Shown here one piece after another: positions 1-64,000 of a stretch of 64,000 bases of DNA. The notes under the pieces were generated by a model. That model was not told the origin of the DNA. It searched no databases and saw only the letters and a list, made by a program, of their open reading frames with translations. Made by a program: the position numbers and the translations under genes. The stretch comes from Pseudomonas sp. PDM18. Its GTDB lineage: Bacteria; Pseudomonadota; Gammaproteobacteria; Pseudomonadales; Pseudomonadaceae. The DNA is taken from assembly GCF_014852585.1 (NCBI RefSeq), contig NZ_JACVBX010000002.1, forward strand, positions 124,001-188,000, given 5' to 3'. Each line of letters starts with the position of its first letter. Position 1 is the stretch's first letter.

Positions 1-355
1 TTTCCGGGTTCCGGTCCATTCCCCGGCGAATCGCAGCGGGAATGGCCTGACGGGTCTTGCGGCAGAGGCCGGGCTGCTCGTCGAAGTCGAACTCGATGCC
101 GCGCATCGTGCGCACTTCGTTGAAGCCGGGAGCAATGTGCAGGCGGATGCCCAGTTGCTCGAAGAGCTTGTGCTGCATGCGTTGCAGGTCCGCCAGGTCC
201 CTGATGTTCTCCAGGCGATCCAGCAGGCGCTGCTCTTCGTGCCGGGTGAGCAGCAGGATGCGCAGGTCGGCGTTGGGGGTTTGCAGCAGGCGCTCCCGGT
301 CGCAGTTGCAGGCGCCGGGCGGGCATTGCTGGCGGAGCGGGAGAGTGGCGGTCAT
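1..355 (-). CDS. Hypothetical protein, 3' end outside window
   Basis: An open reading frame runs from an ATG at 355 leftwards to the window edge without a stop, giving at least 118 residues. The N-terminus carries a cysteine cluster, CPPGACNC, followed by a charged, Arg- and Leu-rich stretch that looks helical (e.g. RHEEQRLLDRLENI). There is no signal peptide or membrane segment. Codon use is the normal GC-rich pattern. I do not recognise the family. The cysteine cluster could bind a metal, but that is only a guess. The C-terminus lies outside the window, so length cannot be judged. Confidence 0.6.
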   Translation of the reverse strand, partial: MTATLPLRQQCPPGACNCDRERLLQTPNADLRILLLTRHEEQRLLDRLENIRDLADLQRMQHKLFEQLGIRLHIAPGFNEVRTMRGIEFDFDEQPGLCRKTRQAIPAAIRRGMDRNPE

Positions 356-407
356 GTCCCGATCATAGCGGGGGATCGGGAGTTTGCGCAGGGGCGGTCT
401 TGTTTTA

Positions 408-429
408 GTAGGAGCGAGCTTGCTCCTAC
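408..429. repeat. REP-type palindrome
   Basis: GTAGGAGC and GCTCCTAC form an 8-bp stem around GAGCTT. This is the core of the common Pseudomonas REP sequence, and the same core recurs near 6557, 11995 and 27235. It lies in the 293-bp gap between the first two genes, which shows no gene of its own. Confidence 0.8.
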
Positions 430-474
430 AGTTCGGGTCAGGTCTTGGCGGTTGGCTGTAGGTGGCCTGCGGCC

Positions 475-612
475 CCCTCACCCTGACCCTCTCCCGGAGG
501 GAGAGGGGACTGTTTCGGTGCGGGCGCTTGGCACGGTGCAACCGGCTGACTCAGAGCGTCACGGCCGGCTCGGACGGCTCCCTCTCCCCTGGGGAGAGGG
601 CTGGGGTGAGGG
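475..612. repeat. Inverted pair of a CCCTCACCC-N3-CCCTCTCCC repeat
   Basis: The left arm at 475-495 reads CCCTCACCC-TGA-CCCTCTCCC. The right arm at 592-612 is its reverse complement apart from the three central bases. The pair brackets about 96 bp of non-coding DNA just past the 3' end of the rlhA-like gene. Each arm also sits in a smaller local hairpin (CTCTCCC/GGGAGAG). A related inverted pair lies at 13723-13866 and a single hairpin at 37884-37905. Confidence 0.7.
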
Positions 613-648
613 GTTTCAAGCTTGGCGCCGAAGCCGAAGCCGACATCC

Positions 649-2652
649 TCAGTGCGCCGGCTTGCGGATGGTCTTGAGCAGGTCTTCCGGGCTGATCTGC
701 CCGACGATGTTGCTCACGCCTTCGCTGCCCGGCTGCGGCAGACCGAGGATGTGGCCCTTGATCTTGCCGATGACGTGCATCTCGCACGGCTTGCAGTCGA
801 ACTTCAGGGTCAGCACTTCGTCGCCGTGGATCAGTTGCATCGGCTGCACCTTGGTGCGTACGCCGGTGACGCCCTTGGCCTGTTTCGGGCACAGGTTGAA
901 GGAGAAGCGCAGGCAGTGCTTGGTGATCATCACCGGCACTTCGCCGGTTTCCTCGTGGGCCTCGTAGGCCGCGTCGATCAGCTGCACGCCGTGGCGGTGG
1001 TAGAACGCGCGGGCCTTCTCGTTGTACACGTTGTACAGGAACGACAGGTGCGACTCCGGGTACACCGGCGGTGGGTTGGTCTCGGCCTTGCGGCCGCCGC
1101 GCGGGTGGGCCTGCACGCGGGCTTCGGTCAGCGCTTCGATGGCCTCACGGCGCAGCGACTTGAGCTGGGAGTTGGGGATGAAGAACGCCTGCGGGGCATC
1201 CAGCTCGATCCGGTCGGCGTGGTACTGGGTGGTGCCCAGCTGGCCGAGCAGATCGTGCAACTGGTCCAGCGCCTGCTCCGGTTTGTTGGCGGCGCCGAAC
1301 GGGCCGTCCAGGGAGACGCTGACGCTGACACCTTCCTCGCTGGTGGCGGTCAAGTCCAGGCGCTCTTCGCGCAGTTTGGCGACCCACGACAGGCCGACGC
1401 GGCGCTCGGCGGAGGTCTTCTGCAGCGCCTGCTGCCAGTTGTGGTCGAGGTTGCGCGACAGCGGGTGGTTCGGGCGCAGGCGGTAGAGGCCCTCGGGCAT
1501 CTCGTTGGGCTCGACGCGGTAGCGGTAGCGCTTCTCGCCGTCCTCTTCGAACTCACCTTTCGGCTCGGCGATGTTGGCGCGGAAACCGACCACTTCGCGC
1601 TTCACCAGCACGTTGAGGCCGTCGCCGTTGGACAGCGGGTCCTTGGTCACCACCAGCATGTCGCGCTTGCCGACCTTTTCCACGCTGCCCACCGGCAGGC
1701 CGGTGAAGGTCGGCGAGTCGAACGCCCCGATGTCGATCTTGCGGTCGCTGACAAAGTAGTCGGTGCTGCCGCGGTGGAAGGTCTTGTCCGGGTCCGGCAC
1801 GAAGAAGTGGTCAGTGCGGCCGCTGGAGGCGTGGGCCAGGTCCGGGCGCTCGGCGAGGATGCCGTCCAGTCGCTGGCGGTAATAGGCAGTGATGTTCTTC
1901 ACGTAGCCCATGTCCTTGTAGCGGCCTTCGATCTTGAAGGAGCGCACGCCGGCGTCCACCAGGGCGCTGAGGTTGGCGCTCTGGTTGTTGTCCTTCATCG
2001 ACAGCAGGTGCTTCTCGAAGGCCACCACGCGACCCTGGTCATCCTTCAGGGTGTAAGGCAGGCGGCAGGCCTGGGAGCAGTCGCCGCGGTTGGCGCTGCG
2101 GCCAGTCTGGGCGTGGGAGATGTTGCACTGGCCGGAGAAGGCAACGCACAGCGCGCCGTGGATAAAGAACTCGATGGCGGCATCGGTCTCATCGGCGATG
2201 GCGCGGATTTCCGCAAGGTTCAGCTCGCGGGCCAGCACCAGCTGGGAGAAACCTGCCTGATCGAGGAACTTCGCCCGCTCCAGGGTACGGATGTCGGTCT
2301 GGGTGCTGGCGTGCAGCTCGATCGGCGGAATGTCCAGCTCCATGATGCCCAGGTCCTGCACGATCAGCGCATCGACGCCGGCGTCGTAGAGCTGGTGGAT
2401 CAGCGCGCGCGCCGGCTCCAGCTCGTTGTCGTGGAGGATGGTGTTGATCGTGGTGAACACCCGCGCGTGGTAGCGGTGGGCGAACTCCACCAGCTGGGCG
2501 ATATCGCTCACCTCGTTGCAGGCATTGTGCCGCGCGCCGAAGCTCGGGCCGCCGATGTAGACGGCGTCGGCGCCATGCAGGATGGCCTCGCGGGCGATGG
2601 ACACATCGCGGGCAGGGCTGAGCAGTTCCAGATGGTGTTTGGGCAAGGACAT
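649..2652 (-). CDS. rlhA: U32-family protein, RlhA-like (23S rRNA 5-hydroxycytidine synthase)
   Basis: The 667-residue protein begins with the U32 signature region (LELLSPARD, then GADAVYIGGPSFGAR). Four cysteines at about residues 169, 176, 192 and 196 (CVAFSGQC ... CSQAC) match the Fe-S ligand pattern of RlhA/TrhP. A long C-terminal extension after about residue 330 fits the RlhA (YdcP) layout of about 650 residues rather than the shorter TrhP (YegQ, about 450). In E. coli RlhA hydroxylates a cytidine of 23S rRNA using prephenate-dependent chemistry; older annotations call it a collagenase-like peptidase. It stands alone with a weak A-rich ribosome site. The family is certain, the exact substrate inferred. 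Confidence 0.85.
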   Translation of the reverse strand: MSLPKHHLELLSPARDVSIAREAILHGADAVYIGGPSFGARHNACNEVSDIAQLVEFAHRYHARVFTTINTILHDNELEPARALIHQLYDAGVDALIVQDLGIMELDIPPIELHASTQTDIRTLERAKFLDQAGFSQLVLARELNLAEIRAIADETDAAIEFFIHGALCVAFSGQCNISHAQTGRSANRGDCSQACRLPYTLKDDQGRVVAFEKHLLSMKDNNQSANLSALVDAGVRSFKIEGRYKDMGYVKNITAYYRQRLDGILAERPDLAHASSGRTDHFFVPDPDKTFHRGSTDYFVSDRKIDIGAFDSPTFTGLPVGSVEKVGKRDMLVVTKDPLSNGDGLNVLVKREVVGFRANIAEPKGEFEEDGEKRYRYRVEPNEMPEGLYRLRPNHPLSRNLDHNWQQALQKTSAERRVGLSWVAKLREERLDLTATSEEGVSVSVSLDGPFGAANKPEQALDQLHDLLGQLGTTQYHADRIELDAPQAFFIPNSQLKSLRREAIEALTEARVQAHPRGGRKAETNPPPVYPESHLSFLYNVYNEKARAFYHRHGVQLIDAAYEAHEETGEVPVMITKHCLRFSFNLCPKQAKGVTGVRTKVQPMQLIHGDEVLTLKFDCKPCEMHVIGKIKGHILGLPQPGSEGVSNIVGQISPEDLLKTIRKPAH

Positions 2653-2803
2653 GGTTTCTTCTTTATCAGGCGTGCTGGTCAGGTGTGCTTATCAGGTGCG
2701 GCACGGGCAATCGCGCATTGTACCGGGCAAACGCCGCGCCGGCATCCGCGGCATGCCGGGCGGTGGCACGGTTGGTCGCCAGTCCACCAGCTCCTCGCCA
2801 AAC

Positions 2804-2873
2804 CTGTAGGGGCGGGCGGCTCTTTAGACGTGCGATGGGCGCGCGATCGCGCCCATCGGGCGCTCCTGCAGGT
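2804..2873. repeat. REP-like palindromic element
   Basis: The 2653-3030 gap holds no convincing gene. It contains CTGTAGGGGCGGG near 2805, then GATGGGCGC (2834-2842) paired with GCGCCCATC (2849-2857), and ends CGCTCCTGCAGG. A similar element with the same TGTAGG...CTCCTGCAGG ends occurs at 19351-19408. The rest of the gap, just before 3031, is lower in GC and probably carries the promoter of the hydrolase gene, but I cannot fix -35/-10 boxes. Confidence 0.55.
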
Positions 2874-3030
2874 CGCACCGCCACCTCCGGCACTTCTGCA
2901 ACGCCGTTTTGAACGCCCTTGCAGAACTGCAAAGTGACCCTGCAACCCTGTCTATTCCGCGCTTTGCGGGCATGGATCAAGATTCGTTCGTCCTTTCGGA
3001 ACACCTCCCCCACTTTCAAGGAACCGAATC

Positions 3031-4047
3031 ATGAACGCCAAGCAATCCCTGCTCGCCGCCTCCCTCGCCCTGGCCATCGGCAACGTTTTCGCCGCCGGCA
3101 ACCCCACCGTCGAACACAATACCCAGGCCTTCCTCGAAGCCCTGGAAGCCGGCAAGGGCCAGCCGCTGGAAACCCTTTCGCCGAAAGACGCCCGTGCGGT
3201 GCTGACTGGCGCCCAGGCGTCGGTGAAGGTCGACCTCTCCGGCACCCAGGTCAGCGAGAAGACCGTGCAGACCGACGTCGGCCCGGTGAAGCTGACCATC
3301 GTCCGCCCGGCCGGCGTGAAGGGCACGCTGCCGGTGTTCATGTTCTTCCACGGCGGCGGCTGGGTGCTGGGTGACTACCCGACCCACGCCCGCCTGATCC
3401 ACGATCTGGTGGTGAACTCCGGCGCGGTCGCTGTCTACGTCGACTACACGCCGTCCCCCGAGGCGCATTACCCGGTGGCGATCAACCAGGCCTACGCCGC
3501 CACCAAATGGGTTGCCGAGCACGGCAAGGAGATCAACGTCGACGGCAAGCGCCTGGCCGTGGCCGGCAACAGCGTCGGCGGCAACATGGCGGCAGTGGTC
3601 GCGCTGATGGCTAAGGACAAAGGCACGCCCAAGCTGCGCTTCCAGGCCCTGCTGTGGCCGGTGACCGATGCCAGCTTCGAGACCGGCTCGTACAACCAGT
3701 TCGCCCAGGGGCACTTCCTCTCCAAGCCGATGATGCAGTGGTTCTGGGACAGTTACACCACCGACCCGAAACAGCGCGCCGAGATCTACGCCTCGCCCCT
3801 GCGTGCCACCACCGACCAGCTCAAGGGCCTGCCGCCGACCCTGATCCAGACCGCCGAATCCGATGTGCTGCGTGATGAGGGCGAAGCCTACGGTCGCAAA
3901 CTTGACGCCGCCGGTGTGGCTGTCACTTCCGTGCGCTACAACGGAATGATCCACGACTACGGTCTGCTCAACGTGGTGAGCAAGGTGCCGGCGGTACAGG
4001 CCGCCATGCGCCAGGCCGGTGAAGAGCTGAAGGCTCACCTGCAGTAA
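3031..4047 (+). CDS. Secreted alpha/beta hydrolase, HSL-type esterase
   Basis: 338 residues with a cleavable signal peptide (residues 1-21, ending NVFA-AG), so the enzyme should be periplasmic or secreted. The oxyanion-hole motif HGGGW is at 107-111. The nucleophile elbow is GNSVGG with Ser181, a variant of the usual GDSAG of the hormone-sensitive lipase family. The Asp is probably in ESDVLRDEG (about 278-282), and His308 lies in MIHDYG. The ATG at 3031 follows AAGGAA at good distance. Two further genes follow in the same direction within 70 bp, so a shared transcript is likely. It should hydrolyse a carboxylic ester; the substrate cannot be told. Confidence 0.85.
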   Translation: MNAKQSLLAASLALAIGNVFAAGNPTVEHNTQAFLEALEAGKGQPLETLSPKDARAVLTGAQASVKVDLSGTQVSEKTVQTDVGPVKLTIVRPAGVKGTLPVFMFFHGGGWVLGDYPTHARLIHDLVVNSGAVAVYVDYTPSPEAHYPVAINQAYAATKWVAEHGKEINVDGKRLAVAGNSVGGNMAAVVALMAKDKGTPKLRFQALLWPVTDASFETGSYNQFAQGHFLSKPMMQWFWDSYTTDPKQRAEIYASPLRATTDQLKGLPPTLIQTAESDVLRDEGEAYGRKLDAAGVAVTSVRYNGMIHDYGLLNVVSKVPAVQAAMRQAGEELKAHLQ

Positions 4048-4055
4048 GCCGCTTA

Positions 4056-4082
4056 CCTCCCTCGCCACGGGGCGGGGGAGGT
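4056..4082 (+). other. GC-rich hairpin between hydrolase and ABM genes
   Basis: ACCTCC and GGAGGT close a GC-rich hairpin in the short gap between two co-directional genes. No T-run follows, so it is more likely an attenuator or mRNA-stabilising structure than a full terminator. Confidence 0.35.
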
Positions 4083-4116
4083 CACTTCTCTGAAGGCCTT
4101 TTTGGAGAGAATCCCG

Positions 4117-4671
4117 ATGAGCCAGCCCACGCAGCAAGAATCCGTCACCCTGATCATCCGCCACCGCGCGCGCCCCGAGAGCGTCGCCGCCTATGAAATC
4201 ATCCTGCGCGAACTGACCCGTGCCGCCAGCGAGTTCCCCGGTCACCTGGGTGTGGACGTGATGCGCCAGGGCGACCACTTCACCTCGGTCCTGCGCTTCG
4301 CCAGCGCCAACGAACTGCAGGCCTGGCTCGACTCGCCGCAGCGTCACGAGCTGATTGAGCGCGCCAACCCGCACCTGCTCGACGTCGAACAGAAGGAATT
4401 GCACACCGCCCATGAATTCTGGTTCACCACCCCGGACAACCCGCAGAAGCAGCCGCCGCGCTGGAAGCAGGCGGCCATTTCCTACCTGGTGATCCTGCCG
4501 CTGGTGATGCTGGTGCCGCAGCTGTGGCGCCCGCTGTTCGCGCAGGTCCCGCTGCTGGGCAGCTTCGTGCCCGCCAACATGCTCATCGTCGCGACCATCG
4601 TCCTGCTGGTGGTCTACGTTTTCATGCCACGGGCCACGCGCCTGTTCTCCGCCTGGCTCAATGCCCGCTGA
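4117..4671 (+). CDS. Antibiotic biosynthesis monooxygenase (ABM)-domain membrane protein
   Basis: 184 residues. I choose the ATG at 4117 because GGAGAG lies 8 bases upstream; a TTG at 4102 would include that site. Residues 1-95 resemble the ABM fold: a VTLIIRHRARPE strand, then a FPGHLGVDVMR core. Residues about 110-180 hold two hydrophobic membrane segments (ISYLVILPLVMLV and NMLIVATIVLLVVYVF). ABM proteins with such tails are common hypothetical membrane proteins in proteobacteria, with no settled reaction. It lies between a hydrolase and an amidohydrolase and is probably co-transcribed with both. Confidence 0.8.
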   Translation: MSQPTQQESVTLIIRHRARPESVAAYEIILRELTRAASEFPGHLGVDVMRQGDHFTSVLRFASANELQAWLDSPQRHELIERANPHLLDVEQKELHTAHEFWFTTPDNPQKQPPRWKQAAISYLVILPLVMLVPQLWRPLFAQVPLLGSFVPANMLIVATIVLLVVYVFMPRATRLFSAWLNAR

Positions 4672-4690
4672 TCGAAAGAGGAACTTCGCC

Positions 4691-6529
4691 ATGTACGCCG
4701 ACCTGATCCTGACCAACGGCCGCTTCCACACCATCGACCGCGAGAAACCCGAGGCCACCGCGGTGGCCATCGCCGACGGCAAGTTCATCGCCGTCGGCAC
4801 CGAAGCCGAGGCCATGGCCTTCCGCGCCGGCGCCACCCGCGTCATCGACCTCAAGGGGCGCACGGCGATCCCCGGCCTCAACGACTCGCACCTGCACCTG
4901 ATCCGCGGCGGGCTGAACTACAACCTCGAACTGCGCTGGGAAGGCGTGCCGTCCCTGGCCGACGCCCTGCGCCTGCTGAAAGAGCAGGCCCTGCGCACGC
5001 CGTCGCCGCAATGGGTGCGCGTGGTGGGTGGCTGGAACGAATTCCAGTTCGCCGAGAAGCGCATGCCGACCATCGAGGAGCTGAACCAGGCCGCGCCGGA
5101 CACCCCGGTGTTCGTCCTGCACCTGTATGACCGCGCGCTGCTCAACCGTGCGGCGCTGCGGGTCGTCGGCTACACGAAAGACACCCCGAACCCACCCGGC
5201 GGCGAGATCGTCCGCGACAGCAAGGGTGAGCCCACCGGCATGCTGGTGGCGCGGCCCAACGCGATGATCCTCTACGCGACCCTGGCCAAGGGGCCGAAGC
5301 TGCCGTTCGACTACCAGGTCAACTCCACCCGCCAGTTCATGCGCGAGCTGAATCGCCTGGGCGTCACCAGCGCCATCGACGCCGGCGGCGGCTTCCAGAA
5401 CTACCCGGACGACTACCAGGTGATCGAGCAGCTGGAGAAAGACAACCAGCTCACCGTGCGCATCGCCTACAACCTGTTCACCCAGAAACCCAAGGAAGAA
5501 CTGGCCGATTTCAAGAACTGGACCAGCAGCGTCCAGTACGGCCAGGGCAGCGACTTCCTGCGGCACAACGGCGCCGGTGAGATGCTGGTGTTCTCGGCGG
5601 CCGACTTCGAGGACTTCCTTGAGCCCCGCCCCGACCTGCCCGGCACCATGGAGGCCGAACTGGAGCCGGTGGTGCGCCACCTGGTCGAGCAGCGCTGGCC
5701 GTTCCGCCTGCACGCGACCTATGACGAGTCCATTTCGCGCATGCTCGATGTGTTCGAGAAGGTCAACCTGGACATCCCGTTCAACGGCCTGCACTGGTTC
5801 TTCGACCACTGCGAAACCATCTCGCCGAAGAACATCGAGCGGGTGAGGGCGCTGGGCGGCGGTATCGCCATCCAGGACCGCATGGCGTTCCAGGGCGAGT
5901 ACTTCGTCGATCGCTACGGCAAGCAGGCCGCCGAGGCCACGCCGCCGATCAAGCGCATGCTGGCCGAAGGCGTGCCGGTGGGCGCCGGCACCGATGCCAC
6001 TCGCGTCTCCAGCTACAACCCCTGGACCTCGCTGTACTGGATGGTCAGCGGCAAGACCGTCGGCGGGATGGAGCTGTACCCGGAAGGGCTGCCTCGCAGC
6101 ACCGCGCTGGAGCTGTACACCCACGGCAGCGCCTGGTTCTCCAGCGAACAGGGCAAAAAGGGAATGATCAAGGTCGGGCAGATGGCCGACCTGGCGGTGC
6201 TCTCGGCGGACTACTTCAACGTGCCGGAGGAAGAGATCAAGGCCATCGAATCGGTGCTGACCGTGGTGGACGGCCGTGTTGTGTTCGGCAGCGGCGACTT
6301 CGAGCGCCAAGCGCCGAGCGCTATCCCGGTGCTGCCGGACTGGTCCCCGGTGGCAAAGGTCCCCGGCCACTGGCGTCCGCAGGCTCCGCTGCAGAATGCC
6401 GTGCACCAATGCGTCGGTTCCTGCGGCGTGCATGGCCACAGCCACGAACGCGCCCGCCAGTCGAGCGTGCCGGTGAGTGACTTCCAGGGCTTCTGGGGCG
6501 CCTTCGGCTGTTCCTGCTTCGCCTTCTGA
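4691..6529 (+). CDS. YtcJ-type amidohydrolase
   Basis: 612 residues, starting at the ATG behind AAAGAGGAAC; an in-frame upstream ATG at 4661 overlaps the previous gene and has no good ribosome site. The protein starts with the small beta-sandwich of the amidohydrolase superfamily (MYADLILTNG). The metal motif DSHLHL follows, then HATYDES, FFDHCE and late GTDATR with the catalytic Asp. This order is typical of the YtcJ/exoenzyme-regulatory branch, which hydrolyses amide or related bonds of unknown substrates. There is no signal peptide, so it is cytoplasmic. The C-terminal tail (about residues 535-612) is His- and Cys-containing (HQCVGSCGVHGHSHE), longer than the usual family end, and could add a metal site. 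Confidence 0.8.
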   Translation: MYADLILTNGRFHTIDREKPEATAVAIADGKFIAVGTEAEAMAFRAGATRVIDLKGRTAIPGLNDSHLHLIRGGLNYNLELRWEGVPSLADALRLLKEQALRTPSPQWVRVVGGWNEFQFAEKRMPTIEELNQAAPDTPVFVLHLYDRALLNRAALRVVGYTKDTPNPPGGEIVRDSKGEPTGMLVARPNAMILYATLAKGPKLPFDYQVNSTRQFMRELNRLGVTSAIDAGGGFQNYPDDYQVIEQLEKDNQLTVRIAYNLFTQKPKEELADFKNWTSSVQYGQGSDFLRHNGAGEMLVFSAADFEDFLEPRPDLPGTMEAELEPVVRHLVEQRWPFRLHATYDESISRMLDVFEKVNLDIPFNGLHWFFDHCETISPKNIERVRALGGGIAIQDRMAFQGEYFVDRYGKQAAEATPPIKRMLAEGVPVGAGTDATRVSSYNPWTSLYWMVSGKTVGGMELYPEGLPRSTALELYTHGSAWFSSEQGKKGMIKVGQMADLAVLSADYFNVPEEEIKAIESVLTVVDGRVVFGSGDFERQAPSAIPVLPDWSPVAKVPGHWRPQAPLQNAVHQCVGSCGVHGHSHERARQSSVPVSDFQGFWGAFGCSCFAF

Positions 6530-6556
6530 AGCTCGCGCAGCGACCTGGAGCTCTTC

Positions 6557-6640
6557 TGTAGGAGCGAGCTTACTTGCGAACCCGCTTAACGCCGGATCGA
6601 TCGGGCGAAGGGCATTTCGTGAGCAAGCTCGCTGCTACAG
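6557..6640. repeat. Inverted pair of REP elements
   Basis: GTAGGAGCGAGCTTACTTGCGAA faces GTGAGCAAGCTCGCTGCTAC across about 30 bp, a typical REP doublet. It fills the gap between the amidohydrolase and the convergent anti-sigma gene and may protect or terminate transcripts. Confidence 0.7.
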
Positions 6641-6732
6641 GGAGAATCGGTGCGCTCCTCGCGGATTAGCGACGGGAGAGCCTGCTCCCTGTTCGCGAAT
6701 CACCAAAGCCCACCCTGACCGGGTCGTTCCCG

Positions 6733-7491
6733 CTAGAACCCCACCAACTGCCCCACGGCCTGCGCCTGCGGGTCGTCGCTGCGGCTCACCAGGGCGTAGT
6801 TGTAGCCGCCCTGGCTCCAGTAGCGCGCCAACAGGTCGCCATCCGTGCGCTGCCCCTGTGGCAACATCTCGTGGCGCGGGCCCGGCGGGCGGATGAAGAA
6901 GGTCAACCGCCGCCCCTGGCTATCCTCGTAGATCACCAGTGCCGCCGCGCCCTGTTCGGTGGCGAGCAGGCGCGCGCCCACTGTCTTCAAGCCGACCTGC
7001 TCCAGCGCGGGCGGCGGGGCGGCATCCTTCAGGTAGTGCGACAGCCAGCCGCGCAAATCGCCACCGTCGCGCAGGTCCAACCCCGTCTGGCCGGCATCGG
7101 CAAATAGTCGATAGGCCTGCACCGCGTCCTGCATCGGCACCATGCCGCGCATCATCGCGTCACCGCGCATCTGCCAGCCGCCCATGCCGCCAACGCCCAG
7201 CGCAATCAGCAGGGCCGCCGCGGTGGCAAGGCGCGAGCGCCGCCGCTGCTGGAGCTGCCGGCGAATACGCGCCGGATCGAGCTGCTCGGGCAGCGCACCA
7301 CGGGCCTGCCCGGCAAAGGCCGCGCGCAGTTGCTGGGCATCCTGGCGCCAGCCTTCCACGCGACGGGCGTCGTCCGGGTGGGCGGCGAGCCAGGCTTCCA
7401 CCCACTGGCGGCGCGTCGGGTCCAGCTGATCGTCAATGTAAGCGTGCAGATCCTGTTCCTGGGGAGTGCCGTCGGGAATGCGTTCGTTCAT
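6733..7491 (-). CDS. Anti-sigma factor, membrane anchored
   Basis: 252 residues. The N-terminal 60 residues (DLHAYIDDQLDPTRR...) match the helical anti-sigma domain, residues about 82-100 form one membrane segment (LATAAALLIALGVGGMGGW), and the rest should be periplasmic. The start codon overlaps the stop of the sigma gene, so the two are translationally coupled. The N-terminal domain has no cysteine, so it lacks the HX3CX2C zinc site of ZAS-type anti-sigmas; redox sensing by Zn release is therefore unlikely. It should hold the ECF sigma factor at the membrane until a signal arrives. Confidence 0.8.
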   Translation of the reverse strand: MNERIPDGTPQEQDLHAYIDDQLDPTRRQWVEAWLAAHPDDARRVEGWRQDAQQLRAAFAGQARGALPEQLDPARIRRQLQQRRRSRLATAAALLIALGVGGMGGWQMRGDAMMRGMVPMQDAVQAYRLFADAGQTGLDLRDGGDLRGWLSHYLKDAAPPPALEQVGLKTVGARLLATEQGAAALVIYEDSQGRRLTFFIRPPGPRHEMLPQGQRTDGDLLARYWSQGGYNYALVSRSDDPQAQAVGQLVGF

Positions 7492-7997
7492 TTCAGTACC
7501 CGCAAAGAAGGAGTCGCCGCCTGTCCTTCGCTCAGCGCGCGCAGCGCCGTGCGCGCGCGCGACAGGCGGGACATGACGGTGCCCATGGGAATATCCAGAG
7601 TCTCGGCCACCTCGCGGTAGCTCAGGCCTTCGACGCTGACCAGCGTCAGCAGCGCGCGCTGCTCGGCGGGCAAGCGTTCGAAGGCCTCCAGCGTCGAGCG
7701 CGCACTGACGATGTCTTCCGGCGATGCGCTCACCGCGCTGTCCGCACCGAACAGGCTGAGCAGGCGCGCATAGCGTTTCGCCCGACGCTGCCCGTCGATG
7801 AAGTGCCGGTAGAGGATCGAGAACAGCCAGGCGCGCAGGTCGCCGTCGTCGCGGCGGCCGGTCCAGGCCGACAGAGCCTTCTCCAGGGTCGCCTGGACCA
7901 GGTCGTCGGCGCTGCTCGTGCTGCGGGTCAGCGACAGCGCGAAGCGCCGCAGCCGGGGCAGCAGTTCGCGCAGTGAATGGTCGTCCAGTGAGTGCAT
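7488..7997 (-). CDS. ECF-type RNA polymerase sigma factor
   Basis: 169 residues with the two ECF domains. Region 2 spans about residues 10-75 (SADDLVQATLEKAL, then DLRAWLFSILYRHFIDGQRR). Region 4 spans about 105-150 (LPAEQRALLTLVSVEGLSYREVA, then GTVMSRLSRAR). It is coupled to the anti-sigma gene and divergent from a catalase-like operon. A promoter-like GGGAATA-N15-CGTC sequence lies on its own upstream side and a matching one faces the other way, so it probably drives itself and the catalase operon. Confidence 0.9.
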   Translation of the reverse strand: MHSLDDHSLRELLPRLRRFALSLTRSTSSADDLVQATLEKALSAWTGRRDDGDLRAWLFSILYRHFIDGQRRAKRYARLLSLFGADSAVSASPEDIVSARSTLEAFERLPAEQRALLTLVSVEGLSYREVAETLDIPMGTVMSRLSRARTALRALSEGQAATPSLRVLK

Positions 7998-8029
7998 CGG
8001 GGCGCCAGGAATGGGTGGGTTCGAGCGAG

Positions 8030-8058
8030 AAAGACGAACGCAGCGGCGATCTATTCCC
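8030..8058 (-). promoter_or_regulatory. Predicted ECF promoter of the sigma/anti-sigma operon
   Basis: On the minus strand GGGAATA (8058-8052) is followed after exactly 15 bases by CGTCTTT (8036-8030). CGTC is a frequent -10 core for ECF sigma factors. The box lies about 33 bp upstream of the sigma start codon and matches the opposite promoter at 8091-8119. Confidence 0.65.
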
Positions 8059-8090
8059 GTCGCGGGAAAAATAATTTATTCGCCATCGGC

Positions 8091-8119
8091 GGGAATAACC
8101 CGTCGCACGGTGCGTCGTA
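8091..8119 (+). promoter_or_regulatory. Predicted ECF promoter of the catalase operon
   Basis: GGGAATA (8091-8097), 15 bases, then CGTCGTA (8113-8119), about 40 bp before the catalase start codon. The -35 block, the spacing and the CGTC core are the same as in the divergent promoter at 8058-8030, which is strong internal evidence for one sigma factor using both. Confidence 0.65.
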
Positions 8120-8158
8120 CCGGCTCAACGCATTCAGCCTAAGCCTGAGGAGCTGGAA

Positions 8159-9205
8159 ATGACAGAAACACCGCCCACCGCACCCAACGTGCCCCTGCGC
8201 CTGGCCGCCATCGGCGCCGTGGTGCTCGGCGTGGCCGCCGTCTTCGCCTACGTCGCCGGCTGGCTCGATCCGCAGCGGCTCACCCCGGCCAGCGTGATCA
8301 ACACCCTGGAGCACAACGGTGGCGTCTACCCCGGCTACCGGCGCAACCACGCCAAGGGCCTGTGCGTCATCGGCCACTTCGACAGCAATGGCGGCGCGGC
8401 CAATCTGTCCCGCGCCAGCCTGTTCTCCGTCGGTCGCGTGCCGGTGGTAGGGCGCCTCGCCATTCCCGGCGGCAACCCCAAGGCCAGCGACGGCGCCGCG
8501 CCGATCCGCAGCCTGGCGTTGCGCTTCCAGCCGGCTGATGGCCAGGAATGGCGCACCGGCATGAACGCCATGCCGGTCTTCGTCGTCCGCGACGTCGCCA
8601 GCTTCTACGCGCTGCAGCAGGCCACCGCGCCGCAGCCGGGCACCGGCAAGCCCGACCCGGAAAAGGCCGGCGCCTTCTTCAAGTCGCACCCCGAGACGCA
8701 GGCCTTCCTCAAGTGGGCCAAGACCTCGACACCGTCCTCCAGCTACGCCAACAGCGCCTACTACAGCCTCAACGCCTTCTACCTGGTGAACAAGGACGGC
8801 AAGGAACAGCCGGTGCGCTGGTCCGTGCAGCCCGAAGCGCCGGTCGAGCCGCTGGCCGCCGAGAAGCGCGGTGACGCCGACTTCCTCGCCGCCGAACTGG
8901 CCCAGCGAATCGCCGCCGGCCCGTTGCGCTGGCGCCTGCAGTTCACCCTCGGCGAACCCGGCGACAGCACCGTCGACCCCACCCAGGCCTGGCCCGACAG
9001 CCGCCGCACCGTGGATGCCGGCGAACTGGTGATTGAACGCCTACAGCCGGAAATCGGCGGCGACTGCCGCGACATCAACTACGACCCGCTGATCCTCCCC
9101 GACGGCATCCGCGCCTCCGATGACCCGCTGCTCAGCGCTCGCTCGGCCGCCTACTCGGAGTCCTTCAACCGTCGTACCCGTGAGCAGGCCCAGGAGACCC
9201 ACTGA
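8159..9205 (+). CDS. Membrane-anchored catalase-family peroxidase (SrpA-like)
   Basis: 348 residues. An N-terminal membrane anchor (about 15-34) precedes a short catalase fold. The distal His is in RRNHAKGLCVIGHF (about His64), and the proximal heme pattern R-x-x-x-Y is in RSAAYSES near the C-terminus. The length is about 150 below true catalases and fits the SrpA group, which are usually described as catalase-related peroxidases. It should face the periplasm and remove peroxides. It overlaps the cytochrome b561 gene by one base (TGATG), suggesting a functional pair. Confidence 0.85.
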   Translation: MTETPPTAPNVPLRLAAIGAVVLGVAAVFAYVAGWLDPQRLTPASVINTLEHNGGVYPGYRRNHAKGLCVIGHFDSNGGAANLSRASLFSVGRVPVVGRLAIPGGNPKASDGAAPIRSLALRFQPADGQEWRTGMNAMPVFVVRDVASFYALQQATAPQPGTGKPDPEKAGAFFKSHPETQAFLKWAKTSTPSSSYANSAYYSLNAFYLVNKDGKEQPVRWSVQPEAPVEPLAAEKRGDADFLAAELAQRIAAGPLRWRLQFTLGEPGDSTVDPTQAWPDSRRTVDAGELVIERLQPEIGGDCRDINYDPLILPDGIRASDDPLLSARSAAYSESFNRRTREQAQETH

Positions 9206-9765
9206 TGAAACCGATCTACTTCCCGCTCTCCCTGCGCGTGCTGCACTGGCTGATGGCCGTGCTGGTGCTCGCCATGCTGCTGATCGGCCTGGGGATGGTC
9301 GCCAGCGTCTCGCCGCGCCATGCTGCGCTGGTCGCCATCCACAAACCCCTGGGCGCCGCGCTGCTGGTGCTCGTGCTGCTACGCATCCTGGTGCGCCTGA
9401 CCAGTCGCATCCCCGCACTGCCCAGCGACATGCCCGGCTGGCAACGCAGCGCCGCGCACCTCTCGCACCTGGCGCTCTACGGCCTGCTGCTGGCCCAGCC
9501 GCTGGTGGGTTGGACCATGCAATCCGCGGGCGGCTACCCTGTCGTGCTCTGGGGCGGCTTCGAACTGCCCGCGCTGGTCTCGCCGTCGGTGCAACTGCAT
9601 ACCATCCTGCGTAGCGCCCACTCCTTCATCGCCTACGCGCTACTGGCAACCATCCTCCTGCACCTCGCCGCCGCGCTGTTCCACGGGCTCATCCGCCGCG
9701 ACGAAGTCCTCCCGAGCATGACCGGAGCATCCATGCCGCGCAGCTCCAGCGGAGAACGGCCATGA
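9205..9765 (+). CDS. Cytochrome b561
   Basis: 186 residues with four membrane helices. LRVLHWLMAVLVLAM starts helix 1 with a heme-ligand His; further His occur in VAIHKPLG, LSHLALYG and SAHSFIAYALL. This is the bacterial CybB/YceJ pattern, which moves electrons from the quinol pool to the periplasm. Its coupling to the SrpA-like peroxidase upstream and a small secreted protein downstream suggests it supplies electrons to the peroxidase; that is inference. Start and stop overlap both neighbours. Confidence 0.9.
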   Translation: MKPIYFPLSLRVLHWLMAVLVLAMLLIGLGMVASVSPRHAALVAIHKPLGAALLVLVLLRILVRLTSRIPALPSDMPGWQRSAAHLSHLALYGLLLAQPLVGWTMQSAGGYPVVLWGGFELPALVSPSVQLHTILRSAHSFIAYALLATILLHLAAALFHGLIRRDEVLPSMTGASMPRSSSGERP

Positions 9766-10004
9766 AGCGCTTGCTCGCTGCCGCCTGCCTCCTCACCTCC
9801 TGCGCGGCCCTCGCCGCGCAGGGCGTTCCACCCGAGCAGGACTACCACTATGGCCAGAAACTCGACATCAAGCGCGTGGTGCAACAGCCGGACCTTGGGT
9901 TCTGCGGAATCCGCGAGGTTGAGATGACCTACGAGGACAGCGCCGGGCAGCGGCATTCGCTGCGGTATCCGGTTTGGGGGCAGGGGTGTGGGAATGAGAA
10001 CTGA
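9762..10004 (+). CDS. Small secreted DUF2790-like protein
   Basis: 80 residues with a signal peptide (MKRLLAAACLLTSCAALAAQ). The mature part carries the pattern seen in Pseudomonas DUF2790 proteins: YGQKLDIKRV, then GFCGIREVEMTYEDS and LRYPVWGQGC, with two cysteines that could form a disulfide. The function of the family is unknown. The start overlaps the b561 stop by ATGA, so it belongs to the ECF-controlled operon. Confidence 0.75.
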   Translation: MKRLLAAACLLTSCAALAAQGVPPEQDYHYGQKLDIKRVVQQPDLGFCGIREVEMTYEDSAGQRHSLRYPVWGQGCGNEN

Positions 10005-10033
10005 CCCTGAGACACAGGGCCAGCTGGAAGTGC

Positions 10034-10060
10034 GCTGCCTGATTGATCCGCTCAGGCAGC
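10034..10060. terminator. Hairpin between convergent genes
   Basis: GCTGCCTGA (10034-10042) pairs with TCAGGCAGC (10052-10060). The right arm overlaps the stop codon of the minus-strand membrane protein. No clear T-run follows on either strand, so termination is only possible. Confidence 0.35.
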
Positions 10061-10573
10061 CAAGCTACTTCTGAAAAGCTTCAGGCCCAAGGCAACGCAA
10101 TACGAAATGCCGCAGAACATGAATGCGTAGAGCAGATTGAACACTGGCTGATTCTCCGTCAGCAGACGCAACAGCAAATGGCCGTTGCGATGTGCCGATG
10201 AGCCGCCGGCTTCGGAAAAGCCAAGGTAGAACGAGCCGCACGGGAAAAACGAATAGCTCAGCAGAGTGGCAGCCGAAGCCGTCAACCAACATGCGGCCGA
10301 TACGCTTGCGCCATTGCGCGTTCTCATCAGCTCCTTCGTGCTGTATGTGCCCAACAGCAGGAAACATGCGATCCCCGCTGTGATGAGCGGAATACCCACG
10401 GCGGGGATCATCACGCGCGAACTATCCAGCCAGTAATCAGCGTTGCAGCTGATCGACAGCAGTCCAGTTGCAACGCTGAAGATTGCGCCATCGCCCACTG
10501 GCAGCAGAGAGACCACTGAAACAACTACGAAGTTTGCGAGGAGCAGTAGGAAACCGATTCTTCCAATAGGCAT
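10052..10573 (-). CDS. Hypothetical four-helix membrane protein
   Basis: 173 residues from the ATG at 10573, preceded by AAGGA; a longer frame to 10732 has no good start and overlaps the next gene. Four hydrophobic segments are visible: IGFLLLLANFVVVSVVSLL, VGIPLITAGIACFLLLGTY, ACWLTASAATLLSYSFF and VFNLLYAFMFCGISYCVAL. A hydrophilic loop (LGFSEAGGSSAHRNGH) lies between helices 3 and 4. I do not recognise the family. Its codon use is less GC-biased than its neighbours, which may point to later acquisition. Confidence 0.6.
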   Translation of the reverse strand: MPIGRIGFLLLLANFVVVSVVSLLPVGDGAIFSVATGLLSISCNADYWLDSSRVMIPAVGIPLITAGIACFLLLGTYSTKELMRTRNGASVSAACWLTASAATLLSYSFFPCGSFYLGFSEAGGSSAHRNGHLLLRLLTENQPVFNLLYAFMFCGISYCVALGLKLFRSSLAA

Positions 10574-10652
10574 GCCGAATCCTTGGCGTTTGAACGGGTA
10601 ATTGCAGGCGGGGGAGTAGATTACTTCCGTTGTGTTGGAACAGGGCGCAGAT

Positions 10653-11690
10653 TCAGCGGCTCCGGGCCGTGCGAGCGGAAGTCGGCGTCCTCTGGCTTCT
10701 CGCCATCCGCACTTTGCGGCCTGTCTCCACAAACGGCGTAACGATCAGGCTCCACAGCGAAGAATACTTCTCGTCATCCTGCTCCCCGGCGCCGAACCGG
10801 ATCGGCTCTGGCGCGCGCTGGGTGACGTAGAGCGTGCCGAACATCCAGTCCCACAGCGACAGGTTGATGCCAAAGTTCTTGTTGAAGTGACGGGGCGCGT
10901 CGCTGTGGTGGATCTGGTGTTGGGCGGGGCTGTTCACCACGTGTTCGATCACCGGCCCGAACGACAGCCACACATGGCTGTGGCGCAGGTTTGTCGCCAG
11001 CACGTTGAACAGCAGGATCATGTAGGTCACGCCGAACAGCGTATAGGCGCTGATTTCCCCGCCGCAGATGTACCAGAAGATGCCTGCATAGGCGCCCAGG
11101 GCGAAGGCGCCGGCCAGCTTCGCCGCCAGTTTCTCCACGAAGTGTACGCGGCTCGCGGTGATGGGCGTCAGCACCGCCGCCGAGTGATGGACCTTGTGGA
11201 ACGCCCACAGCCAGCGCGAATGGAAGGCGCGGTGCACCCAGTAGTTCTTGAAGTCGCTGACCAGGAACACGCCCAGTCCGTAGAGCAGCGACAGGCCGAG
11301 ATTCGTCCCCGCCTGCGGTCGCGCGCCCCACAGATTGGTGAAGAAGGTGATGTAGTCGCCCGAGCGCAGGATATACGGATCGACCAACCCGATGATGGGC
11401 ACCAGCAACGCCACATTGAGGATGCCGCGCATCAGGTAGTAGCGGTAATCCAGCAGCGCCGAGCGATGCAGATTCACCCGGCTGCCGCCAATGAACTGCC
11501 AGAACGACGCCGTCTGCGTCAGCCCGCGCTGTCGGCGGAAGCGGAACAGCACGTAGGCGATGGCGTAGGAGCACAGCAAAAACAACACGCCGACGCGGCC
11601 GCTCAGGTCGAAGAGGCCGGCGACCTGGTTGGTGACCGGGGTGATCATCCACTCGGTGAGATGACGGTGGAGGTGCGAGAGGTCGGGCAT
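10653..11690 (-). CDS. Sterol desaturase / fatty acid hydroxylase family membrane protein
   Basis: 345 residues from ATG 11690 (an in-frame extension to 11789 is possible, and the ribosome site is weak). Several membrane helices surround the diiron histidine boxes: HRAFHS, HKVHHS and HQIHHSD, with a further N-x-R-H-S-H. These are the defining ligands of the family, which uses O2 to hydroxylate or desaturate lipid substrates at the inner membrane. Bacterial members act on hopanoid, carotenoid or fatty acyl substrates; nothing nearby tells which. It stands alone between the unknown membrane protein and the RidA gene. Confidence 0.85.
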   Translation of the reverse strand: MPDLSHLHRHLTEWMITPVTNQVAGLFDLSGRVGVLFLLCSYAIAYVLFRFRRQRGLTQTASFWQFIGGSRVNLHRSALLDYRYYLMRGILNVALLVPIIGLVDPYILRSGDYITFFTNLWGARPQAGTNLGLSLLYGLGVFLVSDFKNYWVHRAFHSRWLWAFHKVHHSAAVLTPITASRVHFVEKLAAKLAGAFALGAYAGIFWYICGGEISAYTLFGVTYMILLFNVLATNLRHSHVWLSFGPVIEHVVNSPAQHQIHHSDAPRHFNKNFGINLSLWDWMFGTLYVTQRAPEPIRFGAGEQDDEKYSSLWSLIVTPFVETGRKVRMARSQRTPTSARTARSR

Positions 11691-11994
11691 GGGCGTCGGG
11701 CGTTGATCGTGTCGGTAAGGTGTCGCGGCCTTGAAGCCCGCAATCAGATGGGCGGCCCGTGGAGGCGCTTGTTCTTGTTGACGTGACAAGGCGGAGCGTT
11801 TCGAACGCTGTCACGCGTGTCGATCAGGATGGGACGGGGTGGCTCTTGCTGTCAAAGCTTGAGATCGCAGGGGCAGATACTGGCGACAGGAGGTCCTGAG
11901 CGGCCCGACGCGGGAGCAGCGCCGAAATGCCGATGGCTGAGGGATGGCGCGGGAGATGGTGGCGGAGGGAGGGAGTGATTGTTGGTTGGGTGTG

Positions 11995-12021
11995 GGTTCG
12001 CGAGCGAGCTCGCTCCTGCAA
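11995..12021. repeat. Single REP element in a gene-free gap
   Basis: GTTCGCGAGCGAGCTCGCTCCTGC is a REP core. The gap 11691-12165 has no convincing gene: short frames on the minus strand read through this repeat and through a CCCAGT/ACTGGGG-rich stretch at 12030-12075. The only other element I see is the hairpin at 12119-12150. Confidence 0.65.
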
Positions 12022-12118
12022 TAGCAGGCGACTGGGGATTCCCCAGTTGGGCTTTGCCATTTCCCCAGTCCTGGCTGCGCACTCCGCCCCGGCGGGAGAG
12101 AGGACCGTTCGATGTGAG

Positions 12119-12150
12119 TCATGCCCTGATGTTAGTCGGACAGGGCATGA
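12119..12150 (-). terminator. Hairpin after the RidA gene
   Basis: TCATGCCCTG (12119-12128) pairs perfectly with CAGGGCATGA (12141-12150), 10 bp with a 12-base loop, 15 bases past the stop codon. The T-run on the minus strand is weak. Confidence 0.55.
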
Positions 12151-12165
12151 CTCTTTGATCGCCAA

Positions 12166-13437
12166 TCAGGCAGTCGGCGGGGTGCCTTCTGCGTTGGCCA
12201 CCACAGCGTCGATCTGGATCAGCGCGCCCTTGGGCAATGCGCCTATGGCTACTGTCCGGCGGGCGGGGACGCCGCCAGGGAAGTAGCTGGCGTACACCTC
12301 ATCGACGGCGGCGATGTCGTCGATGTTCTTCAGGTAGAGGTTGACCTTCACTACATCGGCCAGTGCGTGGTCGATGCTTTCGACGATGGCCTTGAGGTGC
12401 TTGAAGCACTGGCCGGCCTGTTCCTTGATGCCGCCTGCCACCAGTTCACCGGTCTTCACGTCCAGCGGCAACTGGGCGGAGATGTGGTTGTAGTGGGAGA
12501 AGGCAACGGTCTGGGTGGAGTAGGGGCATTTGGGCGCGGCGTCGGTGTTGTGGGCCTTGATGACGATGCCGTGGCGGTCTTCGACGGCTTGCGGGGGCGT
12601 GCCGTCGCCGTGGGAGACCACGGCTTCGACTTGCACCAGGGCGTCCATTGGCAGGGCTTGCGCCTGTACCACGGTGCGCGCCGGGACGTAGCCGACGGCG
12701 CGGGCGATGGCCGAGTCGGGGAAGAAGGTGGTGTAGACCTTGTTCACTGCCTGCATGTCAGCGAGGTTCTTGACGAAGACAGTGATGCGCACGATGTCAT
12801 CGAAGGGCACGTCGATGCTTTCGAGGATGGTCTTGATGTTGCGCAGGCACTGCTGGGTCTGTTCCTCGACGCCGCCGGCGACCAGCTTCCCGGTGCGCGG
12901 GTCGATGGGCAGCTGGGCGCTGAGGTTGTTGTAGTGGGAGAAGGCGACGGTCTGGGTGGACAGCGTGCTCAGCGGCGCGCTCTCGGTGTTGCGTTCGACC
13001 TTGATCAGGTCGCCGGCCTGCGGGGCGTTGGGGATGGTGCCTTCGCCGCAGGTGATGAGCGCCTCGACCTGTACCTGGGCGCCCAGCGGCAGGGCGGTCA
13101 CGCCGACGGTGGTGAGCGTCGGCAGGTAGTCGGGGAAGAAGGCCGCGTGCACCTTGGCGACGGCTTCGGCGTCAGCGATGTTGGTCAGGAAGATGGAGAT
13201 GCGGACAGTGTCGTTCAGGTTGTGACCGATGCTTTCGACGACGGCCTTGAGGTTCCTGTAGCACTGTTCGGCCTGTTCCTTGGCGCCGCCGGCCACCAGC
13301 TTGCCGCTGCTCGGGTCGACGGGCAACTGGGCGGAAAGGTTGTTGTAGTGGGAGAAAGCGACGGTTTGGGCGTAGGGGCCGAGGTTTTGCGGGGCCTTGT
13401 CGGTATTACGTGCCAGAACTGCGTTGTAGCCACTCAT
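12166..13437 (-). CDS. Triple-domain RidA/YjgF fusion protein
   Basis: 423 residues from ATG 13437, with AGGGAGC upstream. Three tandem RidA-like units of about 140 residues each begin YAQTVAFSHYNNLSAQLP, STQTVAFSHYNNLSAQLP and STQTVAFSHYNHISAQLP. RidA is normally a single 130-residue domain that forms a trimer and hydrolyses reactive imines and enamines. A tandem three-copy chain could fold as an intramolecular trimer. The catalytic Arg sits in a P-A-R motif: unit 2 (VPARTVVQ) and unit 3 (VPARRTVA) keep it, while unit 1 has LPTLTTVG, replacing Arg by Leu. There is no signal peptide. It is monocistronic, so the metabolic link is unclear. Confidence 0.85.
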   Translation of the reverse strand: MSGYNAVLARNTDKAPQNLGPYAQTVAFSHYNNLSAQLPVDPSSGKLVAGGAKEQAEQCYRNLKAVVESIGHNLNDTVRISIFLTNIADAEAVAKVHAAFFPDYLPTLTTVGVTALPLGAQVQVEALITCGEGTIPNAPQAGDLIKVERNTESAPLSTLSTQTVAFSHYNNLSAQLPIDPRTGKLVAGGVEEQTQQCLRNIKTILESIDVPFDDIVRITVFVKNLADMQAVNKVYTTFFPDSAIARAVGYVPARTVVQAQALPMDALVQVEAVVSHGDGTPPQAVEDRHGIVIKAHNTDAAPKCPYSTQTVAFSHYNHISAQLPLDVKTGELVAGGIKEQAGQCFKHLKAIVESIDHALADVVKVNLYLKNIDDIAAVDEVYASYFPGGVPARRTVAIGALPKGALIQIDAVVANAEGTPPTA

Positions 13438-13722
13438 GTAGGTGCTCCCTGGTTCGCTGGGAATCCGTGGATTGGGTGGCAAACGCTTCGTCCATTGCGA
13501 TATCGGTCGTTGCCACTATCGGTTCAGACGACGGATATCAAGCTCGTCGAGAGGCGCGCAGACTATCGAGTCTTGAGGGGTGACCCCTTTGACTTAAGGC
13601 AAGCGTAGTGGGGTCTTCTTACCGGGTTGTTTCAATTGGCGATGGGGATTGGTCGCGATATTGCGAAAGGGACTTCTGAAAGCAGGGTGGGTGCTTCTCA
13701 TGGAGGCGCGGCGCAGAGGGTT

Positions 13723-13866
13723 CCCTCTCCCCCGCCCTGGCTGCGCGCCCCGCTCCGAAGGGAGAAGGGGCAGACCGTGCCGGCTGATGCTGCTGGTTCT
13801 CTTTGCGCCGAACGGTCCCCTCTCCCGCCTGAGGAGCGGGGCGCGCAGCCAGGGTTAGGGAGAGGG
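13723..13866. repeat. 34-bp inverted repeat pair
   Basis: The left arm 13723-13756 and the right arm 13833-13866 are reverse complements over 34 positions with only three mismatches, all adjacent (CCG versus TAA) after CCCTCTCCC. The shared block CCCTGGCTGCGCGCCCCGCT is perfect. The 76-bp centre carries no gene. The element ends 22 bp before the 3' end of gapN and lies in the 13438-13887 gap, which is otherwise gene-free. Confidence 0.8.
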
Positions 13867-13887
13867 GCTCCTGGCGGCTGCCTAGGG

Positions 13888-15513
13888 TCAGAAGATGTAG
13901 TCAGTGGTCAGGAAGCTCGAATCGCGGTCGCGGATGATCTGGCTGATCAGCGCCTTGTTGGCGTCGGTGAAGCGCGTGGCCACCAGCGTGCGGATGGAGA
14001 AGGTGCGCAGGGCGTCGTGGACCGAGAGGGTGCCTTCGGCGGAGTTCTTGCGGCCGTTGAAGGGGTAGCTGTCCGGGCCGCGCTGGCACTGAGCGTTGAT
14101 GTTGATGCGGCCGACCTGGTTGACGAAGGCATCCACCAGCGGGCCGATCTGCTCGGGATCGTCGCCGAACAGGCTGAGCTGCTGGCCGTAGTCGGACTGC
14201 AGGACGTAATCGATCACCTCGTCCAGCTCGCGGTACGGCACCACCGGCACCAGCGGGCCGAACTGTTCCTCGTTGTACAGGCGCATGTCCGCGCGCACCG
14301 GGCTGAGCAGTGCGGGATAGAAGAAGCTTTCACGGCTCTCGCCGCCGCCGGGGTTGATGACCTTGGCACCCTTGGCCAGGGCGTCCTGCAGCAGGCCGTT
14401 GAGGTAGTCGACCTTGCCCGGCTCGGGCAGCGGCGTTAGCGCCACGCCGGACTCCCAGGGCATGCCGGGTTTGAGTTCGGCGAGCTTGGCACTGAACTTG
14501 GCGAGGAAGCTGTCCAGCACGTCTTCGTGGACGAAGAGGATCTTCAGCGCGGTGCAGCGCTGGCCGTTGAAGGAGAGGGCGCCGGTGATGGCTTCGCTGA
14601 CGGCGTTGTCGAGGTCGACGCTGGGCAGGACGATGCCGGGGTTCTTGGCGTCCAGCCCGAGGGCGGCGCGCAGGCGGTGTGGGCGTGGGTGGAGCTTCTT
14701 CAGGTCGGCGGCGCCGGAGTGGGTGCCGATGAAGGCGAAGACGTCGACCTTGCCGCTGGCCATGAGCGCGCTGACGGTCTCGCGGCCGCGCCCGTAGATG
14801 ACGTTGATGACGCCCGGCGGGAAGCTGTCGCGGAAGGCTTCGAGCAGCGGGCGGATCAGCAGCACGCCGAACTTGGCGGGCTTGAAGACCACGGTGTTGC
14901 CCATGATCAGCGCCGGGATGAGGGTGGTGAAGGTTTCGTTCAGCGGGTAGTTGTACGGGCCCATGCACAGCGCGACGCCCAGCGGCACGCGGCGAATCTG
15001 CCCGAGGGTGCCCTGTTCCAGTTCGAAGCGGCTGGAGCGGCGGTCCAATTCCTTGAGCGCCTGGATGGTGTCGACGATGTAGTCGCAGGTCCGGTCGAAC
15101 TCTTTTTCCGAGTCCTTGAGATTCTTGCCGATCTCCCACATCAGCAGCTTGACCACGGCCGTGCGCTGTTCGCGCATGCGGGAGAGGAAGCGCTCGACGT
15201 GGGCGATGCGCTCGGCCACGCGCAGGTTCGGCCACGCGCCCTGGCCGTTGTCGTAGGCGGCCACGGCGGCGTCCAGCGCGGCGAGGGCCGCGTCGGCATC
15301 CAGCAATGGCGTGCTGCCGAGGATGACCTGTTCATCGCCTTCGTCGGTAGCGAGGAAGATCGGACTGCGCACCGGCGCCAGCGGGCCGTCCCAGCGGCGC
15401 AATTCGCCGTTAACCAGGTACTCGCGCTGCTCGACGGGCGCGTCGGGGCGCCAGACGTCGGGGATGTGGGTGAGGCGGGGGAACAGGTGGTCGAGCTTGT
15501 TGTTGTCGGGCAT
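13888..15513 (-). CDS. gapN: NADP-dependent glyceraldehyde-3-phosphate dehydrogenase, non-phosphorylating type
   Basis: 541 residues of the aldehyde dehydrogenase superfamily. MGPYNYPLNE is the usual (W/P)-N-F/Y-P cofactor-entry motif, and FNGQRCTALK holds the catalytic Cys. The region that usually reads E-L-G-G-K-N-P reads GLDAKNP here, so the general-base Glu is not at its normal place. In P. aeruginosa a gapN homologue sits beside gntP, gntK and gntR, and the same order is seen here, which supports the name. The enzyme would oxidise glyceraldehyde 3-phosphate directly to 3-phosphoglycerate, making NADPH, downstream of the Entner-Doudoroff route fed by gluconate. Confidence 0.8.
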   Translation of the reverse strand: MPDNNKLDHLFPRLTHIPDVWRPDAPVEQREYLVNGELRRWDGPLAPVRSPIFLATDEGDEQVILGSTPLLDADAALAALDAAVAAYDNGQGAWPNLRVAERIAHVERFLSRMREQRTAVVKLLMWEIGKNLKDSEKEFDRTCDYIVDTIQALKELDRRSSRFELEQGTLGQIRRVPLGVALCMGPYNYPLNETFTTLIPALIMGNTVVFKPAKFGVLLIRPLLEAFRDSFPPGVINVIYGRGRETVSALMASGKVDVFAFIGTHSGAADLKKLHPRPHRLRAALGLDAKNPGIVLPSVDLDNAVSEAITGALSFNGQRCTALKILFVHEDVLDSFLAKFSAKLAELKPGMPWESGVALTPLPEPGKVDYLNGLLQDALAKGAKVINPGGGESRESFFYPALLSPVRADMRLYNEEQFGPLVPVVPYRELDEVIDYVLQSDYGQQLSLFGDDPEQIGPLVDAFVNQVGRININAQCQRGPDSYPFNGRKNSAEGTLSVHDALRTFSIRTLVATRFTDANKALISQIIRDRDSSFLTTDYIF

Positions 15514-15643
15514 GACTCATCCCTCGGAGAAGGTGGGCGACTGGTCTGTTCAGGACGCGTGACCGATTGCGGTCATGCGCCGTACGGAATGTCCTGGAGC
15601 CTAGCTTGGCTCAGGTAAATCGATTCAGCAACGCTGCTGAACG

Positions 15644-15728
15644 GGCGGATAACCGCTTGCGGTTATCCGCCGGGTTCACGGTGTGCGGGGCTGCGGCGCA
15701 TAACCCGTTCCGGGTTATGCGCCCTACG
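15644..15728. repeat. Two adjacent palindromic repeats (GGATAACC and CATAACCCG types)
   Basis: GGCGGATAACC pairs with GGTTATCCGCC (15644-15671). A second palindrome pairs GCGCATAACCCG with CGGGTTATGCGC (15696-15722) and ends CCCTACGG. Both types recur at 19251-19330. The gap 15514-16004 holds no gene I can support; short minus-strand frames read through these repeats. Confidence 0.75.
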
Positions 15729-15925
15729 GGTGCGAGGGGGTTGGCTGTGGCGTGGGCGCGGGCTGCAGGATTTCCTGCTGCTCGGCGTAGCGGGCGCGGA
15801 TGTCGAAATCGCGGGGCCAGGTGGGCTGGGTGGGGGCTTTCGGAGTTGCGGAGGAAGTCACGGGCGATACCTCGTTGCAGGAATCCGGGGCGGGCGGTTG
15901 GTGGTGCTCGCCGGGTGCTGGGCGT

Positions 15926-15994
15926 GATGGGTATCGCTGCGCTCCACGCCATCCTACGGGGAGCTCCCAGGGGAGGAGTGCAGCGATACCCATC
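15926..15994 (-). repeat. Long inverted repeat downstream of gntP, possible terminator
   Basis: GATGGGTATCGCTGC (15926-15940) pairs with GCAGCGATACCCATC (15980-15994), 15 perfect base pairs, with further partial pairing inside. It lies 10 bases past the gntP stop. It resembles a dispersed Pseudomonas repeat and lacks a T-run, so any terminator role is uncertain. Confidence 0.65.
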
Positions 15995-16004
15995 GATCAA
16001 TGCA

Positions 16005-17357
16005 TCAGACGAACAGCGACAGCAGCAGGATGAACAGCAGGCCGACCACCGAGAGAATGGTTTCCATCGCCGTCCAGGTCTTGAAGGTCTCCAGCACGCT
16101 CATGTTGAAGTACTGCTTCACCAGCCAGAAACCGGCGTCGTTGACGTGGGACAGGATCAGCGAGCCCGCGCCGGTGGCGAGGACCAGCAGTTCGCGGTTG
16201 ACGCCGGGGATCAGGTCGATGACCGGCACCACGATGCCCGCGCCGGTGATGGTGGCTACGGTGGCGGAACCGGTGGCGATGCGGATTACCGCAGCCACCA
16301 GCCAGGCCAGGAGGATCGGCGAGATCTGCGCCTGCACCGCCATGTGGCCGATCACGTCGCCCACGCCGCTGGCGACCAGCATTTGTTTGAAACCGCCGCC
16401 GGCGCCGATGATCATCACGATGGCGGCGGTGGGCGCGAGGCTCTGGTCGAGCAGCTTGAGGATCTTCTTCGAATCGAAGCCGCGGGCGTGGCCGAAGGTG
16501 TAGAGCGACAGCAGCAGGGCCAGCAGCAGGGCGGTGATCGGGTGACCGATCATGTCCAGCCAGGCGCGAACGATGTGGCCGTCGGCGAGCATGACGTCGG
16601 CGAAGGTCTTGAGCAGCATCAGGAACACCGGCAGCAGCACGGTCAGCAGGGTGACGCCGAAGCTGGGCAGGTTGCTGGTGTCCGGTTCGTGGGCGATCTG
16701 CGCTACCAACTCTTCATTGGGCTGGCCGGGAATGTATTTGGCGATGAACTTGCCGAAGATCGGACCGGCGATGGCGGCGGTGGGCAGGGCGACCAGCAGG
16801 CCGTAGAAGATGGTCTTGCCGATGTCCGCGCCGAATACGCCGATGGCCAGCAGCGGGCCCGGGTGCGGCGGCACCAGACCGTGAACGGCGGAGAGGCCGG
16901 CGAGCAGCGGGATGCCGATCTTGATCAGCGAGACGCCGCTGCGGCGGGCGACGATGAACACCAGCGGCACCAGCAGGATGAAGCCGATCTCGAAGAACAG
17001 CGGGATGCCGACCAGGAAGGCGGCGAGCATCATGGCCCAGTGCACGCGTTCCTTGCCGAAGGCGCGGATCAGGGTGCGGGCGATCTGATCGGCGCCGCCG
17101 GACTCGGCCATCATCTTGCCGAGCATGGTGCCCAGCGCAAGGATGATGCCGACGAAGCCGAGCACGCCGCCGAAGCCGTCCTGGAAGGATTTGACGATGG
17201 TCGCCACGGGCATGCCGGAGGTCAGGCCGAGGAAGCCCGCGGCGATGATCAGGGCAACGAAGGGGTGGATCTTGAAACGGGTGATCAGCAGGATCAGGCC
17301 GATGATGGTGACCACCGCGTCCAGCAGCAGATAGGTGTCGTGGGACATGCCGAGCAT
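16005..17357 (-). CDS. gntP: Gluconate permease, GntP family
   Basis: 450 residues, almost wholly hydrophobic with about 12-14 membrane segments. Recognisable GntP features are the N-terminal LLLDAVVTIIGLILLITRFKI region, AMMLAAFLVGIPLFFEIGF, and the HGLVPPHPGPL motif in the middle. It should import gluconate with protons across the inner membrane. It lies between gapN and the gluconokinase gene and carries a GntR-like operator in its upstream gap at 17416-17427. The upstream gap of 93 bp suggests its own promoter. Confidence 0.9.
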   Translation of the reverse strand: MLGMSHDTYLLLDAVVTIIGLILLITRFKIHPFVALIIAAGFLGLTSGMPVATIVKSFQDGFGGVLGFVGIILALGTMLGKMMAESGGADQIARTLIRAFGKERVHWAMMLAAFLVGIPLFFEIGFILLVPLVFIVARRSGVSLIKIGIPLLAGLSAVHGLVPPHPGPLLAIGVFGADIGKTIFYGLLVALPTAAIAGPIFGKFIAKYIPGQPNEELVAQIAHEPDTSNLPSFGVTLLTVLLPVFLMLLKTFADVMLADGHIVRAWLDMIGHPITALLLALLLSLYTFGHARGFDSKKILKLLDQSLAPTAAIVMIIGAGGGFKQMLVASGVGDVIGHMAVQAQISPILLAWLVAAVIRIATGSATVATITGAGIVVPVIDLIPGVNRELLVLATGAGSLILSHVNDAGFWLVKQYFNMSVLETFKTWTAMETILSVVGLLFILLLSLFV

Positions 17358-17415
17358 GGGTCTCTCCTGTTGTTGTCTTTGTGCCGGAGCGGCTCTTCTT
17401 TCTTGGATTAGTCGA

Positions 17416-17427
17416 GATAGCGCTATC
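17416..17427 (-). promoter_or_regulatory. GntR-type operator upstream of gntP
   Basis: GATAGCGCTATC is a perfect 12-bp palindrome (GAGATAGCGCTATCTTT in context) in the 93-bp gap before gntP. It shares the TAGCGCT core with the sites at 17990 and 18142. Confidence 0.7.
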
Positions 17428-17450
17428 TTTCTGGGGCAGGCGCCAGCGGG

Positions 17451-17972
17451 TCAGTCGTTGGAGTGCTGTCGCCACCAGAGGTGTGCGGCTTCCGCCAGTT
17501 CATCGAGCGGGCGGGTGGCGTCCAGGCGCAGGGTTAGCGGTTCGCTGGTCGGCACTTCGAGGGCGGCGAATTGGCTGTCGATCAGGCTGGCCGGCATGAA
17601 GTGTCCGGGGCGGGTGGCGACGCGCTGGGCGGCGGTTTCCGGGGTGAGTTCCAGGAACACCACGCCCAGGCCGGGCACGGCGCGGCGCAGGCGTTCGCGG
17701 TAGATCAGCTTGAGCGCGGAGCAGGTGAGCACCGGACGCTGGCCGGCGGCGATGGCCTGCTGCAGCTGGGCGGCGAGGGTATCGAGCCAGCCGGCGCGGT
17801 CCTCGTCGGTCAGCGGGATGCCGGCGCTCATCTTCTGGATGTTGGCTTCAGGGTGGAAGGAGTCGCCTTCGATGGCGAACGCGCCGCTGCGCAGGCACAG
17901 GGCCTCGCTGACGCTGGACTTGCCGCATCCGGCGACACCCATGATGAGCACGGCATCAATGGCGGGGAGCAT
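17451..17972 (-). CDS. gntK: Gluconokinase
   Basis: 173 residues from ATG 17972 with GAGG upstream; a longer frame to 18128 would run through the operator. The Walker A motif is GVAGCGKSS near residue 12. EGDSFHPEANIQKMSAGIPLTD is the GntK substrate region, and CSALKLIYRERLR and RPGHFMP follow as in the family. It phosphorylates gluconate to 6-phosphogluconate, the entry to the Entner-Doudoroff pathway. A GntR-type site overlaps its upstream region at 17990-18005. Confidence 0.92.
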   Translation of the reverse strand: MLPAIDAVLIMGVAGCGKSSVSEALCLRSGAFAIEGDSFHPEANIQKMSAGIPLTDEDRAGWLDTLAAQLQQAIAAGQRPVLTCSALKLIYRERLRRAVPGLGVVFLELTPETAAQRVATRPGHFMPASLIDSQFAALEVPTSEPLTLRLDATRPLDELAEAAHLWWRQHSND

Positions 17973-17989
17973 GCAGGGCCTCGGTGTTG

Positions 17990-18005
17990 AGACAGCGCTA
18001 TCTTT
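17990..18005 (-). promoter_or_regulatory. GntR-type operator upstream of gntK
   Basis: AGACAGCGCTATCTTT lies 18 bp upstream of the gntK start codon. On the minus strand it reads AAAGATAGCGCTGTCT, close to the AC-N-AAG-N-TAGCGCT pattern I recall for P. aeruginosa GntR. Confidence 0.7.
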
Positions 18006-18141
18006 GGCGGGCGTAACGAAAAGCATCGGCTGCCTCCGTATTCTTGTCATTCTAGTCGGTGTGTCCCGGTGCTCTCGGTGAGTATGCTTCACCGGCGGGC
18101 GAGGGGCGGCGGGAGCCGCCTCAGGCAATTGCCCTGGCTGC

Positions 18142-18160
18142 GAGACAGCGCTACCTTAGT
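18142..18160 (+). promoter_or_regulatory. GntR-type operator upstream of gntR (autoregulation)
   Basis: GAGACAGCGCTACCTTAGT, which on the other strand reads ACTAAGGTAGCGCTGTCTC and fits AC-N-AAG-N-TAGCGCT exactly. It lies 30 bp before the gntR start codon. Confidence 0.7.
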
Positions 18161-18189
18161 GCCTCGATTTTTGTTTGGCAAGCCGCCCG

Positions 18190-19233
18190 ATGACCGCTCA
18201 GAAGAACGATAAGAAAAACGACAGAAGCTCTCGCACCACCGGCAAACCCACCCTCAACGACGTGGCACGCAGTGCTGGCGTCAGCCCCATCACGGCCTCG
18301 CGCGCCCTGCGCGGCGTGAGCACGGTGGCCGAGGAGCTGGCGGAAAAGGTCCGCCAGGCCGCCGCCGACCTGGGCTACGTGGCCAACCCCGCCGCCCGCG
18401 CGCTGGCTTCCAAGCAGAGCCATAACATCGTGGTGCTGGTGCCTTCGCTGTCGAACCAGTTGTTCATCGAAACCCTCGAAGCCATCCATGCCGTGATGCA
18501 CCCGCGCGGTCTGGAAGTGCTGATCGGCAACTACCACTACTCCCGCGACGAAGAAGAGAACCTGCTGCGCAACTACCTCGCGTACCAGCCGCGCGGCCTG
18601 CTGCTGACCGGCTTCGACCGCACCGAGAGCACCCGGCGGATGATCGAGGGCAGCGGCGTGCCGGCGGTCTACATGATGGACCTGGACCCCGGCGCGGGGC
18701 TGCATTGCGTGGGCTTCTCGCAGATTCGTGCGGGGGAGGCGGCAGCCAGGCACCTGCTCAAGAGCGGGCGCAAGCGCCTTGCGTACATCGGCGCGCAACT
18801 GGACCAGCGCACCCTGCTGCGCGGCGAGGGTTACCGCCGCGCGCTGCAGCAGGCTGGCTGCTATGACCCGGTGCTGGAAATCCTCACGCCGCGCCCGTCT
18901 TCGGTCGGCCTCGGCGGCGAGCTGTTCCGCCAGTTGCTGGCCAGCCATCCGCAGGTGGAGGGTATTTTCTTCGGCAACGACGACCTGGCCCACGGTGCCT
19001 TGCTGGAGGCCATGCGCCACGGCATCCGCATCCCCGAACAGGTGGCGGTGCTGGGCTTCAACGACCTGCCTAGCTCGGAATTCATGGTCCCGCGCCTCTC
19101 CAGCATCCGCACCCCGCGCAAGGCCATCGGCACGCATGCGGCGGAACGGTTGCTGGACCTGATCAACGACAAGCCGGTCAATGCACCGGTGATGGACCTG
19201 GGGTTCGAATTGATGGTGCGCGAGAGCAGCTGA
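18190..19233 (+). CDS. gntR: LacI-family transcriptional repressor of gluconate genes
   Basis: 347 residues from ATG 18190 (a TTG at 18175 is possible). The N-terminal helix-turn-helix is clear: TLNDVARSAGVSPITASRALRG, residues about 18-40, followed by the LacI hinge. The periplasmic-binding-like sensor domain follows, with VVLVPSLSNQ, FGNDDLAHGAL and VLGFNDLPSS. It should repress gntK, gntP and itself through the TAGCGCT sites and release them when gluconate or 6-phosphogluconate binds. It is divergent from gntK, as in P. aeruginosa. Confidence 0.88.
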   Translation: MTAQKNDKKNDRSSRTTGKPTLNDVARSAGVSPITASRALRGVSTVAEELAEKVRQAAADLGYVANPAARALASKQSHNIVVLVPSLSNQLFIETLEAIHAVMHPRGLEVLIGNYHYSRDEEENLLRNYLAYQPRGLLLTGFDRTESTRRMIEGSGVPAVYMMDLDPGAGLHCVGFSQIRAGEAAARHLLKSGRKRLAYIGAQLDQRTLLRGEGYRRALQQAGCYDPVLEILTPRPSSVGLGGELFRQLLASHPQVEGIFFGNDDLAHGALLEAMRHGIRIPEQVAVLGFNDLPSSEFMVPRLSSIRTPRKAIGTHAAERLLDLINDKPVNAPVMDLGFELMVRESS

Positions 19234-19250
19234 CGCACGCCGCTCCTCTG

Positions 19251-19330
19251 GTAGGGCGGATAACGCGCCAGCGTTATCCGCCGTTGGAGGTAAGCGGCGG
19301 ATAACCTGTTTCAGGTTATGCGCCCTACGG
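19251..19330. repeat. Paired palindromic repeats downstream of gntR
   Basis: TAGGGCGGATAACGC...GCGTTATCCGCC is followed by GGCGGATAACCTG...CAGGTTATGCGCCCTAC. These are the same two repeat types as at 15644-15728, so the gluconate block is flanked on both sides. Confidence 0.7.
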
Positions 19331-19350
19331 GGCGGGGCTCCGGCATTCCC

Positions 19351-19408
19351 CTGTAGGAGCGTGCCATGCCCGCGATCGCGCGCATGGCGCGCTCCTGCAG
19401 GTTGCACC
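19351..19408. repeat. REP-like element
   Basis: CTGTAGGAGCGTGCCATG ... CATGGCGCGCTCCTGCAGG, a palindromic element resembling the one at 2804-2873. Confidence 0.55.
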
Positions 19409-19461
19409 GAGTCGCCGGGGCCCCATCCTACACAAGCGCTCCCTGCAAACCCTTTGCACAT

Positions 19462-19490
19462 AAAAAAGCCCGCAGGAGCTGCGGGCTTTA
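19462..19490 (-). terminator. Intrinsic terminator of the amine dehydrogenase operon
   Basis: On the minus strand AAAGCCCGCAG, CTC loop and CTGCGGGCTTT form an 11-bp stem that runs directly into a T-run. It lies about 50 bp past the cytochrome c stop codon and is a textbook intrinsic terminator. Confidence 0.88.
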
Positions 19491-19539
19491 GTGCGGAGGC
19501 AAATCTTCGCTCCGGCGGGCAAGCCGCCGAAGCAATCAC

Positions 19540-20067
19540 TCAGTACGCATCGCTCATCCCATCGGTGATGGTGATGCCCTGCTTGCGCATTTCCTGGATC
19601 AAACCGGCGCGGGTGCCCGGCAGGTTGAGCAGGGCCTGGTAGCGCGTGGCTTTGACTTCCTCGGCGGTGTAGGGCTTGAACTCGGCGGGCATGCTGGCGC
19701 CAGCCATGCCCTCCTTGCGCAGCAGCCAGTTGAGCAGGTCGGCCAGTTGCGCGTCGTTCAGCGCGGACTGGGACATGCCCGGCACGCGCACGAGGAATTG
19801 CCGCCCACCCTCCACCTTCAGAAAGTTGCCGACGAAGCCGTGCAGGCGCGGTGTGTCGTTGGCCTTGCTGCCGCTGCCTTCGGTGAGATGGCAGCCGGCG
19901 CATTGCAGCTGGTAGTTGGTGGCCGGGCTGTAGCTCTGCTGGGAGATCGGCTTCTGCACCTCCTCGTTGCCGGGCGCCGGCCGCTGGTGCGGATCGGGGA
20001 TCGCACGGGCCTGAGCGATGGGGGCGACCAGACTGCAGAGCAGGGCGCCGACAACGAGACTGCGCAT
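19540..20067 (-). CDS. Cytochrome c of the TTQ amine dehydrogenase cluster
   Basis: 175 residues from ATG 20067, preceded by GGAGAAA. It has a signal peptide (MRSLVVGALLCSLVAPIAQA) and one heme-binding motif, CAGCH, so it is a periplasmic monoheme cytochrome. A Met in VPGMSQS is a possible sixth ligand. It is the last gene of a five-gene run and probably accepts electrons from the amine dehydrogenase or its primary acceptor. No amicyanin or azurin gene lies in the cluster, which strengthens that idea. It ends just before the terminator at 19462-19490. Confidence 0.8.
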   Translation of the reverse strand: MRSLVVGALLCSLVAPIAQARAIPDPHQRPAPGNEEVQKPISQQSYSPATNYQLQCAGCHLTEGSGSKANDTPRLHGFVGNFLKVEGGRQFLVRVPGMSQSALNDAQLADLLNWLLRKEGMAGASMPAEFKPYTAEEVKATRYQALLNLPGTRAGLIQEMRKQGITITDGMSDAY

Positions 20068-20084
20068 GGGCTTTTCTCCCGACT

Positions 20085-20606
20085 TCAGACCGCGACGCCG
20101 CGGATGATGGTGACGGTGCAGTTGTAGATGCGCGATTCCGCGCCCAGGCACCAGTTGACGTCGTTGTTGTTGAACGGACGGTACAGCGGTTCCTCGCTCT
20201 CGTTGCGGGTACAGGCGCACTGGGAGCAGCTGTGCTTACCGCAGCAGTCGTTGTAGGAAATGATGTAGTCCTTGCCGTCCGCCGGGTTGCGGCAGGTGCC
20301 GATCCAGGTCACTTGCGAGGCATCGGTGCCGGGCGGGCAGGAGGTGGTGGTGCCGCCGCAGCAGGAGCAGAGGAAGCCGTCGATGGAGCAGTAGCGCCAG
20401 TAGTCGCAGCTATTCGGGTCACCCGGATCGCCAGCTTTGGGCGCCTCGGCGGCCAGGGCCTTGGAGGTGCGGTCGATCGGCAGGATGATCGGCAGGGCGG
20501 CGCCGGCCACCAGCAGCGATCCGAAGCGGCCCAGCAGCTTGCGCCGCGAAGTGACGTTGGCCACCTGGCGGGAGGAGCGCTCGAACAGGTTGTCGAGGAA
20601 TTTCAT
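20085..20606 (-). CDS. TTQ amine dehydrogenase small (catalytic) subunit
   Basis: 173 residues of the MauA/AauA family. A twin-arginine signal (SRRKLLGRFGSLLVAGAA) is at 20-37, as expected for a subunit exported folded. Trp101 and Trp152 are 51 apart, the spacing of the two TTQ tryptophans in methylamine and aromatic amine dehydrogenases. Asp120 (19 after the first Trp) and Thr164 (12 after the second) match known active-site residues. Fourteen cysteines fit the disulfide-rich fold. The enzyme oxidises primary amines to aldehydes and ammonia. Methylamine versus aromatic amine substrate cannot be decided here. Confidence 0.88.
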   Translation of the reverse strand: MKFLDNLFERSSRQVANVTSRRKLLGRFGSLLVAGAALPIILPIDRTSKALAAEAPKAGDPGDPNSCDYWRYCSIDGFLCSCCGGTTTSCPPGTDASQVTWIGTCRNPADGKDYIISYNDCCGKHSCSQCACTRNESEEPLYRPFNNNDVNWCLGAESRIYNCTVTIIRGVAV

Positions 20607-20623
20607 TCTTGTTCTCTCCGTGA

Positions 20624-21256
20624 TCAGTGGCTGTGGCCGTGGCTGGCGTCGTGGGTGTGCACGCCGTTGTGGCTGTGGCCATTCATGTACTGCTGCAGGG
20701 TGGCGCTGCCCAGGTGCTCGACCTCGAACAGGCTGTCCAGGTGCTCGCGGGAATTCACCAGGCCCTTGGCGCGCAGCACGCCCTTGCTGTCGATCAGCGC
20801 GGCGTAGGGCAGCTTGCCGATCTGGTAGGTCATGCCGACTTCCGGACCGACCACGTAGGCGGATTTCTCCAGGCCGTGCTCGGCGATCAGCGCCTGCTGG
20901 GCGGCCATGTCGCCGTCGCTGACGTAGATCACTTCCAGCTCGCCGGCCTTGTCCTTGGCGATGGACTTGATCGCCGGCAGCAGCGATTTGCAGATCGGGC
21001 AGGTCGGTGAGAGGAAGAACAGCAGCTGGCCGCGCTCGCCTTCATAGCCGAAGTTGACCGGACGACCGTGGCGGTCGGCGGCGGTGACTTTCGGCGCGGG
21101 CTCGTTGACGGCCACGCCCTTGTCGACCATCAGCGCGCCGGCCGGCGCGATGCGGCCGTGGAGGACGCCGATCTGCCGCACCAGCGCCATGACGGTGAAG
21201 GCGAGGGCGATGAGCAGCACCCAGAGAAGAATGTTGGAAACGATCAGACCTTCCAT
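20624..21256 (-). CDS. mauD: MauD-like thioredoxin-fold disulfide protein
   Basis: 210 residues from ATG 21256. One N-terminal membrane anchor (ILLWVLLIALAFTVMALV) precedes a thioredoxin-like domain with the redox motif CPIC (in FFLSPTCPICKSLLPAI). MauD is needed to form the many disulfides of the small subunit. The last 20 residues are unusually His-rich (GHSHNGVHTHDASHGHSH), which is not part of the thioredoxin fold and may bind metal. Spacing to both neighbours is short, consistent with one operon. Confidence 0.85.
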   Translation of the reverse strand: MEGLIVSNILLWVLLIALAFTVMALVRQIGVLHGRIAPAGALMVDKGVAVNEPAPKVTAADRHGRPVNFGYEGERGQLLFFLSPTCPICKSLLPAIKSIAKDKAGELEVIYVSDGDMAAQQALIAEHGLEKSAYVVGPEVGMTYQIGKLPYAALIDSKGVLRAKGLVNSREHLDSLFEVEHLGSATLQQYMNGHSHNGVHTHDASHGHSH

Positions 21257-21260
21257 TTGT

Positions 21261-21800
21261 TCACCTTCCGATGAGTTTGAGCAGGCGGGGATGATTGGCC
21301 AGCAGGCCATCGGCCGCGGCATACAGGAGCAGGGCGACAGCGCTGGCGGCGAGGATCACGAAGGCGTCGAACACGCCCATCTCGCGGGCCTGCGGAGCGC
21401 AGGAGGCGATCAGGGCGAGCGCGGCGATGATCGCGTTGCGCAGCAGCAGTACCGGGCGCAGCGGTTGCATCTGGCCAGGGCCGGAGCAGCCGCAGTCGAT
21501 GTCGCGGCGCCCGCGCCAGAGGTTGATGCCGATGGCGCCGGCATAGAACAGGATCAGCGCCGTGGCGGCCAGGGCCGCGCCGTGGCGGCTCGCCGGCACC
21601 AGCAGGGCGAAGGCGACAACGCCTTCGACCACCGGCAGCACGCGGGCCGCCGGGCCGACCAGCGAGGCCGGCAGCAGGCCGTAGTCTTCGACCTGGCGGG
21701 CGAAGCGCATCGGCGCGCGCAGCTTGTGGCTGGCGGCGCTGGCGAGCAGCACCGCAACGGCCACCGCACTGGCGATGATCAGGATCGGATCGGAAAACAT
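21261..21800 (-). CDS. mauE: MauE-like membrane protein
   Basis: 179 residues with about five hydrophobic segments, for example LIIASAVAVAVLLASAASHKL and AALAATALILFYAGAIGIN. A conserved CGC motif (RRDIDCGCSGPG) follows the third helix, as in MauE. MauE and MauD together are required for disulfide formation and stability of the small subunit. The gene lies 4 bases before mauD in the transcript direction, so the two are tightly coupled. Confidence 0.85.
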   Translation of the reverse strand: MFSDPILIIASAVAVAVLLASAASHKLRAPMRFARQVEDYGLLPASLVGPAARVLPVVEGVVAFALLVPASRHGAALAATALILFYAGAIGINLWRGRRDIDCGCSGPGQMQPLRPVLLLRNAIIAALALIASCAPQAREMGVFDAFVILAASAVALLLYAAADGLLANHPRLLKLIGR

Positions 21801-21822
21801 ATCCGTACCTCTCGAGGTGGTT

Positions 21823-22968
21823 TTAGTGGCTCAGGACCAGGATCGGCGTCTTGGCGATCTTGTCCATGGCGCCGTTGTACTTGCCGGTCTTCAGGTCGAA
21901 GATCTGCAGCCCGCCTTCGACGTCGGTGCCCAGCAGCAGCGGCTTGTCGTCGGTGGTGGCGTGCAGGCTCCACACCGGCTTGGGCGCTTCCAGGGTGCCG
22001 ATCTTCTTCTGCGTCTTCAGGTCGTAGACCCAGATGAACGGGCTCGGGTCTTCCCATTTGCCGGCGCTGTGCTCTTCATGCATCAGCACGTACATGCGGT
22101 TCAGCTTGGGCGCTACGGCCATCAGCTGCCAGCCGCCGGTGCCCCAGCCTTTCTTGCGCTCTTCGTCGGTGGTCAGCGACCAGCTCGGCAGCATCTTCGG
22201 CTTGTCGCCGGAGACGTCCACCGGCTTGACCATGCCGTCGGTGGTCACGAAGAAGTAGGTCTCGCCCACGGCCAGGCCGCGTTCGTTGAGCTTTTCCTTG
22301 TTCGGATCGAAGAACGGAGTCTGGCTGCGGCCGGTTTCCTTGCCGTCGTCACCGATCTTGGTGATCTGCAGTTGGCCGTCACCGCACAGCGAGGCGAAGG
22401 CGCGCTTGCCTACCGGGTAGTTGAGGACGCAGCCGCTGATGGCGATTTCGCTGGCGACCTTCTTCTCCTGGGTGTCGACCACGGTGACCGAGGTGGACGG
22501 GGTGAAGTTGTAGATGTAGACGAAGCGATCGTCCGAGCTCGCGCCCAGAGCGTACTTCTGGGTCAGGATCGAAGCGCGCTTGGCCGGGATTTCCACTTCC
22601 CACTTCGGACGCAGGTTCGAGGTGTCCCAGGCGGTCAGCACGTCGGTGCGCACGCCGCGAGTGCCGCGGGAGTAGAAAGTGTCCGCGGAGTACAGGGTCT
22701 TCGCATCGTGGCTCAGGGTGGACGGAGCGACGAAGCCGGTGCTGACCATGCCGAGCATCTTCTTCTGCTCGGGGTCGACCACGGTGACGCGGCCGGCGAT
22801 GAAGTTCTCGAACTCCACGTCGACGATGTAGGCGCGGTGCGGCGAGGGCGGGAACGGCAAGACTGTCTCACCGATGCTCTCGGTCGGCAGCTCGGCGTGG
22901 GCTGCGCCCATCGCGAGGCACGTGCTCAGCGCGAGGACCGATGGAGCGAGGAACCTGGCGACGCTCAT
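21823..22968 (-). CDS. TTQ amine dehydrogenase large subunit
   Basis: 381 residues from ATG 22968, with GGGAGT upstream; a frame extension to 23028 is unlikely. A signal peptide (FLAPSVLALSTCLAMGAAHA) is followed by a beta-propeller of the MauB/AauB family (HRAYIVDVEFENF, KMLGMVSTGF, TVVDTQEKKV, VWSLHATTDDKPLL). The family is about 390 residues, so this is full length. With the small subunit it forms the periplasmic alpha2-beta2 enzyme. It is the first gene of the operon, and the promoter lies in the gap shared with codB. Confidence 0.85.
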   Translation of the reverse strand: MSVARFLAPSVLALSTCLAMGAAHAELPTESIGETVLPFPPSPHRAYIVDVEFENFIAGRVTVVDPEQKKMLGMVSTGFVAPSTLSHDAKTLYSADTFYSRGTRGVRTDVLTAWDTSNLRPKWEVEIPAKRASILTQKYALGASSDDRFVYIYNFTPSTSVTVVDTQEKKVASEIAISGCVLNYPVGKRAFASLCGDGQLQITKIGDDGKETGRSQTPFFDPNKEKLNERGLAVGETYFFVTTDGMVKPVDVSGDKPKMLPSWSLTTDEERKKGWGTGGWQLMAVAPKLNRMYVLMHEEHSAGKWEDPSPFIWVYDLKTQKKIGTLEAPKPVWSLHATTDDKPLLLGTDVEGGLQIFDLKTGKYNGAMDKIAKTPILVLSH

Positions 22969-23251
22969 TGGCGGGTACTCCCTTTTTCTTGTTGGCGGGC
23001 TATCTGTTGTTATCAGGCCGTCTGCCAAGGGCGGACGGCGAACGGAACATTGAGGAGAGTCTGCCTGCGTCGGTTTGCAGCGGACTTGTTGTCCGTGCCA
23101 TTTCCTTGTCTGGGGGTGACAGCGTGTCGCAGGGAGAAAGTGCAGCCCGCAAGCGGCGCACGTGGCGGGAATTCTGCCGAACGGCAGTGATTCATGTCAG
23201 GCGTTTCGTCTTTTTTGGTGCGAAAAAGCTGCATCGTGCCCCGGAAATCCG

Positions 23252-23325
23252 CACAATGCACATTTGAGCTATCTTGAAACGCCGTTACACCCACCGGAAG
23301 TGTGCATTGTGAACAGTTCACAATG
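23252..23325. promoter_or_regulatory. Operator-like palindromes between the amine dehydrogenase and codB operons
   Basis: CATTGTGAAC-A-GTTCACAATG (23305-23325) is a perfect 10+1+10 palindrome. A further half site CACAATGCACA at 23252-23262 is an exact inverted copy of TGTGCATTGTG at 23301-23311. Three CACAATG units therefore lie in the divergent promoter region, 105 to 178 bp from codB and about 284 to 357 bp from the large-subunit start. The rest of the 461-bp gap shows no gene. Confidence 0.6.
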
Positions 23326-23429
23326 TTCGACATGCTCAAAATTTCCGCGTCGTTCCTGATTGGCTTTTCCGGCCCGCTATTTGCGTTGTGCCGGGAGTCC
23401 TCAACCAATCCTCGCGGAGATCCCCCTGA

Positions 23430-24689
23430 ATGAGTTCCCCCAGTGAATTTCCCCTGAGCGCGACGCCCAGGGAAGGGCGCAAAGGCCTGCTGCCCATCGC
23501 CATGGTCCTGTTCAGCTTCACCTTCTTCACCGGCACCATGTTCGCCGGCGGCAAGATCGGCATGGCCTTCGACTTCGTCGACATGCTTTGGGTCGCCTTC
23601 ATCGGTAACGTGCTGCTCGCCATCTACGCTGCCTCTCTAGGCCTGATTGCCTCGCGCAGCGGCCTGAACACCGTCTTGATGGGCCGCTTCTGCTTCGGCG
23701 AGCGCGGCAGCAAGCTGTCCGACTTTCTCCTCGGCTTCGCGGAACTGGGCTGGTACGCCTGGGGCACCGCCACCGTGGCCATCGTGCTGGTGAAGATGCT
23801 GTCGCTGCCGGAGTGGCTGAACATCCCGCTGATGGTGGTCTTCGGCCTGCTGTTCTCGATTACCGCGATCATCGGCTTCAAGGGCCTGGACATCATGTCC
23901 CGCGTGTCAGTACCGCTGATGTTCATCCTGCTGGTGGCATCGATGGTCATCGCGACCACGCACGCTGGCGGCTGGAGCGGCCTGCTGGCGAAGGAACCGA
24001 GCCAGACCCTGACCTTCTCTGCGGCCGTGACCATGGTCTTTGGCACCTTCGCCAGCGGCGCGACCCAAGCCACCAACTGGACTCGCATGGCCCGCAATGG
24101 GCGCATCGCGGTGATCGCCAGTGTCGTTGCCTTCCTCATCGGCAACGGCCTGATGATCGTCGCCGGCGCCTGGTGCGCCATCGTCTACCAGAACGCCGAC
24201 ATCGTCGAAGTGATGGTGCTGCAGGGCCTGTCCTTCGCCGCGGTGATCATGCTCTGCCTGAATCTGTGGACCATCCAGGGCCCGACCATCTACAACGTCT
24301 CCGCCGCCGCCTGCCACCTGGTGCGCAGCGAGCGTCGCCGCACCATGACCCTGCTGGCCGCCGGCATCGGCATCATCCTCGCCATCGGCGGCATGTACGA
24401 ATGGCTGATCCCGTTCCTGGTGCTGCTGGGTTCGATCATCCCGCCGCTGGGTGGCGTGATCATGGCCGACTACTGGTACCGCAACCGCGGTGAATACCCG
24501 GCGCTGGTGGGCAACCACATCCCGGCGTTCAACGTTACCGGCCTGGTGTCCTACGCAGTTGGCGCCGGCCTGGCCTACGCCTCGCCGTGGATCGCTCCGC
24601 TGGTGGGCATCGCCGCTTCGGCGATCTGCTATATCGTTCTCACCGAAGTCACCCGCGCCCGTGCGCCGGTGGCCGAGCCGCGCGCTTGA
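23430..24689 (+). CDS. codB: Cytosine permease, NCS1 family
   Basis: 419 residues with about 12 membrane helices. The order is that of CodB: GKLLPIAMVLFSFTFF-like helix 1, then FAGGKIG, GFAELGWYAWG, FGTFASGATQATNWTR and IPPLGGVIMADYW. Codon start ATG 23430 follows GCGGAGATCC. It imports cytosine, probably with sodium or protons. The next gene overlaps it by TTGA, and codA follows 22 bp later, so uptake, control and deamination are on one transcript. Confidence 0.88.
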   Translation: MSSPSEFPLSATPREGRKGLLPIAMVLFSFTFFTGTMFAGGKIGMAFDFVDMLWVAFIGNVLLAIYAASLGLIASRSGLNTVLMGRFCFGERGSKLSDFLLGFAELGWYAWGTATVAIVLVKMLSLPEWLNIPLMVVFGLLFSITAIIGFKGLDIMSRVSVPLMFILLVASMVIATTHAGGWSGLLAKEPSQTLTFSAAVTMVFGTFASGATQATNWTRMARNGRIAVIASVVAFLIGNGLMIVAGAWCAIVYQNADIVEVMVLQGLSFAAVIMLCLNLWTIQGPTIYNVSAAACHLVRSERRRTMTLLAAGIGIILAIGGMYEWLIPFLVLLGSIIPPLGGVIMADYWYRNRGEYPALVGNHIPAFNVTGLVSYAVGAGLAYASPWIAPLVGIAASAICYIVLTEVTRARAPVAEPRA

Positions 24690-25906
24690 GCCTGAGCGTC
24701 GAGGAAATCCTCCGTCTGCCGGGGCTGGAAAGCCTTGCGCTGCGGGCCGGCGCGCGCAACGTGCATCGCAGCGTGCGCTGGTCCTATGTGGCGGAGAACG
24801 TCGGCATCGCCGACTGGGTGATGGGCGGCGAACTGGTGTTCGTCACCGGCATCAACCACAGCCGTGACGAGGCCAACCTGCTGCAGCTGGTGCGCGAAGG
24901 CGTCGCCAGCGGCATCGCCGGCATCGTCATCCTCACCGGCGACGAGTTCATCCAGCGCATCCCTGCGTCCGTGGTTCATCTGGCCGAGACGGAAGGTCTG
25001 CCGTTGATCGAGCAGCCCTACGCGCTGAAGATGGTCATCGTCACCCACCTGATCGGCACGGCGCTGGTGCAGATGACCCAGGTGAAGACCTCCCGTCGCG
25101 ACATCCTCGGCCAGTTGCTCAGCGGCGATTACCCGAGCCTGGAGATTGTCCGCCGTCGCGCACAGCACCTGGAACTGCCAGTGGAGACGCCACGTCGCCT
25201 GGTGGCGCTGCGGCTCTCCGGCGTCGACACGCTGTTCCAGCGACAGGAGCCGGAGGAGGCTGAACGCTCGCTGCAACTGACTCGCCAGCGCCTGCTCGAT
25301 CATCTGGAGAACTGGCAGCAGGAGCGTCCAGAGCGCCTGCCTGTGGTGATCCAGGGTGACCTGTTCGTCCTGCTGCTGGGCGATTCCGGGAGTGCCGAGC
25401 GCGCCGAACTACGCGCCTTGTCCATCGGGTTGCAGCAGGAACTCGCGCCGTTGCGTGCCTATCTCGGTTTGTCTGCCCGCGCCGATTCCTGCGCCGAATT
25501 CCCCCGCGCGCTGCTCGAAGCTCGCCAGGCGTTGGACGTCGCCGAAGGCATGCAGGCGCCGGCCGGCTTCTGCGACTACCGTGAGCTGGGCGTGTTGCGC
25601 CTGCTGCGGGCGATCCCGGATCGCGCGGTGGTTGAGCAGTTCGTCAAGGACACCCTCGGCCCGCTCAACGATCCGGGCCGCAAACAGCCGCACCTGCTGA
25701 TCGAGACGCTCGACGCGCTCGTCCAGGAGGGCGGCAATGCGCTCAGGGCGGCACAGCGCCTGGGCATCCACCGCAATACCCTGAACCAGCGGATCGCGCG
25801 GATTGAGGCCCTCAGCGGCCAGTCCCTGGACGACGCGCAGTTCCGCCTGAATACCTCCGTGGCGCTGCTCATCTGGCGCATGTCCAATGCGCCGCGCCAC
25901 GAATAG
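24686..25906 (+). CDS. PucR-family transcriptional regulator
   Basis: 406 residues if translation starts at TTG 24686, which overlaps the codB stop (TTGA); a CTG lies two codons on, and no ATG is available in frame before the conserved region. Residues 1-125 form the PucR N-terminal domain (SLSVEEILRLPGLESL, then WSYVAENVGIADWV). The middle is a CdaR/GGDEF-like region, and the C-terminal helix-turn-helix is GGNALRAAQRLGIHRNTLNQRI. PucR-type regulators control purine and pyrimidine catabolism, so it most likely activates codB-codA. Confidence 0.85.
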   Translation: MSLSVEEILRLPGLESLALRAGARNVHRSVRWSYVAENVGIADWVMGGELVFVTGINHSRDEANLLQLVREGVASGIAGIVILTGDEFIQRIPASVVHLAETEGLPLIEQPYALKMVIVTHLIGTALVQMTQVKTSRRDILGQLLSGDYPSLEIVRRRAQHLELPVETPRRLVALRLSGVDTLFQRQEPEEAERSLQLTRQRLLDHLENWQQERPERLPVVIQGDLFVLLLGDSGSAERAELRALSIGLQQELAPLRAYLGLSARADSCAEFPRALLEARQALDVAEGMQAPAGFCDYRELGVLRLLRAIPDRAVVEQFVKDTLGPLNDPGRKQPHLLIETLDALVQEGGNALRAAQRLGIHRNTLNQRIARIEALSGQSLDDAQFRLNTSVALLIWRMSNAPRHE

Positions 25907-25928
25907 CCTGAAGAGGACCTTTGATCCC

Positions 25929-27170
25929 ATGAAAATCATCAACGCCTCGCTGCGCAAGCAGACCGGCCTGTTTACCATCCGCTGCGAAGGCGACGTCATC
26001 GCCGAGGTCGTGCAGCAAGCCGGCAGCGTAGCCGCCAGCGGCGACGACATCGACGCCCGTGGCAACCTAGCCATCGCTCCGCTGGTGGAACCGCATATCC
26101 ACCTCGACGCCACCCTGACCGCCGGCGAGCCGGAATGGAACATGAGCGGCACGCTGTTCGAGGGCATCGAGCGCTGGGCCCAGCGCAAGGAAACCATTAC
26201 GCACGAGGACACCAAGTCCCGCGCCCACACCACCATCCGCATGCTGGCCGCCCACGGTATCCAGCACGTGCGCACCCACGTTGACGTGACCGATCCGACC
26301 CTGGCGGCATTAAAGGCCATGGTGGAAGTCCGTGAAGAAGCGCGGCACCTGGTGGACCTGCAGATCGTCGCCTTCCCGCAGGAGGGCATCGAGTCCTACG
26401 AGGGCGGCCGCGAGCTGATGGAAGAGGCGATCCGCCTGGGCGCGGACGTGGTTGGTGGCATCCCGCACTTCGAGAACACCCGCGAGCAGGGCGTCAGCTC
26501 GATCAAGTTCCTGATGGACCTGGCCGAACGCACCGGCTGTCTGGTGGACGTGCACTGCGACGAGACCGACGACCCGAACTCGCGCTTCCTCGAAGTGCTC
26601 GCCGAAGAAGCCCGCGTGCGCGGCATGGGCGGTCGCGTCACCGCCAGCCACACCACGGCTATGGGTTCCTACGACAACGCCTACTGCTCGAAGCTGTTCC
26701 GCCTGCTCAAGCGCTCGGGCATCAACTTCGTCTCCTGCCCGACCGAGAGCATCCACCTGCAGGGACGCTTCGACACCTTCCCGAAACGCCGTGGCGTGAC
26801 CCGCGTGGCCGAGATCGACCGCGCCGGCATGAACGTCTGCTTCGGCCAGGACTCGATCAAGGACCCGTGGTACCCGCTGGGCAACGGCAACATCCTGCGC
26901 GTGCTGGACGCCGGCCTGCACATCTGCCACATGATGGGCTTCGACGACCTGCAGCGTGCTCTGGACCTGGTTACTGACAACAGCGCCCGTGCGCTGAACC
27001 TGGGTGCGCGCTACGGCATCGCCGCCGGGCGTCCGGCCAACCTGCTGGTTCTGGGGGTGGCGAGTGACTACGAAGCGGTGCGCCAGCAGACCAAGGCGCT
27101 GTACTCGATCCGCAATGGCTGCGTGCTGATGAAACGCGAGCCGGAGAAGGTGGAGCTGGTCGAAGTCTGA
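25929..27170 (+). CDS. codA: Cytosine deaminase
   Basis: 413 residues from ATG 25929 behind GAGGA. The amidohydrolase metal site is complete: PHIHLDATLT (H-x-H), DVHCDETDD, ASHTTAMGSYDN and FGQDSIKDPWYP with the catalytic Asp. HIHLDAT, the HCDETDD motif and the TESIHLQGR region are those of E. coli CodA. It converts cytosine to uracil and ammonia in the cytoplasm. It lies 22 bp after the regulator gene and closes the operon. Confidence 0.9.
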   Translation: MKIINASLRKQTGLFTIRCEGDVIAEVVQQAGSVAASGDDIDARGNLAIAPLVEPHIHLDATLTAGEPEWNMSGTLFEGIERWAQRKETITHEDTKSRAHTTIRMLAAHGIQHVRTHVDVTDPTLAALKAMVEVREEARHLVDLQIVAFPQEGIESYEGGRELMEEAIRLGADVVGGIPHFENTREQGVSSIKFLMDLAERTGCLVDVHCDETDDPNSRFLEVLAEEARVRGMGGRVTASHTTAMGSYDNAYCSKLFRLLKRSGINFVSCPTESIHLQGRFDTFPKRRGVTRVAEIDRAGMNVCFGQDSIKDPWYPLGNGNILRVLDAGLHICHMMGFDDLQRALDLVTDNSARALNLGARYGIAAGRPANLLVLGVASDYEAVRQQTKALYSIRNGCVLMKREPEKVELVEV

Positions 27171-27182
27171 CTGGTTTCACTT

Positions 27183-27250
27183 GTGGGACCGAGCTGCTCG
27201 CGAACAGCCCCGCATCGAGGCCTGGGTTCGCGAGCAAGCTCGCTCCTACG
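27183..27250. repeat. REP doublet downstream of codA
   Basis: GAGCTGCTCGCGAAC and GTTCGCGAGCAAGCTCGCTCCTAC face each other across about 25 bp. A further GGCGGAGTCCGCTCCTAC element follows at 27351-27369. No gene is present in 27171-27446. Confidence 0.65.
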
Positions 27251-27381
27251 AGATCAAGAGTCTGGCTGCATGACACGGCGCCGTTCGTTCCAGCTACTTA
27301 AGAGCGGATTCTGTCCGCGATGGGTTCGAAGCGTGCCGGGAAACATCGCGGGCGGAGTCCGCTCCTACAAAAGTAGGCGCC

Positions 27382-27415
27382 CCTCAACCTATCCTGCAAG
27401 CGGGATAGGTTGAGG
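27382..27415. terminator. Hairpin between convergent codA and AhpD-like genes
   Basis: CCTCAACCTATCC (27382-27394) pairs perfectly with GGATAGGTTGAGG (27403-27415), 13 bp with an 8-base loop. It sits between convergent genes and may act in both directions, although neither side has a good T-run. Confidence 0.5.
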
Positions 27416-27446
27416 AGCGCACAACGCCGCGGGCGGCGAGCGCCAA

Positions 27447-27881
27447 TCAGGGCACCATCGCCATCCCAACGCCGAAGCGGTTCCAGGCATTGATGGTGGC
27501 AATCGCCAGGGTCAGGTTGGCGATCTCGGCGTCGCTGAAATACTCGCGCAAGGCGTCGAACTGGTCCTGCGGGGCGTGCTTTTCCGGCAGGCGGGTGAGG
27601 CTTTCCACCCAGGCCAGCGCAGCGCGCTCGCGCTCGGTGAAGAAGCGGGTTTCCTCCCAGACGCTCAGGGTCTGCAGTCGTGCCTCTGTCTCGCCGGCCT
27701 TGCGCGCATCATTGGCGTGCATGTTCACGCAGTAGGCGCAGCCGTTGATCTGCGATGCGCGCAAGCGGATCAGCTCCAGCAGCGAGGTTTCCAGCCCGGA
27801 TTTGGCCAGGGCCTGCTCCAGGCCGAGCATGGCCTTGTAGGCGTCGGGGGCGGCCTTGGCCCATTCGATACGTGCGCTCAT
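27447..27881 (-). CDS. AhpD/carboxymuconolactone decarboxylase-family protein
   Basis: 144 residues, all-alpha, cytoplasmic. The redox pair with proton relay is CAYCVNMHANDA (C-x-x-C-x-x-x-H), the AhpD core seen in alkylhydroperoxidase-like members. SLLELIRLRASQINGC and ANLTLAIATINAWNRFG are typical of the YciW/peroxidase-related branch. It probably reduces peroxides or a similar oxidant. It is a single gene with no clear functional link to its neighbours. Confidence 0.85.
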   Translation of the reverse strand: MSARIEWAKAAPDAYKAMLGLEQALAKSGLETSLLELIRLRASQINGCAYCVNMHANDARKAGETEARLQTLSVWEETRFFTERERAALAWVESLTRLPEKHAPQDQFDALREYFSDAEIANLTLAIATINAWNRFGVGMAMVP

Positions 27882-28012
27882 GGTGATCTCCAGTGGGGCC
27901 CGCCGTAGTGCGGGAATGGGGCTAAGTTACCGCTCGCGCCGTCACCTTCGAAGAGCCAATTCCCGACAATACCGGCAGACCAATGGAGTCAATCCCGGCA
28001 CCGGGCCGGGTA

Positions 28013-28675
28013 TCAGTCCCAACCGCCGGGGCAACCCTTGCATCCCGCCATGTTGCTGCCCTGGAAGTTGCCGAAGCGCTGGCGGCTGCCGCGCAGGTCG
28101 GCGTCTTCAAGATTGGCCTCGGCCAGCTTCGCTTCCTGCAGGTTGGCGTCGCGCAGGTCGGCGCCCTTGAGGTCGGCGCGGGACAGCCAGGTCATCTCCA
28201 GGTCCGCCGCGCGCAGCGTGGCCTGGTGAAGCTTGCCGCCGCTCAGGCGGGCGAACTCCAGGTAGGCGGCGGTCAGATCCGCGCCTTGCCATTGCGCACC
28301 CTGGGCGAACAAACCCCAGGCCTGGATGGCCACCAGCCGGGAGCCGCTCAGGTCGGCGCCGCGCAGGTTGGTCTGCTGCAGGCTGGCGCGGGTGAGGTCG
28401 GCGCCGTTCAGGCGGGCCTGTTGCAGATTGGCCAGGTCCAGTTTGGCGTGGCGAAGGTCGGCTCCGGAGAGATCGGCGCCGGACAGGTTCATGCGCGTCA
28501 GGTCCTGGTTGCGCAAGTCGGCGCCGCGCAGGTCAGCATTGGGACACTGACTGTCGGGTTCGATGCGGCAGCCGGCGATGACGGTGGCCGCCTCGTCATC
28601 CACCTCCGGCGCGGATTGGCTGGTGGCGAAGGCGAGGGTGGAGAGGGGGAAGAGCAGGCAGACGAGCAGGCGCAT
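28013..28675 (-). CDS. Secreted pentapeptide-repeat protein
   Basis: 220 residues with a signal peptide (MRLLVCLLFPLSTLAFA). From about residue 45 to 200 the chain is built of A(D/N)LXX repeats (ADLRGADLRNQDL, LSGADLSGADL, ANLQQARLNGADL and so on), which should fold as a right-handed quadrilateral beta-helix. The last residues (GCKGCPGGWD) contain a Cys pair. The role is unknown. It directly follows exaA in the same direction, beyond a hairpin; I recall a pentapeptide-repeat gene beside exaA in P. aeruginosa too, which suggests a conserved link with alcohol oxidation. Confidence 0.8.
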   Translation of the reverse strand: MRLLVCLLFPLSTLAFATSQSAPEVDDEAATVIAGCRIEPDSQCPNADLRGADLRNQDLTRMNLSGADLSGADLRHAKLDLANLQQARLNGADLTRASLQQTNLRGADLSGSRLVAIQAWGLFAQGAQWQGADLTAAYLEFARLSGGKLHQATLRAADLEMTWLSRADLKGADLRDANLQEAKLAEANLEDADLRGSRQRFGNFQGSNMAGCKGCPGGWD

Positions 28676-28699
28676 GGCGATCTCCTGGGTAAATGAGAA

Positions 28700-28727
28700 A
28701 GGCCCGCACCGGTTTCGGCGCGGGCCT
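28700..28727 (-). terminator. Terminator downstream of exaA
   Basis: On the minus strand AGGCCCGC (28727-28720) pairs with GCGGGCCT (28707-28700), followed by TTCTCATTT. It lies 5 bases past the exaA stop codon. Confidence 0.65.
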
Positions 28728-28732
28728 GTGCA

Positions 28733-30604
28733 TCAGCGACTGGCGGTCTTGTTGTCCCAGCTGGGCAGCTTGAATACCCAGAACGAACCGCCCTGGGCCA
28801 CCGGCTTGGTCAGCTCGGCCATGTCGCCGCCCCACAGCGGTACCGCACCGCCATAGCCGACGGTCACGCCGATGTACTGCTCGCCGTCCTGCTCCCAGGT
28901 GATGGGCGGGGAGACGATGCCGCTGCCGGTCTGGAACTGCCAAAGCTCCTTGCCGGTCTTCGCGTCGAAGGCCTTGAGGAAGCCTTCGCCGGTACCGGTG
29001 AACACCAGGTTGCCGGCGGTTGCCAGCACACCGGCCCAGAGCGGCAGGTGATCCTTGTATTCCCACTCGACCTTGCCGGTGGTGGGGTTCATGGCGCGCA
29101 GGGTACCGACGTGGTCGTCATACATGCGCTTGATGCGGAAGCCCATGCCCAGGTAGGCGCTGCCCTTGGCGTAGTTCACCTCCTCGGTCCAGTAGTCCTC
29201 CTTCCAGTGGTTGGCGGGGACGTAGAACAGCCCGGTGTCCTGACTGTAGGCCATGGGGTTCCAATTCTTGCCGCCGAGGAAGGGCGGCGAGACTTCCACG
29301 GCCTTGCCTTGTTTCTGCCCCGGTTCCGGCAGCGGTGGGCGCTGGCCTTCGTTCTCCACCGGGCGGCCAGTCTTCAGATCGATGTGGCTGGCCCAGGTGA
29401 TGTTGTCGACGAAGGGGAAGGCGTTCTGCAGCTTTCCATTGTTCCGGTCGACCACGTAGAAGAAGCCGTTACGGTCGGCGTGGGCGGTGGCCTTGACGAT
29501 CTTGCCGTCCTTGGCCTTGTAGTCGAACAGCACCAGTTCGTTGTTGCCGGAGAAGTCCCAGGCGTCGTTGGGCGTGTGCTGGTAGAACCACTTCACCTCG
29601 CCGGTGCTCGGGTCGACGCCGACCTGCCCTGAGGTATAGAGGCTGTCGTAGTCGTGCGGGTTGCCGCCCTTGGCGGTGCGCGCCCAGGTGTTCCACGGAC
29701 CGGGGTTGCCGGCGCCGACGATGATGGTGTTGGTCTCGGCATCGAAGCTCGCGCTCTGCCACGGGGCGCCGCCGCCGTGGCTCCAGGCTTCCACCTTGCC
29801 GGTGGGCGAGTTTTTGTCTTCCGGCCAGGACGGTGCTTTGACGTCGCCAGTGACGGTGCTGTCCTTGCCGTTCAGGCGGCCCATGTGGCCTTCGACGAAG
29901 GGCCGCATCCACACCTCTTCGCCGGTGTCCGGGTCGCGGGCGAACAGGCGGCCGACTACGCCGAACTCGTCGCCGGAGCTGCCGTGGATCAGCAGTACCT
30001 TGCCGGTCTTGCCGTCCTTCACGATGGTCGGCGCGCCGGTCATGGTGTAGCCCGCGCCGTGGTCGCCGAACTTCTTCTTCCAGACCACCTTGCCAGTCTT
30101 CTTGTTCAGCGCCACGACGGCGGCGTCGAGGGTGCCGAAGTAGATCTTGTCGCCATAGATGGCGGCGCCGCGGTTGACCACGTCGCAGCACGGGCGGATG
30201 TCGTCGGGCAAACGGTGGTTATAGGTCCACAGGCGCTTGCCGGTCCTCGCGTCGAGGGCGAACAGCCGCGAGTAGGACGCGGTGACGTAGACCACGCCGT
30301 CGCTGACGATGGCCTGGGACTCCTGGCCGCGCTGCTTCTCGTCGCCGAAGGAGTAGGACCAGGCCGGCGTCAGCTTGAACACGTTGTCGGCATTGACCTG
30401 CTTGAGCGGGCTCCAGCGCTGGGCGTTGGTGCCCATGCCGTACTGCAGCACGTCGCCGGTGGTCTTGTGGTCGTTGGCGATGTCGTCCCAGGTCACGTCT
30501 TTCGCCAGGGCGGAGCCGCCAGCGGTGAGGGCGATGGCACAAGCGAGACCGCTGAAGACGAGGTGCAGGGGGGCGAGGCGCTGGGGAGCTGTTGTTGTTC
30601 TCAT
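28733..30604 (-). CDS. exaA: PQQ-dependent ethanol dehydrogenase (quinoprotein)
   Basis: 623 residues from ATG 30604, the same length I recall for P. aeruginosa ExaA; a frame extension to 31057 crosses the promoter region and is rejected. A signal peptide (ending GGSALA-KD) exports it to the periplasm. The propeller W-motifs are clear (e.g. [23 protein letters not shown]). The vicinal disulfide next to PQQ is in [10 protein letters not shown], and the catalytic Asp is in [10 protein letters not shown]. There is no fused heme domain, so electrons go to a separate cytochrome, here ExaB encoded divergently. It oxidises primary and secondary alcohols. Confidence 0.93.
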
Positions 30605-30911
30605 GGTGGTTTCCCGTGATGGATGGCGGCAGGCCGCTGCACGTGCCGCGGCGAATCCATGTTGGGAGGAGGGCGTGGTGACGGGGAACGGAAAAGCTCC
30701 CGGCGATGCCGGGATAATTTCCCGGTCCGGGCATGACTTGGGCTTGCTGCAAAAGCGCTGGCGGGGGCCGACCGCCGTTCTAGTACGAAGGGAGTAGGCG
30801 GGAGCATCCAAAGCAGGATTCGGCCGCCGGCCCTGCGTTCTTACCATCGTCATCACTGGCGTCTTTCCGGGCGCCGTGCCTTGCCAAGCATCTCGATGAG
30901 AGGATGAAGTG
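30605..30911. other. Divergent exaA/exaB promoter region
   Basis: This 307-bp gap contains no gene. It holds two nested palindromes, CCCGGC-GAT-GCCGGG (30699-30713) and CCCGG-T-CCGGG (30720-30730), which could be binding sites for the response regulator that controls exaA in related species. I found no sigma-54 type -24/-12 pair. Confidence 0.5.
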
Positions 30912-31349
30912 ATGAACAACAAGAACGTGCTGTGTGGCCTGCTGTTAGTGGCCGGCCTGGGTGTTTCGGGTCTGGCCCTGTCCCACGGCAATGTGACGCC
31001 CCAGGCAGTGGATACCACGGGGCTGGAACCGCTGGGCAAGGAATGGCGCGACACCAACCCCTACCGCGAGCCCTACGCCAACCACGCCAAGGCGGTGGAG
31101 ATCGGCGCGTCGGCCTACAACCAGAACTGCGCACGCTGTCACGGCCTGGAAGCCAAGTCCGGCGGCATCGCCCCCGACCTGCGCATGCTCGACGCCGGCG
31201 CCGAGGGTGACGAGTGGTTCAAGGAGCGTGTGATCAACGGCGCGGTGCGTGATGGTGCGGTGTACATGCCGAAGATGGCCGACTTCATCAGCCAGGAAGG
31301 CCTCTGGGCGATCCGCACCTACCTGGACAGCGTGCACGTGGAAGAGTGA
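30912..31349 (+). CDS. exaB: Cytochrome c550, electron acceptor of ExaA
   Basis: 145 residues from ATG 30912 (a GTG lies one codon earlier), with GAGAGG upstream. A signal peptide ends near LALSHG. There is one heme motif, CARCH, and the Met ligand is probably in YMPKMADF. Position and length fit ExaB/PedF, which passes electrons from the PQQ dehydrogenase to the terminal oxidase. The next gene begins 5 bp after the stop, so the relay genes are probably transcribed with it. Confidence 0.88.
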
Positions 31350-31354
31350 CCGCC

Positions 31355-32254
31355 ATGCGCCAGCCCCATCTGCTGATCGGCGCGCTACTGGGCCTGGCCA
31401 TGTGCTTGCTGCTGGGGCAGGCGCAGGCAGGGGTTCGTCCCTACGAGGACATGGTTTCCAGCGGCGTGCTGCGGGTGGCCGTGTACGAGAACTTCCCGCC
31501 CTACAGCTTCATGCAGGGCGGGCAGCCGCGCGGGGTCGACATCGATCTCGCCCAGCGCCTGGCCAGCGGCCTGGGCCTGCGCGCGGAGTTCCTCTGGGTC
31601 ACGCCCGGCGAACGCCTGGATGACGACCTTCGCAACTTCATCTGGAAGGGCCATTACCTGCGCCCGGGCGTGGTCGCCGACGTGATGCTGCGCGTGCCGT
31701 ACGACCGTCAGTACGCCAACCGGCGCAACGATGTCGGCGAGTTCGCCAACGAGCAGGTAGTCATGTTCGGCCCCTACCAGCGCGAACGCTGGCAGGTGGT
31801 CAGCGATGACCGCCGGCTGTCCGAGGTGGACACCATTGCCGCCTTCCGCGAACACCCCATCGGGGTCGAGCTGGACAGCGTGCCGTCCTTCTACCTGACC
31901 TCCGTGCTGGGCGGCCAGCTCAGCCGCATGACCGTGCATTTCCCCAGCACCCAGGCCGCCTTCGACGGCATGCGCGCGGGCAAGGTGGACGCGGTGATGG
32001 CCCTGCGCGGCGAGTTGGACTGGATGCGCGCGCAAGCCGCTGACCAGCACCTGAAGAACGCCGAGAACACCTATCCCAATCTCGGCCAGCCCGAGTGGGA
32101 CATCGGCATGGCGGTGCATGAAAGCAACCGCCAGCTCTCCAATGCCCTGGATGGCGAGCTGGAGGAACTGGTGCGCAGCGGCGAGATGCAAAAGCTCTAC
32201 GCGGCCTACGGCGTGCGCTACGAACTGCCGGGGCTCTATCAGGACGTGCAGTGA
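31355..32254 (+). CDS. Quinoprotein-associated periplasmic solute-binding protein
   Basis: 299 residues. A signal peptide (GALLGLAMCLLLGQAQA) precedes a family-3 solute-binding domain: LRVAVYENFPPYSFMQGGQPRGVDIDLAQRL, with short matches only quoted here as RVAVYENFPPY and GVDIDLAQRL. This matches the putative ABC substrate-binding proteins found next to PQQ dehydrogenases (the TIGR03871-type, XoxJ/MoxJ-like group), but no ABC permease or ATPase gene is nearby. MoxJ-type proteins are thought to help mature or interact with the dehydrogenase rather than feed a transporter. I infer a similar role here. Confidence 0.8.
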   Translation: MRQPHLLIGALLGLAMCLLLGQAQAGVRPYEDMVSSGVLRVAVYENFPPYSFMQGGQPRGVDIDLAQRLASGLGLRAEFLWVTPGERLDDDLRNFIWKGHYLRPGVVADVMLRVPYDRQYANRRNDVGEFANEQVVMFGPYQRERWQVVSDDRRLSEVDTIAAFREHPIGVELDSVPSFYLTSVLGGQLSRMTVHFPSTQAAFDGMRAGKVDAVMALRGELDWMRAQAADQHLKNAENTYPNLGQPEWDIGMAVHESNRQLSNALDGELEELVRSGEMQKLYAAYGVRYELPGLYQDVQ

Positions 32255-32261
32255 GGGATAA

Positions 32262-33014
32262 ATGATGCACAGGCGCGAACTGCTGCTCGGGATCTGCGCA
32301 CTGCCGCTGCTGGCAGCGGCGGTGGAGGGCGACCCGATGCCCTCGGTGATGTGGGAGTACCACCACAAGCGCCTGCTGAATGGCGAACCCTACGTCTTCG
32401 ACGAGCGGGTGAAGCTGGGCGTGCCGCCGTTCGCCGAGGACTCCCGCCAGGTCCCGGTGGAAGTGGATGCCCGTGCCTTGCCGGGGCGCTTCGACCGGCT
32501 GCTGCTGTGGGCCGAGCTGAACCCGATTCCCCATGTGCTGACGCTCTATCCGGGCGAGCATCTGGAGCCGTTGCTGGCGGTGCGCATCCGCATCGAGCAG
32601 GCCACGCCGATCCGCGCCGCGCTGCGCGACGAGAAGGGCGTCTGGCACGTCGGCTCGGCTTGGATCGACGCCGCTGGTGGCGGCTGTACCGCGCCCAGTG
32701 TGGTGCGCGCGCAACCGGGTTGGGAGGACCGCCTCGGCCAGGTACACGGCGGCTCCTACCCCAGGGGCGAGTACAGCCGGGTGCGCCTGTCGGTGTCGCA
32801 CCCGATGGACAACGGACTGGTTGGCGGCATCCCCGAGTTCTACCTCGACCACGCCCAGCTGCGCGGGCCGGATGGGGAAGTCTTAGCCCGGCTGGACCTG
32901 TTCCCGGCGGTCAGCGAGAACCCGACCTTCACCTTCGAGGTACGCGGCCATCCCCGCACCGAACTCTGGCTGCACGACAACAATGGCAACGAATTCCAGG
33001 CCGCTCTGCGCTGA
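32262..33014 (+). CDS. Quinoprotein-associated SoxYZ-like carrier protein
   Basis: 250 residues. The N-terminus looks like a signal (RRELLLGICALPLLAAAV). The mature protein resembles a fusion of SoxY- and SoxZ-like domains: residues about 40-150 and about 155-250. Its only mature cysteine is Cys142 in AAGGGCTAPS, matching the flexible GG-C carrier arm of SoxY, although here it lies between the two domains instead of at the C-terminus. In sulfur oxidation the SoxY Cys carries covalent intermediates. What this PQQ-linked form carries is not known. It lies between the solute-binding protein and a SoxH-like hydrolase, the standard trio of this family. Confidence 0.8.
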   Translation: MMHRRELLLGICALPLLAAAVEGDPMPSVMWEYHHKRLLNGEPYVFDERVKLGVPPFAEDSRQVPVEVDARALPGRFDRLLLWAELNPIPHVLTLYPGEHLEPLLAVRIRIEQATPIRAALRDEKGVWHVGSAWIDAAGGGCTAPSVVRAQPGWEDRLGQVHGGSYPRGEYSRVRLSVSHPMDNGLVGGIPEFYLDHAQLRGPDGEVLARLDLFPAVSENPTFTFEVRGHPRTELWLHDNNGNEFQAALR

Positions 33015-33040
33015 CGCCGCCCTGTGCTGACGAGGTGCCC

Positions 33041-33970
33041 ATGCGTTTCCTCCTGATCGCCCTGGCCTGCCTGTGCCTGCCGGCACTGGCCGACCTGCAG
33101 TACCACCTCGAACCCCGGAAGATCGCCGAAGGCACCTGGCTGGTGGAAGGCGGCACCGACAACTTCGCCAAGGATAATGGCGGCGCCATCGTCAACGTCG
33201 CTTTTATCGACACCGGCGACGGTGTGCTGGTGATCGATACCGGTCCGTCGAAGCGCTACGGCGAAGCCCTGCGTGCGCTGATCCAGCAGACTACCGGCAA
33301 GCCGGTGAAGCGCGTGCTGCTGTCCCATCACCACCCCGATCACGTGCTGGGCAACCAGGCCTTCACCGACGTGCCCAACGGTGCGCTGGCCGGCACCAGC
33401 AAGCTGCTGAAGGAGCAGGGCAACGCCATGGCGGAGAACATGTATCGCCTGGTCGGCGACTGGATGCGCGGCACGGAAGTGGTACTGCCCAGCGAGACGG
33501 TGGTGCCGGGTGAGCTGCAGATGGGCAGCCACCGATTCCGCCTGGTCGGCTTGCGCGGACATACCGGCGCCGACCTGGCGATCCTTGACGAAACCACTGG
33601 CGTGCTGTTCGCCGGCGACATCGTGTTCTACCAGCGTGCGCTGACCACGCCGAACAGCCCGGGGCTGGACGTCTGGCTGGGCGATCTCGACACGCTGCAG
33701 AAACTGCCGTGGAAACTCATCGTCCCCGGCCACGGCCCAATCGCCACCGATGCCGCACCCTTTGCGCAGATGCGTGATTACCTCGGCTGGCTCGACAGCG
33801 TGATGCGCGATGGCATCGCCCAGGGCGCGGACATGAACGACCTCCTGCGCACGCCCATCCCCGAGCGCTTCGCCGGCGTCAGCCTGACGCGTTACGAACT
33901 GATCCGCAGCGTCAGTCACCTCTATCCGCGCTACGAGCAGAAGGCGCTGCCGCGCGTCGACCAGCAGTGA
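33041..33970 (+). CDS. Quinoprotein relay metallo-beta-lactamase-fold hydrolase (SoxH-like)
   Basis: 309 residues from ATG 33041 with GAGGTG upstream. A signal peptide (MRFLLIALACLCLPALA) makes it periplasmic. The zinc motif H-x-H-x-D-H is at 96-101 (HHHPDH), with later ligands in LRGHTGADL, FAGDIVF and VPGHGPI. This is the SoxH-related group found with SoxYZ-like carriers beside PQQ dehydrogenases; such genes are annotated as quinoprotein relay zinc metallohydrolases. It might release a product from the carrier Cys, by analogy with thioesterase-type MBL enzymes, but this has not been shown as far as I know. Confidence 0.83.
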   Translation: MRFLLIALACLCLPALADLQYHLEPRKIAEGTWLVEGGTDNFAKDNGGAIVNVAFIDTGDGVLVIDTGPSKRYGEALRALIQQTTGKPVKRVLLSHHHPDHVLGNQAFTDVPNGALAGTSKLLKEQGNAMAENMYRLVGDWMRGTEVVLPSETVVPGELQMGSHRFRLVGLRGHTGADLAILDETTGVLFAGDIVFYQRALTTPNSPGLDVWLGDLDTLQKLPWKLIVPGHGPIATDAAPFAQMRDYLGWLDSVMRDGIAQGADMNDLLRTPIPERFAGVSLTRYELIRSVSHLYPRYEQKALPRVDQQ

Positions 33971-34007
33971 CTGCGCCGTCCTGCAAAGCTTGCTTGGCGC
34001 CCCGGTT

Positions 34008-34041
34008 GCGCAACACCTGCCGCGGTTCCGCGCAACACCTG
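34008..34041 (+). promoter_or_regulatory. Direct repeats, candidate enhancer for the sigma-54 activator
   Basis: GCGCAACACCTG occurs at 34008-34019 and again at 34030-34041, 22 bp apart (two helical turns), each preceded by CGGTT. They lie about 85-118 bp upstream of the -24 element, the right distance for an enhancer-binding protein. Confidence 0.6.
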
Positions 34042-34125
34042 TAGCGCTTGCAATACCGGCATCTTCGTCAGCAGGAAACGCCAGAGGCCCCGAACGGCGA
34101 GCCCTCCAGCCCAACTCGAAAACCC

Positions 34126-34141
34126 TGGCACAACGGTTGCT
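34126..34141 (+). promoter_or_regulatory. Sigma-54 promoter of the quinohemoprotein gene
   Basis: TGGCAC-AACGG-TTGCT is a perfect match to the TGGCAC-N5-TTGCW consensus, with GG and GC at the right spacing. The start codon lies 60 bp downstream. A sigma-54 activator gene sits 3.9 kb away in the same cluster. Confidence 0.88.
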
Positions 34142-34200
34142 TTGAGCCTTGCAAGCCGCGGCGAACGATCCGCGGCACCAACAAGAATCGGAGAACCTCC

Positions 34201-36384
34201 ATGAGATCGATTGGCCCGCACGTGCCTTCCGTTCGCCTGCAACCCGCCCTGCGTCATTCCCTGCTGACCGCTTCGCTGCTGATGGCCGGCCTGTCCCCCA
34301 ATCTCCAGGCTGCTGAAGTCCCGGCCAACGTCGATGGCAAGCGCATTGCCGCCGCCAACAGCGAACCGGGCAACTGGATGTCCACCGGCCGCACCTACGA
34401 CGAGCAGCGCTTCAGCCCGCTGAAGAAGATTGACCAGAGCAACGTCGGTAACCTGGGCCTGGCCTGGAGCCACAAGCTGGACATCGACCGTGGCGTGGAA
34501 GCCACGCCCATCGTAGTCGATGGCGTGATGTACACCACTGGGCCTTTCTCCATCGTCTACGCGCTGGACGCCCGCACCGGCGAGCAACTGTGGAAGTACG
34601 ACCCGCAGTCCGACCGCAGCCGCGCCGGCGAAGCCTGTTGTGACGCAGTGAACCGTGGCGTGGCGGTGTGGAAGGGCAAGGTCTACGTCGGCGTACTCGA
34701 TGGACGCCTGGAGGCCATCGACGCCAAGACCGGCAAGCGCGTGTGGAGCGTCGATACCCGCAGCGATCCGTCGCGCAGCATCACCATCACCGGCGCGCCG
34801 CGCATCGTGAAGGGCAAGGTGATCATCGGCAACGGCGGCGCCGAGTTCGGTGTGCGCGGGTACATCACCGCCTACGACGCCGAGACCGGCAAGCAGGACT
34901 GGCGCTTCTTCACCGTGCCCGGCGACCCCAAGGAAATGCCCAAGGGCAAGGGCATGGAAATCGCCGCCAAGACCTGGTTCGGCGACAACTACCACAAGCA
35001 GGGCGGTGGCGGCACCGTGTGGGACTCCATGTCCTACGACCCGGAGCTGAACCTGCTGTACATCGGCGTCGGCAACGGCTCCTCGTGGAATCCGCGTATC
35101 CGCAGCGAAGGCAAGGGCGACAACCTGTTCCTCTCGTCCATCGTCGCGATCAATCCCGACAACGGCGAGTACGTCTGGCACTACCAGACCACACCCGGCG
35201 ACGCCTGGGACTACACCGCCACCCAGCACATCATGCTGGTGGACCTGGAGATCGACGGCAAACAGCGCAAGGTACTGATGCAGGCGCCGAAGAACGGCTT
35301 CTTCTATGTCATCGACCGCGCCACCGGCGAGCTGCTCTCGGCGAAGAACTTCATCCCGATCAACTGGGCCACCGGCATCGACATGAAGACCGGTCGGCCG
35401 ATCCGCAACGAGAAGGTCTCCGACTACTGGAAGGACCCGGAGAAGAAGGCGCGCCTGATCCAGCCGGCCTTCTGGGGCGCCCACGACTGGCAGCCCATGT
35501 CGTACAACCCCAACACCGGCCTGGTGTACATCCCCGCGCACATCATGTCGGCGATGTACCAGGACGTCGACGGCGCGCCGCCGCGCTCCAAGTTCAAGAG
35601 CATCTACCAGCTCGACGTCAACACCGGGATGATGCCCGAGGACCCCGAAGGCCTGCGCAAGATCGCCGACACCTGGACCGGCAAGCTGATCGCCTGGGAC
35701 CCGGTGAAGCAGGAGAAGCGCTGGGAAGTCCCCTACAGCACCATCTTCAACGGCGGCACCCTCAGCACCGCCGGCAACCTGGTGTTCGAAGGCACCGCTG
35801 ACGGTCGCGTGGTGGCCTATGCCGCCGAGACCGGCAAGAAGCTCTGGGAATCCCCGGCCAACACCGGCGTGATGGCTGCGCCGATCACCTATGAGGTGGA
35901 CGGCGAGCAGTACGTGACCTTCATGGCTGGCTGGGGCGGCGCCTTCTCCACCTTCGCCGGCGCCTTGTCGCTGCGCGCCGGGGTCAAGCCCAACGCCCAG
36001 GTGCTGACCTACAAGCTCGGCGGCACCGCCAAGCTGCCGGACATCAACTACAAGTGGGCCGACCGCAAGCCCGAGCCGCCGGCGCTGACCGGCACCACCG
36101 CGCAGATCGACCAGGGTCGCGAGCTGTTCAACTCCAGTTGCTCGCAGTGCCACGGCATCAACGCCATCAGCGGCGGCGTGGTGCCCGACCTGCGCACCCT
36201 CAGCGCGGAAAACCACCAGCGCTTCCTCGGCATCATCTACGGCGGCCGCATCCCCGACGGCATGCCGTCGTTCCAGGGCCACCTCGACCTGCAGCAGGCC
36301 GAGGCCGTGCACCAGTACCTGATCAAGCGCGCCTACGACCTCAAGGAACAACTGGCCGGCGCGCAGAAGACTGCCGCCAAGTGA
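34201..36384 (+). CDS. Quinohemoprotein alcohol dehydrogenase (PQQ plus heme c)
   Basis: 727 residues from ATG 34201 with GGAG upstream. A signal peptide (LLTASLLMAGLSPNLQA) leads into a PQQ beta-propeller with the vicinal disulfide in EACCDAVNRG, GAPRIVKGKV, the catalytic Asp in DAWDYTATQH, and WDSMSYDPELN. A C-terminal cytochrome c domain from about residue 630 has CSQCH and a probable Met ligand in DGMPSF. This is the soluble type II quinohemoprotein layout, such as 1-butanol or polyethylene-glycol dehydrogenases, able to pass electrons internally from PQQ to heme. It has its own sigma-54 promoter and is followed 22 bp later by aldA. Confidence 0.9.
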   Translation: MRSIGPHVPSVRLQPALRHSLLTASLLMAGLSPNLQAAEVPANVDGKRIAAANSEPGNWMSTGRTYDEQRFSPLKKIDQSNVGNLGLAWSHKLDIDRGVEATPIVVDGVMYTTGPFSIVYALDARTGEQLWKYDPQSDRSRAGEACCDAVNRGVAVWKGKVYVGVLDGRLEAIDAKTGKRVWSVDTRSDPSRSITITGAPRIVKGKVIIGNGGAEFGVRGYITAYDAETGKQDWRFFTVPGDPKEMPKGKGMEIAAKTWFGDNYHKQGGGGTVWDSMSYDPELNLLYIGVGNGSSWNPRIRSEGKGDNLFLSSIVAINPDNGEYVWHYQTTPGDAWDYTATQHIMLVDLEIDGKQRKVLMQAPKNGFFYVIDRATGELLSAKNFIPINWATGIDMKTGRPIRNEKVSDYWKDPEKKARLIQPAFWGAHDWQPMSYNPNTGLVYIPAHIMSAMYQDVDGAPPRSKFKSIYQLDVNTGMMPEDPEGLRKIADTWTGKLIAWDPVKQEKRWEVPYSTIFNGGTLSTAGNLVFEGTADGRVVAYAAETGKKLWESPANTGVMAAPITYEVDGEQYVTFMAGWGGAFSTFAGALSLRAGVKPNAQVLTYKLGGTAKLPDINYKWADRKPEPPALTGTTAQIDQGRELFNSSCSQCHGINAISGGVVPDLRTLSAENHQRFLGIIYGGRIPDGMPSFQGHLDLQQAEAVHQYLIKRAYDLKEQLAGAQKTAAK

Positions 36385-36406
36385 CCGTCAAACCGGAGAG
36401 CAACCC

Positions 36407-37843
36407 ATGACTGACGTGACAACCTACCAGCACTACATCGACAACCGCTTCGTCGCCGGCGAGCCGCTGATCGAGGTGCACAACCCGGCCAACGGCGAGC
36501 TGCTGGCGCGCATCCCCGAGGCCAGCGCGGCCCAGGTGGACAGCGCCATCGGCGCCGCCCGCGCGGCGCAGAAGGGCTGGGCGGCCAAGCCTGCCATCGA
36601 GCGCGCCGGCTACCTGCGCAAGATCGCCGAGAAGGTCCGTGCCAACGCGCCGCGCCTGGCGAAGATCATCACCGCCGAGCAAGGCAAGGTGCCGGCGCTG
36701 GCGGAAGTGGAAGTGAACTTCACCGCCGACTACCTCGACTACATGGCCGAGTGGGCGCGCCGCCTGGAAGGCGAAGTGCTGACCAGCGACCGTGCCGGCG
36801 AGCACATCTTCCTGCTGCGCAAACCGCTGGGCGTGGTGGCGGGCATCCTGCCGTGGAACTTCCCGTTCTTCCTCATCGCCCGGAAGATGGCGCCGGCGCT
36901 GCTGACCGGCAACACCATCGTCATCAAGCCCAGTGAAGAAACCCCGATCAACTGCTTCGAATTCGCCCGTCTGGTGGCGGAAACCGACCTGCCCACCGGT
37001 GTTTTCAACGTCGTCGGCGGCACCGGGGCCAGCGCCGGCAGCTCACTGACCAGCCACGCCGGGGTGGACCTGATCAGCTTCACCGGCAGTGTCGCTACCG
37101 GCTCGCGGATCATGGCGGCGGCCGCGCCGAACATCACCAAGCTGAACCTGGAGTTGGGTGGCAAGGCGCCGGCCATCGTCCTCGCCGACGCCGACCTGGA
37201 GCTGGCGGTAAACGCCATCAAGGCCTCGCGGGTGATCAATACCGGGCAGGTGTGCAACTGCGCCGAGCGCGTCTACGTGCAGCGCCAGGTGGCCGACCAG
37301 TTCATCGAGAAGATCGCCGCCGCCATGGCCGCCACCCGCTTCGGCGACCCGAACGTGCAGGCGGACCTGGACATGGGCCCGCTGGTCAATCGCATTGGTC
37401 TGGACAAGGTCGCGCAAATGGTTCGTACGGCGACCGGGCAGGGCGCCCAGATCATCACCGGTGGCGCCGTCGCCGACCTCGGTAAGGGCTTCCACTACCA
37501 GCCCACCGTGCTCGCCGGCTGCAAGGGCGACATGGAGATCATGCGCAAGGAAATCTTCGGTCCGGTGCTGCCGATCCAGGTGGTGGACGACCTCGACGAA
37601 GCGATCGCCCTGGCCAATGACAGCGATTACGGCCTGACCTCGTCGATCTACACCCGCAACCTCAGCGCCGCGCTCAAGGCCAGCCGCGAGCTGGACTTCG
37701 GCGAGACCTACATCAACCGCGAGAACTTCGAGGCCATGCAGGGTTTCCATGCCGGCACCCGCAAGTCCGGTATCGGCGGCGCGGATGGCAAGCATGGGTT
37801 GTATGAGTACACGCATACGCATGTGGTTTATGCGCAGGAGTGA
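36407..37843 (+). CDS. aldA: AldA-type aldehyde dehydrogenase
   Basis: 478 residues, nearly the length of E. coli AldA (479), and strikingly alike in sequence, e.g. GILPWNFPFFLIARKMAPAL, LELGGKAPAIV with the general-base Glu, NTGQVCNCAERVYVQ with the catalytic Cys, and FEAMQGFHAG near the end. AldA oxidises lactaldehyde and glycolaldehyde with NAD. There is no signal peptide. It lies 22 bp after the quinohemoprotein gene, so it probably finishes the oxidation of aldehydes made from diols or alcohols. The exaC aldehyde dehydrogenase found at this place in P. aeruginosa is absent here. Confidence 0.88.
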   Translation: MTDVTTYQHYIDNRFVAGEPLIEVHNPANGELLARIPEASAAQVDSAIGAARAAQKGWAAKPAIERAGYLRKIAEKVRANAPRLAKIITAEQGKVPALAEVEVNFTADYLDYMAEWARRLEGEVLTSDRAGEHIFLLRKPLGVVAGILPWNFPFFLIARKMAPALLTGNTIVIKPSEETPINCFEFARLVAETDLPTGVFNVVGGTGASAGSSLTSHAGVDLISFTGSVATGSRIMAAAAPNITKLNLELGGKAPAIVLADADLELAVNAIKASRVINTGQVCNCAERVYVQRQVADQFIEKIAAAMAATRFGDPNVQADLDMGPLVNRIGLDKVAQMVRTATGQGAQIITGGAVADLGKGFHYQPTVLAGCKGDMEIMRKEIFGPVLPIQVVDDLDEAIALANDSDYGLTSSIYTRNLSAALKASRELDFGETYINRENFEAMQGFHAGTRKSGIGGADGKHGLYEYTHTHVVYAQE

Positions 37844-37883
37844 GCCGGGCCAGTTCGTGCCTGGGCTTAGACCCTCTCTCTAA

Positions 37884-37905
37884 CCCTCTCCCTTCAGGGA
37901 GAGGG
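37884..37905. repeat. CCCTCTCCC hairpin between convergent genes
   Basis: CCCTCTCCC and GGGAGAGGG pair around TTCA, 41 bp past the aldA stop. It is the same core as the repeats at 475-612 and 13723-13866 and may also terminate aldA transcripts. Confidence 0.55.
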
Positions 37906-38022
37906 CTGGGGGAAAGGGTGTTAAGGCGTGCACGGAGTTCCCTGGGAGAGGGAATGCCGCACCCGTAAACACATCACCGTTCTGCTTGGGCGGGCCTTCC
38001 TTGCCAGGTGAGGCTCGCTCCT

Positions 38023-38066
38023 TTTTCCCTGCGCCCGAAGCGGGTGATTCGCGGACGCAGGGAAAA
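38023..38066. other. Hairpin just past the sigma-54 activator gene
   Basis: TTTTCCCTGCG (38023-38033) pairs perfectly with CGCAGGGAAAA (38056-38066), with a small inner CCCGAAGCGGG hairpin. It lies 10 bp past the activator stop codon. Neither strand ends in a T-run, so termination is uncertain. Confidence 0.45.
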
Positions 38067-38075
38067 GGGACAGGA

Positions 38076-40010
38076 TCAATACAGCGCGTTGGGCTGCACG
38101 ATGCCGTGCTTCTTCATCTTCCGATACAGGGTCGACCGGGCAATGCCGAACTGTTCCGCCACCGCACTGATGTTCCACTGCCGCTCGCGCAGCGCCGCCA
38201 GCAGGTGGCGCGCCTCGTCGTCGTCCAGGCGGGCGGCGAGGGCGGTCGTGGTGGCTGTTGGCGGTGCTTCGGCAATGACAATGGGGGCGCCCTGATGCAA
38301 CTCCATCGGCAGGCAGTCCAGGTCGATGCGGCCGTCCTCGGCGAGGGCGGCGGCGTAGCGCAGGCAGTTCAGCAATTGGCGGATGTTGCCCGGCCAGGGA
38401 TGGCCGCGCAGCCGCTCGCGCACCGCGCCATCGAGGTGCAGGTTGCCGCCCAGGCCCGCCAGCAGGCTGTCGATCAGCGCCTCGCGGTCAGTGCGTTCGC
38501 GCAGCGCCGGCAGTTGCAGGGTCATGCCGGCGAGGCGGTAGAACAGGTCCTCGCGGAAGCCCTTGGCGCGGATCATCTCGGCCAGGTTCTGGTGGGTCGC
38601 GGAGACCACCTGAACGTCCAGCGCCACCGGCGCTTCGGCGCCCAGCGGGAGGATTTCCCGCTCCGCCAGCACGCGCAGCAGGCGGGTCTGCAGATGCGCC
38701 GGCATGTCGCCGATCTCGTCAAGGAACAGCGTGCCGCCGTTGGCCAGTTCCAGCTTGCCCTTCATGCCTTTCTTGCTGGCGCCAGTGAAGCTGCCGCCGC
38801 GATAGCCGAAGAGCTCGCTCTCGATCAGGCTTTCCGGGATCGCCGCGCAGTTCAGCGCGACGAAGGGCCCGGCATGGCGTGCGCTGGCCTGGTGGATGGC
38901 GCGGGCGAAGGCTTCCTTGCCGGTGCCGGTCTCGCCGGTGACGAGGATGGAGATGCCCTTGTCGAGCACCTTGCGCAGCTTGCGCACGCCGTCCTGCAGG
39001 CGCGAGTCGGCGCCAGCGAGGCGAGTGAGGTCCGGGTGCTCCGGGCTCTTCGTTGCGCCAGCGGCTGGCGCACTGCGGCGCGGCGGGCTGGCTGGCGTGC
39101 GCAGGCCGACGTCTACAAGGGCATGGTCGGCCAGGGTGCGCAGGCGGATGCCCCGCGCGCCGCCCTTGCTCAGGTCGAGCAACTGGTCGACGTCCGCTTC
39201 CAGCAACTGTTCGATGCGGCTGCCCAGCAGCTCACCGCGGCAGGCGGTGAAGGCGGCGTGGTTGCCACCGATCACCCGGCCCTGCTCGTCGAGGGCGATG
39301 AGCTGTTCGTTGGCCAGGTCAGACACCTCGTCGCGGGCCTTTACCGACAGGGTCAGGCGGTCGCGGTAGCGCTGGCGGAAGCTGGCATTCTCAATCAGCC
39401 GCGCGTACAGGATCACCAGCTGCAGGGTCAGGTACTGCGCATCCTTGGGGCCGTCGTTGTACAGGCAGGTGGCGTTCAGGCAGCCGCGCAACCGGTGCTG
39501 GGCGTCGAAGATCGGCGCCACCGAGCAGCTCAGGCGGAAGTTGCTCACCAGGAAGTGCTCCTGGCGGTGGATGGTCAGCGCCTCGCCGGCGGCCAGCGCG
39601 GTGCCGATACCGTTGGTGCCGGCGATGGATTCGTCCCAGCGCGCGCCGACGATCAGCCCGGCCTGGGTGTAGCGGTCGCGCTCGCTGGGCAGGCGCGCAT
39701 CGAGGGTGATGCCGCGCTCGTCGCTGAGCAGCACCGCGAAGCCGGCCGGCAGTACGCGCCGGGCAAGGCCGGTGACGCCCTGGCTGGCAATCGCCAGGTA
39801 GTCCTGATGCAGGCCCTGGTGCTCGCGGATTTCCCCGGCGGTGAGGATGTGTTTTTCCGCCCGCGCGCGTGGGTCGAGATGGTGCTCCATCACGCTGCGG
39901 TACCAGGAGCGCGCAATGGCGCCCTCGGGCTGGATGTCACGCTCGCCGAAGTGATCGGCGATGAAGGCGGCAAGGTCGTTCGGGCAGTTTTCCAGGGATT
40001 GCGGTTGCAT
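38076..40010 (-). CDS. Sigma-54-dependent activator, AcoR-like
   Basis: 644 residues from ATG 40010 with GGGAG upstream (a GTG at 40016 overlaps that site). The N-terminal ~290 residues contain a GAF-type sensor (WDESIAGTNGIGTAL, SNFRLSCSVAPIFDA) typical of AcoR, the acetoin/alcohol catabolism activators. The AAA+ domain has Walker A GETGTGKEAF, Walker B GGTLFLDEIGD and a sigma-54 contact loop reading GSFTGA rather than GAFTGA. The C-terminal Fis-type helix-turn-helix is WNISAVAEQFGIARSTLYRKM. The only perfect sigma-54 promoter I find lies before the quinohemoprotein gene, its likely target. It faces away from pqqA. Confidence 0.88.
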   Translation of the reverse strand: MQPQSLENCPNDLAAFIADHFGERDIQPEGAIARSWYRSVMEHHLDPRARAEKHILTAGEIREHQGLHQDYLAIASQGVTGLARRVLPAGFAVLLSDERGITLDARLPSERDRYTQAGLIVGARWDESIAGTNGIGTALAAGEALTIHRQEHFLVSNFRLSCSVAPIFDAQHRLRGCLNATCLYNDGPKDAQYLTLQLVILYARLIENASFRQRYRDRLTLSVKARDEVSDLANEQLIALDEQGRVIGGNHAAFTACRGELLGSRIEQLLEADVDQLLDLSKGGARGIRLRTLADHALVDVGLRTPASPPRRSAPAAGATKSPEHPDLTRLAGADSRLQDGVRKLRKVLDKGISILVTGETGTGKEAFARAIHQASARHAGPFVALNCAAIPESLIESELFGYRGGSFTGASKKGMKGKLELANGGTLFLDEIGDMPAHLQTRLLRVLAEREILPLGAEAPVALDVQVVSATHQNLAEMIRAKGFREDLFYRLAGMTLQLPALRERTDREALIDSLLAGLGGNLHLDGAVRERLRGHPWPGNIRQLLNCLRYAAALAEDGRIDLDCLPMELHQGAPIVIAEAPPTATTTALAARLDDDEARHLLAALRERQWNISAVAEQFGIARSTLYRKMKKHGIVQPNALY

Positions 40011-40259
40011 GGTCACTCCCGGCGGCCGTCAGTCGGACTGCGGCGCATTGTTTTTGTATGGGACCGGCTCCGTGTAGGACCGTTCCTAGGATTGGCTAGT
40101 CTAGACCGGTGGGTCACGGGCGACGAGAGCCCGAGCAAGGCCTGTGCCGAAACACTTCGCGCGGGGCGCCGAGCCTCGCGCCAGAGCGCTCGCCGCCAGA
40201 GGGCGCGGGCGCAACCGGGCAACGGCTGTCGCAGCGATGGGACAGTTGTAGCGGCGGGG

Positions 40260-40275
40260 CGCGACAGCTGTCGCG
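40260..40275. promoter_or_regulatory. 16-bp palindrome between the sigma-54 activator and pqqA
   Basis: CGCGACAGCTGTCGCG is a perfect palindrome. A looser copy, GCTGTCGCAGCGATGGGACAG, lies just upstream at about 40225-40245. Both contain CTGTC/GACAG half sites. The 380-bp gap 40011-40390 is otherwise gene-free and must hold the pqqA promoter. Confidence 0.45.
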
Positions 40276-40390
40276 TGCCCGCTACCAAATCAGGGGGGAA
40301 TCTCCTTCGAAAGTATCATTCGGAGTGCCTGACCCTGGTGTTTAACTCAATCAGCCGGGCTCAACCGGCCGACAACAAGAGGACAGACCC

Positions 40391-40462
40391 ATGTGGACCA
40401 AGCCTAGCTTCACCGACCTGCGCCTTGGCTTCGAAGTGACCCTGTACTTCGCCAACCGCTGA
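40391..40462 (+). CDS. pqqA: PQQ precursor peptide PqqA
   Basis: A 23-codon gene, too short for most gene callers: [20 protein letters not shown] then ANR. It holds the conserved Glu15 and Tyr19 in the E-V-T-L-Y motif that are cross-linked and become the PQQ backbone. GAGGACAG upstream gives a ribosome site. It is followed 47 bp later by pqqB. The peptide is bound by PqqD and joined by PqqE before proteolysis. Confidence 0.96.
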
Positions 40463-40509
40463 TCCACTCGGCCCCGGTCCGCCGGGGCCCCTGCCCACGG
40501 GGCACTGTC

Positions 40510-41424
40510 ATGCACATCCGAATTCTCGGGTCAGCCGCCGGCGGCGGCTTTCCCCAGTGGAACTGCAATTGCCGCAACTGTCGCGGCGTGCGCGACGGCA
40601 GCGTGATCGCGCAGCCACGCACCCAATCGTCCATCGCGCTGTCCGACGACGGCGAGAACTGGATTCTCTGCAACGCCTCGCCCGACATCCGCGCCCAGCT
40701 GGCGTCCTTTCCGGCGCTTCAACCGGCACGGCGCCTGCGCGATTCGGCGATTGCCGCCATCGTTCTGCTGGACAGCCAGATCGATCACACCACCGGCCTG
40801 CTCAGCTTGCGCGAAGGTTGCCCGCACGAAGTCTGGTGCACGGAGATGGTCCACCAGGACCTGTCTACCGGTTTCCCTCTGTTCCCCATGCTGTCGCATT
40901 GGAACGGCGGGTTGAAGCACCGGCTCATCGCGCTGGATGCCGAGCCCTTCAGCATCCCGGCCTGCCCGGGCCTGCGCCTCACCGCCATCGCCCTGCGCAG
41001 CAGTGCGCCGCCGTATTCGCCGCACCGGGGCAACCCGCATCCGGGCGACAACATCGGCCTGTTCATCGAGGACCTGTCCACCGGCGGCAAGCTGTTCTAC
41101 GCGCCCGGCCTGGGCCAGGTGGACGACGAGTTGCTGGCGTGGATGCGCCGCGCCGACTGCCTGCTGGTGGACGGCACGCTCTGGCGCGATGACGAAATGC
41201 GCGTCTGCGAAGTGGGCGAGAAGCTCGGCAGCGAGATGGGCCACCTGGCCCAGAGCGGCCCCGGCGGCATGATCGAGGTGCTCGACGGCATTCACGGGCC
41301 GCGCAAGGTGCTCATCCACATCAACAACACCAATCCCATCCTCGACATCGCCTCGCCCGAACGCGCCGAACTGGACGCGCGCGGCATCGAAGTAGCGTTC
41401 GATGGCATGGGTATCTTCCTTTGA
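40510..41424 (+). CDS. pqqB: PqqB, PQQ biosynthesis metal-dependent oxygenase
   Basis: 304 residues starting [20 protein letters not shown], the hallmark PqqB start, with a CNCxxC cluster near residues 18-23. It has a metallo-beta-lactamase fold; the active-site region [16 protein letters not shown] replaces the usual H-x-H-x-D-H. PqqB hydroxylates the tyrosine-derived ring of the PQQ intermediate. It follows pqqA and is 25 bp before pqqC. Confidence 0.95.
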
Positions 41425-41449
41425 CGGCCCTTGCAGAAGGAGCGTCGCG

Positions 41450-42199
41450 ATGATCCGCGAAGCCATGAGCCCAGCCGAATTCGAGCAGGCACTGCGCGCC
41501 AAGGGCGCCTGCTACCACATCTTCCACCCGTACCACGTGGCCATGTACGAGGGCCGCGCGACCCGCGAGCAGATCCAGGGCTGGGTGGCGAACCGCTTCT
41601 ACTACCAGTTGAACATCCCACTGAAGGACGCCGCGATCCTCGCCAATTGCCCGGACCGCGACGTGCGCCGCGAATGGCTGCAGCGCATCCTCGACCACGA
41701 CGGCGCGCCCGGCGAGCAGGGCGGCATCGAGGCCTGGCTGCGCCTGGCCGAATCCGTCGGGCTGGACCGCGAGCAGGTACTGTCCCAGGAGTTGGTACTG
41801 CCCGGCGTGCGCTTCGCGGTGGACGCCTACGTCAACTTTGCCCGCCGCGCCAGTTGGCAGGAAGCGGCCAGCAGCTCGCTGACCGAGCTGTTTGCCCCGC
41901 AGATCCACCAGTCGCGCCTGGACAGCTGGCCGCAGCATTACCCGTGGATCGACGCCAGCGGCTACGACTACTTCCGCAAGCGCCTGTCGCAGGCGCGCCG
42001 CGACGTCGAGCATGGCCTGCGTATCACCCTGGAGCACTACCGAACCCGTGAGGCCCAGGAGCGCATGCTGGAAATCCTGCAATTCAAGCTCGACGTGCTG
42101 TGGAGCATGCTCGACGCGATGAGCATGGCCTATGAACTGGAGCGCCCGCCGTACCACACGGTAACGGCCGAGCGCATGTGGCACAGGGGGTTACTGTGA
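41450..42199 (+). CDS. pqqC: PqqC, pyrroloquinoline-quinone synthase
   Basis: 249 residues from ATG 41450 behind GAAGGAG. The all-helical TenA-like fold is shown by [31 protein letters not shown] and [10 protein letters not shown]. PqqC performs the last step, the cofactorless ring closure and eight-electron oxidation of the intermediate by O2. Its stop overlaps the pqqD start by one base. Confidence 0.95.
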
Positions 42200-42477
42200 T
42201 GAGTCTGCCTTCGCTGGACAGCGTACCGGCGCTGCGCCGGGGGTTCCGCCTGCAATTCGAACCGGCCCAGGGCTGCCACGTGCTGCTCTATCCCGAGGGG
42301 ATGGTGAAGCTCAACGACAGTGCCGGGGCGATCCTCGGCCGTGTCGACGGGCAGGCCGACGTCGCCGGCATCATCGATGACCTGCGTGCCGATTTCCCCG
42401 GTGTGCCGGGCATCGACGAAGACATCCTGGCATTCCTCGAGGTGGCCCATGCGCAATTCTGGATCGAGCTGCGCTGA
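42199..42477 (+). CDS. pqqD: PqqD, PqqA-binding chaperone
   Basis: 92 residues from ATG 42199. It shows the RiPP recognition element fold: [22 protein letters not shown], quoted short as [16 protein letters not shown], followed by [15 protein letters not shown]. PqqD presents PqqA to the radical SAM enzyme PqqE. It overlaps both neighbours: one base with pqqC and 29 bases with pqqE, an arrangement that keeps the partners at equal level. Confidence 0.95.
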
Positions 42478-43597
42478 GGCGCCGGTTGGCCCACCGCTCT
42501 GGTTGCTGGCCGAGCTGACCTATCGCTGCCCGCTGCAATGCCCGTACTGTTCCAACCCGCTGGATTTCGCCAAGGGCGGCGAGGAACTGAGCACCGCGCA
42601 ATGGATCGAGGTGTTCCGTCAGGCGCGGGAGATGGGCGCGGCGCAACTGGGGTTCTCTGGTGGCGAGCCGCTGGTGCGCCAGGACCTCGCCGAGCTGATC
42701 GCCGCGGCGCGCGGGCTGGGCTTCTACACCAACCTCATCACCTCTGGCATCGGGCTCAACGAGACGCGCCTGAAAGAGTTCGCCGATGCAGGTCTCGACC
42801 ATATCCAGATCAGCTTCCAGGCCGCTGACGAGGAGGTGAACAACCTGCTCGCCGGTTCGCGCAAGGCCTTCGCCCAGAAGCTCGCCATGGCTCGTGCGGT
42901 GAAGGCCCACGGCTACCCGATGGTGCTGAACTTCGTCACCCACCGGCACAACATCGACAGCATCGATCGCATCATCGAACTGTGCATCGAACTGGAGGCG
43001 GATTTCGTCGAACTCGCCACCTGCCAGTTCTATGGCTGGGCCGAGCTCAACCGTGCCGGCCTGCTGCCGACTCGCGAGCAGTTGCAGCGCGCCGAACGCA
43101 TCACTGCGCAGTACCGTGAGCGCCTGGCGGCCGAAGGCAACCCATGCAAGCTGATCTTCGTGGTGCCCGATTACTACGAGGAACGCCCCAAGGCCTGCAT
43201 GGGCGGTTGGGGCAGCGTGTTCCTCGACGTCACCCCGGACGGCACCGCGCTGCCGTGCCACAGTGCGCGGCAGCTGCCGGTGAAGTTCCCCAACGTGCGC
43301 GAGCACAGCCTGCAGCACATCTGGTACGAGTCGTTCGGCTTCAACCGCTTCCGCGGCGACGCGTGGATGCCCGAGCCGTGCCGCTCCTGCGATGAGAAGG
43401 AACGCGACTTCGGTGGCTGCCGCTGCCAGGCCTTCATGCTCACCGGCGATGCCGAGGCAACCGACCCGGTGTGCGCCAAGTCAGCCCAACACGGGATCAT
43501 CCTCGACGCCCGTCGCGAGGCGGAAACGGCCGCCGCGCCGCTCAGCGCGCTGACCCTGCGCAACGAGCGCGTTTCGAAACTTATCTGCAAGGCCTGA
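42449..43597 (+). CDS. pqqE: PqqE, radical SAM enzyme
   Basis: 382 residues from ATG 42449, inside the pqqD end. The radical SAM cluster motif C-x3-C-x2-C is [12 protein letters not shown]. The C-terminal SPASM domain is visible in [41 protein letters not shown] (short: [17 protein letters not shown]). It forms the C-C bond between Glu and Tyr of PqqA. Confidence 0.95.
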
Positions 43598-43599
43598 GG

Positions 43600-45393
43600 A
43601 TGCAGCGCAACGACTGGAGCGCCGAGCGCGCGGTAGCCGCCGCGGGGGACTTTGCCGAGCTGCACGTGGCCCACGGCGGTCTGCTATGGGCCGCGTTCGA
43701 TCCCGCCAGCTCGCGCTGTCGGCTGTTCCTGAGCCGTGAAGGGCAGAGTGTCGAGCTGACCCCACCGGGCGCCTCGGTGCGCAGCCGCGTCTACGAATAC
43801 GGCGGTGGCTCCTGCTGCGCCACCGCCGACGGCGTGGCCTGGGTGGAAGAGGGCGACCAGCAGGTGCATTGGCTGCGCCTGGGCGGTGCGCCCCGGCCGA
43901 TCACCCACCGCGACGAGTGCCGCTACGGCGACCTGCATTACGTGGCGGCCTGGAACGCGTTGCTGGCGGTGGAGGAGGAAAACGGCAGTGGCGGGGCGGT
44001 CCACCGCATCGTCCGCCTGGACGCCGATGGCCGTCGTCGGATAATCGCCGCCGGTGCGGATTTCTATGCATCCCCGATCGCGGACAGCAGCGCCGAGCGC
44101 ATCGCTTGGGTGGAGTGGGATCGGCCGCACCAGCCCTGGACGCGAACCCGCCTGTGCGAGTCCTTCGCCGGGGAAGAGCGCTGCCTGGCGGGACAGGCTC
44201 GGCACGAATCCATCCAGCAACCGCGCTTCGCCGAGGACGGTCGGTTGCACTGGCTGAGCGACCGTGACGGCTACTGGCAGCTGTACCATGAAATCGTCGG
44301 TGCCTTGCCCTGTACTGCCACCGACCACGCCAGCGCGCCTTGGCAGCTGGGTGGGCGCACCTTCCTGCCGTTGCCGCGTGGCGAACTGCTGGCGACCCGC
44401 TATGAAGAGGGGCGCGGCGTGCTGGTGCTGTATGACGGGGATGGCGGCGAGCACCGGCTCGCTCTGGAGTACAGCCGTTTTCGCTCGCTGGCGGCTGACG
44501 AGCACCACTTTTATTGCATCGCCGCTGCGCCGGACCGCCTGCCGACGCTGCTGGCGATCCGCCGGGTAGACTACTCCACTCAGGTGCTGGCCGGTGGCGA
44601 AAGACCGTTGCCGGAGGTCGAACTGTCCCGTGGCGAAGCCTTCCACTATCCGGTGGGCGAGGACGAATGTGGCCACGGATTCTTCTATCCCCCCTACGCC
44701 TCGGACGGGGCTCCGCCGCTGGTGGTGTTCCTGCATGGCGGGCCGACCTCGGCCAGTTACCCGGTGTTCGACGGGCGCATCCAGTTCTGGACGCGCCGGG
44801 GCTTCGCCGTCGCCGATATCAACTATCGCGGCAGCAGTGGCTATGGCCGCGCCTACCGCGAGCGCCTGCACCTTGGCTGGGGGCAGGTAGAAGTGGAGGA
44901 CATCGGCGCGGCGCTGGACTTCCTGGGCAAGTCCGGGCGCATCGACCGCCAGCGGGTGTTCGTGCGCGGCGCCAGTGCTGGCGGCTACAGCGCGCTGATG
45001 GCATTGGCACGGTTGCCGGGCCTGCGCGGCGGCGCCAGCCTCTATGGTGTCAGCGACCCGCTGGCGTTGGCGCGGGTCACCCACAAGTTCGAGGCGGATT
45101 ATCTGGACTGGCTGATCGGCGATCCGCAACAGGACGCCGAGCGCTACCGCGAGCGCACGCCTGTGCAGCAGGCCGAACACATTCACGCGCCGGTGATTTT
45201 CTTCCAGGGCGAACTGGATGCGGTGGTGGTGCCGGCACAGACCGATGTCATGGTCGACAGCCTGCGCCAGCGCGGCGTGCCGGTTGAAGTGCACCGCTAC
45301 GCCGGGGAGCGCCACGGCTTCCGCCAGGCTGCCAACCTGGCCCACGCGCTTGAGGCCGAGTGGCGCTTCTATCAGGCACTTCTGGCGGACTGA
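43600..45393 (+). CDS. pqqH: S9-family peptidase PqqH
   Basis: 597 residues from ATG 43600, 2 bp after pqqE. An N-terminal beta-propeller is followed by an alpha/beta hydrolase domain with Ser in RGASAGGYSAL, Asp in GELDAVVVP and His in GERHGFRQ, the prolyl-oligopeptidase triad. There is no signal peptide. In P. aeruginosa pqqH occupies the same place. It may process the cross-linked peptide, a job done elsewhere by pqqF/pqqG, neither of which is in this window. That is inference. Confidence 0.85.
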   Translation: MQRNDWSAERAVAAAGDFAELHVAHGGLLWAAFDPASSRCRLFLSREGQSVELTPPGASVRSRVYEYGGGSCCATADGVAWVEEGDQQVHWLRLGGAPRPITHRDECRYGDLHYVAAWNALLAVEEENGSGGAVHRIVRLDADGRRRIIAAGADFYASPIADSSAERIAWVEWDRPHQPWTRTRLCESFAGEERCLAGQARHESIQQPRFAEDGRLHWLSDRDGYWQLYHEIVGALPCTATDHASAPWQLGGRTFLPLPRGELLATRYEEGRGVLVLYDGDGGEHRLALEYSRFRSLAADEHHFYCIAAAPDRLPTLLAIRRVDYSTQVLAGGERPLPEVELSRGEAFHYPVGEDECGHGFFYPPYASDGAPPLVVFLHGGPTSASYPVFDGRIQFWTRRGFAVADINYRGSSGYGRAYRERLHLGWGQVEVEDIGAALDFLGKSGRIDRQRVFVRGASAGGYSALMALARLPGLRGGASLYGVSDPLALARVTHKFEADYLDWLIGDPQQDAERYRERTPVQQAEHIHAPVIFFQGELDAVVVPAQTDVMVDSLRQRGVPVEVHRYAGERHGFRQAANLAHALEAEWRFYQALLAD

Positions 45394-45515
45394 TTTTTAT
45401 CAGAATTAGCTGTCAGAGCAGGCTGCCAGAACCGTCTGCCAAGGTCGCATTGCAATACCTGACGGATGCAGTAGGCTGCCGGAAATATCCCATAACAATA
45501 ACGACAGAGCCCCCG

Positions 45516-46679
45516 ATGTCCCACGAGCTCAGCCAGCTGCGCAAATTCGTCTCGCCAGAGATCATTTTCGGTGCCGGATGCCGGCACAATGTCGCCAATT
45601 ACGTGAAAACCTTCGGCGCCCGCAAGGTCCTGGTCGTGTCTGATCCCGGTGTAGTAGCCGCCGGCTGGGTTGCCGATATCGAGGCCAGCCTGGCCGCCCA
45701 GGACATTTCCTTCTGCCGTTACACCGATGTGTCGCCCAACCCGCGCGTGGAAGAAGTCATGCGCGGCGCCGACGTCTACCGCAGCGAAGGCTGCAACGTG
45801 ATAGTCGCGGTCGGCGGCGGCAGTCCGATGGACTGCGCCAAGGGCATTGGCATCGTCGCCGCCCACGGCCGCAATATCCTCGAGTTCGAGGGCGTGGACA
45901 CCCTGCGCGTGCCCAGTCCGCCGCTGATCCTGATCCCCACCACCGCCGGCACCTCGGCCGACGTCTCGCAGTTCGTGATCATCTCCAACCAGGACGAACG
46001 GATGAAGTTCTCCATCGTCAGCAAGGCGGTGGTTCCCGACGTGTCGCTGATCGACCCGGAAACCACCCTGACCATGGACCCGTTCCTTTCCGCCTGCACC
46101 GGCATCGACGCGCTGGTGCACGCCATCGAGGCCTTCGTTTCCACCGGCCACGGCCCTCTCACCGACCCTCACGCGCTGGAGGCCATGCGGCTGATCAACG
46201 GCAACCTGGTGCAGATGATCGCCAATCCGGCGGACATCGCCCTGCGCGAGAAGATCATGCTGGGCAGCATGCAGGCCGGGCTGGCCTTCTCCAACGCGAT
46301 CCTTGGCGCGGTGCATGCCATGTCCCACAGCCTGGGCGGCTACCTCGACCTGCCGCACGGGCTGTGCAACGCCGTGTTGGTGGAGCACGTGGTGGCCTTC
46401 AACTACAGCGCGGCACCCGAGCGCTTCAAGGTGATCGCCGAGACCTTCGGCATCGACTGCCGTGGCATGAACCATGCGCAGATCCGCCAGCGCCTGGTGG
46501 AACACCTGATTGCCCTGAAGAACGCCGTGGGCTTCCACGAAAGCCTCGGCTTGCATGGCGTGGGCAGTTCCGACATTCCATTCCTCTCGCGCCACGCGAT
46601 GCAGGACCCGTGCATCCTCACCAACCCTCGCGAGTCCAGCCAGCGCGACGTCGAGGTGGTATATGGCGAGGCCCTCTGA
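45516..46679 (+). CDS. ercA: Iron-containing alcohol dehydrogenase ErcA
   Basis: 387 residues from ATG 45516, in frame but without a strong ribosome site. NAD-binding GGGSPMDCAKG and the metal region D-x3-H in IDALVHAIEAF, with further His in AMSHSLGGYLDLPHGLCNAV, mark the family. In P. aeruginosa ErcA belongs to the network that controls ethanol oxidation and pqq genes, and it may act as a sensor through its catalytic turnover. It overlaps ercS by 17 bases. The 122-bp gap before it could hold its own promoter. Confidence 0.88.
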   Translation: MSHELSQLRKFVSPEIIFGAGCRHNVANYVKTFGARKVLVVSDPGVVAAGWVADIEASLAAQDISFCRYTDVSPNPRVEEVMRGADVYRSEGCNVIVAVGGGSPMDCAKGIGIVAAHGRNILEFEGVDTLRVPSPPLILIPTTAGTSADVSQFVIISNQDERMKFSIVSKAVVPDVSLIDPETTLTMDPFLSACTGIDALVHAIEAFVSTGHGPLTDPHALEAMRLINGNLVQMIANPADIALREKIMLGSMQAGLAFSNAILGAVHAMSHSLGGYLDLPHGLCNAVLVEHVVAFNYSAAPERFKVIAETFGIDCRGMNHAQIRQRLVEHLIALKNAVGFHESLGLHGVGSSDIPFLSRHAMQDPCILTNPRESSQRDVEVVYGEAL

Positions 46680-48357
46680 CGAGCAGCAGCAACAGGCCCT
46701 GGCCGGGCTGCTCGGGCTGGGCAGCCATTCCGCGCGCAAGAGCCACTACCCCGAGCTGGTGGCGCGTCTGGACGAGCTGGAAGCCGAGCGCAACCGCTAC
46801 AAATGGCTGTTCGAGCACGCCGTCCACGGCATCTTCCAGGCCAGCCTGAGCCAGGGCCTGCGCGCCGCGAATCCGGCGCTGGCGCGGATGCTCGGCTACG
46901 ACGATCCGCAACAGGTGTTGTGGAACCTGCAGGACATGGCCAGCCAGCTGTTCGTCGGCGGCGAGGCGGAGATGCGCCGCATCCGCGCGTTGCTGCGCGA
47001 GCGCGACGGCCTGTTCGGCTACGAGACGCGCCTGCGCCGCCGCGATGGCAGTCACGTCATCGTCCTCATGAACCTGCTGATCAAGCCTGATGAAGAAGGC
47101 CTGGTGGAAGGCTTCGTCGCCGACATCACCGAACGCGTTCAGGCCCAGCAGCGCCTGCAGAGCCTGAACGAAGAACTGGAGCAGCGCGTCGCCGAACGTA
47201 CCCGCGAGCTGGAAGGGTTGAACCAGCAACTGCGCGAGGCCCGCGACGCCGCCGAGGCCGCCAACAACAGCAAGGACAAGTACCTGGCGGCCGCCAGTCA
47301 CGACTTGCTGCAACCGCTGAATGCCGCGCGCCTGCTGGTTTCTACCCTGCGTGAGCGCAAGCTGCCGAATGCCGAGCAGGTGCTGGTGGAGCGCACGCAC
47401 CAGGCGCTGGAGGGCGCCGAGGACCTGCTCACCGACCTGCTGGAAATCGCTCGCCTGGACCAGAGCGCAATCCGCCCGGACCTGGAGGTGTACCCGCTGG
47501 ACGAACTGCTCGGCCCGCTGGTCTCGGAGTTCGACGAAGTGGCCCGCGCCGCCGGGCTTCGCCTGCGCTCACGGATTCCCTCACTGGCAGTGCGCACCGA
47601 TCACCGCCTGCTGTCACGCATCCTGCGCAACTTCCTCAGCAATGCCTGCCGCTACACCGAGCGCGGCAGCGTGATGCTTGGTGCGCGCCGGCGCGGCGAG
47701 AACGTCAGGCTGGAAGTCTGGGACACCGGGCGCGGGATTCCGGCGGACCAGCTGGAAGCCATCTTCCTCGAGTTCAACCAGCTCGACGCCGGCCGCGCGT
47801 CCAATCGCCGGGGCGTCGGGCTGGGGCTGGCGATCGTCGACCGCATCGCCGGAATCCTCGGTTGCCGGGTGCAGGTGCGCTCGGCGCCGGGGCGTGGTTC
47901 TGTGTTTTCCCTCGAGGTGCCGCTGGTGCGCGACCTGCCGCAGCAAGCGTTGGCGGAAAACGGCCCGCGCCCGGTGACCGGCGACCCGCTGCCGGGCCGG
48001 CGCCTGTTGGTGATCGACAACGAGGAAGCGATCCTTGCCAGCATGGCGGCGCTACTTGGGCAATGGGGCTGCGAGGTACTGGTGGCGACCAGCTATGAGG
48101 AAGCGCTGCAGGCGCTGGACGGCAAGGCGCCGGAGGTGATCCTGGCCGACTACCACCTCGACCTTGGTCGCACGGGTTGCGAGGCGGTTCGCGGGCTGCG
48201 CGAGTATTTCCGCCGCGAGCTGCCGGCGCTGATGATCACTGCCGACCGCAGCGACGACTGCCGTCGCGCCCTGCAGCGGCTGGGGATGCCGCTGCTGAAC
48301 AAACCGGTGAAGCCGGGCAAGCTGCGCGCGGCGCTGAGTGTGCTGCTGACCCATTGA
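46663..48357 (+). CDS. ercS: Hybrid sensor kinase ErcS
   Basis: 564 residues from ATG 46663, overlapping ercA. There is no membrane segment, so it is cytoplasmic. A PAS domain (about 40-160: RYKWLFEHAVHGIFQAS, EGFVADITERVQ) is followed by a short coiled coil, the HisKA box with ASHDLLQPLNAA (His about 212), and an ATPase domain (NFLSNACRYT, DTGRGIP, GVGLGLAIVDRI). A C-terminal receiver (about 446-560) has its Asp in ILADYHLD. The overlap with ercA says the two act together, ErcA activity probably being read by ErcS. Confidence 0.87.
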   Translation: MARPSDEQQQQALAGLLGLGSHSARKSHYPELVARLDELEAERNRYKWLFEHAVHGIFQASLSQGLRAANPALARMLGYDDPQQVLWNLQDMASQLFVGGEAEMRRIRALLRERDGLFGYETRLRRRDGSHVIVLMNLLIKPDEEGLVEGFVADITERVQAQQRLQSLNEELEQRVAERTRELEGLNQQLREARDAAEAANNSKDKYLAAASHDLLQPLNAARLLVSTLRERKLPNAEQVLVERTHQALEGAEDLLTDLLEIARLDQSAIRPDLEVYPLDELLGPLVSEFDEVARAAGLRLRSRIPSLAVRTDHRLLSRILRNFLSNACRYTERGSVMLGARRRGENVRLEVWDTGRGIPADQLEAIFLEFNQLDAGRASNRRGVGLGLAIVDRIAGILGCRVQVRSAPGRGSVFSLEVPLVRDLPQQALAENGPRPVTGDPLPGRRLLVIDNEEAILASMAALLGQWGCEVLVATSYEEALQALDGKAPEVILADYHLDLGRTGCEAVRGLREYFRRELPALMITADRSDDCRRALQRLGMPLLNKPVKPGKLRAALSVLLTH

Positions 48358-48367
48358 GGGGGAGCGG

Positions 48368-50893
<2,526 letters not shown>

Positions 50894-51076
50894 CGAGCAA
50901 ACCCTGCGACCGATCGGTCTTTTATGTCTTGTCGAACGTTGGAAAGGCGCGCCGACAGATAATTCCACTTTTCTCCGGCCCAGGCCGTGAAAAGTTCGAA
51001 CGTCCCACAAGAGTGGCTGTCAATTCGCCAGTCGGTGTGTAGCCTACAACGCTTGGCGGTATTATTTCTGCCGTTT

Positions 51077-51090
51077 TAAGAACGTTCTTA
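51077..51090. promoter_or_regulatory. 14-bp palindrome in the divergent kinase promoter region
   Basis: TAAGAACGTTCTTA is a perfect palindrome in an AT-rich part of the 290-bp gap 50894-51183. It lies 94 bp before the downstream kinase start. Half sites GAACGT also occur near 50935 and 51000. No gene is present in the gap. Confidence 0.5.
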
Positions 51091-51183
51091 CAATAACTTC
51101 AAATACTTACCTGGCTTCTGTCGCGATCTCCGTCATTCCGGCGGGGGGCCTCCAGGGAAGAAAGACCATCAGGGAATCCGTAG

Positions 51184-54660
<3,477 letters not shown>

Positions 54661-54661
54661 C

Positions 54662-55480
54662 ATGCCTGATCGCAGCCAGGACATCGAGCTGCGCCTCCTG
54701 ATCGAGGCGATCTACCTGAAGTACAGCTACGACTTCCGCGACTACTCCGGCACTTCGCTCAAGCGCCGCGTGCTGCATGCCACCAAGCTGTTCGAGTGCC
54801 GCAGCATCTCGGCCCTGCAGGAGCGAATCCTGCACGATCCGCACGCCTTCCATGAGCTGCTGCAGTACCTCACCATCTCGGTGAGCGAGCTGTTCCGCGA
54901 CCCCAGCTACTTCCTCGCGTTGCGCCAGGAAGTGGTGCCGGTTCTGCGCACCTATCCGTCGCTGCGCCTGTGGGTGGCTGGCTGCAGTACCGGCGAAGAA
55001 GTGCATTCGCTGGCCATCCTGTTGCATGAAGAAGGCCTGCTCGAACGCACGCTGATCTACGCTACCGACATCAATCCGCGCTCGCTGGAGCAGGCGCGGC
55101 GCGGCATCTATGCGGTGGACGACCTGGCCCAGGCCAGCGAGAACTACCGTGCCGCCGGCGGCAAGGGTTCGCTTTCGGACTACTACACGGCGGCCTACGA
55201 CGGGGCGCTGTTCGACAAGATGCTGCGCGCCAATGTGACCTTCGCCGACCACAGTCTGGCTACCGACAGCGTGTTCTCCGAGACGCACCTGATCTCCTGC
55301 CGCAACGTGCTCATCTACTTCAACCGCCAGCTGCAGAACCGTGCCATCGGTCTGTTTCACGAGTCGCTGTGCCACCGGGGCTTCCTTGGTCTGGGCAGCA
55401 AGGAAAGCCTGGACTTCACCGACTTCGCCTCGGAGTTCGAGGTGGTGAATCGCCGTGAACGAGTGTTCCGCAAACGATGA
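54662..55480 (+). CDS. CheR-type methyltransferase
   Basis: 272 residues from ATG 54662. The N-terminal helical domain (ELRLLIEAIYLKYSYDFRDY) is followed by the SAM-binding domain: LWVAGCSTGEEVHSLAILL, ATDINPRSLEQARRG, and SCRNVLIYFNRQLQ. Length fits single CheR proteins, which methylate glutamates of chemoreceptors. No chemoreceptor, CheA or CheW gene is present, so the target is uncertain; the coiled coil of the upstream kinase is one candidate. It overlaps the next gene by ATGA. Confidence 0.88.
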   Translation: MPDRSQDIELRLLIEAIYLKYSYDFRDYSGTSLKRRVLHATKLFECRSISALQERILHDPHAFHELLQYLTISVSELFRDPSYFLALRQEVVPVLRTYPSLRLWVAGCSTGEEVHSLAILLHEEGLLERTLIYATDINPRSLEQARRGIYAVDDLAQASENYRAAGGKGSLSDYYTAAYDGALFDKMLRANVTFADHSLATDSVFSETHLISCRNVLIYFNRQLQNRAIGLFHESLCHRGFLGLGSKESLDFTDFASEFEVVNRRERVFRKR

Positions 55481-56064
55481 GCGCGCAACGGAAGGTCCAG
55501 GCCGTGGTCATCGGCGCCTCCGCGGGCGGCGTGGACGCGCTGTTCCAGCTGTTCGGCGGATTGCCGGCGGACTTCGCTTTGCCCATGGTGGCGGTGCTGC
55601 ACCTGCCGGAAAACCACGAGAGCCAGTTGGTCGACCTGTTCGCCCGGCGCCTGGCGATCCCCGTGGAGGAGGCCCGCGACAAGGCGCCGGTGGAGGCGGG
55701 CAGGCTGTATTTCGCCGCTGCCGGTTACCACCTGTCCATCGAGCAGGAGCGCACCTTCGCCCTTAGCCGCGAGGCACCACGGAATTTCTCCCGGCCGTCG
55801 ATCGATATCCTTTTCGACTCGGCGTCCGACGCCTACCGCGAGGGGCTGGCGGGCATCCTGCTCACGGGCGCCAACCAGGACGGCGCCGAGGGGCTGGCGC
55901 GCATCCACCGCCGGGGCGGGCTGAGTATCGTCCAGGACCCGGCCGAAGCCGCCGTGTCCACCATGCCGGAGGCGGCTATTGCGCTGCACGCCCCGGACTA
56001 CATTCTTCCGCTGCGTGAGATTCACGCGCTCCTGACCCGAATGGGTACCCAACATGCTGCGTAA
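55477..56064 (+). CDS. CheB-type methylesterase without receiver domain
   Basis: 195 residues, only the catalytic domain of CheB; the usual N-terminal receiver of about 120 residues is missing. The active site is complete: Ser in IGASAGGVDAL, His in AVLHLPENHES and Asp in TGANQDGAEGL. So it should be active but cannot be switched by phosphorylation in cis. It overlaps cheR by 4 bases and the next kinase by 11 bases, which ties all four proteins into one module. Confidence 0.88.
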   Translation: MSAQRKVQAVVIGASAGGVDALFQLFGGLPADFALPMVAVLHLPENHESQLVDLFARRLAIPVEEARDKAPVEAGRLYFAAAGYHLSIEQERTFALSREAPRNFSRPSIDILFDSASDAYREGLAGILLTGANQDGAEGLARIHRRGGLSIVQDPAEAAVSTMPEAAIALHAPDYILPLREIHALLTRMGTQHAA

Positions 56065-57217
56065 CCAGGGAAGCAAACTGCTGATCGTCGACGACCTGCC
56101 GGAGAACCTGCTGGCGCTGGAGGCGTTGATCAAGGGCGAAGGGCGCGAGGTGTTCAAGGCGTCCTCGGCGGACGAGGCGCTGTCGCTACTGCTGGAGCAC
56201 GAATTCGCCCTGGCGCTGCTGGACGTGCAGATGCCGGGCATGGACGGTTTCGCCCTGGCCGAGCTGATGCGCGGCACCGAGCGCACCAGGAACATCCCCA
56301 TCGTCTTCGTGACAGCCGCCGGGCGCGAGCTGAACTATGCCTTCAAGGGCTACGAGAGCGGCGCGGTGGACTTCCTCTACAAGCCGCTGGACAACCACGC
56401 GGTGCGCAGCAAGGTGAATGTCTTCGTCGACCTCTACCGTCAGCGCAAGGTGTTGGAACAGGCGCGCGCCGAGCAGGACGCGCTGCTCGCCGAGCTGCGC
56501 GAGACCCAGGTCGAGTTGCAGCGCGCGGTGAAGATGCGCGACGACTTCATGTCCATCGTCTCCCACGAACTGCGCACGCCGCTCAATGGCCTGATGCTGG
56601 ATACCCAGTTGCGCCGGCTGCACCTGTCCAAGGGCAAGCTGGAACACTTCACTCAGGCCCGCCTGGGCGTGCTGTTCGAGCGCGACGAACGCCAGCTCAC
56701 CGGTTTGAATCGGTTGATCGAGGACATGCTCGACGTCTCGCGCATCCGCACCGGCAAGCTGTCGATCCGCCCGGAGCCGGCCAACCTGGCCGATATCGCC
56801 CGCCGCGTATTGAGCAACTTCGCCGTGCAGGCCCAGGCGGCTGGCTGCGAATTGAGCCTGGAGGCGCCCGAAGTGGTGGAGGGTGTGTGGGATGCCTATC
56901 GCCTGGAGCAGGTGATCAGCAACCTGGTCAGTAACGCCCTGCGTTACGGCCCCGGCCGGCCCGTGGAAGTCACCGTCGCGGTGGCGGATGGCCGCGCCAA
57001 ACTCTGCGTGCGCGACCATGGTGACGGCATCAGTGTTGAGGAGCAGCGGCGCATCTTCCAGCAGTTCGAGCGTGGGGCCGGCGCGGCTCGCGTCGCCGGA
57101 CTGGGCTTGGGCCTGTACATCTCCGAGCAGATCGTCCAGGCCCACGGCGGCAGTATCGAGGTGCGTAGCCAGCCGGGGCAAGGCGCGGCGTTCAGTCTTT
57201 ATCTGCCGCTGGACTGA
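56054..57217 (+). CDS. Receiver-histidine kinase protein
   Basis: 387 residues. An N-terminal receiver (about 7-125) has Asp57 in LLDVQMPGMDG. A coiled coil (about 130-165) leads to the HisKA box SIVSHELRTPLNG (His about 171) and an ATPase with NLVSNALRYGPG, DHGDGISV and GLGLGLYISEQ. There is no membrane segment. It may take phosphate from the large upstream kinase and pass it on, but no DNA-binding output regulator lies in the cluster. It overlaps cheB and ends the run. Confidence 0.87.
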   Translation: MLRNQGSKLLIVDDLPENLLALEALIKGEGREVFKASSADEALSLLLEHEFALALLDVQMPGMDGFALAELMRGTERTRNIPIVFVTAAGRELNYAFKGYESGAVDFLYKPLDNHAVRSKVNVFVDLYRQRKVLEQARAEQDALLAELRETQVELQRAVKMRDDFMSIVSHELRTPLNGLMLDTQLRRLHLSKGKLEHFTQARLGVLFERDERQLTGLNRLIEDMLDVSRIRTGKLSIRPEPANLADIARRVLSNFAVQAQAAGCELSLEAPEVVEGVWDAYRLEQVISNLVSNALRYGPGRPVEVTVAVADGRAKLCVRDHGDGISVEEQRRIFQQFERGAGAARVAGLGLGLYISEQIVQAHGGSIEVRSQPGQGAAFSLYLPLD

Positions 57218-57247
57218 CTCCTGCCGAGCGACTCCGGCAGAATCCGG

Positions 57248-57438
57248 GTTGCACCTTTTCCACCTCTGGCACGAACACTGCTTTCTTCCTGCCGTCCGGC
57301 CGACCCGTATGGGTTGCAGCCGGGCGCGCCCGTGGCCGTGCTCCGTTTGGTAGCGCCGTGTGTGGGAAATGTCACCGGTTGCACCGGTTTTGCGCGTACG
57401 ACCAAAGGCTTGTTTTTATTGGGTTGCACCTGGTTGCA
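57248..57438 (+). promoter_or_regulatory. Five GTTGCA motifs, candidate PutA operators
   Basis: GTTGCA occurs at 57248, 57313, 57378, 57423 and 57433, four of them as GTTGCACC. The first three are exactly 65 bp apart and the last two 10 bp apart. GTTGCA is the site bound by the ribbon-helix-helix domain of E. coli PutA, and the gene that follows encodes such a domain. Confidence 0.7.
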
Positions 57439-57503
57439 CCTTGCGATTCGGCGGTATAACCTTGCGCCGTTTTCAGGCACACCTTCTAACAACAGGAAGC
57501 CCC

Positions 57504-60500
57504 ATGGCCACCACCACCCTTGGCGTGAAGCTCGACGACGCCACCCGCGAGCGCCTCAAGCTGGCTGCCCAGCAACTCGACCGTACCCCGCACTGGCTGA
57601 TCAAGCAGGCCATCTTCTCCTACCTGGAGCAGGTGGAAGGCGGTCTGACCCCGGCCGAGCAATCCGGCCTGGCGGCCGCAGCGGGCGAAGAGTCGCTGGA
57701 TGCGCTGAACGAACAAGGGTTGCAGGTCTTCCTCGATTTCGCCGAAAGCATCCTGCCGCAGTCCGTGCTGCGCGCGGCCATCACCGCCGCCTACCGCCGC
57801 CCGGAAACCGAGGCGCTGCCGATGCTGCTGGACCTGGCCCGCCTGCCGAAAGAGCAGGCCGCCGCGGCCAGCAAGATGGCGCTGGGCATCGCCGAAAAGC
57901 TGCGCAACCAGAAGAACGCCGGTGGCCGCCAGGGCCTGGTGCAGGGCCTGCTGCAGGAGTTCTCCCTGTCGTCTCAGGAAGGCGTGGCGCTGATGTGCCT
58001 GGCTGAGGCGCTGCTGCGCATCCCGGACAAGGCCACCCGTGACGCGCTGATCCGCGACAAGATCAGCAACGGCAACTGGAGCCAGCACCTGGGCCAAAGC
58101 CCGTCGATGTTCGTCAACGCGGCCTCCTGGGGCCTGCTGATCACCGGCAAGCTGGTGGCGACCCACACCGAAGCCGGCATGTCCTCGTCGCTCAACCGCA
58201 TCATCGGCAAGTCCGGCGAGCCGCTGATCCGCAAGGGCGTGGACATGGCCATGCGCCTGATGGGCGAGCAGTTCGTCACCGGCGAAACCATTGCCGAGGC
58301 CCTGGCCAATGCGGCGAACATGGAATCCCGCGGCTTCCGCTACTCCTACGACATGCTCGGCGAAGCCGCGCTGACCGAGGAGGACGCCAAGCGCTACCTG
58401 GCCTCCTACGAGCAGGCGATCCATGCCATCGGCAAGGCTTCCCATGGTCGTGGCATCTACGAAGGCCCGGGCATCTCGATCAAGCTTTCCGCGCTGCACC
58501 CGCGCTACAGCCGCGCGCAGTACGACCGCGTGATGGACGAGCTGTACCCGACCGTGCTCGGCCTGGTGAAGATGGCCCGTGACTATGACATCGGCATCAA
58601 CATCGACGCCGAGGAAGCCGACCGCCTGGAAATCTCCCTCGACCTGCTCGAGCGCCTGTGCTTCGAGCCGTCGCTGGCCGGCTGGAACGGCATCGGCTTC
58701 GTCATCCAGGCCTACCAGAAGCGCTGCCCTTACGTGATCGATTACGTGATCGACCTGGCCAAGCGCAGCCGTCACCGCCTGATGATCCGCCTGGTGAAGG
58801 GCGCCTACTGGGACAGCGAGATCAAGCTGGCCCAGGTCAACGGCCTGGAAGGCTACCCGGTCTACACCCGCAAACCGTACACCGATGTTTCCTACCTGGC
58901 CTGTGCGCGCAAGCTGCTGGCGGTGCCGGAATCCATCTACCCGCAGTTCGCCACCCACAACGCCCACTCGCTGTCGGCCATCTACCAGCTGGCCGGGCAG
59001 AACTACTACCCGGGCCAGTACGAGTTCCAGTGCCTGCACGGCATGGGCGAGCCGCTGTACGAGCAGGTGGTGGGCAAGGTCGCCGACGGCAAGTTCAACC
59101 GTCCGTGCCGCATCTACGCCCCGGTGGGCAGTCATGAAACCCTGCTGGCGTATCTCGTTCGCCGCCTGCTGGAAAACGGCGCCAACACCTCCTTCGTCAA
59201 CCGCATCGCCGACCACAGCATCTCCCTCCAGGACCTGGTGCTCGACCCGGTGCTGCAGGTCGAGCAGATGGCCGCGCAGGAAGGCACCCTGGGCCTGCCG
59301 CACCCGCGCATCCCGCTGCCGCGCGACCTCTATGGCGACAGTCGCCTTAACTCCGCCGGCATCGACCTGGCCAACGAACACCGCCTGGGTTCGCTGTCCT
59401 CGGCGCTGCTGTCGAGCACCAACCACGCCTACGTCGCCGAGCCGATGCTGGGCCTGGCCGACGCCGCGCCGGGCGAGCCGCAGCCGGTGCGCAACCCGGC
59501 TGACCACCGCGACGTGGTAGGTCATGTGCGTGAAGCCAGCGAAGCCGACGTGAACAACGCCATCCTTGGCGCGCTGTCCAGCGCGCAGATCTGGCAGTCG
59601 ACCCAGCCGGCCGAGCGCGGCGCGATCCTGCAGCGCGCCGCCGACCTGATGGAAGCCGAGATCCAGTCGCTGATGGGCGTGCTGGTGCGTGAATCGGGCA
59701 AGACTTTCGCCAACGCCATCGCCGAAGTGCGCGAGGCGGTGGACTTCCTGCGCTACTACGGCGCCCAGGCCAGCACCCACTTCGCCAACGACAGCCACCG
59801 CCCGCTGGGCCCGGTGGTCTGCATCAGCCCGTGGAACTTCCCGCTGGCGATCTTCAGCGGCCAGGTAGCCGCTGCGCTGGCCGCCGGCAACACCGTGCTG
59901 GCCAAGCCCGCCGAGCAAACTCCGCTGATCGCCGCGCAAGCCGTGCGCATCCTGCTGGAAGCCGGCGTGCCCGCTGGCGCCGTGCAACTGCTGCCGGGCC
60001 GTGGTGAAACCGTCGGCGCCCGCCTGGTAGGCGACGAACGCGTGCGTGGCGTGATGTTCACCGGTTCCACTGAAGTGGCCGGCATCCTCCAGCGCAACAT
60101 CGCCGGCCGCCTCGACGCCCAGGGCCGTACCATCCCGCTGATCGCCGAAACCGGCGGTCTCAACGCGATGATCGTCGACTCCTCGGCCCTGGCCGAGCAG
60201 GTGGTGGTCGACGTGGTCAACTCCGCCTTCGACAGCGCCGGCCAGCGCTGCTCCGCGCTGCGCGTGCTGTGCGTGCAGGAAGATGCCGCCGACCGCGTGG
60301 TGCAGATGCTCAAGGGTGCCATGGCCGAGTACCGCGTCGGTGCGCCGGAGCGCCTGCACACCGACATCGGTCCGGTGATCGACGAGGAAGCCAAGGCCAA
60401 CATCGACAAGCACATCCAGACCATGCGCGACAAAGGCCGCAAGGTGTTCCAGAGCGCCCGACTGGATGCCGAGGAAATCAAGCGCGGCACCTTCGTTGTG

Positions 60501-61442
60501 CCGACCCTGATCGAGCTGGACAGCTTCAGCGAACTCAAGCGCGAAATCTTCGGCCCGGTGCTGCACGTGGTGCGCTACCAGCGCTCTGAACTGGACCAGC
60601 TGCTCGCGCAGATCAACGAATCCGGCTACGGCCTGACCCTGGGCGTGCATACCCGCATCGATGAGACCATCGCCCAGGTCGTCGGCACCGCCCATGTCGG
60701 CAACCTCTACGTCAACCGCAACGTGGTTGGCGCGGTGGTCGGCGTGCAGCCCTTCGGTGGCGAGGGCCTGTCCGGCACCGGTCCGAAGGCCGGCGGCCCG
60801 CTGTACCTGTACCGCCTGCTGTCGACCCGCCCGCAGGATGCGGTGGCCAGCCAGCTCAAGGGCGACGGTGCCCAGGCGCTGCCGCGTCCGAAGGATGCCC
60901 AGCAGGCCGTGGACGCGCTGACCAAGTGGGCAGGGCAGAAAGACGCCGCCCTGGCCACTCTGCTCGGCGGCTACGGCGAACTCGCGCAGAGCTTCACCCA
61001 GCAGGTGCTGACTGGCCCGACCGGCGAGCGCAACACCTACACCCTGCTGCCGCGCGAGCACGTGCTGTGCCTGGCGGAAGACCGCGCCGACCTGCTGGCG
61101 CAGCTGGCTGCGGTGCTCAGCGTTGGCAGCCGCCCGCTGGTGGCCGAGTCCAACGCCGCCGTGGTCAAGGAACTGCCGAAGGAAGTCGCCCAGCGCATCG
61201 AGCTGGTCGCCGACTGGAGCGCGACCGACAAGGTGTTCGACGCGATCCTGCACCACGGCGATTCGGACCAGCTGCGCGCAGTCTGCGAACAGGCGAGCCA
61301 GCGCAAGGGCGCCATCGTCGGCGTCACCGGGCTGAACCGCGGGGAAACCGACATCCCGCTGGAACGCCTGCTGATCGAGCGCGCGCTGAGCGTCAACACC
61401 GCCGCTGCCGGCGGCAACGCCAGCCTGATGACCATCGGCTGA
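57504..61442 (+). CDS. putA: Trifunctional proline utilization protein PutA
   Basis: 1312 residues from ATG 57504 behind ACAGGAAG. Residues 1-45 form a ribbon-helix-helix DNA-binding domain (TTTLGVKLDDATRERLKLAA). The proline dehydrogenase barrel spans about 260-560 (EGPGISIKLSALHPRY, RLVKGAYWDSEIK, NAHSLSAIY). The glutamate semialdehyde dehydrogenase spans about 650-1130, with ISPWNFPLAIF, AETGGLNAM for the general base, and GQRCSALRVLC for the catalytic Cys. It converts proline to glutamate and represses its own genes when not membrane-bound. No putP transporter gene is adjacent. Confidence 0.95.
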   Translation: MATTTLGVKLDDATRERLKLAAQQLDRTPHWLIKQAIFSYLEQVEGGLTPAEQSGLAAAAGEESLDALNEQGLQVFLDFAESILPQSVLRAAITAAYRRPETEALPMLLDLARLPKEQAAAASKMALGIAEKLRNQKNAGGRQGLVQGLLQEFSLSSQEGVALMCLAEALLRIPDKATRDALIRDKISNGNWSQHLGQSPSMFVNAASWGLLITGKLVATHTEAGMSSSLNRIIGKSGEPLIRKGVDMAMRLMGEQFVTGETIAEALANAANMESRGFRYSYDMLGEAALTEEDAKRYLASYEQAIHAIGKASHGRGIYEGPGISIKLSALHPRYSRAQYDRVMDELYPTVLGLVKMARDYDIGINIDAEEADRLEISLDLLERLCFEPSLAGWNGIGFVIQAYQKRCPYVIDYVIDLAKRSRHRLMIRLVKGAYWDSEIKLAQVNGLEGYPVYTRKPYTDVSYLACARKLLAVPESIYPQFATHNAHSLSAIYQLAGQNYYPGQYEFQCLHGMGEPLYEQVVGKVADGKFNRPCRIYAPVGSHETLLAYLVRRLLENGANTSFVNRIADHSISLQDLVLDPVLQVEQMAAQEGTLGLPHPRIPLPRDLYGDSRLNSAGIDLANEHRLGSLSSALLSSTNHAYVAEPMLGLADAAPGEPQPVRNPADHRDVVGHVREASEADVNNAILGALSSAQIWQSTQPAERGAILQRAADLMEAEIQSLMGVLVRESGKTFANAIAEVREAVDFLRYYGAQASTHFANDSHRPLGPVVCISPWNFPLAIFSGQVAAALAAGNTVLAKPAEQTPLIAAQAVRILLEAGVPAGAVQLLPGRGETVGARLVGDERVRGVMFTGSTEVAGILQRNIAGRLDAQGRTIPLIAETGGLNAMIVDSSALAEQVVVDVVNSAFDSAGQRCSALRVLCVQEDAADRVVQMLKGAMAEYRVGAPERLHTDIGPVIDEEAKANIDKHIQTMRDKGRKVFQSARLDAEEIKRGTFVVPTLIELDSFSELKREIFGPVLHVVRYQRSELDQLLAQINESGYGLTLGVHTRIDETIAQVVGTAHVGNLYVNRNVVGAVVGVQPFGGEGLSGTGPKAGGPLYLYRLLSTRPQDAVASQLKGDGAQALPRPKDAQQAVDALTKWAGQKDAALATLLGGYGELAQSFTQQVLTGPTGERNTYTLLPREHVLCLAEDRADLLAQLAAVLSVGSRPLVAESNAAVVKELPKEVAQRIELVADWSATDKVFDAILHHGDSDQLRAVCEQASQRKGAIVGVTGLNRGETDIPLERLLIERALSVNTAAAGGNASLMTIG

Positions 61443-61450
61443 CGACGATG

Positions 61451-61478
61451 CCGGAAGCGCCTCACCGGGCGCTTCCGG
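61451..61478 (+). terminator. Hairpin downstream of putA
   Basis: CCGGAAGCGCC (61451-61461) pairs perfectly with GGCGCTTCCGG (61468-61478), 8 bp past the putA stop. No T-run follows, but the strong stem and position suggest termination. The remaining gap to 61640 shows no gene. Confidence 0.6.
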
Positions 61479-61640
61479 CCAGCTTCAAGGCCGCCACCGC
61501 GACCACCGGCCTGCCAGCCCCCGGGCGGAGCTACCCGCTCCCGGCAGGTCGTTTCCCTCGCGCTTCCTGCGCAATCCGTCTCGGGCCACGCCCGGTACAA
61601 CGGCGGGGCTATCCGCTCCGCCGATTCCCTTTTCTCTGGT

Positions 61641-62486
61641 TCAGACCGGCGCCGCAGTGCGGGTCAGCTGCTCCAGCAACTCCAGGTCGGTGCTCATGCC
61701 CGAGGTCTCGCGGATGCGTGCGAGGATTTCCTTCTTCAGGGCGATGAATTCCGGGGCCATCTTCATGTCCTGATTGCGCTCGGCCGGCAGCGGCACTTCG
61801 TAGACGCTGTCGATGCGTCCGGGGCGCGGCGCCATCAACACCACGCGGCCGCCCAGGTAGATCGCCTCGTCGACATCGTGGGTGACGAACAGGATGGTGC
61901 TGTTCTCCAGGCGGTGCACGTGGCGGATCAGGTCGTGCATCACCTCGCGGGTCTGCGCGTCCAGCGCGCCGAAGGGTTCGTCCATCAGCAGGATCTGCGG
62001 CTTGGGCATCAGCGCGCGGGCGATCGCCACGCGTTGCTGCATGCCGCCGGAAAGCTGGCTGGGGTAGGCCTGGGCGAAAGCCGACAGGCCCATCAGGTTG
62101 AGTAGCGCATCGGCGCGGCCGCTGGCGACTTCCACGTCGGCGTCGCCGCGCACGGTGTCGGACACCACCTTGAGCCGGCGGCAGAACTTGATGTTCTCCA
62201 TCACCCGCAGCCAGGGGTAGAGACTGTAGTGCTGGAAGACCATGGCGCGGTCGATGCCGGGGCCGTCCACGGCACGGCCATCGACGAGGATGTCGCCGCC
62301 GCTGTGGCGCTCCAGCCCGCCGATGCTGCGCAACAGGGTGGACTTGCCGCAACCCGAGGCGCCGACGAAGGTGACGAACTCATTGGCGCGAATCTCCAGG
62401 TTCACATCCTGCAGAGCCTGTACGTGCCGACCCTGGCTGCTGAAGACCTTGTCGACGTGGCGGATGGCGATCTTGTTCTGGCTCAT
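61641..62486 (-). CDS. ABC transporter ATPase, nitrate/sulfonate/taurine type
   Basis: 281 residues from ATG 62486. Walker A is GASGCGKST, the signature LSGGMQQRVA, and Walker B ILLMDEPFGALD, with a His switch in VTHDVDEA. The SsuB/TauB/NrtD branch is shown by GPGIDRAMVFQHYSLYPWL. It powers uptake by the neighbouring permease. No solute-binding protein is in the window; it may lie further upstream of the operon, beyond 64000. The substrate cannot be named from this. Confidence 0.88.
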   Translation of the reverse strand: MSQNKIAIRHVDKVFSSQGRHVQALQDVNLEIRANEFVTFVGASGCGKSTLLRSIGGLERHSGGDILVDGRAVDGPGIDRAMVFQHYSLYPWLRVMENIKFCRRLKVVSDTVRGDADVEVASGRADALLNLMGLSAFAQAYPSQLSGGMQQRVAIARALMPKPQILLMDEPFGALDAQTREVMHDLIRHVHRLENSTILFVTHDVDEAIYLGGRVVLMAPRPGRIDSVYEVPLPAERNQDMKMAPEFIALKKEILARIRETSGMSTDLELLEQLTRTAAPV

Positions 62487-62491
62487 CAGGC

Positions 62492-63322
62492 TTACCTCTT
62501 CATCCAGGGGAAGGCGACCCGGCCGAGCCAGCGGAATGCCTGGTCGGTGAGCAGGCCGATGACGCCGATCAGCAGGATGCCAGCGAAGATTTTGTCGGTC
62601 TGCATGTAGCGCTGGGCGCGCAGGATGGCGTAGCCCAGGCCGGAGTTGGCGGCGACCAGTTCGGCCACCACCAGGTAGGTCCAGGCCCAGCCGCAGGTGA
62701 TGCGCAGGGTGTCCAGCAGCGCCGGGCGCGCCGAGGGCAGCACCACCAGACGGATGGTCTCTGCGCGGCTGGCGCCCATGGTCTGCGCCGCCTCGATCTG
62801 CGCCATGGGCACGCGGCGCACGTCCTCGGCGACCATCAGCACCATCTGGAAAAAGGTGCCGATGAAGATGATCAGCACCTTGGAGCCTTCGTCGATGCCG
62901 ACCCAGAGCATCACCAGCGGGATGAAGGCCACCGCCGGCATGTAGCGGATGAAGTCGGTGAGCGGTTCGAGCAAGGCCTGCACCGGGCGGTAGGTACCGA
63001 TGTACAGGCCCAGCGGCAGGGCGATCACCGCCGAGGCGAGGAAGCCGGTCATGACCCGGTAGACGCTGATGGCGATGTCGCCCACCAGCCCTTCGTCGGT
63101 CCACCAGTGGCCGATGCGTTTGAGCACGGCGTCCGGGCCGGGGAAGAACATCGGGTTGGCCAATCCGGCGGCGCTGTAGGCCCACCAGAGCAGCAATGGC
63201 AGCAGCAGGCCGGCGGCGGCCAGGGCCCAGACGGCGCTGCGCGGCAGCTCGCCACGGATCACCCACCAGCGCTGGCGGGCGGGCTGCGCGGCAGGGCGGG
63301 GCAGGGGCTGGTGGGCGGTCAT
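62492..63322 (-). CDS. ABC transporter permease, nitrate/sulfonate/taurine type
   Basis: 276 residues with about six membrane helices. The ATPase contact motif (EAA loop) is EAAQTMGASRAETIRLVVLP. MFFPGPDAV and RYMPAVAFIPLVMLWVGI are typical of SsuC/TauC. It lies 5 bp before the ATPase gene and overlaps the upstream gene by 4 bases (ATGA), so all three are one operon. Confidence 0.88.
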   Translation of the reverse strand: MTAHQPLPRPAAQPARQRWWVIRGELPRSAVWALAAAGLLLPLLLWWAYSAAGLANPMFFPGPDAVLKRIGHWWTDEGLVGDIAISVYRVMTGFLASAVIALPLGLYIGTYRPVQALLEPLTDFIRYMPAVAFIPLVMLWVGIDEGSKVLIIFIGTFFQMVLMVAEDVRRVPMAQIEAAQTMGASRAETIRLVVLPSARPALLDTLRITCGWAWTYLVVAELVAANSGLGYAILRAQRYMQTDKIFAGILLIGVIGLLTDQAFRWLGRVAFPWMKR

Positions 63323-64000
63323 GGCGTCACCTCCTCAGCGGGGAACAGGGGCAGCTCGCAGGCTTGCCAGCCATCGGTGGGCGGCGTGGCGCCCAGGCTG
63401 TTGAGCCAGTGGGCGTCGTGCAGCAACCCGGGGTGGTCGGGATCGGCTTTGGCGGGCAGCAGTCGTGCGCCGATGCGCGCGGGCAGGGTGCTCAGTTCGA
63501 TGCGCCAGGGCGTAACACCGCCCTGATGACGGCCGAAGCTCAGTTCGAAATCCAGCAGCTCGAGGTTGTCGCTATCGAACAATGCGACAAGCGATGGCGC
63601 GCGCGGCAGCGGCAGGCGCCGCCCGGCGGCGAAGAGGAAGCAGTCGCCGGCCAGCAGCAGGCAACCCTGGCGGCCGTCGGCGCCCAGCAGCCAGGTGCCA
63701 CGGTTGCGCCCGAGGGATTCGGGCAGGCGCTCCCAGACTTCGTGGTAGCTGCCGTCCAGGCCGTCTTCCAGCACCTTTTCGCTGTCGACGAAGTGCATGC
63801 GGCCGATGTCCTCGCCGCCATTGGGCGGCTGGAAGTCGATTGCGCGGTGCCACTGGCAGATATCGCCAGTGATCTCGGTGAGACCGGCAAATCCGGCCTG
63901 GGCGGCCAGTGCTTCCGGCTTATCGGGGGCCGGCAGCGGAATGCGCAGGTCGGCAAACAGACGCTCGGTCTGTAGCCAGTACACGCGGGTGCTGGTGTCA
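63319..64000 (-). CDS. Hypothetical protein, 5' end outside window
   Basis: At least 226 residues are read from the window edge to a stop at 63319. A GTG at 63984 could be a start, but the frame stays open upstream as DTSTRVYWLQTERLFADLR, and that reads like the inside of a conserved domain, so the true start is likely outside. The middle has IDFQPPNGGEDIGRMHF and SYHEVWERLPES. There is no signal or membrane segment. I do not recognise the function. It overlaps the permease start by ATGA, so it is co-translated with the transporter and is probably tied to the same substrate. Confidence 0.7.
   Translation of the reverse strand, partial: DTSTRVYWLQTERLFADLRIPLPAPDKPEALAAQAGFAGLTEITGDICQWHRAIDFQPPNGGEDIGRMHFVDSEKVLEDGLDGSYHEVWERLPESLGRNRGTWLLGADGRQGCLLLAGDCFLFAAGRRLPLPRAPSLVALFDSDNLELLDFELSFGRHQGGVTPWRIELSTLPARIGARLLPAKADPDHPGLLHDAHWLNSLGATPPTDGWQACELPLFPAEEVTP

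Follow-up and report, generated by a model that had tools for sequence, protein, structure and literature searches.

Co-inheritance of a rhodanese-like protein with a fused SoxYZ-like carrier and a SoxH-like hydrolase in bacteria with soluble PQQ alcohol dehydrogenases

We found that a fused SoxYZ-like carrier and a SoxH-like hydrolase, encoded by adjacent genes in the 64 000-nucleotide stretch of Pseudomonas sp. PDM18 DNA analysed here (the window), are co-inherited with a rhodanese-like protein, CXXCW. The three proteins very probably form one unit, and a soluble PQQ-dependent alcohol dehydrogenase (ADH) of the calcium or the lanthanide type is well supported as its partner: the composition of the unit is seen in co-inheritance, the partner in co-occurrence, and the thiols are invariant. 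Much of bacterial alcohol and methanol oxidation depends on PQQ dehydrogenases, those requiring lanthanides among them, and helpers are co-inherited with these enzymes. The trio to target consists of carrier, SoxH and CXXCW in a soluble-ADH background and not of the trio found in the window, whose binding protein PedG stands apart. Natural experiments are offered by relatives without the whole unit and by a clade with a SoxH that carries no complete zinc site.

Results

Organization of the locus

The genes for PedG, the carrier and the hydrolase follow each other on the + strand, as a first-pass annotation of the window had stated, and all three open reading frames were confirmed in the ORF listing. 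PedG (31355..32254, +), a periplasmic binding protein of SBP family 3 that may be XoxJ/MxaJ-like and matches Pfam SBP_bac_3, is separated by 7 bases from the gene of the carrier (250 aa, TIGR04557, 32262..33014, +), in which the codon of Cys142 of the GGGCTAPS motif lies at 32685..32687 (+). After another 26 bases the SoxH-like metallo-beta-lactamase-fold hydrolase begins (309 aa, TIGR04558, quinoprotein relay system zinc metallohydrolase 1; 33041..33970, +), with the HHHPDH codons of its HxHxDH zinc motif (residues 96–101) at 33326..33343 (+). Export of the proteins was predicted by eye from their N-termini. The ORF caller starts PedG at a GTG at 31346, versus 31355 adopted here, and the hydrolase, for which we take the ATG at 33041 as start, is listed within a longer ORF from 32351.

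The complete order is PedD (−), ExaA (−), PedF (+), PedG (+), carrier (+) and SoxH (+), followed by the downstream genes. On the 5′ side of PedG there are a PedD-like pentapeptide-repeat protein (28013..28675, −; Pentapeptide, 147 bits), an ExaA/PedE-like soluble calcium-type PQQ-ADH (28733..30604, −; TIGR03075, 785.3 bits, with a WDFSGNNE motif and vicinal CC) and the cytochrome c550 PedF/ExaB (30912..31349, +; TIGR04494, 212.9 bits, cut-off 122). On the 3′ side of SoxH there is a quinohaemoprotein alcohol dehydrogenase (34201..36384, +; TIGR03075, 668.7 bits, WDYTATQ) with a C-terminal haem domain matching Cytochrome_CBB3, then an aldehyde dehydrogenase in the PedI/AldB-II position (36407..37843, +), a sigma-54 regulator (−) and further genes up to pqqE. 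The second PQQ dehydrogenase that had been noticed next to the row is indeed a PQQ enzyme, but its C-terminal cytochrome c domain marks it as a quinohaemoprotein and not as PedH. The window's genome (G000) gives three PQQ-ADH matches at E ≤ 1e-150, and its lanthanide-type ExaF-like gene is located on another contig (C2:250948). The host is a Pseudomonas near P. nitroreducens, with a carrier 98% identical to the one in that species. Judged from sequence, the locus is a further member of already curated families and of the ped-cluster type.

The adjacency of carrier and SoxH recurs elsewhere: of the 47 carriers encoded in the phylum sample described below, 39 have a SoxH homologue within 1 kb, with both genes on one strand in 36 cases, and the carrier is followed by SoxH in 79 of the 80 named loci. 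The row of genes is therefore not a chance arrangement.

Co-occurrence with PQQ dehydrogenases

We surveyed 299 genomes of the window's phylum (phylum sample). The fused carrier was found over cut-off and without internal stops in 39 of them; 11 further genomes exceeded the cut-off with internal stops, were taken collectively for adjacent soxY–soxZ genes and were left out. Among the matches listed, PQQ-ADHs over cut-off were present in 83 of the 299 genomes, including every one of the 39 carrier genomes (Fisher 6e-26, with genomes treated as independent and relatedness ignored), in agreement with the link to PQQ dehydrogenases that the first-pass annotation had drawn. The same was observed in the Pseudomonadaceae (178 genomes), where 78 of 78 carrier genomes contain a PQQ-ADH. 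In neither survey, with its 299 phylum and 178 family genomes, was a carrier found without a PQQ-ADH. A SoxH homologue (E ≤ 1e-40) accompanies the carrier in 39/39 genomes of the phylum sample and also occurs in nine others.

The CXXCW protein as third member

In the window's genome the CXXCW protein (TIGR03865) is encoded at C22:459353-459829 (217.3 bits, cut-off 128.05), outside the window and 302 kb from the carrier. Across the phylum sample it was found over cut-off in 35 of the 39 carrier genomes (four have none) versus 0 of 41 carrier-less ADH genomes; the searches with TIGR03865 and with TIGR03864, an ABC ATPase family, covered 80 of the 83 ADH genomes and left out G255, G269 and G295, all of which have haem-fused ADHs only. 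Within the Pseudomonadaceae the two sets coincide, carrier and CXXCW being present in the same 78 of 178 genomes. The genes of a pair lie more than 100 kb apart on one contig in 6 of these 78 genomes and on different contigs in 12. Five of the ten families that possess the relay of carrier and SoxH also contain ADH genomes without a carrier, none of which has CXXCW over cut-off. Two genomes of the same genus, G403 and G058, are without the carrier and show partial CXXCW matches of 84.9 and 40.7 bits, respectively; elsewhere weak rhodanese matches score 30–36 bits, not much less than the match in G058. The latter is located ∼1 kb from a TIGR03864 gene, as is the full CXXCW gene of G000. The CXXCW motif is really CX3CW and was invariant in 22/22 sequences, read in 22 of the 39 CXXCW places. 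One CXXCW protein matches the Pfam rhodanese model with 36.4 bits and another falls just under it (21.8 versus a cut-off of 22.2).

PedG, carrier and hydrolase had been proposed as one trio in the first-pass annotation. This grouping could not be maintained: PedG and the relay occur apart, and the third partner that is co-inherited is CXXCW. We rejected PedG as a part of the relay since it is present without the relay in G058, where PedG and ExaF are kept with ∼0.4 kb between them, is missing beside a relay that is present in G054 and in 7 of the 77 informative named loci (for those 7, at the locus itself), and follows the lanthanide-type ADH, with which it co-occurs. By analogy, we judge PedG to be a probable partner of the lanthanide-type ADH, like XoxJ with XoxF. 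The NCBIfam search gave no specific family name for PedG.

Dehydrogenase type of the partner

ADHs were typed on the 150 sequences listed for the 83 genomes, in which the metal motif was read along with the adjacent cysteines. At most four ADH candidates were scored per genome, and the ADH classes as well as the assignment 'haem-fused only' hold among the matches listed; ExaF, XoxF and the other classes are motif classes and not tree-based. Counted in this way among the matches listed, the carrier is present in 39 of the 60 genomes with a soluble ADH versus none of the 22 with haem-fused enzymes only.

A lanthanide-type ADH was present, among the matches listed, in 38 of the 39 carrier genomes versus 21 of the 44 carrier-less ADH genomes. 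Because these 21 have a lanthanide-type enzyme in spite of lacking the carrier, the unit is dispensable. Also among the matches listed, 15 of the 16 genomes with type 1 SoxH show ExaF/PedH-type ADH motifs, and 21 of the 23 with type 2 show motifs of the XoxF type. Such figures speak for a proposal made in PMC12997753 for lanthanide-using conditions, namely that the unit serves lanthanide-dependent enzymes specifically and acts in metal insertion or cofactor stabilisation. However, in the Pseudomonadaceae the lanthanide motif is found in 69 of the 78 carrier genomes and absent in 9, all with an ADH match as long as ExaA (the motif is present in 20 of 36 carrier-less ADH genomes; for 25 re-searched family genomes the ADH type was taken from match length and score, not from sequence). 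G054 has the relay and CXXCW, yet among its matches listed only calcium-type and haem-fused ADHs, and on three Rhodobacterales plasmids, for the plasmids only, the genes for CXXCW, PedF, carrier, SoxH and a calcium-type (ExaA-type) ADH follow each other in this order. We consider the lanthanide proposal unlikely, and as a full account it was rejected on the grounds of the carrier genomes without lanthanide motif and of the Rhodobacterales plasmids. These carriers and this gene order point to a partner ADH that is soluble and may be of either metal type.

The adjacent cysteines of PQQ enzymes lead to another suggestion made in the available text of PMC12997753: during maturation the unit would make or re-make the disulfide between them. 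The CX3C pair and the carrier thiol fit thiol–disulfide exchange, and at least one adjacent-CC ADH is present in each of the 39 carrier genomes. However, adjacent cysteines were observed in 42/42 haem-fused ADHs of the sample as well, and the carrier is absent from all 22 haem-fused-only genomes; 21 genomes with lanthanide-type CC enzymes among the matches listed have no carrier, and a hydrolase would be superfluous for a disulfide. We regard this role as improbable. Plain disulfide formation as the full account was rejected, as CC also occurs in haem-fused ADHs of relay-less genomes.

The carrier and its cysteine

An NCBIfam profile search gave 196.6 bits with TIGR04557 for the carrier (cut-off 140), and the Pfam models SoxY and SoxZ matched with 84.9 and 39.3 bits; the earlier description as a fused SoxYZ-like protein is confirmed by these matches. 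The curated SoxY and SoxZ equivalog models were not reached (38.7 versus 125 and 28.3 versus 76 bits). Structure comparison identified a SoxY fold in the first domain. Cys142 in GGGCTAPS had been named correctly as the single mature cysteine: it is the sole Cys of the last 215 residues, another one being located in the presumed signal peptide, and it aligns with the arm cysteine of SoxY (GGC arm). Its conservation, on which the proposal of a covalent carrier had been made to depend, is complete in the 41 carrier sequences aligned (41/41); in 40 of the 41 it is the only Cys in the last 215 residues, the count covering 41 of the 47 carrier genes of the phylum sample. In the predicted structure the Cys142 loop, with pLDDT <50 for residues 141–145, lies between the SoxY-like and the SoxZ-like domain. 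The free swinging arm of SoxY is absent, as Cys142 of the 250 aa is followed by the SoxZ-like domain.

The profile search of the window's genome gave no second match to the carrier model, so that no separate SoxY is in sight. This single match bears on a reading in which the unit would generally clear the periplasm of inhibitory sulfur compounds (sulfite, thiosulfate, persulfides) and so prevent PQQ adducts, instead of servicing the enzyme. A Sox-type carrier with a rhodanese-like protein would suit such a task, and thiosulfate inhibits methanol growth in Hyphomicrobium, as cited in the available text of PMC12997753. Besides the single carrier match, it is contradicted by the fact that the unit is never found without a PQQ-ADH in either survey and is absent where only haem-fused PQQ-ADHs were among the matches listed, and we hold it to be rather unlikely.

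The SoxH-like hydrolase and its metal site

The hydrolase scored 417.6 bits with TIGR04558 (cut-off 300), and no other NCBIfam family reached its cut-off. The HHHPDH motif seen in the first-pass annotation corresponds to HxHxDH, and with the further ligands H174, D193 and H231 the set is complete. To our knowledge, no substrate has been assayed for a SoxH of the TIGR04558 type. The protein is weakly glyoxalase-II-like (TIGR03413, 31.3 bits, cut-off 200.8), which together with the complete metal site and the position of the gene beside ADHs would be compatible with a carbon cargo: an aldehyde bound to the carrier as thiohemiacetal would be converted to the thioester by the PQQ enzyme and to the acid by SoxH. 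Such a cycle, the earlier idea of a carrier with release of its cargo in carbon form, would be a periplasmic analogue of glutathione-dependent aldehyde oxidation. However, sulfur is indicated by the rhodanese-like character of the co-inherited third partner, one SoxH clade has lost the metal site, and the loop with the cysteine is anchored at either end, which makes its reach into the ADH active site doubtful. A carbon cargo thus appears distinctly unlikely.

The full set of metal ligands was present in 89 of 93 type-1 rows, among which the window appears twice and named loci of the Pseudomonas type contribute 79. For type 2 the figure is 25 of 26 rows. The four deviating type-1 rows share the changes H to N, H to Y and D to G, and the same three changes are carried by two Azospirillum SoxH proteins, which are still named zinc metallohydrolase in their records. 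Since the ligand-less forms group as one origin in the tree (support 91/91) and have ordinary branch lengths, the clade is, as far as sequences can tell, conserved and not decaying. With one conserved clade lacking three zinc ligands, the presumed zinc hydrolysis by SoxH cannot be general; release of the cargo by a zinc hydrolase, as put forward in the first-pass annotation, fails as a general rule.

Across 13 of the 16 type-1 SoxH genomes of the phylum sample, the four with ligand-less SoxH are exactly the four carrier genomes without CXXCW. This coupling is not independent evidence because the trait has one origin. The notion that ligand-less SoxH goes along with CXXCW loss was weakened by Azospirillum thermophilum, which has ligand-less SoxH and CXXCW in one cluster; its record contains three CXXCW-type and two carrier-type places, and the CXXCW gene of the cluster might serve another relay copy. 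A plasmid search for SoxH type 1 yielded 23 records, 10 of which were examined; the 23 belong to genera of the Alphaproteobacteria, so that none comes from the kin of G019 or G274.

Discussion

As a joint reading we propose, tentatively and at somewhat less than even chances, that CXXCW, carrier and SoxH are a thiol- or sulfur-transfer unit serving soluble PQQ-ADHs of either metal type. A cargo linked through sulfur or a thiol is suggested by the make-up of the unit, in which a dithiol of rhodanese-like type is combined with a carrier that has one cysteine and with a metal hydrolase. Its association with soluble PQQ enzymes suggests that the unit serves the enzyme or the cofactor. A sulfur- or thiol-linked group would presumably pass, in a likewise presumed direction, between the CX3CW pair and Cys142 on its flexible loop, and the metal site of SoxH would cut the cargo off Cys142. 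Most likely, the dehydrogenase would be matured, protected or repaired in this way, at its PQQ or its reactive disulfide, and no alcohol carbon would be transported. Points against this sulfur or thiol reading are the four of 39 carrier genomes without CXXCW, the ligand loss in a SoxH clade, the dispensability of the unit, the minimal transposon phenotypes on alcohols without lanthanides that are reported in PMC12997753, the CXXCW protein that falls just under the Pfam rhodanese cut-off and the low score of the partial match in G058.

Quinoprotein cofactor repair, in which CX3CW would take an adduct (sulfur or thiol) from PQQ or from the enzyme and hand it to Cys142 for cleavage by SoxH, seems quite improbable. 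If true, a periplasmic sulfur relay that descends from Sox would here serve the quality control of an enzyme and not the gain of energy, and in a later branch the hydrolase would have turned into a partner protein without zinc.

Comparison with known systems

In the thiosulfate-oxidising Sox system SoxY has a free C-terminal GGCGG arm. The carrier resembles SoxYZ of this system in its SoxY and SoxZ domains, the SoxY fold and an arm cysteine at the same place; in contrast, its domains are fused, and the cysteine loop is tethered between them, without a free C-terminal GGCGG arm. The hydrolase shares the HxHxDH, H, D, H ligands and weak HMM matches with metallo-beta-lactamase-fold hydrolases such as glyoxalase II, B1 lactamases and 8d2z (64.4 bits with the latter), whereas TIGR04558 is the one NCBIfam model that it passes. 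Compared with XoxJ/MxaJ of methanol dehydrogenases, PedG shows 18% identity over the fold alignment, and many ordinary SBPs score equally.

The closest known counterpart is the ped cluster of P. putida, for which a 2026 review (PMC12997753, in its available text) describes PedG (PP_2676), the SoxYZ-like PP_2677 and the SoxH-like PP_2678 and groups PP_2677 and PP_2678 with the rhodanese-like PP_2666. In our literature search the three kinds were found discussed together in this review alone; term searches of the main texts returned no carrier terms in PMC7391723 and no 'sox' in PMC11520305. The available text of PMC12997753 names disulfide formation, cofactor stabilisation and protection of PQQ as proposed functions; the earlier statement that these proteins have no assigned chemistry is still right, although proposals are in print. 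The table of PMC12997753 gives the P. putida KT2440 order as pedE–pedF–pedG–SoxYZ-like–SoxH-like, which is the arrangement of the window with the same families. The window differs in that a quinohaemoprotein ADH follows SoxH, and its genome differs in carrying the ExaF-like gene on another contig and CXXCW at a distance of 302 kb.

Genomic context of the relay genes

In the six closest named loci, the SoxH gene is followed in every case by a gene for an ExaF-like (lanthanide-type) alcohol dehydrogenase. In L032, for example, it occupies 9065-10852, whereas the window has no such gene after SoxH (33970-34201). The ExaF-like gene of this genome sits on a separate contig (G000 C2), where it is followed by a gene for an aldehyde dehydrogenase, an arrangement that looks as if a block had been relocated. 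Partial matches to the co-inherited CXXCW rhodanese-like protein were found in two genomes of the same genus that lack the carrier (G058:C1:4714213-4714422 and G403:C204:13589-13849), which are possible signs of joint loss.

Sequence variants of the relay and of associated dehydrogenases

Two Azospirillum SoxH proteins, annotated as zinc metallohydrolase 1 (L256, 8941-9870; L257, 8917-9867), both lack three zinc ligands (H, H and D replaced by N, Y and G) and form a single clade with proteins from four genomes of the window's class. In genome G204, with three carrier genes above the cut-off, an extra carrier copy adjoins a type-2 SoxH in which most of the metal ligands have been lost (G204:C1:2837285-2838961). 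The window's carrier bears a Tat-like RR pair at its N-terminus (window 32262-32300); a loose RR pattern occurs in only 8 of 41 carriers, this one included. Among the dehydrogenase matches listed for this sample, PQQ alcohol dehydrogenase-like proteins of six relay genomes, all of one bacterial family (G035, G111, G149, G174, G185 and G281), contain the motif SWDWDEV and have QL where the adjacent cysteines would stand.

Downstream of pqqE, the window encodes a hybrid histidine kinase of the NahK/ErcS family (46555-48357); ErcS-type kinases are listed for ped/exa clusters in a review (PMC12997753) that also describes the ped-cluster proteins of Pseudomonas putida KT2440.
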